Source: Polynucleobacter sp. AP-Sving-400A-A2
GTDB lineage: Bacteria; Pseudomonadota; Gammaproteobacteria; Burkholderiales; Burkholderiaceae
Reading direction: 5' to 3'
NCBI RefSeq assembly: GCF_018688155.1
Contig: NZ_CP061312.1
Coordinates: 682,001-746,000 of the forward strand
Length of the DNA: 64,000 nucleotides
Made by a program: the position numbers and the translations under genes. Every line of letters begins with the position of its first letter. Position 1 is the first letter of the stretch. The notes beneath the pieces were generated by a model. The model was not told the origin of the DNA. It saw only the letters and a program-made list of their open reading frames with translations, and ran no database searches. This document shows, piece after piece, positions 1 through 64,000 of the stretch.

Positions 1-1248
1 ATCGTTGCCAATGAATCTTCGACTTGCGAGCCAGAGTGGGTTAGTGCTGAGCACCCACTATTTATTTTGTATACATCTGGTTCAACCGGCAAGCCTAAGG
101 GTGTTCAGCACTCAACAGGCGGCTACCTCCTGTGGGCAATTCTTACAATGAAGTGGACTTTTGACATTAAGCCAAATGATGTCTTCTGGTGTACTGCTGA
201 TATCGGCTGGGTAACAGGCCACTCCTACATTACTTATGGCCCACTCGCAGTGGGTGCGACTGAGATTGTGTTTGAAGGTGTTCCAACTTACCCTAGCGCG
301 GGTCGTTTCTGGGACATGATCCAAAAACACAAAGCGACGATTTTCTACACCGCGCCAACAGCGATTCGCTCATTGATCAAGGCCTCAAGCAATGACCCAG
401 CAGTGCATCCAAAGAGTTATGACTTATCTTCATTACGTCTCTTGGGTTCAGTCGGTGAGCCGATTAATCCAGAGGCCTGGATGTGGTACTACGAGAACGT
501 AGGCGGTTCACGTTGCCCAATCGCGGATACCTTCTGGCAAACCGAAACTGGTGGCCATATGATTTCACCATTACCTGGTGCAACTCCCATGATTCCAGGA
601 TCATGCACATTGCCATTGCCAGGTATTCAGGCAGCGATTGTGGATGAGGCAGGCGCAGATGTTCCAAATGGTCATGGCGGTATTTTGGTTGTGAAGCGTC
701 CGTGGCCCTCCATGATTCGTACGATCTGGGGTGATCCCGATCGCTTCGTGAAGTCTTATTTTCCAGAAGAGTTGGGTGGTACTTTGTATCTGGCAGGTGA
801 CGGTGCAATCCGTAATAAGGATACTGGCTACTTCACGATTACGGGCCGTATCGATGACGTATTGAATGTATCTGGTCATCGCATGGGCACGATGGAAATC
901 GAATCTTGCTTAGTCGCCAATCCCTTGGTTGCTGAAGCTGCAGTAGTAGGTCGTCCTGATGAGTTGACTGGTGAAGCCATTTGCGTATTCGTAGTTCTGA
1001 AGGGCGGACGCCCAACGGGCGATGAAGCGAAGAAGATTGCCACTGACTTACGGAACTGGGTAGGTAAGGAGATCGGTCCGATCGCTAAACCAAAGGATGT
1101 TCGTTTTGGTGATAACTTACCTAAAACACGTTCAGGCAAGATCATGCGTCGCCTACTTCGTGTCATAGCCAAAGGTGAAGAGATTACTCAAGACACTTCA
1201 ACCCTTGAAAATCCAGCAATTTTGGATCAGCTTAAAGAGTCTGTTTAG
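1..1248 (+). CDS. acs: Acetyl-CoA synthetase, C-terminal part (5' end outside the window)
   Basis: Activates acetate with ATP to acetyl-AMP and then forms acetyl-CoA in the cytoplasm. Reading frame 1 is open from the first base, so the gene is cut by the window edge; about 415 codons remain of the roughly 650 usual for Acs. The AMP-binding P-loop [11 protein letters not shown] is encoded at 70-102. The adenylate motif WQTETGGH follows near 535-558; its Trp is the residue that in Acs limits the pocket to acetate. The C-terminal motif [11 protein letters not shown], near 1120-1155, carries the Lys that protein acetylation silences in Acs enzymes. A propionyl-CoA synthetase is the main alternative, but the WQTETGG context favours Acs. 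Confidence 0.93.
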
Positions 1249-1309
1249 GTAGCTTATTGCCCTTTTAGAGGCAAACCCTTCTGGCAAACGTATAATCAAC
1301 GGCTTGTAC

Positions 1310-1400
1310 GGAAGGGTGGATGAGCGGTTTAAGTCACACGCCTGGAAAGCGTGCGTAGGTTAATAGCCTACCGCGGGTTCGAATCCCGCCTCTTCCGCCA
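1310..1400 (+). tRNA. tRNA-Ser (anticodon GGA)
   Basis: A 91-nt type II tRNA with encoded CCA. The acceptor GGAAGGG (1310-1316) pairs with CTCTTCC before G-CCA. The anticodon arm is CACGC-CT-GGA-AA-GCGTG. A long variable arm, as in serine tRNAs, is followed by a T arm with GGTTCGAATCC. A Rho-independent terminator follows directly. Confidence 0.97.
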
Positions 1401-1408
1401 GTAGTTCG

Positions 1409-1437
1409 AAACCACCTTTGGGTGGTTTTTTCTTTTC
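1409..1437 (+). terminator. Rho-independent terminator of tRNA-Ser(GGA)
   Basis: AACCACC-TTT-GGGTGGTT is a stem-loop followed by TTTTCTTTT, immediately downstream of the tRNA CCA end. Confidence 0.85.
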
Positions 1438-1536
1438 CTTTCCTTGATTTTTGCCCCAAATCACCATCTCAAGGTAAATTATTTAGTTCCTCAACCCCCT
1501 GTTTTTAATCAAAAAAAGGGGTTTTTAACGTTTCTG

Positions 1537-1598
1537 TTGCATTGCCGCAAATAAATCTTGCACTGCAATAAAAAACTTCTTAGAATGGTGCATTGCAA
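1537..1598 (+). promoter_or_regulatory. Phasin promoter with three PhaR-like operator repeats
   Basis: A near-consensus sigma-70 promoter is visible: TTGCAC (1558-1563), 17-bp spacer, TAGAAT (1581-1586). The element TGCAYTGCA (TGC-N3-GCA) occurs at 1559-1567 on the -35 box and at 1589-1597 near the expected start site; a weaker copy, TGCATTGCC, lies at 1538-1546. The spacings of 21 and 30 bp put all copies on about the same helical face. PhaR-type repressors of phasin genes bind TGC/GCA near-palindromes, so repression by a PhaR is the likely reading. No phaR is present in the window. Confidence 0.65.
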
Positions 1599-1635
1599 TA
1601 CATTTATCAATTTTATAAAAGTTAGGAAAACCACC

Positions 1636-2208
1636 ATGTTCCAGAATCAATTAAACGACCAAATGACACAAGCTCAAACTAAAGCTGTTGAAAACGCTAA
1701 GTTCTTGGCTCAAGTAGCTGTTGAAAGCGCAAAAGAATTAGCTGAAATCAACCAAGCTGCTGCTAAAGATGCTTTAGTTGCTGCTCAAGATGCAAGCGCT
1801 CAATTGTTGGCAATTAAAGATGCGCAACAGTTGGCAAAATTGGCTCAGCCAGAAACAGCACAAGAAGCCGCTAAGTACGCTGCTGCTTACCAGGCTAAAG
1901 TAAATAAAGTTGTGCGTAACAGCAACAAAGAAGTTGCTCAAGTTGTTGAGGCATCTATTGATGACGCACGTGCTGATATGGTTAAGTTTGTTAAAGAAGC
2001 TACTAAGACAGCTCCTGCTGGTTCTGAGGCATTTGTATCTACATTCAAAACTGTATTCGAAACTTCACTGCAACAGTTTGACCAAGTTCGCGCTTCAGCA
2101 GCTGATGCTTTCGCAAACTTTGAGAAAAGTGTTGACACTGCAATGGCTAACTTTCAAGGTCAATACGCAGTAGCTAAGCCAGCTGTTAAAAGCCGTAAAG
2201 TTGCTTAA
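1636..2208 (+). CDS. phaP: Phasin family protein (PHB granule-associated)
   Basis: A 190-residue, Ala/Gln/Lys-rich, wholly helical protein with no signal peptide, matching PHA-granule phasins that coat polyhydroxybutyrate inclusions and help control their number and size. The N-terminal MFQNQLNDQMTQAQTKAVENAKFL is typical of the family (shown in short: MFQN...NAKFL). The ATG at 1636 is chosen over an upstream in-frame ATG at 1558, because 1558 lies in the -35 box and AGGAAA precedes 1636 at good spacing. The codon use is that of a strongly expressed gene. It is monocistronic, ended by a strong terminator, and probably PhaR-controlled. Confidence 0.92.
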   Translation: MFQNQLNDQMTQAQTKAVENAKFLAQVAVESAKELAEINQAAAKDALVAAQDASAQLLAIKDAQQLAKLAQPETAQEAAKYAAAYQAKVNKVVRNSNKEVAQVVEASIDDARADMVKFVKEATKTAPAGSEAFVSTFKTVFETSLQQFDQVRASAADAFANFEKSVDTAMANFQGQYAVAKPAVKSRKVA

Positions 2209-2231
2209 TACGTTTTAATGGCTTAGACGAG

Positions 2232-2258
2232 AAACCGCCTTCGGGCGGTTTTTCTTTT
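2232..2258 (+). terminator. Terminator of the phasin gene
   Basis: AACCGCC-TTC-GGGCGGTT hairpin with a stable tetraloop-like TTCG top, followed by TTTCTTTTT. Confidence 0.88.
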
Positions 2259-2304
2259 TCCGATTGCCGTAAGATGGATGCTTTAGAGCTAATAAGGAGA
2301 AAAC

Positions 2305-2610
2305 ATGATCTTTGCAATCCTTTTAATGGATCGTCCTGGTACTGCAGAATTGCGTATTCAAGTGCGACCTGAGCATCGCGCTTACCTTGGTAAGTTCGCA
2401 GATAAGATGGCCTTTGCTGGCCCACTGACATCTGAAGATGGCAAGACAACAGTGGGTAGCTTGTTGGCGATGGATTTTCCTAGCAAGGCTGACGTTGAGG
2501 CTTGGCTAGCAGATGAGCCATTCACCAAAGCAGGAGTCTATGAAAAGCCAGTCATTCATGTGTTTAACAATAGCTGGCAACAAAAGGTTGGGTTTCCACC
2601 TGCTGCTTAG
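2305..2610 (+). CDS. YciI-like protein
   Basis: A 101-aa single-domain protein of the YCII/DGPF (dimeric ferredoxin-like barrel) family. The family hallmarks are visible: N-terminal MIFAILLMDRPG strand, RPEHRAYL helix, the GPL turn, then FPSKADVEAWLADEPF and a C-terminal strand KPVIHVFNN. AAGGAG lies 6 nt before the ATG. Members are small cytoplasmic enzymes or binding proteins, mostly without an assigned reaction, and the neighbours do not suggest one. It is a single-gene unit with its own terminator. Confidence 0.85.
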   Translation: MIFAILLMDRPGTAELRIQVRPEHRAYLGKFADKMAFAGPLTSEDGKTTVGSLLAMDFPSKADVEAWLADEPFTKAGVYEKPVIHVFNNSWQQKVGFPPAA

Positions 2611-2618
2611 GTAAAAAA

Positions 2619-2648
2619 ATAGCCACCTCATTGAGGTGGCTGCTTTAG
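2619..2648 (+). terminator. Terminator between the YciI-like gene and the convergent DUF1080 gene
   Basis: AGCCACCTCA-TTGAGGTGGCT stem (2621-2641), preceded by an A run and followed by a short T-rich stretch, so it may work in both directions. Confidence 0.75.
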
Positions 2649-2668
2649 TGGATCTATCGAGTGATGGG

Positions 2669-3265
2669 CTAGATTGCCTTAATTTGTAGTTTCCTAAATT
2701 TGATGATGCCACCGGCGGACTGAAGGGCAATGGGTCCTTCAGAAAACTTGCTATCTCTAGCATCTGTGACGGTAAGCACCCCATTCATCATGACTTTGAG
2801 TTGAGGCCCATTGGCTGTGATTTCCATAGTATTCCAGCGCCCACCAGCTTTATGAATTGGGTTGACCTTGGCAATATCCACAATGGCTCCAGTTGAGTAC
2901 TCCTGACCTGGACGGGTATCCCAGATATTAATTTCGTAAGCATTACCAGCGGTGACTTTATTGGGATCCTGGCAGCGGATAAAAATTCCACTATTGGTGT
3001 TGGATTCAGCCCAAAATTCAGCGCGAATAATGAAGTTCCGATAGCTTTTATTACTCACTAAAAATCCGGATGGCTTATTGCCCTCGACTATTCCTTTGCC
3101 AATGACCCAATTTGCGCTGCCAATAATGTTCCAACCGTCTAGGCTGACGCCATCGATGAGGTCGGTGTAGCCATCTTGTGCTTGAGCAGGGGTGTTGATA
3201 GAAAACAGGGCAATAGTCAGCGAAAAGGCGATTGCTAGAACTTGTTTTAAGCTTGTGTGCATCAT
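2669..3265 (-). CDS. Exported DUF1080 (3-keto-disaccharide hydrolase-like) protein
   Basis: 198 aa with a clear Sec signal peptide (KQVLAIAFSLTIALFS core, cleavage after about AQAQ, residue 30). The mature part is one concanavalin-like beta-sandwich domain: DGVSLDGWNIIG, RNFIIRAEFW, NSGIFIRCQD, YEINIWDTRP, GRWNTMEITANGPQLKVMMNGV and GPIALQSAGGIIKFRKLQI. DUF1080 domains are linked to hydrolysis or lyase action on 3-keto-glycosides and to sugar binding. No other sugar-catabolic gene lies nearby, so the substrate is unknown. Periplasmic location is inferred from the signal peptide. Confidence 0.85.
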   Translation of the reverse strand: MMHTSLKQVLAIAFSLTIALFSINTPAQAQDGYTDLIDGVSLDGWNIIGSANWVIGKGIVEGNKPSGFLVSNKSYRNFIIRAEFWAESNTNSGIFIRCQDPNKVTAGNAYEINIWDTRPGQEYSTGAIVDIAKVNPIHKAGGRWNTMEITANGPQLKVMMNGVLTVTDARDSKFSEGPIALQSAGGIIKFRKLQIKAI

Positions 3266-3392
3266 GATCTCCGAACATATTTATCTTTATAGCTACAAAG
3301 TTACCCCCATACATTGTTGCTGACTTATCTCTAATTCCACAAGTACTCACTTTCCCTTAACTTGGAACCCGGAATCCAGTAGACTTAGGGGT

Positions 3393-3617
3393 ATGAGTTC
3401 AACTACATTGCGCCCCTTAGCCATCCTGGTTTCTATTGCCGCCATCGCCTTAACCGGGTGTGGCTCCATTGAGTCAGCAGCCCAAGATGACTGCACTTCT
3501 ATCGGCTGGCAAATCGGCAGCAAAGGCTATAACGATTGCTTTAAGGCGCGTGTTTACGAGCGCAAGCTGGATTACTCTCTGCCACCGGGCAGTAAGCCCT
3601 CCCCATCAGTCATTTAA
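3393..3617 (+). CDS. Small putative lipoprotein
   Basis: 74 aa. The N-terminus has a hydrophobic segment ending in the lipobox LTGC (Cys at about residue 23), so it is probably lipidated and held in the cell envelope. The mature part of about 50 residues contains two further Cys residues (DDCTSIG and YNDCFKA) that could form a disulfide. Function is not recognised. It stands alone, divergent from the DUF1080 gene. Confidence 0.75.
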   Translation: MSSTTLRPLAILVSIAAIALTGCGSIESAAQDDCTSIGWQIGSKGYNDCFKARVYERKLDYSLPPGSKPSPSVI

Positions 3618-3816
3618 TAGGGTTTACCCTAGTTAAATTCACTTGAGCGCCGTCAAGGACTTGAGTCTGAAAATGACCCAAAATCGTCGGTATTCTTGAA
3701 ATCTTCCTATATAGAGCAAGCTCAGCTGTTTCTTGCCATTTCGGACCTTCTCAAGCGTAGCTTCAGACATTAAAAAATAGCTCCATTATTGCGACTAGAA
3801 ATTAGAGATTAAAACT

Positions 3817-5619
3817 ATGAATCACCCAAAACCCTCGGATGAAGTCAAGGCTATTGCTGTTGCAACTGCAGATGATTTAAGGGAAACCATTCGTCGCAAG
3901 AGCAAACTCAAGGGTCGTCAAGCAGACGATGTGTCCTTGGCAGAGGTCCGCCAGTTAATTGGTGCTGCAGTTGATCGTCGCGATTTGCTAATTGAAAATT
4001 TACATAAGCTCAATGACGAATACCGTGCTTTGCATGATCGTCATTTAGTTGCCCTCGCAAAAGAAATGAATTTGCCGATGGCTGAGGTTTACGAAGTCGC
4101 TACTTTCTATCACCACTTTGAAGTGGTACGTGGCAATGATCCGTTAGCAGACATTACCCTGCGTGTCTGTGATGGCATCGCCTGCGAGCTAGCTGGTGCG
4201 CAAAATCTATTAGCCAAGTTACCGGCAATTTTGGGTAATCCAAAAATTAAGGTAGAGGCTGCTCCCTGTGTAGGCCGTTGTGAGCAGGCTCCAGTAGCGG
4301 TCGTACATCAGTACCCGGTATTGTTTGCAACTACCGATAAAATTGCCGCCGCCGTTAAAAATAATCTGACAACCCATCCAATGGCTAAGGACAGCGCGAG
4401 TTTTGACCCCGCAGCTTTTGTAGAGAAGGGCATATCTCCGCAAGGTGACAATCAAGCGGTTTCTCCAGACTATGTAGGTTATGAGTCTTATCGCGCACAG
4501 GGTGGCTACGCCTTAGCAAAAGAAATTTTTGAAGGTAAAAAAGACGGCGAGAGCATTGTCAAGATCATGGAAAGCTCGGGACTTCGTGGTCTCGGTGGTG
4601 CAGGTTTCCCAGCAGGACGTAAGTGGCGCATCGTGAGAGATCAAGTCGCTCCGAAGTTGATGGCAGTAAACATTGACGAAGGTGAGCCGGGCACATTTAA
4701 GGATCGTACATATTTAGAGCGCGATCCACATCGCTTCTTAGAGGGCATGTTAATTGCCGCTAATGTAGTGGGTATCGATGCTTGCTATATTTATTTGCGC
4801 GATGAGTACCATGGTTGCCGTGAATTGCTCGAAGTGGAGTTGGCTAAGCTGATTGCCAATCCGCCATTTAAATTGCCACTGATTGAGTTACGACGTGGTG
4901 CGGGCGCTTATATCTGCGGTGAAGAATCTGCCATGATTGAAAGTATTGAAGGCAAGCGTGGTGAGCCCCGTATGCGTCCTCCGTATATTGCTCAAGTTGG
5001 CTTGTTTGGCCGTCCAACACTGGAGCACAACTTTGAAACTCTCTACTGGGTACGTGACATTGTTCAGCGTGGTCCTGAGTGGTTCAGTTCTTTTGGTCGT
5101 CATGATCGCAAAGGCTTACGCAGCTTCAGCGTGAGCGGCCGAGTTAAAAACCCGGGTGTAAAACTGGCTCCAGCCGGGATTACGATTCAGGAGTTGATTG
5201 ATGAGTACTGTGGCGGCATGCAAGATGGCCATCAGTTCTACGGCTATCTACCTGGTGGCGCTTCAGGAGGCATCTTGCCGGCAACCATGAATGACATTCC
5301 ACTGGACTTCGATACCTTGCAGCCTTATGGCTGTTTCATTGGCTCTGCTGCAGTCATGGTGTTTGGTGATAAAGACAAAGCGCGTGATATGGCGCTCAAT
5401 GTCATGCACTTCTTTGAGCATGAGAGCTGCGGTCAATGTACGCCATGTCGCGTAGGTACCAGCAAGGCTGCGAAGTTAATGCAGTCCTCATCTTGGGATC
5501 AAGATACTCTAGAAGACTTAGCAACTGTGATGGTTGACGCTTCTATTTGCGGTCTAGGTCAAGCTGCACCAAACCCCATTCGCTGTATTGCAAAATATTT
5601 CCCAGAAGAAGTTGCTTAA
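3817..5619 (+). CDS. fdsB: NAD-dependent formate dehydrogenase, fused gamma-beta subunit (NuoE-NuoF type)
   Basis: A 600-aa fusion. Residues about 20-190 are a NuoE/FdsG-like domain with [2Fe-2S] Cys118, Cys123, Cys151 and Cys155. The rest is NuoF/FdsB-like. It has the FMN/NADH glycine-rich stretch GLRGLGGAGFPAGRKW (about 253-268), the NADH-site motif GAYICGEESA (about 362-371), and [4Fe-4S] ligands Cys538, Cys541, Cys544 and Cys578. It passes electrons from the molybdenum subunit to NAD+ in the cytoplasm. The alpha subunit follows 37 bp downstream. In many proteobacteria the gamma and beta parts are separate genes (fdsG, fdsB); here they are one reading frame. Confidence 0.9.
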   Translation: MNHPKPSDEVKAIAVATADDLRETIRRKSKLKGRQADDVSLAEVRQLIGAAVDRRDLLIENLHKLNDEYRALHDRHLVALAKEMNLPMAEVYEVATFYHHFEVVRGNDPLADITLRVCDGIACELAGAQNLLAKLPAILGNPKIKVEAAPCVGRCEQAPVAVVHQYPVLFATTDKIAAAVKNNLTTHPMAKDSASFDPAAFVEKGISPQGDNQAVSPDYVGYESYRAQGGYALAKEIFEGKKDGESIVKIMESSGLRGLGGAGFPAGRKWRIVRDQVAPKLMAVNIDEGEPGTFKDRTYLERDPHRFLEGMLIAANVVGIDACYIYLRDEYHGCRELLEVELAKLIANPPFKLPLIELRRGAGAYICGEESAMIESIEGKRGEPRMRPPYIAQVGLFGRPTLEHNFETLYWVRDIVQRGPEWFSSFGRHDRKGLRSFSVSGRVKNPGVKLAPAGITIQELIDEYCGGMQDGHQFYGYLPGGASGGILPATMNDIPLDFDTLQPYGCFIGSAAVMVFGDKDKARDMALNVMHFFEHESCGQCTPCRVGTSKAAKLMQSSSWDQDTLEDLATVMVDASICGLGQAAPNPIRCIAKYFPEEVA

Positions 5620-5656
5620 CCGGCACACAAAAAACTAAGGGAAAAACGAGACAAAT

Positions 5657-8551
5657 ATGAACGCACCAGTAAATCCTAAAGAGCTTGAATTGCAAACCGT
5701 TGAGTTCAAGCTAGACGGTCAAACCATCGTTTCTTATGAAGGCGAGACTATTCTCAAGGCCGCTAAGCGTCACGGGATCGATATTCCCCATCTGTGCTTC
5801 AAAGATGGTTATCGCGCTGATGGTAATTGCCGCGCGTGTGTAGTGGAGATCAATGGTGAACGTACATTGGCGCCAAGTTGCTGCAGAAGTGCTACGCCTG
5901 GTATGGAAGTGAAGGCTAATAGCGAGCGTGCATTGAAGAGTCAAAAACTCGTCCTAGAAATGTTGTTATCTGATATGCCTGACGAAGGATTTAAGTGGGT
6001 AGGAGACAGTAAGGAAGAAGAGCAAAAAAATCAACATGGTGAATTGAGCACCTGGGCTGCGCGCTTAGATGTCACAGTTCGACCTGAGCTCAAAGCATTG
6101 CGTCGTGAAAAAGTGAGTCATGACATATCCCATCCAGCGATGGCGGTGAACTTGGATGCCTGTATTCAATGTAATCGCTGCGTACGCGCTTGTCGTGAGG
6201 AGCAGGTTAATGATGTCATTGGTTACGCTATGCGCGGTTCGCATAGCGAGATCGTGTTTGATCTGAATGACCCAATGGGCGATAGTACTTGCGTTGCTTG
6301 TGGCGAGTGTGTGCAGGCTTGCCCAACAGGCGCATTGATGCCCAAGGGGTTGATCGGCTCACAAACCGTAGATCGCAAAGTGGATTCAGTATGTCCTTTC
6401 TGCGGCGTTGGTTGTCAAATTACTTATAACGTTAAAGACGAGAAGATTGTGAGTGTTGAGGGTCGTGATGGCCCAGCCAACCACAACCGCCTTTGCGTTA
6501 AAGGTCGCTTTGGTATGGACTATATTCATAATCCACAGCGCTTAACTAAGCCGCTGATTCGTAAGGCCGGTGTTGCTAAAGATGAGGCCTTGCTTGAAGG
6601 TAAGCAAGATTGGTCTGACATCTTCCGCGAAGCGACATGGGAAGAGGCTCTAGAAGTTGCTGGTGGTGGTCTCAAGAAACTAAAGGATCAATACGGCAAT
6701 AAAGTATTAGCTGGATTTGGTTCTGCAAAAGGCAGCAATGAAGAGGCTTACTTATTCCAAAAACTGGTACGCACTGGTTTTGGTAGTAATAACGTTGACC
6801 ATTGCACACGCCTATGCCATGCCTCTTCTGTAGCTGCATTGCTAGAGGGAGTCGGTTCGGGTGCTGTTAGTAATCAAGTAAACGATGTTGAACACTCAAG
6901 CCTTATTTTCTTGATCGGATCCAATCCAACAGCAAACCATCCTGTTGCTGCTACCTGGTTTAAGAACGCCGCCAAACGTGGCGCCAAAATTGTATTGTGC
7001 GATCCACGTGCGACAGAAATCAGTAAACATGCCTGGCGTACCATGCAGTTCAAGCCAGATACCGATGTGGCGATGCTCAACGCCATGATTTTCACGATCA
7101 TTGAAGAAGGTCTGGTTGATAAAGACTTTATTGAGAACCGCTCTAATAACTTTGAAGCACTCAAAGAAAATATCAAGGGCTATAGCCCTGAAGCTATGGC
7201 GCCAATCTGCGGTATTCCAGCAGAGACTTTGCGTGAAGTCGCTAGAGAATTTGCGACAACTAAATCCGCAATGATTTTGTGGGGTATGGGTATCAGTCAG
7301 CACGTTCACGGTACTGACAACGCTCGCTGCTTAATTGCTTTGGTCAGCATTACTGGTCAAATTGGTAAGCCTGGTTCTGGCTTGCATCCACTACGCGGAC
7401 AAAATAACGTGCAGGGCGCAAGTGATGCAGGATTAATTCCGATGATGTTCCCGAACTACCAGCGTGTAGATAATCCAGAAGCGCATGCCTGGTTTGAGAA
7501 ATTCTGGGATACCCCATTAGACAAGAAGCCTGGTTACACCGTAGTAGAGATCATGCATAAGATTACTGCACCGGACAGTGATCCCGATAAGATTCGTGGC
7601 ATGTATGTCGAAGGTGAGAATCCTGCGATGAGTGATCCCGATTTGAATCATGCTCGTCATGCTTTAGCATCCTTAGATCTCTTGGTTGTACAAGATATCT
7701 TCATGACTGAGACCGCACTCCTGGCAGATGTTGTATTGCCAGCAAGCGCATGGCCTGAGAAGGTTGGTACTGCTAGTAATACCGATCGTATGGTCCAGAT
7801 GGGTAAGAAAGCGATTAATCCTCCGGGAGATGCCAAGCCTGATCTGTGGATTATTCAGCAAATTGCTAAACGCATGGGCCTGAACTGGAATTACCAGGGT
7901 GCTGATGACGGCGTTGCGCAGGTATATGACGAGATGCGTCAAGCAATGCATGCAGCCATCAATGGCATTACGTGGGAGCGTCTAGAAAAAGAGTCTAGCG
8001 TGACTTACCCCTGTTTATCTGCTGAAGATCCAGGTCGCCCCATTGTGTTTGATGACAAGTTTGATACCAAAGATGGCAGAGTGAAGTTAGTGCCAGCCGA
8101 TATCATTCCCGCAAATGAGCGCCCAGATGCGGAGTATCCATTTGTCTTGATTACAGGGCGTCAGTTAGAGCATTGGCATACCGGCAGTATGACGCGTCGT
8201 GCAACCGTCTTGGATGCGATTGAGCCAATGGCTACAGTGTCGATGCATGGTGAAGATATGACCCAGTTAGGTGTTTCTGCTGGAGATGTGATCACTGTTC
8301 AGTCCCGTCGTGGCGAAGTGGCTATCCACGTGCGTCGAGATGATGGCACTCCGCGTGGCGTGATCTTTATTCCGTTTGCATACTATGAGGCTGCAGCCAA
8401 CCTGATTACCAACTCTGCCCTAGATCCATTTGGAAAGATTCCAGAGTTTAAGTACTGTGCAGTCAAGCTCGCTAAAGGTGGTCAGGCTGCTTCAGTGATG
8501 GGCTATGGAACGAATGATCCTAGTAGGCAGCAGTCTGAGCTCACTTCCTAA
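5657..8551 (+). CDS. fdsA: NAD-dependent formate dehydrogenase, molybdenum alpha subunit
   Basis: 964 aa, oxidising formate to CO2. In order: an N-terminal [2Fe-2S] domain (HLCFKDGYRADGNCRACVV and later Cys), two [4Fe-4S] motifs (CIQCNRCVRAC and CVACGECVQACPTG), the Mo-domain cluster motif VCPFCGVGC, then the molybdopterin domains. The active-site ligand is Cys387 in TRLCHASS, aligned with the selenocysteine of FdhF, so this is the Cys form. The C-terminal domain (LITGRQLEHWHTGSMTRR) binds the second pterin guanine dinucleotide. Cytoplasmic, with no Tat signal. It shares a transcript with fdsB. No fdhD/fdsC or fdsD lies next to it, so maturation factors must be elsewhere. Confidence 0.93.
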   Translation: MNAPVNPKELELQTVEFKLDGQTIVSYEGETILKAAKRHGIDIPHLCFKDGYRADGNCRACVVEINGERTLAPSCCRSATPGMEVKANSERALKSQKLVLEMLLSDMPDEGFKWVGDSKEEEQKNQHGELSTWAARLDVTVRPELKALRREKVSHDISHPAMAVNLDACIQCNRCVRACREEQVNDVIGYAMRGSHSEIVFDLNDPMGDSTCVACGECVQACPTGALMPKGLIGSQTVDRKVDSVCPFCGVGCQITYNVKDEKIVSVEGRDGPANHNRLCVKGRFGMDYIHNPQRLTKPLIRKAGVAKDEALLEGKQDWSDIFREATWEEALEVAGGGLKKLKDQYGNKVLAGFGSAKGSNEEAYLFQKLVRTGFGSNNVDHCTRLCHASSVAALLEGVGSGAVSNQVNDVEHSSLIFLIGSNPTANHPVAATWFKNAAKRGAKIVLCDPRATEISKHAWRTMQFKPDTDVAMLNAMIFTIIEEGLVDKDFIENRSNNFEALKENIKGYSPEAMAPICGIPAETLREVAREFATTKSAMILWGMGISQHVHGTDNARCLIALVSITGQIGKPGSGLHPLRGQNNVQGASDAGLIPMMFPNYQRVDNPEAHAWFEKFWDTPLDKKPGYTVVEIMHKITAPDSDPDKIRGMYVEGENPAMSDPDLNHARHALASLDLLVVQDIFMTETALLADVVLPASAWPEKVGTASNTDRMVQMGKKAINPPGDAKPDLWIIQQIAKRMGLNWNYQGADDGVAQVYDEMRQAMHAAINGITWERLEKESSVTYPCLSAEDPGRPIVFDDKFDTKDGRVKLVPADIIPANERPDAEYPFVLITGRQLEHWHTGSMTRRATVLDAIEPMATVSMHGEDMTQLGVSAGDVITVQSRRGEVAIHVRRDDGTPRGVIFIPFAYYEAAANLITNSALDPFGKIPEFKYCAVKLAKGGQAASVMGYGTNDPSRQQSELTS

Positions 8552-8570
8552 GCTATTTAGTGAAACCTAA

Positions 8571-8602
8571 CAAAGCCCCCTTACTAGGGGCTTTGTTGCT
8601 TT
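8571..8602 (+). terminator. Terminator of the formate dehydrogenase operon
   Basis: CAAAGCCCC (8571-8579) pairs with GGGGCTTTG (8587-8595); TTGCTTT follows. Confidence 0.82.
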
Positions 8603-8646
8603 AAATCTCTTAATATATATTTTTCGTTTGCCCTTTAGAATCAATC

Positions 8647-10308
8647 ATGGCTAGTTCAAAACCCCAAACCCCACCATCCGATACCAAAGCAGAACTACCT
8701 GTTCTGATTATTGGAGCGGGATTAGCAGGCCTGACCGTAGCTCTGCATATGGCAGAGACCCAACCGGTCATTGTGATGGCCAAGCGCGGTCTGGGTGAGG
8801 CGGCAACTGCTTGGGCGCAGGGCGGTATTGTTGGGGTGGTCGATAAAGTGCATGACAGTGTTGATTCTCATGTGGCTGATACCTTAGATGCTGGCGCAGG
8901 ACTCGTGGTGGAGTCTACTGCTCGATATATTGCTGAAGAAAGTGCTGAAGCCATTCGTTGGCTAGTTGAGCAGGGCGTTCCATTTACCGCCGATGAGACT
9001 GGTCCTATGGGTTTACATCTCACGCGTGAGGGCGGCCATAGTCAACGCCGCATTGCGCACGTTGCGGATGCTACTGGTAAGGCAATTCATGAGGTGTTGT
9101 TAGATAAGGCACGAGCCCATAAAAATATTCAACTGCTAGAGCACTGGATTGCTTTAGATCTGATTACCAATCGGCACTTGGATGCAAAGACGCAACGTAC
9201 TAAGCCGAATCGTTGCTATGGTGTGTATGCCCTTGATATTAAAAATAATCGTGTAGAAACAATTGAGGCCAAGTCGGTGGTATTAGCTACCGGCGGTGTT
9301 GGCAAGGTATATAAGTACACCAGCAATCCGGACACTGCGACAGGTGATGGTATTGCTATGGCTTGGCGTGCAGGCTGCCGTGTAGGTAATATGGAATTTA
9401 TTCAGTTTCATCCAACGTGCTTGTATCACCCTAGCGATAGAACCTTTTTAATTACTGAGGCGATGCGCGGTGAGGGTGGCTTACTCAAGCTGCCAAACGG
9501 TACTCGCTTTATGCCTGAGCATGATGAGCGCAATGAGTTAGCGCCGCGCGATATTGTGGCTAGAGCAATTGACTTTGAGATGAAAAAGCATGGCCTCGAT
9601 TACGTGCATCTTGATGCCACTCACTTAGGCGAAGCTTTTATTAAAGAGCATTTCCCGATGATCTATGCGCGCTGTATGAGCTTAGGGCTAGACATTACTA
9701 AAGAGCCGATACCTGTTGTACCGGCAGCGCATTACACCTGTGGTGGCGTAGTGACTGACCTCAAGGGGCGTACTGATTTGCCTGGTCTGTATGCGGTAGG
9801 TGAAGCTACTTATACCGGCTTGCATGGCGCTAATCGCTTGGCAAGTAATTCATTATTGGAGTGCATTGTTATTGGTAAATCAGCTGCTGCAGATATCTCT
9901 GCAATGAAAACACCAGCAATGCCAAAACTGCCGCTGTGGGATGAGAGTCAGGTAGAAGATGCAGATGAACAAGTGGTGATTGCCCATAACTGGGATGAGC
10001 TACGTTCATTAATGTGGAATTACGTCGGTATCGTGAGAACCAATCGAAGGCTAGAGCGAGCATTACATCGTATCAAACTCCTCAGATACGAAGTGCAAGA
10101 GTATTACGCTAACTTTAAAGTAACACGTGACTTAATTGAGCTTCGTAATCTGTTGGAGTGTGCGGAACTCATTGTGAGATCAGCTTTAATGCGTAGAGAG
10201 AGTAGGGGGCTGCATTACAGCCGTGATTACCCAGGAACTTGGGCAGTTTCTTATCCAACTATTTTGACGCCTCAGGCAGATGGTACCTCAGAAAATCCTG
10301 AGACCTAA
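8647..10308 (+). CDS. nadB: L-aspartate oxidase
   Basis: 553 aa. Oxidises L-aspartate to iminoaspartate, the first step of de novo NAD synthesis. The N-terminal FAD site is LIIGAGLAGLTVALHMAE (about 20-37). The succinate dehydrogenase/fumarate reductase-like signature follows, with AATAWAQGGI, REGGHSQRRI, ATGGVGKVYKYTSNP, FIQFHPTCLYHP and the C-terminal helical domain. Length fits the family. The remaining NAD genes nadA and nadC lie just downstream on the opposite strand, separated by a toxin-antitoxin pair. Confidence 0.95.
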   Translation: MASSKPQTPPSDTKAELPVLIIGAGLAGLTVALHMAETQPVIVMAKRGLGEAATAWAQGGIVGVVDKVHDSVDSHVADTLDAGAGLVVESTARYIAEESAEAIRWLVEQGVPFTADETGPMGLHLTREGGHSQRRIAHVADATGKAIHEVLLDKARAHKNIQLLEHWIALDLITNRHLDAKTQRTKPNRCYGVYALDIKNNRVETIEAKSVVLATGGVGKVYKYTSNPDTATGDGIAMAWRAGCRVGNMEFIQFHPTCLYHPSDRTFLITEAMRGEGGLLKLPNGTRFMPEHDERNELAPRDIVARAIDFEMKKHGLDYVHLDATHLGEAFIKEHFPMIYARCMSLGLDITKEPIPVVPAAHYTCGGVVTDLKGRTDLPGLYAVGEATYTGLHGANRLASNSLLECIVIGKSAAADISAMKTPAMPKLPLWDESQVEDADEQVVIAHNWDELRSLMWNYVGIVRTNRRLERALHRIKLLRYEVQEYYANFKVTRDLIELRNLLECAELIVRSALMRRESRGLHYSRDYPGTWAVSYPTILTPQADGTSENPET

Positions 10309-10311
10309 ACT

Positions 10312-10347
10312 CATTAAAGGTCGCCTTTTAAAACGGCCTCTTTAATG
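10312..10347. terminator. Inverted repeat at the nadB/brnA convergence, possible two-way terminator
   Basis: CATTAAAG (10312-10319) is the exact reverse complement of CTTTAATG (10340-10347), with a GCC/GGC pair inside. It begins just after the nadB stop and includes the last codons of brnA. There is no long T tract, so the role is tentative. Confidence 0.4.
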
Positions 10348-10586
10348 TAATTGTTGAGTCGAGTTTGCCAGCCTTTACCACTTGCCCGCAGTTTTTCCAG
10401 TACATCTAAGTCCATTCTGAGACTCAGCATCTCTTTAGTATTTTTAATGGGTGGTCTACCAACGCCTCTTTTGATAAGGGTGTCACCAACATAGACGTGG
10501 GCATCTCGAAACCACTGCTCATCTGCCTCTGGTGCATCATCTGGATCAACCCAATCTTCCTTCATATTTTTTAATTTCACGTTCAT
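10314..10586 (-). CDS. brnA: BrnA antitoxin
   Basis: 90 aa. The C-terminal half (KEMLSLRMDLDVLEKLRASGKGWQTRLNNYIKEAVL, about 50-86) is the ribbon-helix-helix DNA-binding domain of BrnA antitoxins, and the acidic N-terminal part (DWVDPDDAPEADEQWFRDA) fits the toxin-binding region. It neutralises BrnT and usually represses its own operon. Its start overlaps the end of brnT by 41 bp, which suggests translational coupling; an in-frame ATG at residue 8 would shorten the overlap. Confidence 0.88.
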   Translation of the reverse strand: MNVKLKNMKEDWVDPDDAPEADEQWFRDAHVYVGDTLIKRGVGRPPIKNTKEMLSLRMDLDVLEKLRASGKGWQTRLNNYIKEAVLKGDL

Positions 10587-10815
10587 TTGCTCTCCTCATA
10601 CTGATGATTCTTTTGATGTTGCCCCTATAAGTCCAAACAATAAAGACTGGTTGCTTGTCTAAATAGCCAAAAGTTCTAATCCTTATCTCACCATAATCTT
10701 GTCTGACATCAATTTGATCCAAGTGAGATTTGTCGAATATTTCGTTCGCCCTAGCCATATCAAGACCGCGTGTAAATAAGGTTATCTGTCGCTTTGCATC
10801 GTCAAATTCAATCAC
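10546..10815 (-). CDS. brnT: BrnT ribonuclease toxin
   Basis: 89 aa, full length for BrnT, a RelE-like ribonuclease toxin. The family pattern is visible: EFDDAKRQITLFTRGLDMARANEIF, then EIRIRTFGYLDKQPVFIVWTYRGNIKRIISMRRANEREIKKYE. The C-terminal RIISMRRANEREIKKY stretch carries the conserved basic/Glu residues. It is the first gene of the brnTA operon. A direct repeat just upstream may be the BrnA operator. Confidence 0.9.
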   Translation of the reverse strand: MIEFDDAKRQITLFTRGLDMARANEIFDKSHLDQIDVRQDYGEIRIRTFGYLDKQPVFIVWTYRGNIKRIISMRRANEREIKKYEGRLG

Positions 10816-10826
10816 TAAGCCACCCT

Positions 10827-10861
10827 ATTAATGTATATACAAAAATAATTAATGTCAATAC
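10827..10861. promoter_or_regulatory. Direct repeat upstream of brnTA, candidate BrnA operator
   Basis: ATTAATGTATATAC (10827-10840) and ATTAATGTCAATAC (10848-10861) differ at two positions and start 21 bp apart, two helical turns. They lie 12-46 bp upstream of the brnT start in AT-rich DNA. BrnA is an RHH autorepressor, so operator function is inferred from position. Confidence 0.45.
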
Positions 10862-10920
10862 ATAAATTAAGGCCCTAAAAACTGAAATGCCCGTAAATGT
10901 ATCTGCTTAGCCTAGAAAAG

Positions 10921-10951
10921 AAAAACCCCGCCGAATATCGGAGGGGTTTTG
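10921..10951 (-). terminator. Terminator downstream of nadC
   Basis: AAAACCCC-G-CCG / CGG-A-GGGGTTTT hairpin. A/T runs on both sides allow function in either direction. A second perfect 7-bp hairpin, TGTCAGC/GCTGACA, follows at 10958-10976, between this terminator and the nadC stop. Confidence 0.75.
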
Positions 10952-10992
10952 TAATGGTGTCAGCTGTAGGCTGACATTGCTTAGTAGATTAC

Positions 10993-11847
10993 TTACAAGA
11001 TTCTCATAGAAAAATCCACCGCCTTGATATCTTTAGTCAGTTTTCCGAGAGAGATGCGATCAACGCCAGTGGCTGCAATTGCCCTCATCTGATCCAAGTC
11101 GATTCCACCAGAAGCCTCTAGTAAGGCGCGACCTTTAGTAAAGGTGACAGCTTCTTTCATTTGCTCGGTAGTAAAGTTATCGATCAAGATATTTTTGGCG
11201 CCAGCATCTAAAGCTTCTTTCAGTTCGGCGAAGTTTTCTACTTCCACCTGTATATCTACCCCAGCATTTAAAGCCTGTGCAGCTTTTACTGCGGCAGCAA
11301 TGCTACCTGCGGCAGCAATATGATTTTCTTTAATTAAGATGCCATGCCAAAGTGCTAGACGTTGATTTTGACCACCACCGACGCGCACTGCGTATTTCTG
11401 CGCTTGACGTAATCCCGGAACGGTCTTACGAGTATCGAGTACTGCACAACCCTTTGGGTTTGGACTGACTCCTGCAATCGCATCAACATGCTGACGCGCA
11501 CTGCTGGCAGTCCAAGATAGTGTTTGTAAAAAATTAATACAGGGACGCTCAGCCGAGAGTAGGGCGCGAGAATTTGCATCAATATCACAAACTTTGGTAT
11601 CAGGCTTCATCAAGTCACCCTCTTGGTAATGCCAAGTGACTTTTGCTGTTGGATCTAATATTTTGAGGGTGCCTTCAAACCAATCTATCCCACAGAGCAC
11701 AGCCTCTTGGCGCACGATCAGTTGCGCATGTACAGGCTTGCTGGGAACCAGTTGCGCAGTCCAATCGCACCTACCAATATCTTCCATCAGCGCATCCGCA
11801 ATATTGCGTTGGCGGGCTTGTTCTACAGTTTCGTTGTAATCAAACAT
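10993..11847 (-). CDS. nadC: Nicotinate-nucleotide pyrophosphorylase (quinolinate phosphoribosyltransferase)
   Basis: 284 aa. Condenses quinolinate with PRPP to nicotinate mononucleotide, releasing CO2. Visible family blocks: LNFLQTLSWTAS-like (here CINFLQTLSWTASSARQHVD), DTRKTVPGLRQAQKYAVRVGGG, the basic loop NQRLALWHGILIKENHI, then VEVENFAELKEALDAG, LIDNF and EASGGIDLDQMRAIAATGVDRIS. Length fits NadC. It lies 45 bp downstream of nadA on the same strand, probably one transcript. Confidence 0.95.
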   Translation of the reverse strand: MFDYNETVEQARQRNIADALMEDIGRCDWTAQLVPSKPVHAQLIVRQEAVLCGIDWFEGTLKILDPTAKVTWHYQEGDLMKPDTKVCDIDANSRALLSAERPCINFLQTLSWTASSARQHVDAIAGVSPNPKGCAVLDTRKTVPGLRQAQKYAVRVGGGQNQRLALWHGILIKENHIAAAGSIAAAVKAAQALNAGVDIQVEVENFAELKEALDAGAKNILIDNFTTEQMKEAVTFTKGRALLEASGGIDLDQMRAIAATGVDRISLGKLTKDIKAVDFSMRIL

Positions 11848-11892
11848 GCATATTCAATCAAAATTACTATCAAGAAAAATATCAAAACTAGA

Positions 11893-13020
11893 TTAGGCGG
11901 CACCAATATGCTTCACAAAGCCATGTTGAGCCTTAGCCAGAAGATCGGGATGATTTTTTGTGAAATCTAACATTCGTTCGATACAACCCAATGCTTTGAC
12001 ACGAATATCTTCTTTGATAAAAATTTCACCAGAGGCGTTCTCAAGACAATTGAGAATGCCTTGCAAACCATTCATCGCCATCCAGGGACAGTGGGCGCAG
12101 CTCTTGCAGGTGGCGCTATCACCAGCAGTGGGAGCCTCAATCAAGACTTTATTAGGAGCCAATTGGCGCATGCGATGCAAGATGCCATTATCGGTAGCCA
12201 CAATGTATTCAGAAGTAGAGCCTTCAACTACGGCTTTAATCATGGCAGATGTGGAGCCAACGACATCTGCTAAATCTACAACCGCTTGTGGAGACTCGGG
12301 GTGAACTAGAACCATGGCATTGGGATGTGCTGCCATTAGCATTTCTAATTCAACCGCTTTAAATTCATCATGAACAATGCATGCGCCATTCCATAGCAAC
12401 ATATCAGCGCCAGTCTGCTCCTGAATATAGCGACCTAGATGACGATCAGGTGCCCATAAGATTTTTTTACCTTCAAGCTTGAGTTGATGAACGATAGCTA
12501 AAGCACAAGAGCTTGTTACCATCCAATCAGCCTGGGCTTTAACAGCTGCACTCGTATTGGCATAGACAACTACAGTGCGATCCGGATGCAGTGCTCTAAA
12601 GGCGGCAAAGTCAGCAGCATCACAACCTAAGTCTAAAGAGCAGCTTGCCTCCAAGTCTGGCATGAAGACGCGCTTTTCTGGACTTAGAATCTTGGCAGAT
12701 TCACCCATAAAACGCACGCCAGCAACAATCAAGTTTTTAGCAGAGTGGTTTTTGCCAAAGCGTGCCATTTCTAAAGAATCAGCAACAAAGCCACCAGTTT
12801 CTGTTGCAAGATCTTGAATATCACCATCGACGTAATAATGAGCAACTAAAGCAGCATCTTTCTCAATCAGCAATTTCTTAATGCGGGCAATGACAGCAGC
12901 TTTCTCGGTGCCATGGAGTTGTGGGGGTATTTTGGCCCAAGCTTGGGCAGTGCAGGTAGCTCCGGCAGCATTCTGCTGGGGGTAATCAAAAGCTATAGAA
13001 GTGCTAACAGTGGAAGTCAT
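11893..13020 (-). CDS. nadA: Quinolinate synthase A
   Basis: 375 aa. An iron-sulfur enzyme that joins iminoaspartate and dihydroxyacetone phosphate to quinolinate. The three family Cys positions are seen in [27 protein letters not shown] and [13 protein letters not shown]; the second and third match known [4Fe-4S] ligands. Other marks are [15 protein letters not shown] and [24 protein letters not shown]. It is the first gene of nadA-nadC and completes, with nadB, the aspartate route to NAD. Confidence 0.95.
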
Positions 13021-13070
13021 AGGTAATTTTATCTCTATTATGCGAGCTTGCGACAGCTGACCTCAATTAC

Positions 13071-14456
13071 TTAAAACGGTAGCTTTGCTTCTGGCTTTGC
13101 GGCTAACAATACCGCCTTAAACTCGGCCTGTATACGCTGGATAGCCTCTTCACTATCTGCCTCAAAGCGCATCACCACAACTGGTGTTGTGTTGGAAGGT
13201 CGGGCCAGACCAAAGCCATCCGCGTATTCGACTCGCACACCATCGATCGTATTGATTGACTCTGATGTTGGGAACTTCGCATTGGCTTTAATTGTTTCTA
13301 GTAGGGAAAAAGGTTCACCTTCGGCGCAAGCGAGTTGCAATTCTGGGGTGCAGATTGCATTTGGTAAGCCGTTGAGGGTGTCGCTTGGATTTTTCTCTTT
13401 GCTAAGAATTTCTAGCAAGCGTGCGCCGGTGTAAAGACCATCATCAAAGCCAAACCAACGATCCTTAAAGAAGATGTGACCACTCATCTCACCAGCCAGC
13501 GGGGCGCCAGTTTCTTTGAGCTTAGCTTTGACTAAAGAGTGGCCTGTTTTCCACATGATGGGTTCGCCACCATGTTCCTTCACGAAGGTGGCTAGGTTGC
13601 GAGTGCACTTCACGTCGTAAATAATTTGACCACCTGGATTGCGGGAGAGTACATCTTTTGCAAAGAGCATCATTTGGCGGTCTGGGAAAATGACTTGGCC
13701 GTCTTTAGTGACTACGCCTAAACGATCAGCATCACCATCAAAAGCAAGGCCTAATTCATTATCGGTAGTTTGCAGGTTCTTGATGAGGTCTTGCAGGTTT
13801 TCAATATGGGCTGGATCCGGATGGTGATTGGGAAAATGACCATCGACTTCGCAGAATAATTCTTGAACTTCGCATCCTAAAGCTCTGAACAGCTTGCCAG
13901 CAAAAGCGCCACCAACACCATTGCCACAATCCACTGCAATCTTCATGGGGCGAGCCAGCTTCACATCGCCAACAATATAGTTGAGGTACATCGGGAAAAT
14001 ATCAAAGGTGCTCCGTGTACCTTGGCCGATAGCAAATTTCTTAGCTTCAATGCGTTTACGCAAATCCTGAATCTTTTCACCATAAATCGCAGCTGTACCC
14101 AAGACCATTTTGAAGCCGTTGTAGTTCGGTGGATTATGGCTACCTGTAATCATGATGCCGGACTTGGGTGTCTTACCGTTGATGGTGTGATTGGCAGCAA
14201 AGTAGACCATTGGAGTAGCCACCATACCTAAATCGATCACATTGATGCCGGTAGAGAGTAGGCCTTCTGTTAAAGCTTCAATTAAGCTAGGACCAGAAAG
14301 ACGACCATCACGACCAATAACGATATCGGTTTCACCAAGCTCACGCATTTCAGTGCCAAAAGCTTGGCCAATCAGTTTAGCGATAGAGGGATCTAAGGTC
14401 TCATCAATAATGCCGCGGATGTCATACGCTTTAAAAATTGAAGGGGATAGTTTCAC
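13071..14456 (-). CDS. manB: Phosphomannomutase/phosphoglucomutase
   Basis: 461 aa of the alpha-D-phosphohexomutase family (AlgC type), interconverting hexose 6- and 1-phosphates for nucleotide-sugar, LPS and exopolysaccharide synthesis. Domain 1 begins with the family mark FKAYDIRGIID. The phosphoserine loop is MITGSHNPPNYNGFK (about residues 103-117), the Mg-binding loop DGDADRLG (about 241-248), the sugar-binding loop GEMSGHIFFKDRW, and the C-terminal phosphate-binding RPSNTTPVVVMRFEA. Whether it acts mainly on mannose or glucose phosphates cannot be told from sequence. It is followed on the genome by MazEF and pgi in the same orientation. Confidence 0.9.
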   Translation of the reverse strand: MKLSPSIFKAYDIRGIIDETLDPSIAKLIGQAFGTEMRELGETDIVIGRDGRLSGPSLIEALTEGLLSTGINVIDLGMVATPMVYFAANHTINGKTPKSGIMITGSHNPPNYNGFKMVLGTAAIYGEKIQDLRKRIEAKKFAIGQGTRSTFDIFPMYLNYIVGDVKLARPMKIAVDCGNGVGGAFAGKLFRALGCEVQELFCEVDGHFPNHHPDPAHIENLQDLIKNLQTTDNELGLAFDGDADRLGVVTKDGQVIFPDRQMMLFAKDVLSRNPGGQIIYDVKCTRNLATFVKEHGGEPIMWKTGHSLVKAKLKETGAPLAGEMSGHIFFKDRWFGFDDGLYTGARLLEILSKEKNPSDTLNGLPNAICTPELQLACAEGEPFSLLETIKANAKFPTSESINTIDGVRVEYADGFGLARPSNTTPVVVMRFEADSEEAIQRIQAEFKAVLLAAKPEAKLPF

Positions 14457-14473
14457 TTTGATTCCTGGTGGTA

Positions 14474-14842
14474 TTAATGAGCAATTTCGATGATTGAGTT
14501 TAGACCCTCACAAGCCTCCTGAAAGAGAGCGGGCGGCAGATTCTTCCATGGATGGGGTCTTGCGGAGCGCAGGCGCCAGTCAAAAGATTTTGGCTGATGT
14601 GTCAAGATAAAGACGGGCTCACTGCGACCAATAGAAAATTTGATTGCAAATGGATTGGTTTCATTAGACTTTGCGTGCGTCATAGGGAGCCCAATAACAA
14701 GGCCAGTTTTTTCATTAAATGCTTTAGGTGAGAGGACGAGCATGGGATGCTCATCTTTCATTTCTTTTCCCAATTGGGGATTAAAGTTAATCCAAATCAT
14801 GTCCCTACGCTCAGGAACCCAAGCCTTCAATTTTTCTGCCAT
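14474..14842 (-). CDS. MazF/PemK-type endoribonuclease toxin
   Basis: 122 aa with the PemK/MazF fold: VPERRDMIWINFNPQLGKEMKDEHPMLVLSPKAFNEKTGLVIGLPMTH at the N-terminus, then a beta-barrel core. The opening RRDMIWINFNPQLGKE carries the conserved start of the RNase fold, and the LVLSPKAFN and VIGLPMT segments are classic. The ATG overlaps the antitoxin stop (TAATG), so translation is coupled. It lies between the phosphohexomutase gene and pgi, an insertion in an otherwise metabolic run. Confidence 0.85.
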   Translation of the reverse strand: MAEKLKAWVPERRDMIWINFNPQLGKEMKDEHPMLVLSPKAFNEKTGLVIGLPMTHAKSNETNPFAIKFSIGRSEPVFILTHQPKSFDWRLRSARPHPWKNLPPALFQEACEGLNSIIEIAH

Positions 14843-15102
14843 TAAATAATTTCTTTCCCAATGGGTGTTGATGTCATTACTTCGCCACCATGTGTCTCTG
14901 GATCAAAGGCTTTTAGCTTTTGAGAGAGGCTCAGTTTAGGCTTGCCAACCACCCGGAGTAAAACACCATCCTTAACAACCTCAACTGAGATAGGGACTCC
15001 TTGAGAGAAATGGGCAGCCTTAGCCACTGGTGAGGTGATTCGAACACCAAGACCATTCCCCCATTCTTGAATGGTTTGCTGTACCTTTAATGCTGGAGCC
15101 AT
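14842..15102 (-). CDS. MazE/AbrB-type antitoxin
   Basis: 86 aa. Residues about 5-45 form a swapped-hairpin AbrB/MazE domain: IQEWGNGLGVRITSPVAKAAHFSQGVPISVEV, close to the canonical WGNSLAVRIP pattern. The C-terminal tail is the expected toxin-binding arm. The ATG at 15102 is chosen over a GTG six bases upstream, because AGGGGG precedes the ATG at the right distance and overlaps the GTG. Confidence 0.87.
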   Translation of the reverse strand: MAPALKVQQTIQEWGNGLGVRITSPVAKAAHFSQGVPISVEVVKDGVLLRVVGKPKLSLSQKLKAFDPETHGGEVMTSTPIGKEII

Positions 15103-15120
15103 AGGCACCCCCTAGATAAA

Positions 15121-15140
15121 TGTTTATACAAGTTTAAACA
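15121..15140. promoter_or_regulatory. Inverted repeat upstream of the mazEF-like pair, candidate operator
   Basis: TGTTTA (15121-15126) and TAAACA (15135-15140) form a symmetric repeat about 19 bp upstream of the antitoxin start. On the minus strand a TATAAA -10-like element lies within it. Autorepression by the MazE-like protein is expected for this family. Confidence 0.4.
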
Positions 15141-15187
15141 ATATGCCTGGCAATGTCAATTTGATCAGACTTAGGCGGATTGGTACT

Positions 15188-16678
15188 CTATGAATTTAAT
15201 AAATTAATACGAGCGGCAGTCACAGCATCAATATCTGCACTGGCAGCGATATCATTCTGATGACTTGCAAGTGCTTTCTCGATTGGCTTGGCTAGCACTT
15301 TGCCGAATTCAACGCCAGGCTGATCAAAGCTATTGATATTCCACAAAGCGCCTAATGTCGCAGTGCGGTTTTCGTATAAAGCGAGTAGAGCGCCAAGATA
15401 AAACGCATTGAGTTTAGGTAGCAACAAGAGATTGCTTGGGCGCTTACCTGGATAGACATCATTTGGATTTGCAGCAGACTTACCATTTGCCAATGCCTGA
15501 GCTTGCGCTAAACAGTTCGAAAGTAGAATACGATGATGCGCAATAGCCTCAGGTCGATCACTCATGGGTTCACGCACGGCAATGAAATCAATTGGAATGA
15601 TCTCCGTACCCTGATGAAAGAGCTGAAAGTACGAGTGTTGGGCATTACTACCCGCGCTGCCAAATACCACTGGTGAAGAATGCTTAACTGCCTTGCCATC
15701 CCGATCCACGCTCTTGCCGTTACTTTCCATGTCCAGTTGCTGCAACCACTTTGGAAACCAATCTAAAGCATCTGCATACGGAATAGCGGCATAGGCTTTG
15801 ATCTGATATTTCTCTTGCTGGTGGAGCAAAGAGAGTGCCATGATGACGGGGAGATTTTCTTCAAGGGGTGCATTCTTAAAATGCAAATCTATCGCTTCGG
15901 CGCCAGCTAAAAATTGTTTGAATGTCTCAAAGCCATATTGCAAAGCAATCGGTAAACCTACTGCCGACCATACAGAGTAGCGACCACCCACCCAATCCCA
16001 GAAAGGAAAGATATTGTCTTGGCTTACGCCAAAGTCTTTGGCGGCAGGGATGTTGGCAGTGACTGCATACAAAGAATCAATAATTTGGCTGGAAGAACAA
16101 CCGCTGTCTTTAAGCCAGGCAACAACAGCTTTAGCATTCATGGAGGTTTCAAGAGTCGTGAATGACTTCGAGACCACGATGACGCGAGTGCTATGCGCTT
16201 GAGCGCGAGCGAGGATACGCGCTAACTCAGCTGTATCAATATTAGCCAAAAAATGCATCCGCATACCGCGGCTTACAATCCCGGGAACATGGGCGAGTGC
16301 TTCAATTGCTAAGCGAGGACCAAAGTCTGATCCGCCTATGCCAATATGAATGACATCGGTTACGCCTACCCATGTATTACACAGCGCATCAATGCGATGC
16401 CAAACTTCAGAAACCGCGGGCATGACATCTTTGCCATCGATCATGACTGGCGTTTTGCTTAAGTTGCGCAACGCAGAGTGAAGGGCGGGACGATCTTCGC
16501 TATTGTTGATGTGCTTACCAGCAAACATATCTGCAATAAATTGCTCTAGATGACTTTGGCGAGCGGAAGCAAAGAGTTTTTTCCAGCTGGCCGTATCGAT
16601 TCCTTGATAAGCGGTGTCGAGCACCACATCAAGGGCAGAGTGAATATTTTGGTTAGCTAATTCGGCGTGCGCAGACAT
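15188..16678 (-). CDS. pgi: Glucose-6-phosphate isomerase
   Basis: 496 aa. Interconverts glucose 6-phosphate and fructose 6-phosphate. Family blocks: VIHIGIGGSDFGPRLAIEAL (phosphate-site GIGGSDFGP), VVSKSFTTLETSMNA, FPFWDWVGGRYSVWSAVGLP (the P. glucose isomerase signature), MESNGKSVDRDG, PVVFGSAGSNAQHSYFQLFHQG (Glu/His region) and QPGVEFGKVLA. It is shorter than the roughly 550-aa E. coli enzyme but full domain order is present. It is the first gene of the pgi-mazEF-phosphohexomutase run. Confidence 0.94.
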   Translation of the reverse strand: MSAHAELANQNIHSALDVVLDTAYQGIDTASWKKLFASARQSHLEQFIADMFAGKHINNSEDRPALHSALRNLSKTPVMIDGKDVMPAVSEVWHRIDALCNTWVGVTDVIHIGIGGSDFGPRLAIEALAHVPGIVSRGMRMHFLANIDTAELARILARAQAHSTRVIVVSKSFTTLETSMNAKAVVAWLKDSGCSSSQIIDSLYAVTANIPAAKDFGVSQDNIFPFWDWVGGRYSVWSAVGLPIALQYGFETFKQFLAGAEAIDLHFKNAPLEENLPVIMALSLLHQQEKYQIKAYAAIPYADALDWFPKWLQQLDMESNGKSVDRDGKAVKHSSPVVFGSAGSNAQHSYFQLFHQGTEIIPIDFIAVREPMSDRPEAIAHHRILLSNCLAQAQALANGKSAANPNDVYPGKRPSNLLLLPKLNAFYLGALLALYENRTATLGALWNINSFDQPGVEFGKVLAKPIEKALASHQNDIAASADIDAVTAARINLLNS

Positions 16679-16817
16679 GGCTGGATTTTATCAATAAGGG
16701 CATTCAAATCACCCTAAAACACTGAAAATGTTACGATTTGAGTAATATAAGCGCTTTAGCTTAGCTAAAAGCTATTACAAAATTGAGACATATCTGAAAT
16801 CAGGTCAGGAATAGCGG

Positions 16818-17954
16818 ATGGAGCAGGTTGATTGCGTGGTGGTAGGCGCTGGAGTAGTTGGTTTGGCAGTTGCTCGCGAGATGGCTTTGCAGGGCCGAGA
16901 AACGATTTTGCTCGAGCGTGAGGATTCTTTTGGAACCATCAGTAGTGCACGCAACAGTGAAGTGATTCACGCAGGGATTTATTACCCTAAGGACTCTCTA
17001 AAGGCTAAGCTCTGCGTAGAAGGTAATCGTCTCTTGTATGAATACTGCCGAAGTCATCAAGTGAGCACGCAAGCCTACGGTAAGTTAATCGTTGCTGTAG
17101 ATGCTAGTCAGTTAGATGACCTTCAGGCAATTCTTTACAAGGCTCAAAATAACCAAGTGCCTGATATCAAGATGATTTCTGGGGCGCAAGCTAAAGCCTT
17201 AGAACCAGAGCTACAGTGCGAGGCTGCAGTGCTCTCCAGCTCAACCGGTGTAGTTGATAGTCATGGATTAATGCTGTCACTACTGGGTGGCTTTGAAGAT
17301 GCAGGCGGTATGGTGGCTTATCAATCACCTTTACTCAGCGCTAAGCCAATTGGTAATAATGCTGAAGGTGGCTTTGAGCTCACCATTGGCGGTGCTGATG
17401 GCATGACTATTCAGACCAAGTTATTAATTAATTGCGCAGGACTCAGTGCTCCAGCACTGGCGCAAAAAATTGAGGGACTCTCAAAAGACCTCATACCCAA
17501 AGCCTACTTCGCAAAAGGTAATTACTTCTCCTTATCTGGCAAATCGCCATTCAGCCACTTGATATATCCAATACCTGAGCCCGGCGGATTGGGCGTTCAC
17601 CTGACCCTCGACATGGGTGGACAAGCGAAGTTTGGACCAGACGTCGAGTGGCTTGATATTGATGAGGAAAGTCAGATTAACTACACAGTTGATCAAGGGC
17701 GGGGAGATGGCTTTTATGCAGCCGTCAGAAAATATTGGCCTGGTCTAAAAGATGGCTCCTTGCAAGCAGACTATTCTGGCGTCAGGGCCAAAATCGTCCC
17801 GCCAAATGCCTCGGCAGGAGACTTTTACTTTGAAGGACCCCAACAGCATCAACTGAACGGCTTATACAACCTTTATGGCTTTGAGTCCCCGGGACTTACC
17901 TCTTGTTTGGCAATTGCAGGGCATCTAGAAGTTTTGATTAAAGAGTCTAAATAA
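16818..17954 (+). CDS. FAD-dependent oxidoreductase, L-2-hydroxyglutarate oxidase-like
   Basis: 378 aa of the DAO/LhgO family. The N-terminal dinucleotide fold is VVVGAGVVGLAVAREMALQG (about residues 7-26), ending in the ribose-binding acid of LLERE. The typical SARNSEVIHAGIYYP segment follows, where family members attach or contact FAD; then KLLINCAGLSAP and a C-terminal closing FAD contact YNLYGFESPGLTSCLAIAGHL. The likely reaction is oxidation of L-2-hydroxyglutarate or a similar 2-hydroxyacid with electrons passing to the quinone pool. The substrate is inferred from family resemblance only. Monocistronic, divergent from pgi. Confidence 0.85.
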   Translation: MEQVDCVVVGAGVVGLAVAREMALQGRETILLEREDSFGTISSARNSEVIHAGIYYPKDSLKAKLCVEGNRLLYEYCRSHQVSTQAYGKLIVAVDASQLDDLQAILYKAQNNQVPDIKMISGAQAKALEPELQCEAAVLSSSTGVVDSHGLMLSLLGGFEDAGGMVAYQSPLLSAKPIGNNAEGGFELTIGGADGMTIQTKLLINCAGLSAPALAQKIEGLSKDLIPKAYFAKGNYFSLSGKSPFSHLIYPIPEPGGLGVHLTLDMGGQAKFGPDVEWLDIDEESQINYTVDQGRGDGFYAAVRKYWPGLKDGSLQADYSGVRAKIVPPNASAGDFYFEGPQQHQLNGLYNLYGFESPGLTSCLAIAGHLEVLIKESK

Positions 17955-17960
17955 ATCAAT

Positions 17961-18371
17961 CTAATGCACGGAACCAAATGGATTTAGTAGCTTAACCTTA
18001 AAGCGTTTGAAGTCCTTTGTATTTCTGGTGACTACTATAAGTCTCTTTTCAATGGCTGTGGCTGCAATCATTGCATCTTCTCGTACTGTATTTGATTGAG
18101 AATGCATCAGTTTTGCCCATAAACTAAAGGCCGCTCCACTCATAGCCAAAACATTTTGATTCTTGAGAATGTCTTCTAACCAAGCATCAAGAGATTCTGC
18201 TTTATTTTGATCTTGTACTCTTGTTAGCTCTATTCCAGTCTGAATTTCTCCAATAGATACGGCAGAAATATATAGATCCTCATCTGCTACGGTGCTGAGC
18301 CACTCTAAAACTGCACCATGAGGCTTTGATTTGCGTAATTCTGAGATGACATTGGTATCTAGTAAGTACAT
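17961..18371 (-). CDS. vapC: VapC-like PIN-domain toxin
   Basis: 136 aa PIN ribonuclease. Acidic active-site residues are in place: MYLLDTNVISELRK (Asp5), ISAVSIGEIQTGIE (Glu in the second block), and the later REDAMIAATAIEKRLIVVTRNTKDFKRF block (Asp in EDAMIAA and the NTKDF end). It cleaves RNA in the cytoplasm when free of its antitoxin. It lies 8 bp downstream of the antitoxin gene. Confidence 0.9.
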   Translation of the reverse strand: MYLLDTNVISELRKSKPHGAVLEWLSTVADEDLYISAVSIGEIQTGIELTRVQDQNKAESLDAWLEDILKNQNVLAMSGAAFSLWAKLMHSQSNTVREDAMIAATAIEKRLIVVTRNTKDFKRFKVKLLNPFGSVH

Positions 18372-18379
18372 ATTGGCAA

Positions 18380-18640
18380 TTAAAGTTTGATGGGTTTGCG
18401 AGCTAAACCTTGCCCGCGCTTTGGCAGAATTAAATCTCCCTTTGCCTCTTCGGAGAGAAGAAGTGATTTAAGAGATGGTTTTGCAAGCTGCTTCAATGTA
18501 TTCCACTCCTTAATAGTGATTAGAACGGCTGTCTCATGCCCCCTTTTTGTAACTACCTGAGGCCCTTGTTCAACACAGGCGTTTAATAATTCGCTAAATT
18601 TAGCCTTAGCGTCTTGAACTGCCCAATGGTTATTTGTCAT
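18380..18640 (-). CDS. Phd/YefM-type antitoxin
   Basis: 86 aa. The N-terminal half, WAVQDAKAKFSELLNACVEQGPQVVTKRGHETAVLITIKEWNTL, is the Phd/YefM DNA-binding fold, and the C-terminal tail is the expected disordered toxin-binding region. It pairs with the downstream PIN toxin. Phd-family antitoxins combine with VapC toxins in many FitB/VapC systems. A repeated CTGACTAG sits just upstream of its start. Confidence 0.88.
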   Translation of the reverse strand: MTNNHWAVQDAKAKFSELLNACVEQGPQVVTKRGHETAVLITIKEWNTLKQLAKPSLKSLLLSEEAKGDLILPKRGQGLARKPIKL

Positions 18641-18648
18641 TTTTTCTC

Positions 18649-18668
18649 CTGACTAGATATCTGACTAG
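18649..18668. promoter_or_regulatory. Repeat upstream of the phd-vapC pair, candidate operator
   Basis: CTGACTAG occurs at 18649-18656 and again at 18661-18668, with the palindrome AGATATCT across the gap. It lies 8-28 bp upstream of the antitoxin ATG, where autoregulatory sites of such pairs are usually found. Confidence 0.42.
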
Positions 18669-18805
18669 TTTATCAGGGTGTCAACAATAAATAAAGGGCG
18701 CTAGAGGATATTAGAGCGGTGCGAGTGGAGAAATAAAGTAGGGCCTATTTGAGTTTTACGTAGAGCACTTCTGAATTCCTTATAATCTAGGACTCAATTC
18801 GCAAA

Positions 18806-18895
18806 GGAAGAGTGGCAGAGCGGTTGAATGCACCAGTCTTGAAAACTGGCGAGGATGAAAGTCCTCCGTGAGTTCGAATCTCACCTCTTCCGCCA
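18806..18895 (+). tRNA. tRNA-Ser (anticodon TGA), insertion target of the adjacent element
   Basis: 90-nt type II tRNA with encoded CCA. Acceptor GGAAGAG pairs with CTCTTCC; anticodon arm CCAGT-CT-TGA-AA-ACTGG; long variable arm. The last 14 bases of the gene plus one more base are repeated at 23210-23224, which marks it as the attachment site of the integrated element. The insertion regenerates an intact 3' end, so the tRNA should remain functional. Confidence 0.97.
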
Positions 18896-18896
18896 A
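18882..18896 (+). repeat. attL, 15-bp direct repeat in the tRNA 3' end
   Basis: CACCTCTTCCGCCAA forms the end of the acceptor strand, discriminator base and CCA of tRNA-Ser(TGA), plus one base. An identical copy is at 23210-23224. Confidence 0.85.
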
Positions 18897-18903
18897 TATG
18901 TCA

Positions 18904-18936
18904 AGTAAAAAGGGGCTTAATTGCCCCTTTTACTAT
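18904..18936 (+). terminator. Terminator downstream of tRNA-Ser(TGA), supplied by the element
   Basis: AAAAGGGGC-TTAATT-GCCCCTTTT hairpin with flanking A and T runs, just inside attL. It probably ends transcription of the tRNA. Confidence 0.75.
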
Positions 18937-19087
18937 TTATTCCCACAGATGTTCCCTCGTTAGAGTTTTTTTGTGCTGTTCACTAATAGTTCTTATGGGG
19001 AGGGTAAATACAAACCGCACCTCCATAAACCTAGTTATAAAAGTTATATTATTAATCTTATTTGATAAATCCTAGGAAAATTGTTTA

Positions 19088-19813
19088 ATGGGCCACTTAA
19101 GAACCGCTAAAAATCTTTTGCATGGGTATTTTTCTACATTAGGCAGTAAAGCGAAAAAGAGTGAAATAGCCCCTCCTTTAAATGTTTCCCATTCAAAATG
19201 GATGTCCTATTTACCAAAACATTTTAATAAAAAAGGGTTGCGAATTCTTGAATTAGGGTCAAGGAATGTAACTGGCACTAATCTGAGAGAGCGATTTTCT
19301 GAAGCTACTTACATAGGTTTTGATTTTTATGGCGGAGAAAATGTAGATATTGTTGGTGATGCACATAAATTATCAACTTATTTTAATGGCCAAGAAAAGT
19401 TTGATTTGATTTTTTCCTCCGCTGTATTTGAGCATTTGCATATGCCTTGGGTTGCTGCGGTAGAAATACAAAAAATGCTCAAAGTTGGAGGGCATGTATT
19501 TATTGAAACGCATTTTTCTTTTTCATCACATGAGCGACCATGGCACTTTTTCCAGTTCTCAGATATGGGGTTAAGGGCTTTGTTTAATGATTCACTTGGC
19601 TTTGATTTGATAGATAGCGGATTGAGCAATCCAATATCAGGATTTTTTAACGGTGAATCTGATAAATACTTAAGATATTCCGCTGTAAATGAGCTTTATT
19701 GCCATAGTGAAATTTTTTGCAGAAAAAGATGTGATGTAGATAATTTTGAGTGGAATAAGGTTGAGATGGATAGCATAGTAGAGGGTACGAGATATCCTGC
19801 TCCTAAGATTTAG
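19088..19813 (+). CDS. Class I SAM-dependent methyltransferase, cargo of the element
   Basis: 241 aa. Motif I is RILELGSRNVTG (about 56-67), the acidic loop is FDFYGGENVDIVGDA, and the post-motif strand is FDLIFSSAVFEHLHMPW, a Methyltransf_11-type arrangement. Then come MLKVGGHVFIETHFSFSSHERPWHFFQFSDMGLRALF and an unassigned C-terminal part rich in aromatic residues. The SHERPWHFFQFS stretch recalls methyltransferases of cell-surface glycan clusters, but the substrate is unknown. The gene is markedly AT-rich with codon use unlike the flanking core genes. It is the only plus-strand gene of the element and the only evident cargo. Confidence 0.85.
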   Translation: MGHLRTAKNLLHGYFSTLGSKAKKSEIAPPLNVSHSKWMSYLPKHFNKKGLRILELGSRNVTGTNLRERFSEATYIGFDFYGGENVDIVGDAHKLSTYFNGQEKFDLIFSSAVFEHLHMPWVAAVEIQKMLKVGGHVFIETHFSFSSHERPWHFFQFSDMGLRALFNDSLGFDLIDSGLSNPISGFFNGESDKYLRYSAVNELYCHSEIFCRKRCDVDNFEWNKVEMDSIVEGTRYPAPKI

Positions 19814-19907
19814 TCATTCAGCCATCCTCGCCAAAATAAATAAATTCACAAGATAAATTGGGGTATTTTTGTTATGGGATGAATATTCCGATGGTGATTC
19901 TTTGGGT

Positions 19908-20102
19908 TTAATCAAACCACAGGTACTGTTTCTTAGTAGTTTGGTAGACCCTGCTACAGAAGGCTTCTTTAGACTCACCAGTCTGCCTAAAAAGCCCCTC
20001 AGATTCACTCCAAGTGCAATCAGCCCATCCCATGTAGTAGATTTTGATTGATTCAGGCTTTAGCTTATTAGTCAGCTTCTGTAGGCGACTTTTGAGCCTC
20101 AT
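19908..20102 (-). CDS. Small element protein, 64 aa
   Basis: 64 aa. The basic helical start (MRLKSRLQKLTNKLKP) is followed by a strand IKIYYMGWADC and a motif SEGLFRQTGESKEAFCSRVYQ. This basic-helix, then beta, then PGE(S/T)xExFxxRV layout is one I know from small uncharacterised phage- and island-encoded proteins. Its ATG overlaps the stop of the 79-aa gene by four bases (ATGA), strong evidence that both are translated. Function unknown. Confidence 0.65.
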   Translation of the reverse strand: MRLKSRLQKLTNKLKPESIKIYYMGWADCTWSESEGLFRQTGESKEAFCSRVYQTTKKQYLWFD

Positions 20103-20338
20103 TTAGCACCCTCTAAATGGGCTAATTCGAGGTCTGTGAGCCTTCTTTCTATTTCGGTGACTTCGTATGCTTTGAGGATGTTTATCAGCATGTAAACGAG
20201 TTTTGTACCGTTGCTGGGCAATATTTTATTGCACCGTGTTTCTCGGTAGACCTTCGCCATTTCACGCCTGATGTCTTCAGAGGTTGATAGATTGATGCGA
20301 GGGGTAGGGCCTTCACTAACTTCAGTATCTGTATACAT
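20099..20338 (-). CDS. Small element protein, 79 aa
   Basis: 79 aa, largely helical. The core SEDIRREMAKVYRETRCNKILPSNGTKLVYMLINILKAYEVTEIERRLTDLE resembles small proteins (about 80-150 aa) found next to terminase genes in many proteobacterial prophages, where they are uncharacterised. This recollection is not backed by a search. The stop overlaps the start of the 64-aa gene (ATGA). The C-terminal EIERRLTDLELAHLEG is a likely coiled coil. Confidence 0.7.
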   Translation of the reverse strand: MYTDTEVSEGPTPRINLSTSEDIRREMAKVYRETRCNKILPSNGTKLVYMLINILKAYEVTEIERRLTDLELAHLEGAK

Positions 20339-20466
20339 AAGCAGTCAATTTATTGTGCAGAGTTGTTGTGCTAGATATGGTTGTGGGAATAGATAGATTA
20401 AAGACTGATAGAGCCCTCTTTTTATAAAACATGCCACGACCTATCAGGCCCATGCCATATGTCCTG

Positions 20467-20901
20467 CTAGTGAAATACAACGCTGCTAAACCCTGTCTTT
20501 AGCAAATAGTTCAGCCAACCCTTATCTTGATAGGGTGCAATGTGAATATCGCCTTTAACCCAATCCATCTTTTTGTATGCCTTGTTAAGATGTCTTAATA
20601 TTTCATCTTTATGTAACTTGTCGTGACTTCCGATTGCAAAATGTAGGTGAGGACGTTTTTCTAATCCACCAAGCTCCATGCAGAAAATACCATTTAGCTT
20701 TGCACGACCATAGCGATATTGACGCTTAAATAAACCTTTGTTCACTAACGAAAGGTAATGGCGTCCAGTCTGCTCAAATATTTGGGGTGTTATGTAGGTT
20801 TGATAAAAGGGATGGCGTTTCTTCAGGTTCATGGTCACAGCCCAATCAAATGGCCCCTGATTATCAAGAAACCTCACTATCTCATTAATGCTAGGTTTCA
20901 C
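20467..20901 (-). CDS. HUH/YxxK-motif protein, probable rolling-circle replication initiator
   Basis: About 145 aa from the GTG at 20901; an in-frame ATG at 20982 would overlap the AlpA gene by 92 bp, so the shorter form is preferred. Three motifs are spaced as in HUH endonucleases: a strand WAVTMNLKK (motif 1-like), RPHLHFAIG (HUH metal-binding pair) and GWLNYLLKTG (YxxK, one catalytic Tyr). The protein is small for a plasmid Rep and has no helicase domain, which fits phage-satellite or filamentous-phage Gp2-like initiators. Assignment rests on these motifs, not on a search. Confidence 0.7.
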   Translation of the reverse strand: MKPSINEIVRFLDNQGPFDWAVTMNLKKRHPFYQTYITPQIFEQTGRHYLSLVNKGLFKRQYRYGRAKLNGIFCMELGGLEKRPHLHFAIGSHDKLHKDEILRHLNKAYKKMDWVKGDIHIAPYQDKGWLNYLLKTGFSSVVFH

Positions 20902-21112
20902 TTTGACCAACCTTTTGATTTTGAGGTATTGACTCAAAGCAGCTAGCAATCCATGCGTCAATGTCTGATTCTTTCCATACATTAATTGCTGGCGATAGCT
21001 TGGTTGGCTTTGGGAATGAACCTTGCCCCATTTTTAGCCAAATAGTACTTTTACCTAAGGTAGTCTTTTTTGATACATCAGCAATCCGCAGCAGTCGTAC
21101 ATTCGATTCCAT
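20891..21112 (-). CDS. AlpA-like transcriptional regulator/excisionase
   Basis: 73 aa, a winged-helix AlpA (MerR-like) DNA-binding protein: LLRIADVSKKTTLGKSTIWLKMGQGSFPKPTKLSPAINVWKESDIDAWIAS covers the whole domain (helix-turn-helix, wing KPTKLSP, last helix DIDAWI). AlpA proteins activate integrase or act as excisionase in P4-like and CP4-57-like elements. ATG 21112 is chosen because AAGGAT precedes it; an upstream TTG (21118) is possible. An 11-bp inverted repeat lies just upstream. Confidence 0.85.
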   Translation of the reverse strand: MESNVRLLRIADVSKKTTLGKSTIWLKMGQGSFPKPTKLSPAINVWKESDIDAWIASCFESIPQNQKVGQSET

Positions 21113-21120
21113 TTGCAATC

Positions 21121-21198
21121 CTTAAGGATGTATTGATAACAACTACATCTTAAGAACTTGGAATGAATATGTCTCTCACATCACATAAGTGATATGAG
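21121..21198. promoter_or_regulatory. Two inverted repeats between the 186-aa gene and alpA
   Basis: Repeat 1: CTTAAGGATGTA (21121-21132) with TACATCTTAAG (21144-21154), 11 paired bases with one bulged G. Repeat 2: CTCACATCAC (21175-21184) with GTGATATGAG (21189-21198), nine of ten paired, 4-nt loop, directly against the 186-aa gene stop. They could be AlpA sites, a terminator plus operator, or a replication origin for the HUH protein. Confidence 0.5.
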
Positions 21199-21759
21199 TT
21201 ATTTTGTAGATTTCAAACCCGTAATTTCTTTAAAGTAATTTCTAATCGCACTATCAGATACTTCAGTTGCAGGAAACTTTGCACGCATCTTTCTGCAAAA
21301 AACTTTGAAATCTCGCTGTTTTATATCAGCAATTATTTGGCGTGCAAATTCTTTTGCTTGTATATATTTTTGGCTGACTTTTGCTTTTCCTGTAGATTTT
21401 TTGACAGCATTATCTAAACTTTTTTTACCTGATTTTAGATATGCCGCCTCTAAAAACTGTTTCTGCTTAAAGGTTTCCTCGTATAAAAACAGAGTTGTTT
21501 CTAAATGAAGCTCTGTGGATGCTAATTTAATAAGCATTTCAAAGGGGTGAAGAGTGGCTAAATGAATGGCACGCTCAACAATCTTTTGACTCCTAGCTTG
21601 GTCGTCTAAAAAATCATCAGCAATGTTTTGCTGTAATAAATTGAGTTTTTGAAGGAGCAGGGCGGTGTTGTGTTCGACAAATAATTCGTCAGCACTCTTA
21701 CGTTTGGGTGCTTTGGGTTTTGGCATTTGTAACTTGCCGCCTATGTATTGTCCTGACAT
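21199..21759 (-). CDS. Element protein of unknown function, 186 aa
   Basis: 186 aa, highly basic and helical; AAGGAG lies 7 nt before the ATG. The N-terminal 25 residues are Lys/Pro-rich (MPKPKAPKRKSADELF). The middle is Leu/Gln-rich helix, then a Lys-rich linker (SGKKSLDNAVKKSTGKAKVSQK), then a C-terminal helical domain ending FPATEVSDSAIRNYFKEITG that could be a small helix-turn-helix. Position between integrase and AlpA suggests a regulator or DNA-binding accessory protein. I do not recognise the family. Confidence 0.75.
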   Translation of the reverse strand: MSGQYIGGKLQMPKPKAPKRKSADELFVEHNTALLLQKLNLLQQNIADDFLDDQARSQKIVERAIHLATLHPFEMLIKLASTELHLETTLFLYEETFKQKQFLEAAYLKSGKKSLDNAVKKSTGKAKVSQKYIQAKEFARQIIADIKQRDFKVFCRKMRAKFPATEVSDSAIRNYFKEITGLKSTK

Positions 21760-21784
21760 CGTCTGCTCCTTATGAGAACCTTGC

Positions 21785-22996
21785 TTATGCCGCTAAAAGA
21801 GTGGTTACATTATTAAACTGCTGGGAGTTGCAGAAGTCGAGCCAATCTTGCATCAGGTTGCGTCTACGGTCTAAAAGGTCTCTTCTTCGGTATGCTGCTT
21901 CCACCTTATTTTTGATGGTGTGTGCCAGAGCCATTTCGGCAACTTCTGGAGAGTGCTCGGTTTCTTCAGAAACCCAGTCCCTAAAGGTAGAGCGAAAACC
22001 ATGAACGGTAACGCTTTTATTAAGCCGCCTTAATAGCATCGGCATCGCCATATTGCTTAGGGGCTTACCGTTTCTTGAAAATAGATACTGGCTACCTTCA
22101 TCCATAGCTTTTGCAATCGCTAAAATTTCCAATGCCCGACTTGTAAGCGGCACTCGATGTTCTTTGCGTGCCTTCATGCGATTCGCTGAAATTGTCCAGA
22201 TGTCGCCATTAACTTCCGACCGAAGGCCGCCTAGCACCTCACCAGTTCTTGACGCATTAAGGATGGCAAATTCAAGTGCAAGTGCTGCAACACCCTCTGT
22301 ATTGCGTAAGCGTATTAAAAATTCAGGCAAGGCTCGGTAGGCTAGTGCAGGGTGATGTCTGACTTCCATCATCTTTTTTGGTGCTGGCAAGATTGTTTGT
22401 AGATGGCCACGCCATAAGGCTGGATTCATACCATCTCGCAATTTTCTTGTGCAAGCGGCAGCAAGAATCCATTCCAATCGTCCTCGCAGTCTAGAGGCTG
22501 TTTCGGTCTTGGATTTCCATATTGGGGTCAATATTTTCAAGATGTCGTCAGTATCAATTTCATCAAGTGCCATATCCCCAATGACCGGAAAGGCGAACTG
22601 TTCCAGCGAGTATGACCATTGAGCAGCATGCTTATCGCTAGACCACTCTGATTGCTTGTCTTCAATACATGTAAGGGCAAAGTCCCTAAAGGTTATTTTT
22701 TTACTTTCAAGGGCCTTACGCTGGGTTTTTTGAGCAAGTCTGCTTGTAAGCGGATTTTCACCTTTAGCAATCAAGGTTCTTGCTTCTTGAGCGATTTGCC
22801 GAGCCTCTTTGGGCAAAAGGTCAGGGAATGGCCCGATTCCAAGCTCGTGACGCTTGCCATTGAAGGCAAACCTCAAAAGCCAATACTTAGTTTCAGAGGG
22901 CTTATAAAGTAGTTGTAGGCCCTTTGTAACCGAATCGGTATAGCGACCATGCTTTTTTAGGTTCAGGGTGGTACGGTAATCTAGGTTTGTTGGCAT
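21785..22996 (-). CDS. int: Tyrosine recombinase/integrase of the tRNA-Ser element
   Basis: 403 aa P4/CP4-57-type integrase. The N-terminal arm-binding DUF4102-like domain includes GKRHELGIGPFPDLLPKEARQIAQEARTLIAKGENP (about 45-85). The core-binding domain follows at about 110-200. The catalytic residues are Arg in ILNASRTGEVLGG, the HxxR box VHGFRSTFRDW, the second His in LAHTIKNK and the nucleophile Tyr in VEAAYRRRD. AAAGGAAAC precedes the ATG. It lies about 210 bp from attR, as usual for tRNA-site integrases, and reads inward. Confidence 0.96.
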   Translation of the reverse strand: MPTNLDYRTTLNLKKHGRYTDSVTKGLQLLYKPSETKYWLLRFAFNGKRHELGIGPFPDLLPKEARQIAQEARTLIAKGENPLTSRLAQKTQRKALESKKITFRDFALTCIEDKQSEWSSDKHAAQWSYSLEQFAFPVIGDMALDEIDTDDILKILTPIWKSKTETASRLRGRLEWILAAACTRKLRDGMNPALWRGHLQTILPAPKKMMEVRHHPALAYRALPEFLIRLRNTEGVAALALEFAILNASRTGEVLGGLRSEVNGDIWTISANRMKARKEHRVPLTSRALEILAIAKAMDEGSQYLFSRNGKPLSNMAMPMLLRRLNKSVTVHGFRSTFRDWVSEETEHSPEVAEMALAHTIKNKVEAAYRRRDLLDRRRNLMQDWLDFCNSQQFNNVTTLLAA

Positions 22997-23209
22997 TTTG
23001 TTTCCTTTCTATATCCCACAGTTGTTCCCACCGCTAATGCTTGCAATAAGCTGGATGGGGTTAGCGACCAATGTAGGGTTTTAGAGAGGGTGATGCACTT
23101 ACAGCACTTGAGTGATACGAATTATTTTTAGAAATCAAGATAGTTTTGGGCGTCTATCCACTCATATTCCTATGCATAACCGTCTAAAGCCTACATAGGT
23201 GTGATTCGA

Positions 23210-23224
23210 CACCTCTTCCGCCAA
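23210..23224 (+). repeat. attR, 15-bp direct repeat
   Basis: CACCTCTTCCGCCAA, identical to the tRNA-Ser(TGA) 3' end. It is preceded by GATTCGA, a partial match to the T-loop, and followed by the terminator that probably once ended the tRNA. The rest of 22997-23209 holds the integrase promoter region; CGTCTA occurs at 23150-23155 and 23181-23186 and could be part of arm sites. Confidence 0.85.
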
Positions 23225-23228
23225 ATAA

Positions 23229-23262
23229 AAAACCCCAGCAATCACTTGCTGGGGTTTTGTCT
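23229..23262. terminator. Two-way terminator right of attR
   Basis: AAAACCCCAGCA-ATCACT-TGCTGGGGTTTT, a 12-bp perfect stem with A and T runs on both sides. It serves the minus-strand gene at 23291 and was probably the original terminator of tRNA-Ser(TGA) before insertion of the element. Confidence 0.88.
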
Positions 23263-23290
23263 TTCTAGTAACAAGAGAAGCGTTATTACA

Positions 23291-23872
23291 TTACTTCTTG
23301 GCAGCTGGTGCGCTTACTACAGCAGCAATCGCTTCTGTATAAACCACTCTAACTTGCTCATTAACAGCAATGTCTTTCATCAAGTCTGGGTTCTGAACCT
23401 TAACTTTGAAAACGTTGCCTTGAAGGCCTCTTAAAGAAACGACATTTTTAGTTACATCAATCGCTTCAACATTGGCAGTAGCAGTAATCGTATTGGTAGT
23501 GATGATGCCTGGCTTGTCACCTTGTGGTGCAGTAGCAGTGCTAGTAGTAACTTGCTCGCTAGGTGCGCCTGGGTTTTTTACTTTAACTAATTCAATCGCA
23601 ACAGCCATTTCATAAACAACATCGAAACGGTCGCCAACTTTAATTTCAGCAAAGTTTTTTACTTCTGGACCAGCAACGATTGAGGTCTCGCCATCTTGGT
23701 TTTTTAGGGTAACAGTACGAGTCGCAGCATCAACCTTAATCACTTCACCGTCATAAATGAGAGCGGATTCTTGAGCTGCAACAGCAGCTACTGGAGCTTT
23801 TGGCTTGGTGAGGAAAACGTAGGCTCCGACCGCGATAGCAGCAAGAACAACAATGATAATTATTTTTTTCAT
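23291..23872 (-). CDS. Membrane-anchored or exported protein with a duplicated beta domain
   Basis: 193 aa. The N-terminal segment KKIIIIVVLAAIAVGAYVFL is a membrane anchor or uncleaved signal. Two related repeats of about 55 residues follow: YDGEVIKVDAATRTVTLKNQDGE...IKVGDRFDVVYEMAVAIELVK (about 39-97) and ATANVEAIDVTKNVVSLRGLQGN...IAVNEQVRVVYTEAIAAVV (about 131-187). Each has the small beta-barrel look of CusF/OB-like periplasmic domains (strand-turn-strand, then VGDxVxVxY). No metal-binding Met/His cluster is seen. Function unknown; alone on its strand. Confidence 0.75.
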   Translation of the reverse strand: MKKIIIIVVLAAIAVGAYVFLTKPKAPVAAVAAQESALIYDGEVIKVDAATRTVTLKNQDGETSIVAGPEVKNFAEIKVGDRFDVVYEMAVAIELVKVKNPGAPSEQVTTSTATAPQGDKPGIITTNTITATANVEAIDVTKNVVSLRGLQGNVFKVKVQNPDLMKDIAVNEQVRVVYTEAIAAVVSAPAAKK

Positions 23873-24112
23873 AACAGTATTAATCCTTAATAAATTGAGT
23901 CACATTGCCAATGAGCGGTAATGGGGTAATTGATAAATGTAGTTGTTTTAACAATTATGGAGATTGTATTACTCATGTTATTAATCAGAATGAGTTTTCA
24001 GGGTTAATTTGCTTAAACAGGCCTAATTACGCGCTATTTATGGGTATTCCTCAACCTTTAGCCTTGTACTGAGTACATACTGGGTAAATGACATTAATCG
24101 GAGCACATAGTG

Positions 24113-24850
24113 ATGCTTACCATATCGAAGCTGCTAATGGCATCTTTAGTGAAAAAACATCAAGATCCCAGCAAAATGAATAATCCCCCAAATGACGCAG
24201 TTGGCGCTACTGGAAAAGTGAAGCAAGCCATTATGGTTTGGGACATACCGGTGAGGGTATCTCATTGGCTTCTAGTAATTTGTTTTGCAGGCGCTTGGCT
24301 CAGCTCAGAGAGTGAGAGTTGGATCTTGATTCACTATGCATTTGGCTACACAGCATGCCTGCTGGTTCTCATCCGATTGGTATGGGGATTGATTGGTACC
24401 CGTTACGCTAGATTTAGTCAATTTCTCAAAAGTCCTCGGGCAGTCATTGAGCACTTTATGGCCATGTTACGTGGCCACCCCCATCACGATATTGGCCACA
24501 ATCCAGCGGGTGCTTTAGTCATGCTTGTGCTGATGTTGCTCATACTGTTGATTGGCTTTACAGGCTATCTATCGGTTAAAGAATTTTTAGGTAACTTTGC
24601 ATCAGAGGCTCATGAAGCAGTTGCCAGTTTGGCGCTTGGCTTAGTCATCATCCACATCATTGCGGCCATTGGCATGAGCCTGATCGAAAGACAGAATCTC
24701 GTCAGATCCATGGTGAATGGTAAAAAACAGGGTATGCCAGAGCAGGGGATACGTTATCCGCAATATGTCATTGGCGCCTTGATCTTTTTGGGCGCGCTTT
24801 ACTTTTTCTATCTGATTTTGAGCAGTGGCTTGCCTAGTCTGACTCAGTAA
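24113..24850 (+). CDS. Cytochrome b561-family protein
   Basis: 245 aa, a four-helix dihaem membrane cytochrome (Ni,Fe-hydrogenase cytochrome b type). The first haem His lies in VWDIPVRVSHWLLVICF (about residue 55); further His residues occur in WILIHYAFGYTACLL, in the HPHHDIGHNPAGALVML segment before helix 3, and in ALGLVIIHIIAAIG. A final C-terminal transmembrane segment follows. It carries electrons between the quinone pool and a periplasmic or membrane partner, but no cytochrome c, hydrogenase or molybdoenzyme is adjacent. GGAG precedes the start; a GTG one codon upstream is equally possible. The kinase follows 47 bp on. Confidence 0.87.
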   Translation: MLTISKLLMASLVKKHQDPSKMNNPPNDAVGATGKVKQAIMVWDIPVRVSHWLLVICFAGAWLSSESESWILIHYAFGYTACLLVLIRLVWGLIGTRYARFSQFLKSPRAVIEHFMAMLRGHPHHDIGHNPAGALVMLVLMLLILLIGFTGYLSVKEFLGNFASEAHEAVASLALGLVIIHIIAAIGMSLIERQNLVRSMVNGKKQGMPEQGIRYPQYVIGALIFLGALYFFYLILSSGLPSLTQ

Positions 24851-24897
24851 GATTGGCCGTTGTTGTCTGGGCTGATGATCGTTGTACGATAGACAGT

Positions 24898-26337
24898 ATG
24901 AAGCTTTTGATTGCCCTTTATTTCTTTATCCTAGCCACGATTCAGTTGGGCTTGTTATTGGGTATCTATCACTATCACCGCTCTCAGAGCGAGCTCAGGC
25001 CAAATCGATACTGGATGGGCTCTTTGATGATAAATATCACTGGCTTATTCATCTTTGCTAGCGGCATTCTCGTCATCCAAGATCTACAAAAGCCCGAATT
25101 TAATTTCACCATAGCCAACTCTCTACTTTATATCGCTGCTGTTTTTCAACTCCTGTTTTGTCAATCTCTGATTGGACCGGTCAGTAAGCGAATGCAATAT
25201 GGCTTTGCGCTCTCTGTCATTATTTTTGTGCCGACTTTTGAATATTTTCGTCTTTATGGAAGCTACGAGATCCGCACCATACTTATGTGTGCAATAGCCG
25301 TCATATTCTTCTCGTGGCAAATTGCGATACTCAGGCAAAAAAGAGGTTTAGAGCTTTCCAGACAATTAATGTATTTGCAATACGCAACTGCTGCCGAGCT
25401 TCTTTTTGCATTAGGGCGTTTAGGGGTTCTAGCCTCTACCGGTTTTACCATTAGTAGGCTGGAGCAAATTCCACAGTTATTGATCCTGCTCACTATTGGT
25501 CAGTTAGTGATCAATACACTCTCTTACATTGCGCTAGGGGGGTATTGGACGGAAAAGGTTGTCTTAGCAAATGCAAAATCCCAGACTGAGAATGATGAAA
25601 TCAAGGCGCTCCTAGCTGAGCGAGAGAGTTTAATATCCCAGTTACTCAAAGCTAACAAAACAGTCGCAACTGGCGCCTTATCTGCTTCGATTGCCCATGA
25701 GCTTAATCAGCCATTGGGCGCTACATCTTTAAATATTCAATTTTTGCAAAAGAAGCTCGCTGAAGGAAGTTTAAGCTTTGAACATAATCAAGAGATCTTA
25801 TCTGCGCTACTGTCTGATAATCAAAGGGCGTCAAATATCATTCGGTCACTCCGATCTATCTTCTCCGATGGAAAAGTTGGCACTGAACAAACCGAGCTTG
25901 GCGAATTAATCGAATCTGTTCTGAAGATCACCAAGCCAGAAATTGCATCAAAAAATATCCAGATTGTCCTTAGGCTCGCACCAGGAACATGGGCCAATGT
26001 CAACAGAGTAGAAATTCAGCAGGTCCTCCTCAATTTAATTAACAATGCCACTCAAGCGCTTGCAGATTCTGGCGTCAAGCCTAGGACCTTGCAGATAGAA
26101 TGCTCTCGCGTTGCAGGAGGCGTCCAAATACTGGTCATTGACAGTGGCCCTGGCATCTCTTCAGATGCCCAGTCTCATCTATTTGAATTGCTCTCAAGCA
26201 ATAAGTGCTCCGGCATGGGCTTGGGTTTATGGCTTTGCCAACACATTGTGTCTCGTCATGGCGGTCATTTGCGCTTTCAAGATGCCCCAAGTGGGGGCGC
26301 TCAATTTACGATCTTCTTACCCTCAATACAAGGCTAG
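24898..26337 (+). CDS. Membrane sensor histidine kinase, orphan
   Basis: 479 aa. About seven hydrophobic segments fill residues 1-220 (start LLIALYFFILATIQLGLLLG), a 7TM-type input domain. A short coiled coil (NDEIKALLAERESLISQLLKANKTV) leads to the H box SIAHELNQPLGA with the phospho-His at about 265. The N box LLNLINNATQAL, G1 DSGPGIS and G2 GMGLGLWL follow. ATG 24898 is used; upstream only a TTG is in frame. No response regulator is adjacent, so the partner is elsewhere. Co-orientation with the cytochrome b561 gene hints at redox or quinone sensing, which is inference. Confidence 0.9.
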   Translation: MKLLIALYFFILATIQLGLLLGIYHYHRSQSELRPNRYWMGSLMINITGLFIFASGILVIQDLQKPEFNFTIANSLLYIAAVFQLLFCQSLIGPVSKRMQYGFALSVIIFVPTFEYFRLYGSYEIRTILMCAIAVIFFSWQIAILRQKRGLELSRQLMYLQYATAAELLFALGRLGVLASTGFTISRLEQIPQLLILLTIGQLVINTLSYIALGGYWTEKVVLANAKSQTENDEIKALLAERESLISQLLKANKTVATGALSASIAHELNQPLGATSLNIQFLQKKLAEGSLSFEHNQEILSALLSDNQRASNIIRSLRSIFSDGKVGTEQTELGELIESVLKITKPEIASKNIQIVLRLAPGTWANVNRVEIQQVLLNLINNATQALADSGVKPRTLQIECSRVAGGVQILVIDSGPGISSDAQSHLFELLSSNKCSGMGLGLWLCQHIVSRHGGHLRFQDAPSGGAQFTIFLPSIQG

Positions 26338-26431
26338 GTATTAGCCCTATAGCTAATTGCCTATAGGTGTAGCAATCTTTACATTCGTGAAATATCTTTT
26401 TTACTAATACTTGTATTACATCAAGGCTTTC

Positions 26432-28534
26432 ATGAAAACCAAACTCTCCCTCATTGCCCTATCTATTACTCTCATTTCCGGCAATCCCGCTATTGCCGCT
26501 GGCGGTGGCGGTGTAGTTGCTGACCCAGGCGCAATGCAGGGTAAGCACTTTGACTCCAAGGGTAAGGCACCGTCCACATTTACGGTCGATCTACAAAATG
26601 GCTTACGTAAAACTCTGCCATTTGAAGATAAGCGCGATTTTGAAGAGTCTAAGAGAGGATTTATTGCTGCTCCTACTTATAAGACCATCATGGCGGATGC
26701 CGGTAACGTCGCCTGGGATATGGGTAGCTATGATTTCCTCTTGCAAGGTAAAGACTTTGATAGCGTTCACCCATCATTACAGCGTCAAGCGATTCTGAAT
26801 ATGGGCTACGGCCTCTATGAAGTCGTGCCAGGAAAGATTTATCAAGTGCGTGGTTTTGACTTATCCAACATCAGCTTTGTCAAAACAAATACCGGCTGGA
26901 TTGTCTTTGACCCATTGACCTCAAAAGAAACTGCTAGAGCAGCCTTGGAGTTAGTTAATGAGAAGTTAGGTAAGCGCCCAGTAGTGGCGGTGGTCTACTC
27001 CCATTCACATGCTGACCATTTTGGTGGTGTGCGCGGCGTAGTAGATGAAGCAGATGTGAAGAGCGGCAAAGTGAAAATTATTGCCCCAGCTGGTTTTATG
27101 GACCATGCCGTAGCTGAAAACGTATACGCTGGTAATGCCATGACACGCCGTTTGTATTTCCAGTATGGCGTTTTATTACCACGTAGTCCATTTGGTCACG
27201 TTGACCAGTCGATTGGTAAAAATACTGCGGCCGGTAACCTAGGCCTAATCGAACCAACCATTCTGATTAATGAGCCATTTGAAAAAATGATGGTGGATGG
27301 CGTAGAGATGGAGTTTCAGAACACCCCTGGTACAGAAGCGCCTGCAGAGATGAATACCTATTTCCCGCAGCTCAAAGCATTCTGGGCTGCTGAAAACATC
27401 ACCGTCACCATTCATAACATCTATACCTTGCGCGGCGCATTAGTACGTGATGCCTTGGCATGGTCAAAGAACATCAATAATGCTTTATATCGTTATGGCA
27501 CTGAGGCGCAAGTGATGTTTGCTTCACACTCTTGGCCGCGCTGGGGTAATGATCGCGTGCAAGAAGTCATGCGCACACAGCGTGATAGCTATGCACACCT
27601 GAACAATGAGGTTCTGCATTTGGCGAACAATGGTGTGACGATTAATGAAGTCCATAACGTCTACAAACAACCTGATAGCCTAAAGTCTCAATGGGCTGCT
27701 CACAGCTACCACGGCTCAGAAGAGCACAACAGTCGCGCTGTCATTAATCGCTATTTGGGCTACTGGGATGCAAATCCTGCGACCTTGATCCCCTTATCAC
27801 CAAAAGATTCTGCGCCACTCTACGTAGAGATGATGGGGGGTTCAGGCAAGATCATGGCAAAGGGCAAGCAGCTCTATAAGCAGGGCAAATACCGTGAAGC
27901 AATGGAGATCGTGAACAAGTTGGTTTATGCAGAGCCAAACAACACGGCAGCTAAAGATTTGCTAGCAGATATTTTTGAGCAAATTGGCTATCAAAAAGAA
28001 AGCCCAAGTGTGCGTAATAGTTTCTTGGGTGCCGCTTATGAACTACGTCATGGTATGCCTTCTGGAGCATCACCAAAGACTAACGGCCCTGACATGATCA
28101 AGGCAATGACCACAGAGCTTTGGTTGAATGCTTTAGCTATCAGCATGGACAGTAAAAAAGCTGCCGGCATGAAGTTCACCATCAACCTGAGTACCCCTGA
28201 CAATGGTGAAAAGTTTGTCGTAGAGATGAGTAATTCTGCGCTAAGCAATATCAAGGGTTACCAAGATACAAAGCCAAACCTGACTATCACCGTAAATCGT
28301 AGCGACTTAGAAAAAGTGATGGGCGGACAAACTACTTTTGAAAAACTACAGACCGAAGGCAAGGCCAAGTTTGAAGGTGATCGCAAAGCATTTGAGCAAC
28401 TGCGCAGCACGATGACTACCTTCACTCCTGATTTTGAGTTGATGCCTGGTACGAAAGCCAAAAAAGCTCCTGCCGCTAAACCAAGCAAGGAAGCGTTTGA
28501 AGCTCCTCCAATTGCTAATTCAGATGGTGCTTGA
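26432..28534 (+). CDS. Periplasmic alkylsulfatase, metallo-beta-lactamase fold (SdsA1 type)
   Basis: 700 aa with a signal peptide (MKTKLSLIALSITLISGNPAIAA). The metallo-beta-lactamase motif HSHADHFGG (about 191-199) binds two zinc ions; further ligands are expected in ETPAEMN-like NTPGTEAPAEMNTYF (Glu) and FASHSWPRWG (His). A dimerisation/TPR-like helical part follows (KQGKYREAMEIVNKLVYAEPNN). The C-terminal SCP-2-like domain (KPNLTITVNRSDLEKVMGG) binds the alkyl chain. The enzyme hydrolyses primary alkyl sulfates such as SDS to alcohol and sulfate. The length fits SdsA1/Pisa1-like enzymes. The start ATG 26432 is followed directly by the signal peptide. Confidence 0.92.
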   Translation: MKTKLSLIALSITLISGNPAIAAGGGGVVADPGAMQGKHFDSKGKAPSTFTVDLQNGLRKTLPFEDKRDFEESKRGFIAAPTYKTIMADAGNVAWDMGSYDFLLQGKDFDSVHPSLQRQAILNMGYGLYEVVPGKIYQVRGFDLSNISFVKTNTGWIVFDPLTSKETARAALELVNEKLGKRPVVAVVYSHSHADHFGGVRGVVDEADVKSGKVKIIAPAGFMDHAVAENVYAGNAMTRRLYFQYGVLLPRSPFGHVDQSIGKNTAAGNLGLIEPTILINEPFEKMMVDGVEMEFQNTPGTEAPAEMNTYFPQLKAFWAAENITVTIHNIYTLRGALVRDALAWSKNINNALYRYGTEAQVMFASHSWPRWGNDRVQEVMRTQRDSYAHLNNEVLHLANNGVTINEVHNVYKQPDSLKSQWAAHSYHGSEEHNSRAVINRYLGYWDANPATLIPLSPKDSAPLYVEMMGGSGKIMAKGKQLYKQGKYREAMEIVNKLVYAEPNNTAAKDLLADIFEQIGYQKESPSVRNSFLGAAYELRHGMPSGASPKTNGPDMIKAMTTELWLNALAISMDSKKAAGMKFTINLSTPDNGEKFVVEMSNSALSNIKGYQDTKPNLTITVNRSDLEKVMGGQTTFEKLQTEGKAKFEGDRKAFEQLRSTMTTFTPDFELMPGTKAKKAPAAKPSKEAFEAPPIANSDGA

Positions 28535-28563
28535 GTTGGGTAAGTGATAGGTGGTAAGGGGAA

Positions 28564-28592
28564 AGATGGGCTCCAAGGAGCCCATTTCTTTT
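28564..28592 (+). terminator. Terminator of the alkylsulfatase gene
   Basis: ATGGGCTCC-AA-GGAGCCCAT stem (28566-28585) followed by TTCTTTTAT. Confidence 0.78.
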
Positions 28593-28607
28593 ATCTGGAA
28601 GAGTTAG

Positions 28608-28685
28608 TTACTTAGCTTGCGAAAGCGCCACTATCCTTAGCGCCTCATTGGTATTTACATCAAGCAAAGGAGGGTGGCGAGAAAA
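28608..28685 (-). pseudogene. Decayed 3'-end copy of the CoA-transferase gene
   Basis: On the minus strand 28608-28685 still reads as RHPPLLDVNTNEALRIVALSQAK and stop, matching the C-terminus RHPPLLGEHTDEVL of the intact CoA-transferase at 29205. At DNA level, CAAAGGAGGGTG and GAAAGCGCCA blocks are shared with 29297-29309 and 29214-29223. About 40 bases have been lost between them. A stop codon lies just upstream, so it is a remnant without a gene body. The chorismate-mutase-like gene lies between the two copies. Confidence 0.65.
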
Positions 28686-28719
28686 TTAATTGAAAACTTA
28701 TCTAAAATAGGAAGTCAAA

Positions 28720-29028
28720 TTAAGTGGATGTTATCTTGGCAAACTCTTCTTTTTCTGCCTCAATAAAAGCGCTAATCATAGATCTCCATACTGCTTCAAT
28801 AACGCAGATATTTGCACCTTCTGCGAGCGCTATGCTTGTTACTTTCTCTATGACCTGATCTACTCGTTTTGGTGCCTCAACTTCTGCAGTTGTGGCCTTG
28901 AATTGCGCCGCCTGCTTTACATAGGCGCCTCGCTTGGCAATTAGAGCTACTAGCTCTTTATCTATTGAATCAATATTTCTTCTAACATCAACTATGTTCG
29001 TACATGTTTCTATGTTTGACTTTTGCAT
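28720..29028 (-). CDS. Chorismate mutase-like protein (AroQ/PchB type)
   Basis: 102 aa from ATG 29028 (GAGAG lies upstream); an in-frame start at 29091 would add 21 atypical residues. A single AroQ helical domain: VDVRRNIDSIDKELVALIAKRGAYVKQAAQFKA, then APKRVDQVIEKVTSIALAEGA and VIEAVWRSMISAFIEAEKEEF. The Arg of VRRNID, the Lys of the second helix and the ..VWRSMISAFIEAE end match PchB-like chorismate mutase or isochorismate pyruvate-lyase. It could act in aromatic amino acid synthesis or in salicylate formation; no related gene is nearby. Confidence 0.82.
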   Translation of the reverse strand: MQKSNIETCTNIVDVRRNIDSIDKELVALIAKRGAYVKQAAQFKATTAEVEAPKRVDQVIEKVTSIALAEGANICVIEAVWRSMISAFIEAEKEEFAKITST

Positions 29029-29204
29029 AACGCTCTCATATTTATTCTTGATGGATCTTGATTGTCGAGTAAAGAGAGTCCTCACAGCCATGAGGCCTAT
29101 ATTTGCATAGCAATTGCAATTGTCAAAACAATAGTAAATGCAGTGATAATTGATTCAGATTTATTCGAGCAAACTGTATCTTGCTTGTAAGAATTTCTTG
29201 CTAC

Positions 29205-30419
29205 TTAGGGATTGAAAGCGCCACCATCTTCCAGTGCTTTGAGTTCTTGCCCTGCAATACCTAATTCCTTCAGTACCTCATCGGTGTGCTCACCGAGCAA
29301 AGGAGGGTGACGAGTCACTTGTTGTGGAGTGCCCATCATCTTCACTGCAAAGCCAATATTGGGAACTTTGCCTTCAATCGGGTGATCAATCTCTATGCGC
29401 ATCTGGCGATGCTGCCCATGCTCACTATCAAATGCCTGTGGGTAGGTATTGATCGGTCCGGCCGGAATGCCTGCCGCCAACAAGAGATCTATCCATTCTT
29501 CACTAGTTTTGGCGATAAACGTTTTCTCAAGCTCAGCAGCCAGTATCAAGCGATTGGCTAGACGCAATGGATTGGTTCTAAAAAGTGGGTCTTCAAATAA
29601 TTCTGGGCGATCAATCTTATCGCAGAGGAGTTTCCAGAGTTTTTGATTGGTTGCACCCATCACAAAATAACCGTCGGCGGCTTTCATGGCCTGATAGGGT
29701 GCGCTCATATGATTGGCTGTACCCAATTTATAAGGCTCAATACCGGTACCCCAATATTGCGCTGTATCCCAGATCGAAAAGGCCAAAGCAGAATCAAATA
29801 GGGAGGCATCAATAAATTGACCTTCACCCGATTTAGTCTTACCAATATAGGCCGACAAAATTCCATAGACTGCAAAGAGTGCACAACCAATATCCGCCAC
29901 CGGAACACCAGCCTTTACAGGAGGACCATCTGGATAGCCTGTCACGCTCATGACACCAGACATGGCTTGTGCCATCAGGTCAAAGCCAGGGCGATCTGCC
30001 CACGGTCCTGTTTGCCCAAATCCTGAGATGCTGGCATAGACTAGTCCTGGGTTGAGATCTTTCAGGGAGGGGTAATCGATACCCAGTTTCTTCATAACAC
30101 CGGGACGATAGTTTTCCACCAAGATATCGGCGGTCTTCACGAGCTCAAAAAATACTTTTTTCCCGGCTTCTGTTTTGAGGTTGAGCGTTACGCTACGTTT
30201 GTTGCGATTCATATTCAGAAAGCCCATGCTATCTGAACCTTTCATCTTGAATCCCATTGCCCCGCGAGTTTGATCTCCAGTACCAGGCGGCTCAATTTTG
30301 ATGACATCGGCACCTAAGTCAGCTAACAACATGCAGCAGTAAGGGCCTGCCATAACTTGACTTACGTCAAGAACTCGAACTCCAGCTAGGGGCAAAGGCT
30401 TGCTGGTAGGTGTTTTCAT
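29205..30419 (-). CDS. Class III (CaiB/BaiF family) CoA-transferase
   Basis: 404 aa. Moves CoA between acyl-CoA and a free carboxylic acid. Family marks: LAGVRVLDVSQVMAGPYCCMLLADLGADVIKIEPPGTGD (start), NRNKRSVTLNLKTEAGK, ADILVENYRPGVMKKLG, and PGFDLMAQAMSG with the Asp that forms the acyl-anhydride in this family. The C-terminus is HPPLLGEHTDEVLKELG. ATG 30419 is taken; ATG 30422 is just as possible. Divergent from a Bug binding protein gene only about 80 bp away, a pairing common in Burkholderiales, where the two may serve uptake and CoA activation of one carboxylic acid (inference). Confidence 0.9.
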   Translation of the reverse strand: MKTPTSKPLPLAGVRVLDVSQVMAGPYCCMLLADLGADVIKIEPPGTGDQTRGAMGFKMKGSDSMGFLNMNRNKRSVTLNLKTEAGKKVFFELVKTADILVENYRPGVMKKLGIDYPSLKDLNPGLVYASISGFGQTGPWADRPGFDLMAQAMSGVMSVTGYPDGPPVKAGVPVADIGCALFAVYGILSAYIGKTKSGEGQFIDASLFDSALAFSIWDTAQYWGTGIEPYKLGTANHMSAPYQAMKAADGYFVMGATNQKLWKLLCDKIDRPELFEDPLFRTNPLRLANRLILAAELEKTFIAKTSEEWIDLLLAAGIPAGPINTYPQAFDSEHGQHRQMRIEIDHPIEGKVPNIGFAVKMMGTPQQVTRHPPLLGEHTDEVLKELGIAGQELKALEDGGAFNP

Positions 30420-30499
30420 CATTGTCTCAATAGTTTTTATATGTTTATATTGCAAAGTTCATTTACAGCACTGAATATAAAACAAAAAATGGAGACCGT

Positions 30500-31498
30500 A
30501 TGATCAATCAAGCCCCCAAACGAATTTTGCGCAGATTCGCTTTCTTGGCGCTGGGTATCTGTAGTGCTTTGTCGTTGACTGCTAATGCCCAACAGGCCTT
30601 TCCAACAAAACCTATTCGCCTAATTGTAGGCTTTGCTCCTGGTGGCGGTACGGATATTGTGGCTCGTGCTATTGCTCCTAAGATGAGTGAGATCTTAGGG
30701 CAAAGTGTCATTATTGAAAATAAATCTGGTGCGGCCGGAACGATTGGCGCAGACCTGGTTGCCAAATCCAACCCAGATGGTCATACCTTACTCATGGGCC
30801 ACTCCAACTCCAATGCGATTTCTCCATACGTTCTGAAGAATGTGCCATACAACCCAGCCACTGACTTCACGCCAATTACCTATTTAGGCTATGTACCAAA
30901 CGTGTTGGTAGTTAAGTCTTCTCTACCAGTAAACACGGTGGCGCAATTGATTTCCTTGGCGAAGCAGAACCCAGGCCAGATGACTTACGGCTCTTCCGGT
31001 ATTGGTAGTACGCAGCATTTAGCCGGTGCCTTGTTCTCGAAGATTGCTGGCGTAGAAATGAATCACGTACCTTACAAGGGTAGTGGTCAGGCGATTGTGG
31101 ATTTATTGGGTGGTCAAATCACCATGAACTTTGATACTTTGCCGCCAAACTTGCAGCAGATTCGTCAAGGCAATTTAAAAGCTCTGGCAATCTCTACCCC
31201 GAAACGCTTGGCATTACTACCGAACGTCCCTACATTTAATGAGGTAGGTATTGTTGGCTTTGATGTGACCAACTGGTATTCCGTGATGGGGCCCAAAGGC
31301 ATGGATCCTGCAGTTGTAAATAAGATTGATCAGGCCGTAAAAGCAGCCACCAATGATCCAGAGATTAAGAAAACATTGGATGCTCAAGGCTTGCAACCAG
31401 AGGGTCCAGCAACACCGGCAGCCTTTAATTTGTTCCTGGCAGGTGAGTTGGCGAAGTATCAGCGCTTGGTAAAGAGCTTAAACATCAAGGCTGAATAA
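30500..31498 (+). CDS. Bug/TctC-type periplasmic solute-binding protein
   Basis: 332 aa. Signal peptide FAFLALGICSALSLTANAQQ, cleavage near residue 31. The mature protein is a tripartite tricarboxylate transporter binding protein: FPTKPIRLIVGFAPGGGTDIVARAIAPKMSEILGQSVIIENKSGAAG is the family opening, and the rest (VPYKGSGQAIVDLLGGQI, LKALAISTPKRLALLPNVPTFNE) is equally typical. Bug proteins bind small carboxylates and are often orphans without the membrane TctA/TctB parts, as here. The ligand cannot be told from sequence. Confidence 0.92.
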   Translation: MINQAPKRILRRFAFLALGICSALSLTANAQQAFPTKPIRLIVGFAPGGGTDIVARAIAPKMSEILGQSVIIENKSGAAGTIGADLVAKSNPDGHTLLMGHSNSNAISPYVLKNVPYNPATDFTPITYLGYVPNVLVVKSSLPVNTVAQLISLAKQNPGQMTYGSSGIGSTQHLAGALFSKIAGVEMNHVPYKGSGQAIVDLLGGQITMNFDTLPPNLQQIRQGNLKALAISTPKRLALLPNVPTFNEVGIVGFDVTNWYSVMGPKGMDPAVVNKIDQAVKAATNDPEIKKTLDAQGLQPEGPATPAAFNLFLAGELAKYQRLVKSLNIKAE

Positions 31499-31535
31499 TT
31501 CAACCAAGTTATCTGATTGGGCTATAGTATTCATT

Positions 31536-31567
31536 AACCCTCTCTCTGATATGAGGGAGGGTTTTTC
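31536..31567 (+). terminator. Terminator of the Bug gene
   Basis: AACCCTCTCTC (31536-31546) pairs with GAGGGAGGGTT (31553-31563), with one G-T pair, followed by TTT. It ends only 6 bases before the next start codon, so the hydratase gene is likely read from its own weak signal or by read-through. Confidence 0.75.
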
Positions 31568-31572
31568 ATTTC

Positions 31573-32376
31573 ATGACAACAGCCATAGACTCCACTCCAG
31601 ATCGTATTGCCGAAGTTCGCTTAGAGCTTCGCAATAATATTGCGCACATTACTTTTGACCATGTTGCTGCTCGCAATGCAATGACGGTAGAAATGTATCA
31701 AAGTCTCAAATCGATTTGCGAGGATTTGGCTAAGAGTTCTTCGGCCAGAGTTGCCATTCTGAGAGGTGCCGGCGGTAAGTCCTTTGTCTCGGGCAGTGAT
31801 ATCGCCCAGTTCTCTGGATTTAACTCTGGTGAAGATGGCATTCGTTACGAAGAGGGTATTGATGCTTACCTAGCACCTTTAGCCATGTTGCCTATTCCAA
31901 CGATTGCAGTCATTGATGGTATGGCGATTGGCGGAGGGCTAGCAATTGCTAGTTGTTGCGATTTCAGAATCTCCACGCCCGATGCGCGCTTTGGAGTGCC
32001 TATTGCTAAAACACTGGGCAATTGTTTATCTGCTGGCAACGTCGCCTGGCTCGTTGCGCACCTGGGTATCAATATCGTTAAGCGCATGTTGTTATTAGCG
32101 GAGTTGGTAACTGCGCCCGAGCTGCTCAAACAGGGTTACCTACTGGGTGCTTATCCGGCTGAAGCGCTCGAGCATGAAGCAAATCAGCTAGCTGAGCGCT
32201 TAATGAGTTTGGCGCCAATTACGCAAAAATCTAGTAAACAAACTCTTGCAAGAATCATCAAAAATAATTTACCCGATTGCAATGATCTCATTCGAGAGTG
32301 CTATGGCAGCAATGACTTTAGGAATGGCGTAGCTTCGTTTCTGGATGGTAAGCCACCATCCTGGTCTGGAAAGTAA
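31573..32376 (+). CDS. Enoyl-CoA hydratase/isomerase family protein
   Basis: 267 aa crotonase-fold protein. The two oxyanion-hole segments are RGAGGKSFVSGSDIAQF (about 76-92) and AVIDGMAIGGGLAIASCCDFRIS (about 114-136), followed by ARFGVPIAKTLGN and the C-terminal helical part. In the usual first catalytic Glu position after GGG lies the Ala-rich GGGLAIASCCD and the second region reads AKTLGN, so the two-Glu hydratase dyad is not obvious; it may be an isomerase, hydrolase or decarboxylase of this family. Substrate unknown. Confidence 0.85.
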   Translation: MTTAIDSTPDRIAEVRLELRNNIAHITFDHVAARNAMTVEMYQSLKSICEDLAKSSSARVAILRGAGGKSFVSGSDIAQFSGFNSGEDGIRYEEGIDAYLAPLAMLPIPTIAVIDGMAIGGGLAIASCCDFRISTPDARFGVPIAKTLGNCLSAGNVAWLVAHLGINIVKRMLLLAELVTAPELLKQGYLLGAYPAEALEHEANQLAERLMSLAPITQKSSKQTLARIIKNNLPDCNDLIRECYGSNDFRNGVASFLDGKPPSWSGK

Positions 32377-32402
32377 GTCCAGCTCTTAGACATATCAGAG
32401 AT

Positions 32403-33620
32403 TTATAAGAATATCTCTTGAAGATTATTCAGGTAGCGCAATCCTTGTTCAGTTGCTTTGAGCTTATTGGGGTTTGAATCTAATAAACCTTTTTTGCTTG
32501 CCTCGTCCAATCCTTTAGACACTACATTGAGTGGCAAACCAGTGCGCTCTCCAAATGTAACGGTATCCACACCATCAGTCAGGCGCAAGGTATTGAGCAT
32601 GAATTCAAAAGGGAGATCTTCGGCGGAAATCTCTCTCGCTTCGATCAAGGCATTACCCTTGGTCTCAATCGCTTGCATATAAGTTTCTGGATGACGTTCT
32701 CGTACCTGACGCGTAATTTTGTCTGGGAATGAAATCTTCCCATGTGCGCCTGCGCCAATCCCAATGTAATCTCCAAAGCGCCAGTAATTGAGATTATGTT
32801 TGCACTCTTGATCTTTTTTGGCATACGCCGATACTTCATAACGTCGATAGCCTGCCGCCTCTAGAAGTTTCAGGTTCTGCTCAAAGATCGCATCAATCTC
32901 ATCTTCGCTAGGAAGCTTTGGGGGAAAGTTCGCAAAGTAGGTATTAGGTTCTAGCGTCAAGTTATAGAAAGACAGGTGAGGCGTCTTAAACGAGAGGGCA
33001 GTTTCAATATCAGATCTTGCGGCCTCTAAACTTTGATTGGGTAAGCCGAACATGAGATCCAGATTGACGGATTTAAAGTGTTGTAGAGCAATCGCAATTG
33101 CGCGCTTAGCTTCTTCACCATTATGTATACGCCCTAAAGCTTTGAGTTGCGCATCCTGAAAACTCTGAATGCCTAAAGAGACGCGGTTAATCCCCGCCTT
33201 AGCAAAGCCAGCAAACTTCTCAGTCTCAACAGATCCAGGATTAGCCTCCATAGTGATCTCACAATCGGGCTCTAGGTTCACTCGTGCTCGAACGGCTGAA
33301 AGGAGTTCATTCATGCCATGGGCAGATAACAGGCTAGGGGTGCCACCACCAATAAAGATGCTGTGCACTTGACGACCCCAGATGCGAGGTAGCTCTGTCT
33401 CCAAATCAGCAATGAGTGCTTTGATGTAGCGCTCTTCATCAAAGCCTTGCTTGTCATCCTTAATTTGATGTGAGTTGAAATCACAGTAAGGGCATTTCTT
33501 TTCGCACCACGGAAAGTGAATGTACAAAGACAACGGGGGTAGGGCAGTGAGTTTTGGCTGCGTAGCCAAAACAGAATTAAGCGTATTGAGCACGGATTTG
33601 GAGTTGAGTAATGAGTTCAC
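32403..33620 (-). CDS. hemW: Radical SAM haem chaperone HemW
   Basis: 405 aa. The radical SAM motif CEKKCPYC (Cys39, Cys43, Cys46) follows LSLYIHFPW. Then IFIGGGTPSLL (SAM-binding Gly-rich), EANPGSVETEKF, RVSLGIQSFQDAQLKALGRIH and LDLMFGLPNQ are HemN/HemW family blocks. The length of about 400 aa and the C-terminal HemN_C domain fit HemW, which delivers haem to membrane proteins, rather than the 450-aa coproporphyrinogen dehydrogenase HemN. Its start overlaps the rdgB end by 44 bp; the three genes rph-rdgB-hemW form one minus-strand unit. Confidence 0.9.
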   Translation of the reverse strand: MNSLLNSKSVLNTLNSVLATQPKLTALPPLSLYIHFPWCEKKCPYCDFNSHQIKDDKQGFDEERYIKALIADLETELPRIWGRQVHSIFIGGGTPSLLSAHGMNELLSAVRARVNLEPDCEITMEANPGSVETEKFAGFAKAGINRVSLGIQSFQDAQLKALGRIHNGEEAKRAIAIALQHFKSVNLDLMFGLPNQSLEAARSDIETALSFKTPHLSFYNLTLEPNTYFANFPPKLPSEDEIDAIFEQNLKLLEAAGYRRYEVSAYAKKDQECKHNLNYWRFGDYIGIGAGAHGKISFPDKITRQVRERHPETYMQAIETKGNALIEAREISAEDLPFEFMLNTLRLTDGVDTVTFGERTGLPLNVVSKGLDEASKKGLLDSNPNKLKATEQGLRYLNNLQEIFL

Positions 33621-34179
33621 GCAAGGCTTGGCCTCGATGGCTAATCTGGTTTTTCTCGGAGGGCTCTAATTGGGCGACAGTCTTGCCCAGATCTGGTATA
33701 AAAAAGTGGGGGTCGTAACCAAAACCATGATCACCTTGAGGTTCATCAATAACTTGGCCATACCAGCGGGCTTGCACAATCAGTGGCTCTGGGTCTTTAG
33801 CGCTATTGACCATCACCAGCGCGCAAACATAGTGCGCTCCACGATCAGATTTGCCCTTTAATGCTGTAATCAGCTTTTGATTATTGGCTGCATTATCACC
33901 ATCAAGCCCAGCATAACGCGCTGAGTACACTCCAGGCGCTCCATCTAAGGCATGGGTGCAAATCCCAGAGTCGTCTGCAAGTGCAGGTAAGCCGCTTGCA
34001 GCGCTGGCATGACGCGCCTTAGCAAGGGCATTCTCAATAAATGTATGGTGCGGTTCTTCTGCCGCCGGAATGCCCAACTCACCTTGAGGGATGACTTGAA
34101 AGTGAAACGGCTCCAAGAGTTCCTGAAATTCGCAGACCTTACCGGCATTGTTAGAGGCGAGAACGAGCTTTTGCACCAT
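33577..34179 (-). CDS. rdgB: XTP/dITP pyrophosphatase (RdgB/HAM1)
   Basis: 200 aa. Hydrolyses non-canonical purine triphosphates (XTP, dITP, ITP) to monophosphates. The N-terminal KLVLASNNAGKVCEFQELL is the HAM1 substrate loop, ALADDSGICTHALDGAPGVYSARYAG holds the catalytic/metal Asp pair, and GDHGFGYDPHFFIPDLGKTVAQL and KNQISHRGQAL complete the family pattern. Full length. Between rph and hemW on the same strand, 14 bp from rph. Confidence 0.95.
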   Translation of the reverse strand: MVQKLVLASNNAGKVCEFQELLEPFHFQVIPQGELGIPAAEEPHHTFIENALAKARHASAASGLPALADDSGICTHALDGAPGVYSARYAGLDGDNAANNQKLITALKGKSDRGAHYVCALVMVNSAKDPEPLIVQARWYGQVIDEPQGDHGFGYDPHFFIPDLGKTVAQLEPSEKNQISHRGQALRELITQLQIRAQYA

Positions 34180-34193
34180 CTACCTTTGCTCTT

Positions 34194-34925
34194 TTATTTG
34201 AAGGCTTCTTTTTGTAGCTGAGTTAAATCACGGATACCTTCTTCGGCCAGATCTAACAATGCGTTTAATTCAGTGCGAGAGAAGGCAGGGCCTTCAGCAG
34301 TACCTTGAACTTCAATCATGCCGCCTTTTCCTGTCATGACCACATTCATATCGGTATCGCAAGAAGAGTCTTCTGGGTAATCTAGATCGAGTACGGGGAC
34401 TCCTTGGTAGATGCCAACAGAGATCGCGGCAACGCTGTCGATGATGGGGTCAGCTTTAAGGGCACCATTTACAAGTAGCGTGTTGATCGCATCACGTGCT
34501 GCAACATAAGCACCGGTAATCGATGCAGTTCGTGTCCCACCGTCGGCTTGCAAGACATCACAATCTAAATGAATTGTTCTTTCGCCTAAGACTTTTAAAT
34601 CAAAGACGCTACGCATCGCACGGCCGATCAAGCGTTGAATCTCTTGTGTGCGACCGGATTGTTTGCCGCGAGCTGCTTCACGGTCACTGCGGGTATGGGT
34701 AGAGCGCGGCAGCATGCCGTACTCGGCAGTAACCCAACCTTCACCAGAGCCTTTTTTATGGGGAGGCACCTTTTCCAGGACGCTGGCCGTACAAAGTACT
34801 TTGGTATCGCCAAAAGCAATCAGGACGGAGCCTTCCGCATGCTTGGTAAAGGCGCGGCTGATACTCACCGGGCGTAACTGGGCTGGGGCGCGGCCGCTCG
34901 GACGGGTGATGTTGTGCTGAGTCAT
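34194..34925 (-). CDS. rph: Ribonuclease PH
   Basis: 243 aa. Phosphate-dependent 3'-5' exonuclease trimming tRNA 3' ends. The whole domain is recognised: [40 protein letters not shown], then [38 protein letters not shown] (RNA/phosphate-binding arginines), [19 protein letters not shown] and [23 protein letters not shown]. First gene of rph-rdgB-hemW and divergent from yicC with only about 30 bp between the starts. Confidence 0.96.
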
Positions 34926-34957
34926 GGGGTGTGTTCCTAAAGATCTACAATGTCCCT

Positions 34958-35896
34958 ATGATATCGAGCATGACTGGTTATGGCAGCGCTTCTCGCCAAG
35001 TCTCCCTAGGGGCTGGCGTAGTAGCTGATCTGCAAGTGGAATGTCGGGCTGTCAATAGCCGCTTTCTGGATTTGGGCTTTCGTCTTCCGGATGAATGTCG
35101 CGGGGCTGAGCCCGCCTTACGAGAGCTGGCTACCCAAAGCCTGTCACGGGGCAAGGTCGAGTTTCGGGCTGCCTGGCGGGTAAATTCGGGTGCCGCTGGA
35201 GCGGCTAAAGCCAACCCCCATGCTTTGGGCGCCTTAAATAAGGATCGCCTAGACGCTCTCTATACCCTTCAAGAACAGGCTCAAGCAGCCTTCCCTAATG
35301 CCGAAGCTTTACGTATCTCCGATATTTTGCGTTGGCCCGGGATTGTTTCTGAGCCCAGGGGTGAAGAAGAGGGCTGGATTGCCGCTACTGTGGAAGCGGG
35401 CCGCGCTGCCTTGGCCGCCTTAATGGACAGTCGCCATACTGAAGGTAAAGCCTTGGTAACAGTCCTAACTACTATCACCAGCAAGATGCGTGAGATTGTT
35501 AAAGTGATTGAGCCTAAGGTTCCAGTCTATGTCGCCCAGTATCAAGAGAAGCTTACCGAGCGCTTGGCAGAAGCATTGGCTGCTCAAGAGCAAGGCAAAA
35601 GTAGTGGGTCTGGTACCGAGTTGATGGAGCGTATCCGTCAAGAGGTAGTGCTCTATGCAGTACGTATCGATGTGGCAGAAGAGTTTGCGCGCTTGAAGAC
35701 TCATCTTCAAGTAGTTGACACTGCCTTAGCAGGTAAGGGCCCAGTGGGTAAGCGTTTGGATTTCTTGATGCAGGAGCTCAATCGTGAAGCCAATACCTTG
35801 AGCTCCAAGTCGGTTTCAGAAGAATGCACGCAAGCTGCTTTAGAGCTCAAGCTCTTGATTGAGCAAATGCGTGAACAAGTGCAAAATTTAGAGTAA
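34958..35896 (+). CDS. yicC: YicC family endoribonuclease-type protein
   Basis: 312 aa from ATG 34958 (MISSMTGYGSAS, the family start). YicC_N covers about the first 155 residues (VECRAVNSRFLDLGFRLPDECRGAEPALRELATQSLSRGKVEFRA), and the C-terminal DUF1732 ends GKRLDFLMQELNREANTLSSKSVSEECTQAALELKLLIEQMREQVQNLE, a very conserved stretch. YicC proteins are reported to act in RNA metabolism. The yicC-gmk-rpoZ-spoT order is the common proteobacterial arrangement. Confidence 0.93.
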   Translation: MISSMTGYGSASRQVSLGAGVVADLQVECRAVNSRFLDLGFRLPDECRGAEPALRELATQSLSRGKVEFRAAWRVNSGAAGAAKANPHALGALNKDRLDALYTLQEQAQAAFPNAEALRISDILRWPGIVSEPRGEEEGWIAATVEAGRAALAALMDSRHTEGKALVTVLTTITSKMREIVKVIEPKVPVYVAQYQEKLTERLAEALAAQEQGKSSGSGTELMERIRQEVVLYAVRIDVAEEFARLKTHLQVVDTALAGKGPVGKRLDFLMQELNREANTLSSKSVSEECTQAALELKLLIEQMREQVQNLE

Positions 35897-35917
35897 CCAT
35901 TATTTCTATAAATTATT

Positions 35918-36568
35918 ATGGCAAGCCCTAAACCTAAAGCAAATTTAACTCCTGCCTACCAAGGTAGCATGCTGATGATCGTCGCTCCATCGGGCGCCGG
36001 TAAATCCTCCCTAGTCAATGCGCTGTTGCAAGAGGATGCCGCCCTCAAGCTGTCACTCTCAACGACAACACGTGCGCCAAGACCGGGTGAGGTAGATGGT
36101 AAGGACTATCGCTTCATCAAGAGAGCAGAATTTATTGCAGAGCGTGATCAGGGACATTTTTTAGAACACGCCGAAGTACACGGCAATTTTTACGGTACAT
36201 CCAAAGCCTGGATTGAGACGCAGATGAAAACCGGCCGCGATGTGATGTTAGAAATCGACTGGCAGGGCGCGCAGCAGATTCGTCAAATCATTCCGGAAGT
36301 GCAGTGGATCTTTATCTTCCCGCCTTCATTTGAAGCTCTGGAGGAGCGCTTACGCAAACGGGGTCAAGATGATGAGGCCACTATTCAGAGGAGATTGGCT
36401 GCGGCCCATTTAGAGCTCCAGCATGCTCACGAAGCCGATTTTATTGTGATCAACGATGATTTTGAGCGGGCATTGATTGATTTACGCCATGTGGTTGCAG
36501 CCAGCCGCCTACGCTCAGGGCCGATTATGGCTCGTAACCCTGCGCTTTTAAAGCGCCTCGGAGTCTAA
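35918..36568 (+). CDS. gmk: Guanylate kinase
   Basis: 216 aa. Phosphorylates GMP to GDP with ATP. P-loop APSGAGKSSL at about 23-32; GMP-binding region LSLSTTTRAPRPGEVDGKDYRF, then FLEHAEVHGNFYGT and VMLEIDWQGAQQI; lid arginines in RLRKRGQDDEATIQRRL. The N-terminal 15 residues are an extra Lys/Pro-rich tail. Follows yicC by 21 bp and precedes rpoZ, linking guanine nucleotide supply with (p)ppGpp metabolism. Confidence 0.96.
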   Translation: MASPKPKANLTPAYQGSMLMIVAPSGAGKSSLVNALLQEDAALKLSLSTTTRAPRPGEVDGKDYRFIKRAEFIAERDQGHFLEHAEVHGNFYGTSKAWIETQMKTGRDVMLEIDWQGAQQIRQIIPEVQWIFIFPPSFEALEERLRKRGQDDEATIQRRLAAAHLELQHAHEADFIVINDDFERALIDLRHVVAASRLRSGPIMARNPALLKRLGV

Positions 36569-36613
36569 TCAGTTATCCTATGGGTATCAAAGCTAAATTT
36601 AAGTGAGTCCAGC

Positions 36614-36817
36614 ATGGCCCGTATTACTGTAGAAGATTGTCTAAAAACTATTCCCAATCGTTTTGAGCTGGTATTGGCAGCGACTTATCGCGCACGTCAA
36701 TTAGTTCAAGGTCACTCCCCACGTGTTGAGTCCAGAGATAAAGCTACCGTTGTTGCATTGCGTGAAGTTGCTGCTGGTGTAACCGACCGTGACATGTTGA
36801 CCAAAGTACCTTTGTAA
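36614..36817 (+). CDS. rpoZ: RNA polymerase omega subunit
   Basis: 67 aa. Starts [30 protein letters not shown], the canonical omega sequence (E. coli: [29 protein letters not shown]). It helps assemble RNA polymerase and forms part of a ppGpp site. Between gmk and spoT as usual, 15 bp before the latter. Confidence 0.96.
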
Positions 36818-36832
36818 TTTAGGGGTTCCGTT

Positions 36833-39178
36833 GTGGAGCTCCCCTTAGGCGACCCAAACACATCGGAACTCAAAGGTCAGATCTCGCCTAAAGAGATCGC
36901 TAGTGGTGATAAGTCTTCCATCATCGCAACTTTGTTAGCTCAATCGAGTCGACACCTATTTGGCCCAACCTCGGCGCCTGCATTACCTCTAAAACATCAA
37001 GTTGTTTCGATTGATGGATTGATTTCTAAATTGGGTTATCTCAAGCCTGATGAAGTTGCTCTCATTAAACAGGCCTTTCATTTTGCTGATGCGGCTCACC
37101 TAGGTCAGTATCGCCATAGTGGCGAACCTTACATTACCCATCCGGTAGCAGTGGCTGAGCTATGCGCTACTTGGCGCTTAGATGCGTCCTCCATCATGGC
37201 AGCTTTAATGCATGATGTGATTGAGGATACGGGTTGCACTCAAGCAGACCTAGTGGGTAAGTTTGGCAGCAAAGTGGCAGAGCTCGTAGAGGGTTTAACA
37301 AAGCTCGATAAGTTGGAGTTCCAAAGTCATGCTGAGGCGCAAGCTGAAAGCTTTCGTAAGATGTTTATGGCAATGGCGCGCGATGTCCGGGTGATTTTGG
37401 TGAAGCTCGCTGATCGAACACACAATATGCGCACGCTTGATGCTGTCCCAATGGAAAAGCGTCGCCGGGTAGCCGCTGAAACAATTGAGATCTACGCTCC
37501 GATTGCACACCGCTTAGGCCTGAATATTATCTACCGCGACTTACAGGACTTGAGTTTCCGTTACTCCATGCCCATGCGCTTTAGGGTGATTGAGGATGCA
37601 GTGAAGCGGGCGCGTGGTAATCGCAAGGAGATGGTAGAGAAGATTTTGCAGAATGCTCGGACGGCCTTTGCAAAAGTCAATCTCGAGGTGGATTTACAAG
37701 GTCGAGAAAAAACGCTCTTTAGTATTTATCACAAAATGCGCAGTAAGCATTTGAGCTTTTCTCAAGTGCTCGATGTCTATGCCTTCAGGGTAACCGTCCA
37801 TTCAATTGATGAGTGCTATCGTGCGCTCGGTATTTTGCATGCGCTGTATAAGCCGATGCCTGGAAAGTTTAAGGATTACATTGCCATTCCTAAACTCAAT
37901 GGTTATCAGTCTTTGCATACGACTCTATTAGGCCCATCAGGGGTACCGGTAGAGTTCCAGATACGTACCGGTGATATGCATGCGGTTGCTGAAGCAGGCG
38001 TTGCTGCGCACTGGGCCTATAAAGATGGCGGCCCTGATATGAGTGAGGTGCAAAACCGTGCACATCAGTGGCTGCAATCCTTAATTGATATTCAAGATAG
38101 CAGCGGGGATTCTCAAGAATTCTTAGAGCACGTCAAAATTGACTTGTTCCCAGATGCGGTTTATGTCTTTACGCCGAAAGGGCAGATTAGAGCTTTGCCA
38201 CGTGGCGCTACTGCCCTCGATTTTGCTTACTCCATTCATAGCGATGTAGGTAATACTTGCGTAGCAGTCAAGATTAACGGCATGCAGTTACCTCTCCGTA
38301 GTGAGTTAAAGAATAGCGATATCGTTGAGGTGGTGACATCGGCGAACTCTCAACCTAATCCAGGTTGGTTAGCATTTGTGAGGACAGGTAAAGCCCGTGC
38401 CTCGATTCGTCATTCACTCAAAACTAAGCACTATGCCGAGTCTTTACAGTTAGGCGAACGTCTTTTGGCTAGCGCATTGCGTCAGCAGGGAGTTGATGCT
38501 GGACTGCTATCACCAGAGTTGTGGGAAAAGTTATTACATTGGACTGGCGATAAAACGCGTGAAGAGGCCTGCGTCAATATTGCCTTGGGCCGCAGGTCTT
38601 CTCAAGAGCTGGCAATTCGCTTAAATATTTTGATTGATGATGAGGGTGGCTCTGATCAAATGCGCTTGGGCGCGGCAGACTGGGTCTCTCCCCAGCAAGA
38701 AATTGGCTCGCACCATCATCAGCGCCAAGCCATCTTGGTGGATGGTCGCGAAGGAAACTCGATTCATTTTCAAACCTGCTGCCATCCGATTCCGGGCGAT
38801 AACATCATTGGCTATCTTGGTAAAGGTGAGGGTTTGCAGGTACATACCAATGACTGCCAAATAGCGCTCAAAATGCTCTCCAAAGATAGTGATAAGTGGG
38901 TAGAGGTCGAGTGGGGTAAAGAGGTTAATCGGGAGTTTGAGGTTGACCTGGAGATTGATACACATCAAGGTAAAGGTGTATTAGCTAGAGTGGCGAGTAG
39001 TGTGACTGCTGCAGATTCCAACATCATGAACGTATCGATGGATGATCGCTATAAAGAAGATGCCGTCACTATTCGTTTCACCATTCAAGTATCAGACCGC
39101 TTACATCTCGCTAAAGTCATGCGTAGTTTGCGTGCGAACCATGATGTGATGCGCGTGACTCGCGTACGGGTTAGCTAG
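36833..39178 (+). CDS. spoT: Bifunctional (p)ppGpp synthetase/hydrolase
   Basis: 781 aa, GTG start. The HD hydrolase domain has HSGEPYITHPVAVAELC and MAALMHDVIEDTG; the conserved HD pair and the ED motif are intact. The RelA/SpoT synthetase domain has GREKTLFSIYHKMRSKHLSFSQVLDVYAFRV and IAIPKLNGYQSLHTTLLGPSGVPVEFQIRT. The TGS domain (VYVFTPKGQIRALPRGATALDFAYSIHSDVGNTCVAVKING), a zinc-finger-like linker with TCCHPIPGDNIIGYLGKGEGLQVHTNDC and a C-terminal ACT domain follow. Both catalytic sites look complete. It sets the stringent-response alarmone level. Confidence 0.95.
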   Translation: MELPLGDPNTSELKGQISPKEIASGDKSSIIATLLAQSSRHLFGPTSAPALPLKHQVVSIDGLISKLGYLKPDEVALIKQAFHFADAAHLGQYRHSGEPYITHPVAVAELCATWRLDASSIMAALMHDVIEDTGCTQADLVGKFGSKVAELVEGLTKLDKLEFQSHAEAQAESFRKMFMAMARDVRVILVKLADRTHNMRTLDAVPMEKRRRVAAETIEIYAPIAHRLGLNIIYRDLQDLSFRYSMPMRFRVIEDAVKRARGNRKEMVEKILQNARTAFAKVNLEVDLQGREKTLFSIYHKMRSKHLSFSQVLDVYAFRVTVHSIDECYRALGILHALYKPMPGKFKDYIAIPKLNGYQSLHTTLLGPSGVPVEFQIRTGDMHAVAEAGVAAHWAYKDGGPDMSEVQNRAHQWLQSLIDIQDSSGDSQEFLEHVKIDLFPDAVYVFTPKGQIRALPRGATALDFAYSIHSDVGNTCVAVKINGMQLPLRSELKNSDIVEVVTSANSQPNPGWLAFVRTGKARASIRHSLKTKHYAESLQLGERLLASALRQQGVDAGLLSPELWEKLLHWTGDKTREEACVNIALGRRSSQELAIRLNILIDDEGGSDQMRLGAADWVSPQQEIGSHHHQRQAILVDGREGNSIHFQTCCHPIPGDNIIGYLGKGEGLQVHTNDCQIALKMLSKDSDKWVEVEWGKEVNREFEVDLEIDTHQGKGVLARVASSVTAADSNIMNVSMDDRYKEDAVTIRFTIQVSDRLHLAKVMRSLRANHDVMRVTRVRVS

Positions 39179-39195
39179 GCTCCTGTAAATCTCTT

Positions 39196-39696
39196 TTACT
39201 TGTACTGAATGTCCAGGATTTCAATCTCAGTTGGGCCCGTTGGCGTCTGAATGTTGACGCAATCACCCAGGCGCGACTTGATTAAGGCTTTAGCAATGGG
39301 TGACACCCAACTGACGTAACCCAAATCTAAATCAACTTCATCGACGCCCACAATCGTGATGCTCGTCTTTTTGCCAGCATCGGCGCCTTCCAAGTTCTCG
39401 TAAGTCACGGTAGCTCCAAAAAAGACCTGCTCGGCATCGGCTTCACCTGATTTTCGAGCCTGGTTATCGACCACTACAGCAAATTCAAGGCGCTGGTTGA
39501 GGAAGCGAATTCGGCGGTCTATCTCCCGAAGTCGCTTTTTTCCATAAATATAGTCACCATTCTCGGAGCGGTCGCCGTTGGAGGCAGCCCAGTGAACAAC
39601 CTTGACAACCTCTGGCCGATCAAGGTTTAAGAGCTGTAAAAGCTCTTTTTTGATGCGCTCGTGACCGGCGGGTGTGATGTAGTTCTTCTCTTCCAT
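39196..39696 (-). CDS. greB: Transcription elongation factor GreB
   Basis: 166 aa from ATG 39696. N-terminal coiled coil YITPAGHERIKKELLQLLNLDRPEVVKVVHWAASNGDRSENGDYIYGKKRLREIDRRIRFLNQRLE includes the acidic tip (NGDRSENGDY) that lets stalled RNA polymerase cleave its transcript; the FKBP-like C-terminal domain ends SPIAKALIKSRLGDCVNIQTP. The longer Y..YGKKRLREID form is GreB rather than GreA. The frame stays open upstream through the antisense of tRNA-Arg, but that part is not GreB-like. The start lies only 18 bp from the divergent tRNA. Confidence 0.94.
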   Translation of the reverse strand: MEEKNYITPAGHERIKKELLQLLNLDRPEVVKVVHWAASNGDRSENGDYIYGKKRLREIDRRIRFLNQRLEFAVVVDNQARKSGEADAEQVFFGATVTYENLEGADAGKKTSITIVGVDEVDLDLGYVSWVSPIAKALIKSRLGDCVNIQTPTGPTEIEILDIQYK

Positions 39697-39714
39697 GGCA
39701 TAATTATGGCTGTT

Positions 39715-39791
39715 GCGGCTGTAGCTCAGCTGGATAGAGTACTTGGCTACGAACCAAGGGGTCGTGGGTTCAATTCCTGCCAGCCGCACCA
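39715..39791 (+). tRNA. tRNA-Arg (anticodon ACG)
   Basis: 77 nt with encoded CCA. Acceptor GCGGCTG pairs with CAGCCGC; D arm TAGCTCAGCTGGATAGAGTA; anticodon arm CTTGG-CT-ACG-AA-CCAAG; T arm with GTTCAATTC. The A34 is expected to be edited to inosine by TadA. Its promoter must lie within the start of greB on the other strand. Confidence 0.97.
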
Positions 39792-39799
39792 ACCCTTAC

Positions 39800-39836
39800 A
39801 GGGCCTAGTTGAAAAACTGGGCCCTTTTTCTTTTTT
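39800..39836 (+). terminator. Terminator of tRNA-Arg
   Basis: AGGGCCTAG (39800-39808) pairs with CTGGGCCCT (39817-39825), one G-T pair, followed by TTTTCTTTTTT. Confidence 0.85.
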
Positions 39837-39880
39837 GGGCATTTCGTAGTGGTTTCATATAGATCCCTTATAGTTTGCTT

Positions 39881-41053
39881 ATGAGTATTTCGGACTCCAA
39901 TTCTTCAAATTTAATCTCCCCAGTGGCGGTTTGGGCGCAAGTCGATGCAAGCCATGCTCAAGTTAGTTTGAATGGTGCAGTCAATGTATATTCCCTAGCT
40001 GGAGTGTGGAGTGATGTTCGGAAACAGCAAAATCAGTGGTTAGAGCAAGGAAATGCACAAGCACACTCATTGATTTTTGATGCATCAAAAGTCAGCTCTT
40101 TAGATGGATCGGCATTTGCATTTTTAATTGATATGCAAGAGGCGCAGAACAAAGCAGGCGGACAGTTTGCTATTCAAGGTTTAGATCCCAAGTATCAGCC
40201 GCTTTTACGTGAATTCGATCCAATTAATAAATTATTCCCAGCACCTGCTGCAAAACAAAAAAGAAGTTTTGTGGCGAGTATCGGCATGGCTGCACAAAAT
40301 TTGATGGATGATGCCCGCGGCCTGGTGACATTTACCGGCCACCTGTCAGCAGATTTAGCTTGGTCAATCCGAAATATCAGGCAAGTTCGCTGGGGTGACT
40401 TTGTGAACGCTGCTGTAGAGGCAGGTATTGCTGCACTACCTATTGTTGGCCTAGTTGCATTTTTGATTGGCGTCATTCTGTCCTTTCAGGCTGCGATTGG
40501 TATGGAACAATTTGGCGCCGTCTCATTTGTTGGGCCACTCGCTGCGCTAGGTATCGTCAGGGAGATGGGCCCACTGATTACTGCGATCTTGCTTGCCGGC
40601 CGCTCATCGGCAGCATTTGCAGCTGAGATTGGTACGATGACTGTAAATAGTGAAGTTGATGCATTAGTCACTGGCGGCTTAAGTCCGATCCGCTTCCTAG
40701 TTGTGCCAAGAGTATTGGCCGGAATATTGGTGGCGCCAATATTGACCTTATTTGCCGATGTCGTCAGTATTTTTTCTTCCATGCTGACAATGCAAATTTA
40801 TGGCATTCCCTTTATTAATTTCTACAACGGTATGTTAGCTGCAGTCGGTGTTGAGGATGTTTTATCAGGTCTTATTAAGGCCACGCTCTTCGGCGTGGTT
40901 ATTTCTGCAATGGGTTGTTTACGGGGTATGCAAACTGGCACTGGTGCAGCGGCTGTAGGCATTTCTGCAACTCGGGCAGTGGTGAGTAGCATTGTGATGA
41001 TCGTGTTGGTAGACGGCATCTTTGCTTACATCTCTTACAGGACAGGTTTCTGA
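39881..41053 (+). CDS. STAS-MlaE fused ABC lipid-transport permease
   Basis: 390 aa. Residues about 15-120 form a STAS (MlaB-like) domain (LIFDASKVSSLDGSAFAFLIDMQEAQNKAGG); residues about 125-390 form an MlaE permease with five to six membrane segments and the family loop EMGPLITAILLAGRSSAAFAAEIGTMTVNSEVDAL. ATG 39881 is used; a TTG two codons earlier is in frame. In E. coli MlaB and MlaE are separate proteins. With the next three genes it forms an inner-membrane MCE system thought to move phospholipids or other lipids between the membranes. Confidence 0.92.
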   Translation: MSISDSNSSNLISPVAVWAQVDASHAQVSLNGAVNVYSLAGVWSDVRKQQNQWLEQGNAQAHSLIFDASKVSSLDGSAFAFLIDMQEAQNKAGGQFAIQGLDPKYQPLLREFDPINKLFPAPAAKQKRSFVASIGMAAQNLMDDARGLVTFTGHLSADLAWSIRNIRQVRWGDFVNAAVEAGIAALPIVGLVAFLIGVILSFQAAIGMEQFGAVSFVGPLAALGIVREMGPLITAILLAGRSSAAFAAEIGTMTVNSEVDALVTGGLSPIRFLVVPRVLAGILVAPILTLFADVVSIFSSMLTMQIYGIPFINFYNGMLAAVGVEDVLSGLIKATLFGVVISAMGCLRGMQTGTGAAAVGISATRAVVSSIVMIVLVDGIFAYISYRTGF

Positions 41054-41820
41054 TGGATGCACTGGGTAAATCGATTGACGTGCAAAACCTCACTGTGGGC
41101 TATGGCTCAAAAGTGTTGCTACAGAACCTGAACTTCTCTGTCCAGAGCGGCGAGATTTTTGTGATTTTGGGTGGATCGGGTTGTGGTAAATCGAGCCTCT
41201 TAAAGAATTTATTCGGCCTATATCAACCGCTTGCTGGCGAAGTTCTGATTGAGGGTCAAAATATCACTACCGCCCAAGGTGCTGAGCGTCAAAAAATCAT
41301 GACGAGCTTTGGGGTCATGTATCAGCAGGGTGCTTTATTCGGCTCCATGAATCTGCTGGATAACGTGACACTCTTTATGGAAGAGTACACCCAGCTAACT
41401 AGGGATCAGATGAATTTATTAGCCCGATGCAAACTGGACTTGGTGGGCTTACTTCCCTATGAAACGTATATGCCTAGCGAGATTAGCGGTGGCATGCAAA
41501 AGCGGGCTGCAATCGCACGGGCGATGGCTTTAGATCCTAAAATATTATTTTTGGATGAGCCTTCAGCGGGTCTTGATCCGATTACCTCAGCTGATCTCGA
41601 TAGTACGATTTTAGATCTTTCAAAAAACTTAGGATTTACCTTTGTGATCGTCTCTCACGAGCTAGCCAGTATTTATTCCATCGCCGACAAAGTCATTATG
41701 TTGGATAAGGATGCTAAGGGCATTATTGCCGAAGGCGATCCTAAGGTATTAAGAGATAGCAGCAAAGACCCTCGAGTGCATCAATTTTTTAATCGCATCA
41801 TGAGCAAGGACGCAGCATGA
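41053..41820 (+). CDS. MlaF-like ABC transporter ATPase
   Basis: 255 aa. Walker A GGSGCGKSSL (about 36-45), Q loop MYQQGALF, signature ISGGMQKRAAIARA, Walker B ILFLDEPSAGLDP, switch His in VIVSHEL. The shape matches MlaF-type ATPases. The ATG shares a base with the preceding stop (TGATGG), so translation is coupled to the permease; the MCE gene overlaps its end by four bases. Confidence 0.94.
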   Translation: MDALGKSIDVQNLTVGYGSKVLLQNLNFSVQSGEIFVILGGSGCGKSSLLKNLFGLYQPLAGEVLIEGQNITTAQGAERQKIMTSFGVMYQQGALFGSMNLLDNVTLFMEEYTQLTRDQMNLLARCKLDLVGLLPYETYMPSEISGGMQKRAAIARAMALDPKILFLDEPSAGLDPITSADLDSTILDLSKNLGFTFVIVSHELASIYSIADKVIMLDKDAKGIIAEGDPKVLRDSSKDPRVHQFFNRIMSKDAA

Positions 41821-42731
41821 GTAATAACTCCAACCCAAATTACTTTCGTCTTGGCATTTTTGTTCTCGCGGCAATCGGTGCATTACTCACCGTGATCTTG
41901 ATCTTTGGCTCAGGGCAGTTTTTTAAAAAATCATTCATAGTCGAAACCTATGTCAAGCAATCAGTGACGGGCTTAGATGCTGGTGCAGCAGTCCGCTTTC
42001 GGGGTGTCAAGATTGGGCAGGTGACGATGATTGCTCTATCGGGTGACTTGTACGAAAAGGAAGTCCCGATGGTGCAGAAGCAAGAGTATGTCGTTGTGAG
42101 AATGCAAATCTATGGTGATGCTATTGAGAAAAGTCACCTTGAAACATTTATTAAAGATAACTTACGTGCGCGCATACGGTCGATGGGCATTACCGGTGTA
42201 AATTATGTTGAGCTAGATTTTTATCCAAGTGCTACCCAATACACCGCCTTGCCTTACCCATGGACGCCCGAGTATGCAGTTGTCCCTTCAATGCCCAATC
42301 AGGCGGATGAAATTATTTCAGGTGTTCAAAAGTTGATTGGTGCTCTTAACGGTTTGGATGTTGAGGGAACTCAGAAGAAGTTTGATGCCTTATTGGGTAA
42401 TCTGAATCAATTAATAGGTGGCGATGGTAAAAATAATGCGGGTCTGATTAATTCAGTTCAAGACCTCAATATCTTGTTGGATCGAATTGCTAAAGTCACC
42501 GATAAAGATCAACTTAATATTCTGATGCGTGAATTAGTTGCCACTATGGTTTCTTTGCGTCAAACCGTCACTAGCGTTCAGGGTGACACCACTGCAACCT
42601 TGGAGAATCTGCGTCAGGCTAGTGAACAGTTAAATGAATTTACCCGTGTTGCCAGTCAATCACCGTCTACTCTGATTTGGGGTGAGCCACCTGCACGTAT
42701 TACGCCTCCAATGAATGGAGTCCAAAAATGA
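41817..42731 (+). CDS. MCE-domain lipid-binding protein (MlaD-like)
   Basis: 304 aa. One N-terminal membrane anchor (FRLGIFVLAAIGALLTVILIFGSG, about 9-32) is followed by one MCE domain (VETYVKQSVTGLDAGAAVRFRGVKIGQVTMIAL...RIRSMGITGVNYVELDF, about 41-135). A long helical C-terminal part (about 160-290), rich in Leu heptads, resembles the tail of PqiB/LetB-like or Pseudomonas-type MCE proteins that form a tunnel or needle. Single MCE domain and long helical tail together suggest a hexamer spanning part of the periplasm (inference). Confidence 0.92.
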   Translation: MSNNSNPNYFRLGIFVLAAIGALLTVILIFGSGQFFKKSFIVETYVKQSVTGLDAGAAVRFRGVKIGQVTMIALSGDLYEKEVPMVQKQEYVVVRMQIYGDAIEKSHLETFIKDNLRARIRSMGITGVNYVELDFYPSATQYTALPYPWTPEYAVVPSMPNQADEIISGVQKLIGALNGLDVEGTQKKFDALLGNLNQLIGGDGKNNAGLINSVQDLNILLDRIAKVTDKDQLNILMRELVATMVSLRQTVTSVQGDTTATLENLRQASEQLNEFTRVASQSPSTLIWGEPPARITPPMNGVQK

Positions 42732-43384
42732 GAATGCAGATGATGAAGAATTTACGCCTCACTAAGCTTGCTGCTTTATTACTAATCATTACAGCCTTAA
42801 GCGCATGCTCATTACCCAAAAGACCAGCATTAGAGACCAGCAGTTGGATGCTCGCCCCAGAGCGTACTGGCGCCCCCTATAAGCCGCGAAGTGATTTGTG
42901 GCTCAAGATGGGTTCATCATCTACAACGCCACCTTTTGATGGTAAGTCTTTGGTTTATCGCTTGGGTGATCAGCGCTATGAAAAGGATTTTTATAATACG
43001 TATTCTGCTTTACCAAATGAAATGGTCGGTAACGCAACACGTCAGTGGTTGAATAATGCCCAGATCTTCTCTATGACCGTAGGTCAGGGTAATAGTTTCT
43101 TTCCGTATTACATTTTGCAGACATCGATAGAAGAGTTCTACGGTGATTACCGGGTTCGTCCAGAGGCTGTTGTTACGATTGAATTTTTCCTTACTGCAAC
43201 TGATCCCCAAAAGCGCAATCCGGTGATTGGTAAAAACCGTTATACCAAGAGAGTTGCACTTAAAGACAGCACTCCTCAGGCATTGGTGCAAGGCCAGCAG
43301 GAAGCCTTGGCACAAATTTTGAAAGAGTATGAGGTGGTACTTTATAAGTACGCTGGTAATCTGCCTCCACCTTTAGGGCAGTAG
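42728..43384 (+). CDS. ABC-type transport auxiliary lipoprotein (PqiC/YmbA-like)
   Basis: 218 aa lipoprotein: signal peptide TKLAALLLIITALSAC with lipobox LSAC (Cys at about 27). The rest (LVYRLGDQRYEKDFYNTYSALPNEMVGNATRQWL...) is the ABC_trans_aux domain, usually held in the outer membrane as the partner of MCE systems. It overlaps the MCE gene by four bases and closes the four-gene operon permease-ATPase-MCE-lipoprotein. Confidence 0.88.
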   Translation: MRMQMMKNLRLTKLAALLLIITALSACSLPKRPALETSSWMLAPERTGAPYKPRSDLWLKMGSSSTTPPFDGKSLVYRLGDQRYEKDFYNTYSALPNEMVGNATRQWLNNAQIFSMTVGQGNSFFPYYILQTSIEEFYGDYRVRPEAVVTIEFFLTATDPQKRNPVIGKNRYTKRVALKDSTPQALVQGQQEALAQILKEYEVVLYKYAGNLPPPLGQ

Positions 43385-43426
43385 GCAATTTAGAATGACA
43401 ACATCTATAAAAATATTGGAGAAGAC

Positions 43427-44212
43427 ATGGATTTAGGGCTCAAAGGTAAGGTTGCATTAGTGATGGCATCTAGCCGGGGTTTAGGTCAGGCGATGGCCGT
43501 TTCCTTGGCGCGTGAGGGCGTCAAAGTGGCGGTGACTGGCCGTAATCCGGAGGGATTAAAAAAATCGGTTGAAATGATTGAGGCTGCGGGTGGAAAAGCC
43601 TTAGCTTTGAGCTGGGATCTTTCTGATACATCCCTGATCGATAGCTTGGTGAGTAAGGTGGAGAAAGAACTGGGCCCGATTGATATCTTGGTAAACAACA
43701 CCGGTGGACCTCCACCGACATTAGCGGCAGGACAAGATCCCGCTTTGTGGCAAAAGAGTTTTAACGATATGGTGCTATCACTCATCAGCATTACCGATCG
43801 AGTTCTGCCAGGAATGCGTCAACGTAAATGGGGTCGCATTATTACGAGTACCACTTCAGGTGCCATTGCCCCGATTAAAAATCTAGCGATCTCCAACACC
43901 TTGCGTGCCGCATTACTAGCTTGGTCTAAAACCTTGGCGGCAGAAGTGGCAGCCGATGGCATTACTGTGAATGTAATCATGCCGGGTCGTGTGGCAACCG
44001 ATCGCCTCCGACAGTTGGACGAAGCACGTGCCCAACGTGAAAATGTGAGCTATGACTCGGTTGTTCAAGCTAGCTTGAGACAAATTCCGATGGGACGTTA
44101 TGGTGATCCACAGGAGTATGGAGATACTGCAGCCTTTCTGGCCAGTCAAAATGCCTCCTTCATCACTGGGTCAGTGATTCGTGTGGATGGCGGTCAGATT
44201 CAGGCGATCTAA
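43427..44212 (+). CDS. Short-chain dehydrogenase/reductase
   Basis: 261 aa SDR. NAD(P)-binding ASSRGLGQAMAVSLAREG (about 14-31); NNTGGPPP replaces the usual NNAG; the catalytic Ser is in TSTTSGAI, but the YxxxK site reads SNTLRAALLAWSK, where Tyr is replaced (N-T-L-R-A). This PPPT-containing subgroup (3-oxoacyl-ACP reductase-like) often lacks the classical Tyr, so the activity is doubtful. C-terminal substrate part ends ASFITGSVIRVDGGQIQAI. GGAGAAG precedes the start. No partner gene is seen. Confidence 0.87.
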   Translation: MDLGLKGKVALVMASSRGLGQAMAVSLAREGVKVAVTGRNPEGLKKSVEMIEAAGGKALALSWDLSDTSLIDSLVSKVEKELGPIDILVNNTGGPPPTLAAGQDPALWQKSFNDMVLSLISITDRVLPGMRQRKWGRIITSTTSGAIAPIKNLAISNTLRAALLAWSKTLAAEVAADGITVNVIMPGRVATDRLRQLDEARAQRENVSYDSVVQASLRQIPMGRYGDPQEYGDTAAFLASQNASFITGSVIRVDGGQIQAI

Positions 44213-44216
44213 AGCA

Positions 44217-46694
44217 GTGTTAAGTAGCTTTCTACGGGCCATTCAGCGAGACCTACGCTCTAGTGAGCTAGTAACACTATTGGTCGCGCTGACGCTCTCT
44301 GTAGCTGCCTTATCGAGCGTCAGCTTCTTAGCCGACCGAATGCAGCGGGCCTTTCAGTTCGATGCTCGCCAGCTGCTTGCTGCGGATCTGTTGCTCGTTG
44401 CTGATCAAGCTCTGCCTGAGCGCTTCATTCAGCAAGCCAAGAGACTCCAGCTGAGCTCAGCTCAAACGATTGTCTTTCCGAGTATGGCCACGGTAGGGTC
44501 GCAAAGTAAGCTGGCTTCCCTTAAAGCGGTAAGTTCTTCCTATCCCCTGAGAGGCTCTTTACAGGTATCACCTTCATCAGTTAGCTCAACTCCACCAGCA
44601 GGTTCGGTCTGGGTGGATCCGGCAATGCTCAGTGCGCTAAAGGCAAAAGTCGGTGATCCGATGTTATTGGGTGATAAGACATTCCTCATTAGCGGTATCT
44701 TGGAGCGCGAACTTGACCGAGGCGCTGGCTTTATGAACTTCGCACCCCGCGTCATGATGTCGCTGGACGATTTACCAGCTACCGGCCTGATTGGTCTGGG
44801 CAGCCGCGTGACCTATCGACTTCTTTTAGCCGGAAATGATTCAGCGATCTCTGACTATGAGCAATGGGCTGCGCAATCGATTCAATCCGAAGGGCTTAGG
44901 GGATTACGTATCGAGACTTTGGAGAATGCTCAGCCTGTCATGCGTAAAACTCTCGAGCGGGCAGAGCGCTTCTTATCATTGGTTGCCTTACTGACAGCCA
45001 TGGTGGCTGCGGTAGCAATTGCCTTGTCAGCGCGTCGCTATGTCTTAAAGCAGGCTGATGTTTGCGCTGTTATGAAATGCCTTGGCGCAAGCCAAAAGAC
45101 TATCCTAGTAAACCAAGTCAAGATATTGGGTGCTCTGTGTATATCGGCTGCTGTGATGGGCGCTGCGATTGCTTATGGCGTTCAAGAGATATTGATTGGG
45201 ATCTTGGGTAATTTACTAGTTGCCAATCTACCCGCACTCTCACTCTGGCCCTTAGTCTGGAGTATTTTGTTTTCCTCGTGCCTATTAATTGGTTTTGCTG
45301 GTCCGCCCCTATTTAGTTTAGTCATGATTTCACCGGTACGACTGATTCGTAAAGAGTTGGGTTCGGTAAACATCAAGGTGTTGTGGGTTGCACTTTTTGG
45401 ATTGAGTACTTGTCTTGTCTTGATCGCGTTTGCAGCTCAAGATTGGAAGCTGGCCTCTTGGGTTGCCGCAAGCTTTGGCTCAGCTATTGTGGTCTTTGCC
45501 GTAGTTTCTTGGTTGTGCCTAAGCTTACTTAAAATCGTATTTACAAGGTGGAGTAGTCACAGCTTCGCATTACGTTTTGCACTGACAGTACAAGCACGTC
45601 GCTCTGGCTTCGCAGTCATGCAAATTACGGCGCTAGGTATTGCTTTGATGGCCTTATTACTTATCCTATTGCTCCGACAAGATTTATTGGCTACCTGGCA
45701 GGGTAATATCCCAGTCGATGCGCCCAATCGCTTCATGATTAACGTTCAGGAAGATCAAAAGCCTAGCATCACTCGCTCACTGCTGGATGCGGGAGTAGCA
45801 AAGCCGAGCTTTAGCCCGATGGTTCGTGCGCGCTTAGTGGAAGTCAATGGAAAGTCTATTGGACCCAATGACTACATTGATGAAAATGCACGCCGCTTAG
45901 TTGATCGAGAATTTAATCTCTCATACACCGAGCAGTTGCCTGAAGGTAATCGGATTACTTCCGGCAAGTGGCTTGAAGGGAGTACGCCGCAAGTTTCCTT
46001 GGAGGTGGGAATTGCAAAGACTTTGAAGTTAAAGCTGGGCGATCAAATGACCTTTGAGCTTGCCGGTGAAAAAGTCACAGCGCCCATTACTTCTTTACGT
46101 AAGTTGGATTGGAGCTCGATGAAAGTGAATTTCTTTGTCATCATGCCGCCTGCAATGCTCGCAGAGATGCCCCAGTCTTGGATTACCTCGTATTACCAAG
46201 GCACCGCAATTGAAGGTTTGGATTATCAACTTGCACAGGCCTATCCTAATCTCACCATCGTGGATGTGGGGACATCGCTAAAGCAGATACAAGATGTACT
46301 AGATCGACTGTCTTCTGTATTAGGTCTCTTGTTTGCCTTCACGATTGCGGCAGCGATTTTAGTTTTAGTAGCTGCGATAGCGGCAACACAAGATGAGCGT
46401 TTCAGGAGCGCGGCCTTGTTAAAGGCAGTGGGTGCGTCGCGCTATCTACTGGGGAAGATTGCATTATCTGAGCTGCTGATTATTGGAGTGCTGGCAGGAG
46501 CTTTAGCTGGACTCGCTGCTGGAATTGCAGCATGGGCGCTTGGCCGTTTTGTGCTGGAGATTGAGTTCAATGCATTTGGGCAGTCTCTAGCGATGGGTAT
46601 CGGCTTTGGGGTAACTGCTTGCCTGCTAGCGGGTTATCGCTTTCAGAGAAGAATTCAAACTGCTACTGCAATGGAATGTTTACGTGAAACTTAG
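44217..46694 (+). CDS. FtsX-like ABC permease, YbbP type
   Basis: 825 aa from GTG 44217, 4 bp after the SDR stop; an in-frame ATG at 44187 lies inside the SDR gene. The N-terminal membrane segment (LVTLLVALTLSVAALSSVSFLA) leads to a periplasmic domain, then two FtsX-type permease blocks (near residues 255-430 and again about 700-820: LLFAFTIAAAILVLVAAIAATQDERFRSAALLKAVGASR). The arrangement is that of YbbP-like lipoprotein/lipid export permeases. The usual ATPase partner (YbbA-like) is not adjacent. Confidence 0.87.
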   Translation: MLSSFLRAIQRDLRSSELVTLLVALTLSVAALSSVSFLADRMQRAFQFDARQLLAADLLLVADQALPERFIQQAKRLQLSSAQTIVFPSMATVGSQSKLASLKAVSSSYPLRGSLQVSPSSVSSTPPAGSVWVDPAMLSALKAKVGDPMLLGDKTFLISGILERELDRGAGFMNFAPRVMMSLDDLPATGLIGLGSRVTYRLLLAGNDSAISDYEQWAAQSIQSEGLRGLRIETLENAQPVMRKTLERAERFLSLVALLTAMVAAVAIALSARRYVLKQADVCAVMKCLGASQKTILVNQVKILGALCISAAVMGAAIAYGVQEILIGILGNLLVANLPALSLWPLVWSILFSSCLLIGFAGPPLFSLVMISPVRLIRKELGSVNIKVLWVALFGLSTCLVLIAFAAQDWKLASWVAASFGSAIVVFAVVSWLCLSLLKIVFTRWSSHSFALRFALTVQARRSGFAVMQITALGIALMALLLILLLRQDLLATWQGNIPVDAPNRFMINVQEDQKPSITRSLLDAGVAKPSFSPMVRARLVEVNGKSIGPNDYIDENARRLVDREFNLSYTEQLPEGNRITSGKWLEGSTPQVSLEVGIAKTLKLKLGDQMTFELAGEKVTAPITSLRKLDWSSMKVNFFVIMPPAMLAEMPQSWITSYYQGTAIEGLDYQLAQAYPNLTIVDVGTSLKQIQDVLDRLSSVLGLLFAFTIAAAILVLVAAIAATQDERFRSAALLKAVGASRYLLGKIALSELLIIGVLAGALAGLAAGIAAWALGRFVLEIEFNAFGQSLAMGIGFGVTACLLAGYRFQRRIQTATAMECLRET

Positions 46695-47230
46695 TTCAGT
46701 TTAACTAAGTTTTTCGGTAATTCCACTAAGCGCGTTCCACTAAAGCGGTCTGGCAGACTTTGACGCATTGAAGGTTTAACGCGATCCAAGTAAATACTCA
46801 GTGGCCACAAAAATAAAGCCACCGCAAATAGCATTTCAATAATTTGCCATCTTTGCAGATCGAACAGCCACTGCAAAATCACGCAAGGCACCAGCCACAA
46901 AGATCCAAAAAAATAACGCCAAATCGCTTGCTTACGAGTTAGGCTATAGCCGCCTGGACCAACCATGCGCACTCGCCATGTTTGCATTGCCAGGGTCTGC
47001 CCCGACTTAGTCCAGTACCAAATAAAGTAAACGCCTAGAACAGCATAGAGATAAAGGAAGGTAAGCCAACTGGGGAGGGATACACCAAACAGAATACCCA
47101 ATCCCAAATTGGGAAGCAGGAAGGTGAGAGCGATGACGCCCAACAAAACCAATTGCTCATACAGAATGCAAGAGACCCGTCGCCAAAACTGGGGAGCAGG
47201 GAGTAGGTTTAATTCAGCGGGGCTAATCAC
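46691..47230 (-). CDS. RDD family membrane protein
   Basis: 179 aa with three to four membrane segments. The RDD core begins FWRRVSCILYEQLVLLGVIAL, where the family's R-D-D acidic pair is modified to RR...YE, and continues with WYWTKSGQTLAMQTWRVRMVG, the typical GQTLGMxxxxxR motif. Function of RDD proteins is not settled (some act as ion antiporters). It is the last gene of the sigma factor operon and overlaps the permease gene end by 4 bp on the other strand. Confidence 0.87.
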   Translation of the reverse strand: MISPAELNLLPAPQFWRRVSCILYEQLVLLGVIALTFLLPNLGLGILFGVSLPSWLTFLYLYAVLGVYFIWYWTKSGQTLAMQTWRVRMVGPGGYSLTRKQAIWRYFFGSLWLVPCVILQWLFDLQRWQIIEMLFAVALFLWPLSIYLDRVKPSMRQSLPDRFSGTRLVELPKNLVKLN

Positions 47231-47233
47231 GAC

Positions 47234-47866
47234 TTACGGATTGCTTAAGCCGCTATCGGGGCTACTGTTCGTTGCAGGAGGCTCTGAAGCAGGAGCGCTG
47301 CTGGCTGTTGGAGGCGGTGCTAAGTTCGATTGTTGTTTAATCGGATGCTGTTGCAATGTAGGTGCACTTACAGCCGTAGGCTTTTTCTTATTGACCTCTG
47401 CTTGAGCTAGCTTCTTCTTTTGCTCATCACTCAGTTTTTGATAGGCACTCCAAGCCTCAGCTTTTTTTTCAGCGGGGAACTTGAGACTGCTTAAATAGTT
47501 TTCGCGTGCAATGCGGCGGTCTTTTTGAGAGAGCTTAGACCAGCCCGTCATGCGGGACTGCAGTCGCTGTTGATCAGCTTCACTCATCTTAGGATACAGA
47601 TTAGCAACTTGTATCCATTTTTTACGACTGTCTGGGAGCATGTAGTCCCAATCGTCTTCCAGTGGAGCGAGGATTTTTTGTTGCCCTGGTTTAAGGCTCT
47701 CCCAAGTGCCATCTGGTTTTTTCTCTGGGATGCCAGTAGTTTTTCCATGGCCTGCTGCCGATGTTTGGGCAAATGCGTCTGAGCTTGGTGCCGATCCTAG
47801 GGCGCCAATCACTAGCATCATGCTGATGCTCAGTGAAGCGCTCAAGGACCGTAGATTTTTTAGCAT
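47234..47866 (-). CDS. Exported DUF3106 protein
   Basis: 210 aa with a signal peptide (SLSASLSISMMLVIGALGSAPSSDAFA). DUF3106: WESLKPGQQKILAPLEDDWDYMLPDSRKKWIQVANLYPKMSEADQQRLQSRMTGWSKLSQKDRRIARENY, the usual repeated W...L...Q+ pattern, followed by a low-complexity Pro/Ala/Ser tail (about 160-210). The tail ends at the RDD gene start, 3 bp away. Uncharacterised periplasmic protein, regularly next to a sigma factor and a DUF3619 protein in Burkholderiales. Confidence 0.87.
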   Translation of the reverse strand: MLKNLRSLSASLSISMMLVIGALGSAPSSDAFAQTSAAGHGKTTGIPEKKPDGTWESLKPGQQKILAPLEDDWDYMLPDSRKKWIQVANLYPKMSEADQQRLQSRMTGWSKLSQKDRRIARENYLSSLKFPAEKKAEAWSAYQKLSDEQKKKLAQAEVNKKKPTAVSAPTLQQHPIKQQSNLAPPPTASSAPASEPPATNSSPDSGLSNP

Positions 47867-47892
47867 GCGCTAACTGTAGCTCGCTATGACAG

Positions 47893-48357
47893 TTAGGACG
47901 GAGTCTTGGCTGAGCTGAGGCTATCTTGATCTGATTCCGCCAAAGGACCGTTTTTGAGAAAGCCCAAAAAGCCGCTATCAGCATAAGCATCAGGTGGGAC
48001 ATCGTCAGTTAAGAGAGCGACATCGAGCTCAGCAATATCGTTGATGCGGGAATCTTGCTGCCATTGGGCGATGCCGATGAGACCGAATACTAGAACGGCC
48101 AATGGGGCAACCCAACCCACGTTATCCCAGAATGAGCGTGAACCATAAGACCAGTTCCCGCTAGAGCTCGCCAAAACATGCTGCGCAATACGCACTTTCT
48201 CTGGTTTTTTCACAGAAAGGGCTTTAAGGCGTGCTGAATAAAGGCGATCTTTGATCCCGGCTGGCAGGGATTGGGATCCTTGGCGGAGCAGGGCGGCAGC
48301 ATTCAGACCAAATTGATCTGATTCTGTTGTGCTAAGGATGTCTTCGTTGCGGTTCAC
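47893..48357 (-). CDS. DUF3619 family protein, possible anti-sigma-like membrane protein
   Basis: 154 aa. N-terminal cytoplasmic part (DQFGLNAAALLRQGSQSLPAGIKDRLYSARLKALS), then one membrane segment (VGWVAPLAVLVFGLIGIAQ, about 85-103), then a short acidic periplasmic tail with ELDVALLTDDVPPDAYADSGFLGFLK, a DUF3619 hallmark. The N-terminal helical part resembles anti-sigma ZAS-like domains only loosely. It overlaps the sigma factor gene by four bases, suggesting partnership. Confidence 0.88.
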   Translation of the reverse strand: MNRNEDILSTTESDQFGLNAAALLRQGSQSLPAGIKDRLYSARLKALSVKKPEKVRIAQHVLASSSGNWSYGSRSFWDNVGWVAPLAVLVFGLIGIAQWQQDSRINDIAELDVALLTDDVPPDAYADSGFLGFLKNGPLAESDQDSLSSAKTPS

Positions 48358-48923
48358 AGGGTAATTCCTTTTAATTTCAATGCTTTAGCTAGAGCCTGAG
48401 TGGCTCTTGAGCAGTGGGTTTTGACGCTTCCCTCGCTACATCTCATCGCAAGGGCAGTTTCAGTAATGCTCAGCTCATCCCAATAACGCATCAGGAAGGC
48501 TTCTCGTTGACGGGCAGGCAATTTTGATATTTCTGACTCTAAGGCCTTTAATAGCTGACTCCGTTCAAGCTTAAATGCACCATCTTGGTGAATTTCACTA
48601 TCATCTGGAGCTGAAAGTGACTCCAGGGGGTCAAAATCGTCACTTTCATCGGATTTCTTACCCATATTCGAGAACAGGGTGACCCAAGTATTACGAACTT
48701 TTTGACGCCTAAACCAGTCGTGAATGCGGTTTTGGAGAATTCTGGTGAAAACTAGAGGTAATTCAGCGGCAGGTCGATCGCCATACTTTTCAGCCAGTTT
48801 GATCATGGCATCCTGAACAATATCTAAGGCCGCATCGTCATCTCGCACAGCATAGACCGCTTGCTTGAAAGCGCGCTGCTCAACACTGCTCAGAAAGTCA
48901 GAAAGTTCTTGGGGTGAAGCCAT
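48354..48923 (-). CDS. ECF-type RNA polymerase sigma factor
   Basis: 189 aa. Region 2 reads FLSSVEQRAFKQAVYAVRDDDAALDIVQDAMIKLAEKYGDRP...VFTRILQNRIHDWFRRQK, and region 4 reads LESEISKLPARQREAFLMRYWDELSITETALAMRCSEGSVKTHCSRATQALAKAL with a clear helix-turn-helix. The linker contains a Ser/Asp-rich insertion (KKSDESDDFDPLESLSAPDDSE). First gene of the sigma-DUF3619-DUF3106-RDD operon, a Burkholderiales arrangement. Target promoters are unknown. Confidence 0.9.
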   Translation of the reverse strand: MASPQELSDFLSSVEQRAFKQAVYAVRDDDAALDIVQDAMIKLAEKYGDRPAAELPLVFTRILQNRIHDWFRRQKVRNTWVTLFSNMGKKSDESDDFDPLESLSAPDDSEIHQDGAFKLERSQLLKALESEISKLPARQREAFLMRYWDELSITETALAMRCSEGSVKTHCSRATQALAKALKLKGITL

Positions 48924-49015
48924 TCAGTAGATTAGACCTGAATCAGAGAGAATTCATCCATTTTAGGGGATTGCTATAGAATATAGGGCTTACTACCTAG
49001 AATCTCATTCAAGAA

Positions 49016-49120
49016 GTGGTTTTTTCCGGTAGCAGCGCCGTTCGAACTCGGGCCACAAGCAAGAGACAGAACAGACCAAACAATTTTTTGCCGAAAATTG
49101 CAAAGGACGAAAGAAAATGA
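49016..49120 (+). other. Possible leader ORF or conserved leader RNA before ilvB
   Basis: A GTG-initiated frame of 34 codons starts at 49016 and its stop TGA overlaps the ilvB ATG (ATGA). It is basic (VVFSGSSAVRTRATSKRQNRP...) without a branched-chain codon run, so a classic attenuation peptide is unlikely. The core 49025-49060 is visibly GC-richer than the surroundings. A TAGAAT -10-like element lies at 48977-48982. Confidence 0.3.
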
Positions 49121-50904
49121 ATACAAGCAGCGCCGAATTTTTAGCTTCTAAAGCTAACCAAGACACAACAAATACAAATCCCGCAGCAACTCCACCAGAA
49201 ATGATTGGTGCCGAGATGTTGGTGAAGGCCTTGCACAAAGAGGGTGTTGAATACGTTTGGGGTTACCCAGGTGGTTCCGTTCTCTTTATCTACGATGAAA
49301 TTTTTAAGCAGGACAAGTTTGAGCACATTCTGGTTCGTCATGAGCAAGCAGCTGTTCATGCGGCTGATGGCTATGCGCGCGCAACCGGTAAGGTTGGAGT
49401 TGCCCTAGTAACTTCAGGTCCTGGAGTAACCAATGCGGTTACCGGAATTGCGACTGCTTACACTGATTCAATCCCGATGGTGGTCATCAGCGGTAACGTA
49501 CCAACATACGCGATTGGTGAAGATGCTTTCCAAGAGGCCGATACCGTGGGTATTACTCGCCCAGTGGTTAAACACAACTTCTTGGTAAAAGATGTGAAAG
49601 ACCTCCCTTTAGTGATTAAGAAGGCTTTCCATATTGCGCAGACAGGTCGTCCAGGTCCAGTATTGATTGATATCCCTAAGGATGTATCTGCAGCCAAAGG
49701 ACCATTCGTCTACCCAGAAACATTGGAGATGCGTTCATACAACCCAGTAGTCAAGGGCCATAGTGGACAAATTCGTAAAGCGGTTTCTTTATTGCAAGAA
49801 GCTGAGCGCCCATTCATTTATACCGGTGGTGGCGTAATTTTGGCTGATGCCGCTCCAGAATTAAAAGAGTTTGCTGACTTGCTGGGTTATCCCGTTACCA
49901 ATACCTTAATGGGTCTTGGCGGCTTCCCAGGCACTAGCCCTCAGTTTGTGGGCATGCTTGGTATGCACGGTACGTATGAAGCTAATATGGCGATGCAGCA
50001 CAGCGATGTGTTGATTGCAGTTGGCGCACGTTTTGATGATCGTGTGATTGGTAATACTGCGCACTTCGCAAGTCATCCACGCAAGATTATTCATATTGAC
50101 ATCGATCCATCCGTGATTTCGAAGCGGGTGAAAGTGGATGTACCTATTGTTGGTAATCTCAAGGAAGTACTACAGGAGATGACTACTCAGCTCAAAGCTG
50201 CCGGCCCACGTAAGAATGACGCTAAGCTGGCGGCATGGTGGGCGCAGATTAATGAGTGGCGTAAAAAAGATTGCTTGAAATATGACGAAGCTTCCCAAAT
50301 CGTCAAGCCACAGTATGTTGTTCAGAAGCTGTGGGAACTCACTGGTGGTGATGCATTCATTACTTCTGACGTTGGTCAGCATCAAATGTGGGCTGCACAG
50401 TTCTACAAGTTCGATAAGCCACGTCGTTGGATTAACTCCGGCGGTCTAGGCACCATGGGTGTAGGTTTGCCATATGCCATGGGTATTAAGAAAGCATTCC
50501 CAGATAACGATGTATTCGCTATCACTGGCGAAGGCTCTATCCAGATGTGTATTCAAGAGCTTTCCACTTGCAAGCAATACAACACACCCGTGAAGATTGT
50601 GTCTTTGAATAATCGTTACCTCGGTATGGTTCGCCAATGGCAAGAGCTAACTTATAACAAGCGTTATTCCAGTTCATACATGGATTCATTGCCGGACTTC
50701 GTGAAGTTGGCAGAGGCCTTTGGGCATGTGGGTATGCGCATCGAAAAGAAGTCTGATGTTGAAGGTGCTCTCAAAGAAGCTATTCGTTTAAAAGATCGCA
50801 CCGTATTTATGGATTTCCAGACAGACCCAGAAGAAAACGTTTGGCCGATGGTTCAGGCAGGCAAAGGTATTACTGAAATGCTTTTGGGCAGCGAGGATCT
50901 CTAA
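49117..50904 (+). CDS. ilvB: Acetolactate synthase large (catalytic) subunit
   Basis: 595 aa. Forms acetolactate or acetohydroxybutyrate, the first common step to Val, Leu and Ile. ThDP enzyme: GYPGGSVLFIYDEI with the catalytic Glu near HEQAAVHAADGYARATGKVGVALVTSGPGVTN, FAD/central domain, and the ThDP-binding GEGSIQMCIQELSTCKQYNTPVKIVSLNNRYLGMVRQWQE. AAGGAC precedes the ATG. It overlaps ilvN start by one base (TAATG), and ilvN and ilvC follow in one operon. Confidence 0.96.
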   Translation: MNTSSAEFLASKANQDTTNTNPAATPPEMIGAEMLVKALHKEGVEYVWGYPGGSVLFIYDEIFKQDKFEHILVRHEQAAVHAADGYARATGKVGVALVTSGPGVTNAVTGIATAYTDSIPMVVISGNVPTYAIGEDAFQEADTVGITRPVVKHNFLVKDVKDLPLVIKKAFHIAQTGRPGPVLIDIPKDVSAAKGPFVYPETLEMRSYNPVVKGHSGQIRKAVSLLQEAERPFIYTGGGVILADAAPELKEFADLLGYPVTNTLMGLGGFPGTSPQFVGMLGMHGTYEANMAMQHSDVLIAVGARFDDRVIGNTAHFASHPRKIIHIDIDPSVISKRVKVDVPIVGNLKEVLQEMTTQLKAAGPRKNDAKLAAWWAQINEWRKKDCLKYDEASQIVKPQYVVQKLWELTGGDAFITSDVGQHQMWAAQFYKFDKPRRWINSGGLGTMGVGLPYAMGIKKAFPDNDVFAITGEGSIQMCIQELSTCKQYNTPVKIVSLNNRYLGMVRQWQELTYNKRYSSSYMDSLPDFVKLAEAFGHVGMRIEKKSDVEGALKEAIRLKDRTVFMDFQTDPEENVWPMVQAGKGITEMLLGSEDL

Positions 50905-51395
50905 TGCGACACATTATTTCTGTATTGATAGAGAACGAGCCGGGGGCACTATCTCGTGTGGTCGGTTTATTTTCTGCGCGTGGTTACAACATTGAAGCCT
51001 TGAGCGTTGCACCAACCGAAGATCCATCCTTGTCCCGCATGACAATTGTCACTCTTGGCTCTGAGGATGTGATTGAGCAAATCACTAAACACTTGAATCG
51101 CTTAGTTGAGGTGGTGAAGGTGTTTGATTTGACTGAAGGTCCTCATATTGAGCGTGAGCTCATGATGATCAAAGTGCGCGCAGTAGGTAAAGAGCGTGAA
51201 GAATTGAAACGTACAACGGATATCTTCCGTGGTCGCATCATTGATGTGACTGATAAGAGTTACACCATTGAATTAACTGGTGATGGCGCCAAATTAGATG
51301 CCTTCATTGATTCGATTGATCGTGCATCGATTTTAGAAACTGTCCGTTCGGGTGGTTCTGGTATTGGGCGCGGTGAACGCATTCTGAAGGTTTAA
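50904..51395 (+). CDS. ilvN: Acetolactate synthase small (regulatory) subunit
   Basis: 163 aa. ACT domain at the N-terminus (MRHIISVLIENEPGALSRVVGLFSARGYNIEALSVAPTEDPSLSRMTIVT), which binds valine for feedback inhibition, and the ALS_ss_C domain with KVRAVGKEREELKRTTDIFRGRIIDVTDKSYTIELTG. Length is that of the IlvH/IlvN 160-aa class. Coupled to ilvB. Confidence 0.95.
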   Translation: MRHIISVLIENEPGALSRVVGLFSARGYNIEALSVAPTEDPSLSRMTIVTLGSEDVIEQITKHLNRLVEVVKVFDLTEGPHIERELMMIKVRAVGKEREELKRTTDIFRGRIIDVTDKSYTIELTGDGAKLDAFIDSIDRASILETVRSGGSGIGRGERILKV

Positions 51396-51404
51396 TTTTT
51401 TTAA

Positions 51405-52463
<1,059 letters not shown>

Positions 52464-52515
52464 GTAAATAGTAGTTAGAAACTAATAGCAGTAATTAAAA
52501 AGGCTCAGAACAAAG

Positions 52516-53163
52516 ATGATGTATCCGCACCCCATTATTGCGAAAGAAGGTTGGCCGTATTTGGCATTAGTGGGGGCTGTTACTTTGCTGGTCCACTATC
52601 TTGGTGGCATTGCATGGTCATGGCCTTTGTGGATCATCTTTATCTTTGTTCTGCAGTTCTTCCGCGATCCGCAGCGTATTGCTGCCATAGGTCGTGATCT
52701 AGTTTTATCTCCTGCTGATGGTCGTATCGTCGTAGTAGAAAAAGCAAACGATCCTTATGCGGGTCGTGAAGCTTTGAAGATTAGTGTTTTTATGAACGTA
52801 TTTAACGTTCACTCCAACCGTAGTGCAGTCAACGGTACGGTAAAAGAGATTCAGTATTTCCCTGGCAAGTTTGTCAATGCCGATTTAGATAAAGCCTCTA
52901 CTGAGAATGAACGTAATGCCGTTGTGATTGATGCCAATGGCCAAATCGTGACTCTGGTTCAGGTTGCAGGTCTGATTGCTCGCCGCATTCTTTGTTATAT
53001 CCATGTTGGCGATAAACTTAAAGCGGGAGAGCGTTATGGCTTTATTCGCTTTGGCTCCCGTGTCGATGTATATTTACCTTTAACAGCTGAGCCTTTAGTC
53101 AGCGTTGGCGATAAAGTTTTCGCTACGAACACCGCATTAGCTCGTGTACCCGGCTTAGATTAA
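52516..53163 (+). CDS. psd: Phosphatidylserine decarboxylase proenzyme
   Basis: 215 aa, a short type II-like form. Makes phosphatidylethanolamine. Two N-terminal membrane segments ([34 protein letters not shown]), [12 protein letters not shown] and [21 protein letters not shown], then [25 protein letters not shown]. The self-cleavage Ser lies in the FGSRVDVY motif (the LGST-like site), forming the pyruvoyl group. pssA follows, so both phosphatidylethanolamine steps are linked. Confidence 0.94.
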
Positions 53164-53190
53164 TTAAGCCGCTCTAACTAGGAATATTCT

Positions 53191-54054
53191 TTGCCTACAT
53201 TTCGCCGTCGTGGCCGTATCGATCGCAGTCGCCTAGCGAACTCCCGTACTGATCGCACTCAGGGTGAGTGGGCAGAGGACTTGGGAGATGGGATTGATTT
53301 TGAAGTGGAAGAGTTGCACGTAGATAAGCCACGTAAACGTAGCAAAGGCATTTACTTACTTCCCAATGCATTTACTACCGCAGCCTTATTCTGCGGTTTC
53401 TTTGCCATCGTTAATGCGATGAACCACCAGTTTGAGATGGCTGCTATTGCCATCTTTGCATCTTTAGTTTTGGATGGCATGGATGGTCGCGTTGCTCGTA
53501 TGACGAATACCCAAAGTGCTTTCGGTGAGCAGTACGATTCTTTGGCTGACATGGTTTCATTTGGTGTGGCGCCAGCCTTAGTTGCTTACGAATGGGCTTT
53601 AAAAGACTTAGGTAAGTGGGGTTGGTTGGCTGCCTTTACCTACTGTGCAGGAGCAGCTTTGCGTCTGGCGCGCTTCAACGTTAATACTGGCGTGGTAGAT
53701 AAGAAGTTTTTCCAGGGCCTACCTAGTCCAGCCGCTGGCTCTTTAATGGCCGGTTTTATATGGCTGGCTGATGACAATAAAATTCCAGTACGCGACAGTG
53801 CCATCCCTTGGATCACTTTCTTTTTAGCTGTTTATGCTGGCTTGACCATGGTATCTAATGCTCGCTTTTACAGTGGCAAGGCTTTGGATGTGCGCTACCG
53901 CGTACCTTTTGGCGTCATGGTTCTGATGATTCTGACCTTTGTTCTGATTTCTTCTAATCCGCCTTTAACCCTGTTTGGTCTCTTTGTGGTGTATTCCATC
54001 TCGGGTTATGTGATTTGGGCTTGGGAGCATCTAAGCGGCCGTCGTTTTAGCTAA
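53191..54054 (+). CDS. pssA: CDP-diacylglycerol-serine O-phosphatidyltransferase
   Basis: 287 aa with a TTG start (PTFRRRGRIDRS, preceded by an AGGAAT sequence). The CDP-alcohol phosphatidyltransferase motif D-G-x2-A-R-x8-G-x3-D-x3-D is seen in LDGMDGRVARMTNTQSAFGEQYDSLADMVSFGVAPALVAY. Several membrane segments follow. The basic N-terminal extension of about 50 residues is unusual but found in betaproteobacterial PssA. Together with psd it makes phosphatidylethanolamine. Confidence 0.95.
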   Translation: MPTFRRRGRIDRSRLANSRTDRTQGEWAEDLGDGIDFEVEELHVDKPRKRSKGIYLLPNAFTTAALFCGFFAIVNAMNHQFEMAAIAIFASLVLDGMDGRVARMTNTQSAFGEQYDSLADMVSFGVAPALVAYEWALKDLGKWGWLAAFTYCAGAALRLARFNVNTGVVDKKFFQGLPSPAAGSLMAGFIWLADDNKIPVRDSAIPWITFFLAVYAGLTMVSNARFYSGKALDVRYRVPFGVMVLMILTFVLISSNPPLTLFGLFVVYSISGYVIWAWEHLSGRRFS

Positions 54055-54082
54055 TTTGCAATATTTAGGTTATATTTAATCC

Positions 54083-54157
54083 ATGTTGATGAATTTCCCC
54101 CTCTCTAAATTGCTTCTACTCGCACTAAGCCTACAGCTTGGGGCAGGTAAGGCCTAA
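54083..54157 (+). CDS. leuL: Leucine-rich leader peptide of leuA
   Basis: A 24-codon frame MLMNFPLSKLLLLALSLQLG... and stop, with nine Leu, four of them consecutive (TTG CTT CTA CTC) and three more shortly after. Such a peptide just ahead of leuA, followed by a hairpin terminator, is the pattern of leucine attenuation: ribosomes stall at Leu codons when leucyl-tRNA is scarce. Too short for standard gene calling. No good Shine-Dalgarno is seen (AATCC before ATG). Confidence 0.75.
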   Translation: MLMNFPLSKLLLLALSLQLGAGKA

Positions 54158-54198
54158 GCTAATGAGATTAAAGTAATTCATTAGCCACGACATACCAG

Positions 54199-54226
54199 CC
54201 CCAGCAAATTGCTGGGGTTTTTTGTT
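54199..54226 (+). terminator. Attenuator terminator before leuA
   Basis: CCCCAGC-AAATT-GCTGGGG hairpin followed by TTTTTTG, 80 bp upstream of leuA. Confidence 0.8.
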
Positions 54227-54305
54227 TTTAGGCTTAGCAATTGATAATTAGTCAGCACGAATCAGCAGTCAGCATAATTAAGTAATATTGAACCGGAGAG
54301 TAGTG

Positions 54306-55853
54306 ATGAGCGACAAAGTAATCATTTTTGATACCACCTTACGCGATGGTGAACAATCACCTGGCGCTTCTATGACCAAGGATGAGAAGGTTCGTATCGC
54401 TCGCCAGTTAGAGCGCCTCAAGGTTGATGTGATCGAGGCTGGATTTGCGGCGAGCTCCGAAGGTGACTTCCAGGCTATCTCTGCAGTAGCAGCAGCCGTG
54501 AAGGATTCCATTGTCTGCTCACTCGCACGCGCTAACGATAAAGACATTACTCGGGCCGCTGATGCGTTGAAAGCCGCTAATGCAAAACGAATCCATGCGT
54601 TCTTGGCAACCAGTCCATTACATATGGCCGTGAAATTGCGCATGTCTCCAGAAGAGGTTTTAGAGCAGGCTAAACGTTCTATTCGTTTTGCAAGAAACTT
54701 AGCTGAGGATGTGGAGTTCTCAGCAGAGGACGGCTATCGCTCAGAAATGGATTTCTTGTGCAGGGTAGTTGAAGGCGTCATTAATGAGGGTGCTACCACC
54801 ATCAACATTCCGGATACCGTAGGCTACGCTACCCCTGAGTTATATGGTGAGTTCATCAAGACCTTGCGTACCCGAGTTCCTAACTCTGATAAAGCTGTGT
54901 GGTCTGTACATTGCCATAATGACTTGGGTATGGCTGTCGCCAACTCTTTAGCTGGTGTCAAAATTGGTGGTGCGCGTCAAATTGAGTGCACTGTTAACGG
55001 CTTGGGTGAACGTGCTGGTAATACAGCATTAGAAGAAATTGTCATGGCCTTGCGCACGCGCAAAGATTATTTTGATATGGTGTGCGGTATTGATGCGACT
55101 CAAATTGTTCCTGCATCAAAGTTGGTCTCGCAAATTACTGGTTTTGTTGTTCAGCCCAACAAGGCAGTTGTAGGCGCCAACGCGTTTGCTCACACTTCAG
55201 GAATACATCAAGACGGCATCTTAAAGAACCGTGATACCTACGAGATCATGCGTGCAGAAGATGTAGGTTGGTCTGCTAATAAGATTGTGCTCGGCAAGTT
55301 ATCTGGTCGCAATGCTTTTAAACAGCGTTTGCAAGAGTTAGGTATTGCGATTGAAGCCGAAGCAGATTTGAATGAAGCTTTTGTCCGCTTCAAGACGCTG
55401 GCTGATCAAAAGTCAGAAATCTTTGATGAAGATATTATTGCCATCATGTCAGACTCTGCTGCAGCTGAAGAAGGTGAATTTTATAAGTTCATATCCTTGA
55501 GTCAGCATTCTGAAACGGGTGAGCGACCAAAGTCTAGAGTGACTTTCCGGGTGGGCGACAAAGAGGCCAGCTCTGAGGCTGAGGGTAACGGCCCGGTTGA
55601 TGCGAGCTTGAACGCTATTGAGCAGATCGTGAAGAGCGGGGTAGAGCAATTACTTTACTCTGTAAATGCCATTACCTCAGGTACGCAATCTCAGGGCGAA
55701 GTTACTGTCAGGCTTGCAAAGGGTGGACGTATTGTTAATGGCGTCGGTACTGATCCGGACATCATTGCGGCTTCAGCGAAAGCCTATTTATCAGCCTTAA
55801 ATAAATTACATGATCCTAGCCAAGCTAAGCTCAATGCGCAGATGACGCCTTAA
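54306..55853 (+). CDS. leuA: 2-isopropylmalate synthase
   Basis: 515 aa from ATG 54306 (GGAGAG upstream). First committed step of leucine synthesis. DRE-TIM barrel: [15 protein letters not shown] (metal Asp and catalytic Arg), [46 protein letters not shown] (metal His), then the G-G swivel and a C-terminal leucine-sensing domain ([32 protein letters not shown]). Length is the LeuA class I (short) type. Feedback and attenuation both act on this enzyme. Confidence 0.96.
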
Positions 55854-55893
55854 GAAATTCTTGGCGACATCTGCAGCTTTTGCAATGCGCCTC

Positions 55894-56487
55894 TTATTTA
55901 TTCAGGTCTGAGCTCTTGTAGTACTTAGTGCCCTTGCCAGTGATTTCTGCCGCAATGCCTGAGTCTGTGAGCTGGTACATCAATACCCCTGGCGCCACGA
56001 CCACTGAATCTTGGTAGGCATCACCATCCTTTCCATATTTGGCTGCTGCCGTAACTTGACCGCCAAATGTCCATCCAGAATTTATGAAGTCATTCAGTGC
56101 GGCTTGTGTTTGAAAAACAAAAATATTTTGGAAGGACTTAATTCCAAGGCCTAAGCCGGCCTGAATCTCTGCCATATTCATATAGATCGGTTTAGCACCA
56201 TCTTTTTGGATAACGACACCGCTTCCTGTGCCTCCACCAGCAATCAATATCTTCATACCAAAGTTGCTGAAGGTCGCGTAGCCAACGGATTTCTCAATTA
56301 ACTCTTTTGCCTTGGGTTGAGCTTGGTAGAGTGCCTTTAGAGTACCTTCGCTCTTTTTGAGAATGTCCTGGCGTTGCTGGGCAATTGTTTGTTCAGCAGC
56401 AAATGGATTTGAAAATTGCGCAAAACTCAGTGATGGGGATAGAGCTAATAAACTATAGGCTAATGCTTGGACAAATTTAGTTCGCAT
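55894..56487 (-). CDS. Exported SYLF (YSC84-like) lipid-binding protein
   Basis: 197 aa from ATG 56487 (AAGGAAAAA upstream). Signal peptide FVQALAYSLLALSPSLSFAQ. The SYLF domain begins EGTLKALYQAQPKAKELIEKSVGYATFSNFGMKILIAGGGTGSGVVI, then the glycine-rich and NMAEIQAGLGLGIKSFQNIFVFQTQAALNDFINSG stretch. SYLF proteins bind phosphoinositides or lipids in eukaryotes; bacterial ones are periplasmic with unclear role. Monocistronic and divergent from the patatin-like gene. Confidence 0.9.
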   Translation of the reverse strand: MRTKFVQALAYSLLALSPSLSFAQFSNPFAAEQTIAQQRQDILKKSEGTLKALYQAQPKAKELIEKSVGYATFSNFGMKILIAGGGTGSGVVIQKDGAKPIYMNMAEIQAGLGLGIKSFQNIFVFQTQAALNDFINSGWTFGGQVTAAAKYGKDGDAYQDSVVVAPGVLMYQLTDSGIAAEITGKGTKYYKSSDLNK

Positions 56488-56572
56488 GGATTTTTTCCTT
56501 TGCTGCATTTTCGCAATGAATGAATTCCATCCTTATACTCCAACAAGCCCTTTTGTCCAATAACGATCCAAT

Positions 56573-57778
56573 ATGACTCTCTTAACTCGCTGCATCTTTA
56601 CTCTCTTCATACTGTCATTGATAGGCTGTAGCAGCTTGCAGCGCAAAGCGGCAGTGCCATCGCAGCAGATGGGACAGGCTCAAATAGCGGGCCTCAGTAG
56701 TGCGCGATATATGGTGGCCAGTCAGCCCAGTATCGATCAAATGGCCGCAGATATTCAGGCGGGATTTAAGGTGAGGGATGAAAAAACCTTAAATGCACCA
56801 GCCAATTACCTATCGCTCTCAGGTGGTGGCGATGATGGTGCATATGGCGCGGGATTATTGATCGGATGGGCTGAGCGCGGCGATCGCCCACAATTTAACT
56901 TAGTCACCGGTATCAGTACTGGCGCATTAATTGCTCCCTTTGCCTATATGGGAAAAGAATATGATCCCGTCTTGCGCGATGTTTATACAAAATATGGCCC
57001 CCAAGATATCTTCATTGAGCGCGGATTGATCTCTGGCATTTTGAGTGATGGCTTATCCGACACGACCCCCTTGTTTCAACTGATTTCAAAATACATCGAT
57101 CAAGATTTTCTGAAGAAGGTGGCACATGAGTACACCACCAAAAACCGCTGGCTTTTGATTGGGACAACGAACCTAGACGCAGGCGTACCCGTAGTCTGGA
57201 ACATGGGCAAGATTGCCAGTATTGCCACTCCAGAGGCTTTAGAGCTTTTTAGAAAAGTCATGCTGGCCTCGGCATCCATTCCTGGGGCCTTTTCTCCGGT
57301 GATGTTTGATTTTGAGGTTTCTGGCCAAAGCTTTCAGGAGATGCATGTCGATGGCGGTGCTATTACCCAAGTATTCCTATATCCCAGCGCCTTATCCCAA
57401 AGGGGAAAAGAGCTTAATGTCAAGCTGCAAAAGGAACGCAATGCTTACATTATTCGCAATGCACGCTTAGATCCTGAGTGGCGCGAGACCCAGCGGGGCA
57501 CCCTAAGCATCATCCAGAGGGCAATCTCCAGCATGATTCAGACCCAGGGTATTGGGGATTTGTACCGCATTTATCACACTACTCAGCTTGATGGAGTCAG
57601 CTTCAACCTGGCTTTTATTGGGCCAGACTTCAAGTTTCCGCATCAGACGGAGTTTGATACTGCCTATATGCAGGCTCTTTTTGATTACGGCTACAAACAG
57701 GGCCTTGGCGGCAAGGAGTGGCAAAAGTACCCTCCAGGCTATAGGCGGGGGTTTGATATGGAATTGCCTAAAAAATAG
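56573..57778 (+). CDS. Patatin-like phospholipase lipoprotein
   Basis: 401 aa. Lipoprotein signal: FTLFILSLIGC with lipobox LIGC (Cys at about 19). The patatin domain: oxyanion loop LSGGGDDGAYGAGLL (about 83-97), the nucleophile elbow GISTG (about 121-125), and catalytic Asp in VDGGA (about 262). So the Ser-Asp dyad is complete. It would act as a lipase on phospholipids at the envelope; the exact location (inner or outer membrane) is not shown. Its neighbour, the SYLF gene, is divergent. Confidence 0.92.
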   Translation: MTLLTRCIFTLFILSLIGCSSLQRKAAVPSQQMGQAQIAGLSSARYMVASQPSIDQMAADIQAGFKVRDEKTLNAPANYLSLSGGGDDGAYGAGLLIGWAERGDRPQFNLVTGISTGALIAPFAYMGKEYDPVLRDVYTKYGPQDIFIERGLISGILSDGLSDTTPLFQLISKYIDQDFLKKVAHEYTTKNRWLLIGTTNLDAGVPVVWNMGKIASIATPEALELFRKVMLASASIPGAFSPVMFDFEVSGQSFQEMHVDGGAITQVFLYPSALSQRGKELNVKLQKERNAYIIRNARLDPEWRETQRGTLSIIQRAISSMIQTQGIGDLYRIYHTTQLDGVSFNLAFIGPDFKFPHQTEFDTAYMQALFDYGYKQGLGGKEWQKYPPGYRRGFDMELPKK

Positions 57779-58004
57779 GCATTTATAAGTGTTTCCATCA
57801 TCATTCCGATATAAATCAAGGGCTTGCTAGAATATTCACCGCTCAGCCCTAAATTGAGCGCCTAGCCCCTCGGCCATGGATTTAAGGTGAATCTGCTACA
57901 ATTCGATGGCTTTGATTCTTAAAGCTTTTTTGTTTTATTTGATTAATAAATGCACGACACAAGTTGGGTGAAAGCTCAGGTGTTCGCAAGTAAGGAGTAT
58001 GAAA

Positions 58005-58274
58005 ATGGCAGTTGCTGATATTAAAACGGCGGAAATCGTCAAAGACAACGCGCGCAGCGCAAACGATACGGGTAGCCCTGAAGTTCAAGTTTCATTGCTA
58101 ACAGCCCGCATCAATGAATTAACCCCCCATTTCAAAGCTAACGCTAAAGATCATCACAGCCGTCGTGGTTTGTTGAAGATGGTTTCACGCCGCCGCCGCC
58201 TTTTGGATTACCTCAAGGGCAAGGATCTGGGTCGCTATCGCGCATTGATCGAGAAATTAGGTCTCCGTAAGTAA
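58005..58274 (+). CDS. rpsO: 30S ribosomal protein S15
   Basis: 89 aa from ATG 58005 (the ATG two codons earlier is less canonical). Domain: [70 protein letters not shown], the whole S15 signature. It binds 16S rRNA helix 22 and is placed before pnp as in most proteobacteria. In E. coli S15 represses its own translation; the short leader here does not show this clearly. Confidence 0.97.
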
Positions 58275-58291
58275 TTCTTATCGGTATTGCA

Positions 58292-58353
58292 ATGCCATCT
58301 ATCTTAGGGTTGTTTCCTCACCGAATCAGTCTTAAGCAGATGGCATGTTTTTT
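58292..58353 (+). terminator. rpsO-pnp intergenic hairpin with T run
   Basis: ATGCCATCT (58292-58300) and AGATGGCAT (58338-58346) pair perfectly (9 bp), plus TTA/TAA, enclosing about 37 nt, followed by GTTTTTTG. It may be a partial terminator between rpsO and pnp or an RNase processing site. Confidence 0.55.
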
Positions 58354-58378
58354 GGGCGCTTCAAGATTATTTGTGTAG

Positions 58379-58497
58379 GGGATCGTGTCATTCCAATGAG
58401 TTTCTGGGTTGTGAAATCCAGTGTCTCCCTGGAATGGCATCCCTTGTGATCTTCAAACGCTCCAGTGTTGTCGTGACACTGCTTTATCCCACGACAA
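58379..58497 (+). ncRNA. Structured pnp leader (long hairpin plus pseudoknot candidate)
   Basis: A long hairpin: GGGAT (58379-58383)/ATCCC (58439-58443), CATTCCA (58389-58395)/TGGAATG (58430-58436) and an inner CTGGGT/ATCCAG (58404-58409 with 58416-58421). Then CAGTGT (58463-58468) and ACACTG (58476-58481) form a hairpin whose whole 7-nt loop TGTCGTG is complementary to CACGACA (58490-58496). E. coli pnp is autoregulated through RNase III cleavage of a leader duplex; a similar role is inferred. Confidence 0.5.
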
Positions 58498-58545
58498 GCG
58501 TGAAATCCATGTGGCTTTTGCGTGAACAATTTGGAGAAGATCAGA

Positions 58546-60699
58546 ATGACTATGTTTAAAAAAGCAGTAAAGACGTTTCAATGGGGCAATCATCAGGTAG
58601 TTATGGAGACAGGCGAGATTGCTCGTCAATCTGGTGGTGCTGTTATCGTTAACGTGGATGACACAGTGGTGATGGGCACAGTAGTTGCCTCTAAATCCGC
58701 TAAGCCAGGCCAGTCATTTTTCCCGTTGACTGTTGATTACTTAGAGAAAACTTACGCCGCAGGAAAAATTCCTGGTGGTTTCTTCCGTCGTGAAGGTCGT
58801 CCATCCGAAGGTGAGACATTGATCTCCCGTTTAATCGATCGTCCATTGCGTCCATTATTCCCTGAAGGTTTCTTGAACGAAGTTCAGGTAGTCATTCATG
58901 TGTTGTCTATCAACCCGGATGTTCCTGCTGATATTCCTGCGTTAATTGCGGCTTCTGCAGCCTTAGCTGTTTCAGGCATCCCATTTGCCGGTCCAGTTGG
59001 CGCAGCCCGTGTTGGTTACGCTAACGGCCAATATCTCTTGAATCCAACTCGTACAGAGCAAGCTACTAGCGAAATGGATTTAATTGTTGCTGGTACACAA
59101 GCTGCTGTATTGATGGTGGAATCAGAAGCCAATCAGCTGTCTGAAGAAATTATGTTGGGTGCAGTTGTATATGGTCATGACCAAATGCAAACTGCAATCA
59201 ACGCAATTAATGAATTGGTAACCGAAGCTGGCAAGCCAGAGTGGGATTGGACTGCTGCTCCTAAAGATGAGCCATTCATTGCTAAGGTCACTGCATTGGC
59301 TGAAGCGCCATTGCGCGAGGCATATCAGATTCGTCAAAAAGGCGCTCGTTCAGACAAGCTTAAAGAAACTACTAAAGCAGTAATTGCTAAGCTTGCTGAA
59401 GAGGGTGATGTTGACGCTGTTGCCGTTAACGACATCTTGTTTGAAATCGAAGCGAAGATTGTGCGTAGTCAGATTTTGAATGGCGAGCCACGTATTGATG
59501 GTCGTGATACACGCACTGTTCGTCCGATTGAAATTCGCAATGGTGTATTGCCACGTACACACGGTTCAGCATTGTTTACCCGTGGTGAGACACAAGCTCT
59601 CGTAGTAGCTACTTTAGGTACTGCACGTGATGAGCAGATCATTGATGCGCTCGAAGGTGAGTACCGTGATCGCTTCATGTTCCACTACAACATGCCTCCG
59701 TTTGCTACTGGCGAAACTGGTCGTGTAGGTAGCCCTAAGCGTCGTGAAATTGGTCATGGTCGTTTAGCTAAACGTGCATTGATTCCGGTATTGCCAAGTG
59801 CAGAAGATTTTGCATACAGCATTCGTGTGGTTTCAGAAATCACTGAGTCTAATGGCTCTTCATCGATGGCTTCCGTTTGCGGCGGCTGTTTGGCAATGAT
59901 GGACGCTGGTGTTCCAGTTAAAGCACACGTTGCTGGTGTTGCGATGGGATTGATTTTGGATGGCAACCGTTTTGCTGTGTTGACAGACATCTTGGGTGAT
60001 GAAGATCACTTAGGTGATATGGACTTTAAAGTTGCAGGTACTGCTAACGGCATTACTGCTTTGCAAATGGACATTAAAGTTCAAGGCATCACTAAAGAAA
60101 TTATGCAAGTTGCATTGGCTCAAGCCAAAGAAGGTCGCTTGCACATTTTGAGCAAGATGCAAGAGGCGATGGGTTCAGTTCGTACTGAATTGTCTGCACA
60201 TGCTCCGCGCATGGTTTCTTTCAAGATTCATCCAGATAAGATTCGTGAAGTCATCGGTAAGGGCGGCGCAACAATTCAAGCCTTGACTAAAGAAACTGGT
60301 TGCAGCATCGACATTAAAGATGATGGCACCGTAACAATCGCTTCTACTTCTGCTGAAGGCATGGCTGAAGCCAAAGCACGTATCGAAGGCATTACTGCAG
60401 AAGCTGAAGTAGGCAAGATCTACGAAGGCCCAGTGGTGAAATTGCTTGAGTTCGGTGCTTTAGTAAATATTCTTCCAGGTAAAGACGGTCTCTTGCACAT
60501 CTCAGAAATCTCTAATGAGCGTGTAAAAGAAGTTAAAGATTATTTAGCGGAAGGCCAAGTTGTGCGCGTGAAGTTGTTAGCTGCTGATGAGCGTGGTCGT
60601 TTACGTCTATCTCTCAAAGCTGCGATGGCTGAAGAAGGTGGCACGATTGCTCCTTTGGCAGGTGCTGAAGCCGCTCCCGCATCTGGCGAAAACCCTTAA
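58546..60699 (+). CDS. pnp: Polynucleotide phosphorylase
   Basis: 717 aa from ATG 58546 (GGAGAAG upstream). Phosphorolytic 3'-5' exoribonuclease of the degradosome. Two RNase PH domains ([67 protein letters not shown], and [19 protein letters not shown]...), a helical linker, KH domain ([25 protein letters not shown], about 565-590) and S1 domain ([34 protein letters not shown]). A short Ala/Glu tail follows. rpsO-pnp linkage is conserved. Confidence 0.97.
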
Positions 60700-60726
60700 G
60701 TAGTTCAGTTAGCAAGCGGAATTCAT

Positions 60727-61725
60727 ATGCGCGTAATAGAAATCAAAGAGTTTGGCGCACCAGAAATGCTGGTGTCTGCTACTCGCCCTGATCCAGTGCT
60801 TCCTAGTGCTGGGTCTGGCGAGATTTTGATTCGTGTTTTGGCTGCTGGGATTAATCGCCCTGACGTTTTGCAACGCAAAGGCCATTACCCGGTTCCAGCA
60901 GGCGCATCTGACATTCCTGGCCTTGAAGTAGCTGGTGAGATTATTGGCGGTGATTTAGCTCACGTCGATAATCTGTTTGGACTAAAGCTTGGCGATAAGG
61001 TGTGCGCGCTAGTGCAGGGTGGTGGTTATGCAGATTTGTGTATAGCTCCAATTGCCCAATGCTTGCCTTATCCAAAAGGATTTACTGATCAAGAGGCTGC
61101 CGCGTTACCAGAAACGTTTTATACCGTTTGGAGTAATGTTTTCATGCGCGGCCAACTATCTGAAGGCGAAACTTTATTGGTTCAAGGTGGCTCGAGTGGT
61201 ATCGGTGTAACCGCTATTTTGATTGCGAAAGCCTTAGGTCATAAAGTATTTGTGACTGCAGGTACTGATGAGAAGTGCGCTGCTTGTGTTGCCTTGGGTG
61301 CTGACTTGGCGATCAACTACAAGACGCAAGACTTTGTTGAAGAAGTAAAGAAGGCAACTGACGGCAAGGGCGTCAATGTCATTCTAGATATGGTTACCGG
61401 CGCTTACGTACAAAAAGAAATCGATTGCCTGGCTGATGATGGTCGTATTGTGATCATTGCTATTCAGGGTGGGTCAAAAGCTGAAGTGAGTACGAATCAA
61501 ATTTTGCGTCGTCGCTTGACCATTACCGGTTCCACATTACGTCCACGTCCAGTGTCATTTAAGAAGCAGATTACCCAGCAGTTACATGCGCACATCTGGC
61601 CTTTGCTAGATGCGGGCAAGTTAAAGCCAGTGATTTATAAGACATTCACCTTAGACCAAGCGGCTGATGCCCATCGTTTAATGGAGTCTTCTGAGCACGT
61701 TGGCAAAATTGTTTTAACTGTTTAA
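60727..61725 (+). CDS. NAD(P)H quinone oxidoreductase, zinc-free MDR (PIG3 type)
   Basis: 332 aa. Quinone oxidoreductase (QOR) family without the zinc ligands. N-terminal GroES-like domain (GEILIRVLAAGINRPDVLQRKGHYPVPAGASDIPGLEVAGEI), then ALPETFYTVWSNVFMRGQLSEGETLLVQGGSSGIGVTAILIAKALGHKVFVTAGTDEKCA, the GGSSGIG cofactor loop. The RPDVLQRKGHYP stretch marks the PIG3 (TP53I3) subgroup, which reduces quinones with NADPH. Between pnp and tpiA. Confidence 0.9.
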   Translation: MRVIEIKEFGAPEMLVSATRPDPVLPSAGSGEILIRVLAAGINRPDVLQRKGHYPVPAGASDIPGLEVAGEIIGGDLAHVDNLFGLKLGDKVCALVQGGGYADLCIAPIAQCLPYPKGFTDQEAAALPETFYTVWSNVFMRGQLSEGETLLVQGGSSGIGVTAILIAKALGHKVFVTAGTDEKCAACVALGADLAINYKTQDFVEEVKKATDGKGVNVILDMVTGAYVQKEIDCLADDGRIVIIAIQGGSKAEVSTNQILRRRLTITGSTLRPRPVSFKKQITQQLHAHIWPLLDAGKLKPVIYKTFTLDQAADAHRLMESSEHVGKIVLTV

Positions 61726-61742
61726 GTATTTAATTTAATTTC

Positions 61743-62501
61743 ATGCGCCCCATCACTGTTATCGGCAACTGGAAAATGAACGGCAGCTTTGCAAGTAATG
61801 CAGACTGGATCAAGACCGTTTGCCGTGGGATGGAGCAGGGGATGCCTGCAGGTCGTAAGTATGTAGTGTGTGCCCCAGCACCTTATTTGTCACAGTGTGG
61901 CGATTTAATTCGTGACTGCTCTTTAGCTTTTTTAAGCTTAGGCGCTCAAGATGCGTCAGCTTACTCGGCGGGAGCTTATACCGGCGATGTTGCAGCAGCT
62001 ATGCTAAAGGAATTAGATTGTGCCTACGTCATCGTGGGACATTCAGAGCGCCGCCAGCATCATCAGGAGGTTGATGAGCAGGTAGCAGAAAAAGCGCTGC
62101 AGGTATTAGACAACGGTATGATTCCCGTGATTTGTGTTGGTGAGTCTGCAGATGAGCGCAACTCTGGACGTGAAGTTGAGGTTGTAAGAGGTCAAATTTC
62201 AAAGCAAGTTGCAATTTTGCAAGACCGCTTAGCCGATTGTCTGATTGCTTATGAGCCTGTTTGGGCTATTGGGACTGGTAAGGTAGCCAGCGCTCAAATA
62301 GCTCAGGACATGCACAGAGCAATTCGATTGCAGTTGGCAGAGTTTGATGAAGATGTAGCTTCCCACGTGGGAATTTTGTATGGCGGCAGTGTCAAGCCTG
62401 ATAATGCCGTTGAACTATTTGCAATGCCAGATATTGATGGTGGATTGATTGGGGGCGCTTCATTGAACCCTCAAGATTTTTTAGCCATCTGTCAGGCCTA
62501 G
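61743..62501 (+). CDS. tpiA: Triosephosphate isomerase
   Basis: 252 aa. TIM barrel with N/K active-site start VIGNWKMNGS (Asn11, Lys13 equivalents), catalytic His in VIVGHSERRQHH, catalytic Glu in AYEPVWAIGTGK and the C-terminal phosphate loop YGGSVKPDN and GGLIGGASL. Interconverts dihydroxyacetone phosphate and glyceraldehyde 3-phosphate. tpiA-secG order as in many proteobacteria. Confidence 0.97.
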   Translation: MRPITVIGNWKMNGSFASNADWIKTVCRGMEQGMPAGRKYVVCAPAPYLSQCGDLIRDCSLAFLSLGAQDASAYSAGAYTGDVAAAMLKELDCAYVIVGHSERRQHHQEVDEQVAEKALQVLDNGMIPVICVGESADERNSGREVEVVRGQISKQVAILQDRLADCLIAYEPVWAIGTGKVASAQIAQDMHRAIRLQLAEFDEDVASHVGILYGGSVKPDNAVELFAMPDIDGGLIGGASLNPQDFLAICQA

Positions 62502-62523
62502 ATTTTTTATTTGGAGATAAGCC

Positions 62524-62871
62524 ATGGAATGGTTTAAGACTTTATTGATCGTTTTACAGGTTATTTCAGCTTTGGCTGTGATCTTGCTCGTATTGCTTCA
62601 GCAGGGCAAAGGTGCCGACATGGGGGCTGCTTTTGGTTCTGGATCCTCCGGCAGTCTTTTTGGCGCCAGTGGCTCAGCCAACTTCCTTTCCCACACAACT
62701 GCAATCTTTGCGGGAATCTTTTTTGTTTGCACTTTAGGCATTACCTGGATCGGAAATAAAAATGAAGTCAGTCCTGGAATTTTGTCTAATACCGTGGCAC
62801 CAGTTGCAGCTCCTGCTGTCGCACCAGTAGCTCCAGTTCAGGATCCGACCAAGCCAGCAGTTCCAAAGTAA
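62524..62871 (+). CDS. secG: Protein translocase subunit SecG
   Basis: 115 aa, two membrane segments: LLIVLQVISALAVILLVLLQQGKG (about 6-29) and FAGIFFVCTLGITWIG (about 62-77). The cytoplasmic loop GADMGAAFGSGSSGSLFGASGSANFLSHTTA is the SecG signature. The C-terminal tail is Pro/Ala-rich (VAPVAAPAVAPVAPVQDPTKPAVPK). SecG assists SecYE. GGAGATAAGCC precedes the ATG. Confidence 0.95.
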   Translation: MEWFKTLLIVLQVISALAVILLVLLQQGKGADMGAAFGSGSSGSLFGASGSANFLSHTTAIFAGIFFVCTLGITWIGNKNEVSPGILSNTVAPVAAPAVAPVAPVQDPTKPAVPK

Positions 62872-62907
62872 AAAATAGGGTTTTAAGTAGTTTCTAACGC
62901 TATTTTT
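62871..62907 (+). terminator. Weak AT-rich hairpin after secG
   Basis: AAAAATAG (62871-62878) pairs with CTATTTTT (62900-62907). It contains the secG stop region and ends in a T run; stability is low, so function as a terminator is uncertain. Confidence 0.35.
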
Positions 62908-62956
62908 GAGGTAAATGAGTGGTGCAATGCAGTAGAATTGACGAGTTTTACAAGAT

Positions 62957-63041
62957 GCCGACGTGGTGAAATTGGTAGACACGCTATCTTGAGGGGGTAG
63001 TGGCTTAGGCTGTGCGAGTTCGAGTCTCGCCGTCGGCACCA
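62957..63041 (+). tRNA. tRNA-Leu (anticodon GAG)
   Basis: 85 nt with encoded CCA. Acceptor GCCGACG pairs with CGTCGGC; anticodon arm CTATC-TT-GAG-GG-GGTAG; long variable arm; T arm GAGTTCGAGTCTC. Between secG and nuoA, as expected in Burkholderiales. Confidence 0.97.
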
Positions 63042-63151
63042 AATTGTAAAAATTGTAGGGGGTTTATGCCCTAAATCAAGGTTTTTTGTAGTGGAGTAAT
63101 TGATAATTTGTAGCTTCTTAGGATTTACCGGACGAACGACTCAGGGCCATT

Positions 63152-63511
63152 TTGAATCTCGCTAATTACTTTCCCGTGCTGCTTTTTATCCTTGTAGGTA
63201 TTGGGGTTGGTTTAGTACCCATGTTCCTCGGAAAAATTTTGGCTCCTTCAAAGCCAGATGCTGAAAAACTGTCTCCTTACGAATGCGGTTTCGAAGCCTT
63301 CGAAGATGCGCGTATGAAATTTGACGTACGCTACTACCTCATCGCAATCCTATTTATCTTATTTGACTTAGAAACTGCATTTCTATTTCCATGGGGTGTG
63401 GCTCTGCGTGATATTGGTTGGTTTGGTTATGCCTCTATGGTGATTTTCTTATTGGAATTTATTGTGGGCTTCGTATATATCTGGAAAAAGGGCGCTCTCG
63501 ACTGGGAGTGA
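63152..63511 (+). CDS. nuoA: NADH-quinone oxidoreductase subunit A
   Basis: 119 aa, TTG start (the frame has no earlier suitable ATG). Three membrane segments: [44 protein letters not shown] and [21 protein letters not shown]. The conserved loop [22 protein letters not shown] contains the reactive Cys of NuoA/ND3. First gene of the complex I operon; nuoB follows after 5 bp. Confidence 0.95.
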
Positions 63512-63516
63512 TCGAT

Positions 63517-63999
63517 ATGGCACTAGAAGGCGTTCTCAAAGAAGGATTTGTTACCACTACTGCGGACCAGTTAATTAACTGGACTCGTAATGGTTCTTTA
63601 TGGCCAATGACATTTGGTCTTGCCTGCTGCGCTGTAGAAATGATGCACGCAGGCGCCTCCCGTTATGACTTGGATCGCTTTGGTGTGGTGTTCCGTCCAT
63701 CCCCGCGTCAATCAGATTTGATGATTGTGGCTGGCACTTTGTGTAACAAGATGGCTCCAGCACTTCGTAAGGTTTACGATCAAATGCCTGAGCCACGCTG
63801 GGTGATCTCGATGGGTTCTTGTGCCAATGGTGGTGGTTATTACCATAATTCGTATTCAGTAGTGCGCGGTTGCGACCGCATTGTGCCAGTCGATATTTAT
63901 GTTCCTGGTTGCCCTCCAACTGCAGAGGCCTTGATCTACGGAATTATTCAGTTGCAATCCAAGATCGCTCGTACTAGCACGATTGCGCGGAAGACTTAA
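63517..63999 (+). CDS. nuoB: NADH-quinone oxidoreductase subunit B
   Basis: 160 aa, complete; its stop is one base before the window edge. Start ATG 63517 ([11 protein letters not shown]); the upstream open frame overlaps nuoA in another frame and is not NuoB-like. The N2 [4Fe-4S] ligands are in [13 protein letters not shown] (two adjacent Cys), [12 protein letters not shown] and [11 protein letters not shown]. It holds the terminal iron-sulfur cluster of complex I next to the quinone site. The rest of the operon presumably continues past the window. Confidence 0.97.
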
Positions 64000-64000
64000 A

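What the first reader, a model, noticed from the sequence alone, without database searches (positions are those of the whole stretch)
18882..23224. Minimal integrated element with an HUH initiator, no capsid or transfer genes
Seen: exact 15-bp direct repeats at the tRNA-Ser(TGA) 3' end and next to the integrase, seven genes, one of them cargo. Known: P4-like satellites and IMEs use tRNA 3' ends, P4-type integrases and AlpA regulators. Inference: this 4.3-kb element excises and replicates by rolling circle, then is packaged or mobilised by a helper. The gene set integrase, 186-aa unknown, AlpA, small HUH protein, 79-aa and 64-aa pair does not match a satellite class I can name.
Basis: partly seen in the sequence, partly recalled or inferred. 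Interest (0 to 1): 0.75.

Follow-up and report, generated by a model that had tools for sequence, protein, structure and literature searches.

The report
Likely tiny phage satellite in Polynucleobacter
A 4.3-kb DNA element sitting in a transfer-RNA gene of a freshwater bacterium looks like a stripped-down parasite of phages that copies itself with a rolling-circle enzyme and probably steers a phage into packaging it.

The parts
18806..18895 (+). tRNA-Ser(TGA), integration target; remains a complete tRNA gene
   Evidence: ARAGORN; Rfam RF00005
18882..18896 (+). direct repeat, att copy at the tRNA 3' end
   Evidence: only two copies in the genome
19088..19813 (+). cargo: class I SAM-dependent methyltransferase-like protein, 241 aa
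   Evidence: PF13489 9.5e-9, PF08241 2.3e-7; other genes in this position in relatives
19908..20102 (-). o64, partner of o79 (ATGA overlap), no known family
   Evidence: 54-88% identical in L018-L021
20099..20338 (-). o79, helical-hairpin protein; relatives lie directly before the terminase large subunit in 4 of 9 viral contigs (3 independent); candidate small terminase or packaging-specificity protein
20339..20466 (-). conserved non-coding block between HUH and o79, with 23-nt core CCCACAACCATATCTAGCACAAC at 20365-20387 (minus strand); candidate replication origin
20467..20901 (-). HUH nickase (Rep), probable GTG start, 144 aa (ORF open from 20982)
20891..21118 (-). AlpA-type regulator/excisionase, 75 aa
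   Evidence: PF05930 6.8e-13; phrog_2790
21199..21759 (-). o186, unknown gene directly after int; occupies the iolg/icg position of PICMIs
   Evidence: gap 25 nt here, 4-nt overlap in L018-L021
21785..22996 (-). tyrosine integrase, 403 aa
   Evidence: PF22022 3.4e-26, PF13356 1.8e-15, PF00589 6.4e-8; phrog_1
22997..23209 (.). non-coding region between int and the distal att repeat
23210..23224 (+). direct repeat, distal att copy

Best explanation
A minimal, capsid-less phage satellite of PICMI/PICI-like build. Shown: it is integrated in the 3' end of tRNA-Ser(TGA) between 15-bp repeats, and the site is uninterrupted in other genomes. Inferred from families and neighbours: a helper phage infects and raises AlpA; AlpA with the integrase (and perhaps o186, in the place of PICMI iolg) excises the element as a circle; the HUH protein nicks an origin in the conserved block just behind its own gene and drives rolling-circle replication, giving head-to-tail concatemers; o79 (with o64), or C11 or the GGRK protein in sister elements, acts as a small-terminase-like adapter that brings the helper's large terminase to satellite DNA, so that several copies fill a normal-size helper head. 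After injection the integrase inserts one copy into the tRNA gene. The methyltransferase is exchangeable cargo. The 14 genomes with an HUH match gave no Terminase_6N match, so the helper is more likely an incoming virulent phage than a resident prophage.
Against: No excised circle, concatemer, virion DNA or helper was seen. The HUH element was not found in viral contigs, phages or plasmids. The small-terminase role of o79 rests on gene position: its model is a plain helical hairpin without a telling PDB match, no PHROG or Pfam names it, and in 5 of 9 viral contigs it lies behind a tape-measure gene instead. Several sister elements are damaged: L019 o79 is frameshifted, L024 int is broken and rearranged, and L027, the only GGRK element, is a remnant with int and HUH fragments. 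AlpA was found in 5 of 11; L019, L020, L022 and L024 have another small gene (C6) there, L026 and L027 none. L023, L025 and L026 have no slot gene with a shown TerL neighbour; an HGG-type protein of L026 gave no viral relative. The 23-nt core is absent from the HUH elements with diverged HUH (L022-L031) and could be a promoter or operator. PF03237, PF03135 and PF05707 each cover only part of their class.
Confidence: 0.64

Rival explanations
1. Mobilizable element (IME): HUH acts as a relaxase at an oriT, and a conjugative plasmid or ICE moves the excised circle.
For: HUH nickases include relaxases; tyrosine integrase at a tRNA 3' end is usual for IMEs (established knowledge).
Against: No VirB4-type match (PF03135) in 14 of 14 genomes with an HUH match; no hit in 72,556 plasmid records; the slot genes have phage-packaging neighbours.
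Confidence: 0.08
2. Satellite of a filamentous (ssDNA) phage, like RS1 or TLC: HUH makes single strands that a helper inovirus packages.
For: Nearest Pfam model is the G2P-type Rep PF23343 (E 0.0012 to 0.00012, below cut-off); small size.
Against: No Zot match (PF05707) in 14 of 14 genomes (the family does not cover all inoviruses); slot-gene relatives lie in tailed-phage contigs with TerL, portal and head genes.
Confidence: 0.07
3. A tRNA-site genomic islet that integrates and excises but transfers only passively (generalised transduction, competence), with HUH giving transient replication and o79/o64 serving regulation or phage defence.
For: No helper or virion evidence; o79 and o64 have no named family; Terminase_6N not found in the 14 genomes; some sister elements are damaged.
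Against: o79 and o64 keep 78-88% and 63-86% DNA identity while int differs, and the slot is filled by unrelated TerL-neighbour genes in other elements, which a passive islet does not explain.
Confidence: 0.16
4. Decayed prophage or P4-type remnant that lost its larger genes.
For: Small size; AlpA; integrase with P4-type domains; remnants exist in the family (L027).
Against: A compact gene order recurs at several tRNA sites, with open int and HUH frames in the window, L018-L022 and L025; all seven window ORFs are open.
Confidence: 0.05

Closest known systems
PICMI (phage-inducible chromosomal minimalist islands, Vibrionaceae; PMC10803314)
   Same: int, then an int-overlapping or contiguous unknown gene, alpA, replication gene, few further genes; small (PICMI115 6.1 kb, 4.3 kb here); flanking direct repeats (17 bp in PICMI115, 15 bp here); no capsid genes; replication there consistent with rolling circle, packaging as concatemer
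   Different: HUH nickase instead of primase; tRNA genes instead of fis; TerL-neighbour slot gene (the word terminase does not occur in the PICMI text); Betaproteobacteria; helper unknown
Gram-negative PICI (PMC6092414, PMC10111431)
   Same: int and AlpA at one end, replication zone, origin downstream of the replication gene, some carry terS, some use tRNA sites
   Different: Primase-type Pri-Rep and 12-15 kb there; HUH and about 4 kb here; interference genes not recognised here
SaPI with its own TerS (recalled; described in passages of PMC10690885 and PMC6092414)
   Same: A satellite-carried small terminase redirects the helper's packaging
   Different: Here a TerS-like function is inferred from position only; no capsid-size gene and no repressor recognised
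P4 and P4-like satellites (recalled)
   Same: tRNA site, tyrosine integrase, AlpA/Vis-type regulator
   Different: No relative of the alpha primase-helicase, sid, delta or psu recognised by Pfam or PHROGs
Inovirus satellites RS1/TLC (recalled)
   Same: Small, rolling-circle initiator, no capsid
   Different: Tyrosine integrase at tRNA rather than XerCD/dif; no Zot match in the 14 genomes tested

Membership tests
PICMI | int, alpA and prim present together | tested here: not met
   int and AlpA present, no primase domain matched in any of the seven proteins; HUH stands in its place
PICMI | integration next to fis | tested here: not met
   tRNA-Ser(TGA); relatives in tRNA-Ser/Asn
PICMI | unknown gene overlapping (iolg) or contiguous with (icg) int | tested here: met
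   o186 25 nt after int; 4-nt overlap in L018-L021, 0 nt in L022, 11 nt gap in L025
PICMI | small size, no capsid-remodelling or structural genes | tested here: met
   4343 bp; none recognised
PICMI | induction by and concatemer packaging in a virulent helper | not testable with these tools
   needs phages and carriers
Gram-negative PICI | integrase plus AlpA-type regulator at one end | tested here: met
Gram-negative PICI | primase-type replication module (Pri-Rep) | tested here: not met
   HUH nickase, no primase match
Gram-negative PICI | size about 12-15 kb | tested here: not met
   4.3 kb
Gram-negative PICI | no phage structural or lytic genes | tested here: met
   none recognised
HUH endonuclease (Rep type) | H-hydrophobic-H motif and catalytic Tyr in Y-x-x-K on an HUH fold | tested here: met
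HUH endonuclease (Rep type) | nicks an origin | not testable with these tools
   candidate block 20339-20466 only
Small terminase subunit (o79) | gene directly before terL in phages | tested here: inconclusive
   4 of 9 viral contigs (3 independent), 5 of 9 elsewhere
Small terminase subunit (o79) | TerS fold | tested here: inconclusive
P4-like satellite | alpha primase-helicase and capsid-size genes | tested here: not met
   no such family matched among the seven proteins; o64, o79 and o186 match no family
Integrative mobilizable element | relaxase/oriT used with a helper conjugation system | tested here: inconclusive
   HUH present but not a named relaxase; VirB4-type match in 0 of 14 genomes

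The most novel reading that the evidence does not exclude
A group of minimal tailed-phage satellites in one genus that replicate by an HUH (AAV-Rep-like fold) rolling-circle initiator instead of a primase, and that switch helper phages by exchanging unrelated small-terminase-type cassettes (o79/o64, C11, GGRK) in one fixed slot beside the origin.
Probability: 0.42. Interest if true: 0.78.

Novelty: new variant of a known kind. Interest (0 to 1): 0.62.

Why it matters
[quoted passage not shown] prim was also part of their search model. A 4.3-kb satellite with a nickase initiator would directly link rolling-circle replication to the concatemers that such satellites package. A slot in which unrelated TerL-neighbour genes replace one another would make helper choice a testable, modular trait. 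Polynucleobacter is an abundant, streamlined freshwater genus (established knowledge); the 14 genomes with an HUH match showed none of the three phage or conjugation marker families tested, so satellites may be a main route of gene flow there (inference).

Tried and rejected
IME and inovirus-satellite readings were tested by searching the 14 genomes with an HUH match for VirB4-type (0 of 14), Zot (0 of 14) and Terminase_6N (0 of 14); each family covers only part of its class. Searches that found nothing: HUH in viral contigs, phages, plasmids; o79 or relatives in phages, plasmids, viral contigs with a single sequence (26); HGG-type protein of L026 in viral contigs (95). PDB sequence profiles of HUH, o79 and C11 gave only chance-level rows (97-99). 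o79 and C11 are not related by profile comparison. PADLOC gave one weak row, for o79 (E 0.0047), not followed. No TerS-named chain appeared among the 50 rows shown for o79, which excludes nothing. The idea that a resident Polynucleobacter prophage carries o79 or C11 beside TerL was dropped: the genus loci seen (L142-L161; output cut, so L151 and L152 were seen in part) looked by eye like satellites without an evident TerL. In print: searches (8 papers; none) listed no paper on Polynucleobacter satellites; the ten of 141 listed do not name Polynucleobacter; others (none; one, on helicases) listed none on HUH or rolling-circle tailed-phage satellites. The library lacks most subscription papers. 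On recheck I found L024 int broken and L027 a remnant, and lowered the main confidence from 0.66 to 0.64 and the novel case from 0.45 to 0.42, raising the passive-islet rival from 0.14 to 0.16.

Papers: PMC10803314 outline, passages and sections 6, 10, 12; PMC6092414, PMC10111431, PMC11389934 and PMC10690885 passages only; others search listing only.
Full report
Observation. The 15-bp repeat, the tRNA-Ser(TGA) target and seven genes are present as described. The repeat occurs exactly twice in the 2.03-Mb genome. A query of the two joined flanks gave one match across the junction in 14 of 186 genus genomes (G066, G031, G012, G136, G019, G133, G007, G119, G004, G013, G113, G122, G134, G109; 78-90% identity) and split matches on one contig, 0.9-29.5 kb apart, in 28, the window's own genome included (listing truncated, and what fills most of the gaps was not examined). 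The tRNA 3' end thus looks like an insertion hotspot. Different elements use it in G034 (L025; same antitoxin, toxin and FAD-gene flank) and G096 (L157; a flank gene with the same N-terminus and length as the window's FAD gene).

Host.

The family. HUH relatives at E <= 0.001 are in 14 of 186 genus genomes; 11, the own one included, are strong (7.5e-12 or better), and three (G007, G154, G171), like a second match in G034, are remote and lie in other contexts. In the order, a profile found the own genome and one weak match (1.6e-5) among 379. Of the 11 strong elements, 8 show a direct repeat with a tRNA 3' end: tRNA-Ser(TGA) in the window and L025, tRNA-Ser(GCT) in L018 and L021, tRNA-Asn(GTT) in L019, L020, L022 and L024; sizes 4.1-9.6 kb. 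L023 is cut by its contig; L026 and L027 showed no tRNA. Int is open in the window, L018-L022, L025 and L026; it is broken and rearranged in L024, and L027 is a remnant with fragments of int and HUH. In the place of AlpA stands an AlpA protein in the window, L018, L021, L023 and L025, another small gene (C6) in L019, L020, L022 and L024, and nothing recognised in L026 and L027.

Modularity. Against the window, DNA identity in L018-L021 is 70-80% for HUH, 75-85% for the non-coding block behind it, 78-88% for o79 and 63-86% for o64, but 61-69% for int and 62-67% for AlpA (such gapped global values are close to what unrelated DNA gives). L019 and L020 have another int class and no match to the window's int or AlpA. 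HUH-block-o79-o64 thus travels as a unit between integration modules. The gene after int overlaps it by 4 nt in L018-L021, as PICMI iolg does.

Candidate origin. The 23-nt core CCCACAACCATATCYAGCACAAC (L021 differs at two further positions) lies between HUH and o79 in 5 of 5 such elements and in no other locus scanned, neither in o79 elements without HUH nor in elements with a more diverged HUH. It follows this HUH type, not o79. In Gram-negative PICIs the origin is downstream of the primase gene (PMC10111431 passage).

The slot behind HUH. o79 occupies it in five elements (frameshifted in L019), C11 in L022 and L024, a GGRK-type protein in the remnant L027; L023 has none; L025 (one gene further on) and L026 (about 1.4 kb further on) have HGG-type proteins. 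C11: 13 IMG/VR loci, in 13 of 13 a large ORF follows at once; 10 were submitted and 10 of 10 are terminase large subunit (L036, L037, L039 not submitted); in two GenBank phages TerL follows directly or after one small ORF. o79: nine viral contigs over. In L099 and its near copy L100, in L101 and in L200 TerL follows directly, then portal, with a head gene beyond in L099 and L101 (L100 itself and the L099 portal not submitted to PHROGs); in L094-L098 o79 lies behind a tape-measure gene (L095 by PHROGs; the other four by similarity to it). GGRK: one viral contig, ATGA overlap with TerL (PF03237 4e-25). o79 and C11 are unrelated and never share one of 35 loci, loci that were chosen for HUH, o79 or C11. 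o79 is wider than HUH: 21 of 186 genus genomes and 22 of 399 in the order, mostly beside other replication genes.

Mechanism. Shown: integration, uninterrupted sites elsewhere, family structure, HUH motif and fold, slot exchange. Inferred: AlpA-driven excision, rolling-circle concatemers, TerS-like redirection, helper phage. PICMI is the precedent for excision by int, iolg and alpA on infection and for concatemer packaging.

Classification. It works like a PICMI but fails two of its defining features (prim, fis), so it is not filed as one; it fails Gram-negative PICI on replication module and size. Verdict: a new variant of the phage-satellite kind. Interest 0.62: a specialist would find the HUH initiator and the exchangeable TerL-neighbour slot surprising, while the general kind is known.

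Noticed in passing
L094-L098 (IMG/VR contigs) and L148:4068-5708: o79-bearing elements that also carry a tail tape-measure gene (L095 and L148 by PHROGs; the others by similarity); in L095-L097 a tRNA-Ser lies about 0.9-1.5 kb beyond o79. They may be satellites that influence the helper's tail, or cut prophages.
   Followed up: partly
L139:6396-6818 (minus): A DUF5681 protein (PF18932 1.3e-10) sits at the o79-like place of an element with an integrase-like ORF (by eye) in another order of the class, perhaps a fourth exchangeable slot family.
   Followed up: partly
window 17961-18640: Toxin-antitoxin-like pair (136 aa and 86 aa) directly left of the tRNA-Ser; relatives (73% and 88% identity) lie at the same place in L025, so it is part of the host flank rather than of the element.
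   Followed up: partly
G134:C1 (L142 and L022): One genome holds two elements with C11-type slot genes, one beside tRNA-Met with a different gene in the place of HUH (att repeats not checked) and one in tRNA-Asn with HUH.
   Followed up: partly
L024:6666-11277: Element with a broken, rearranged int whose cargo includes three metabolic-looking ORFs (303, 292 and 161 aa), by eye like a dehydrogenase, a sugar lactonase and a gluconate kinase (not searched).
   Followed up: partly
L028, L030: Remote HUH relatives lie between two integrase-like ORFs, with tRNA-Leu and tRNA-Lys genes in the fetched stretches and shared neighbours, a different element type.
   Followed up: no
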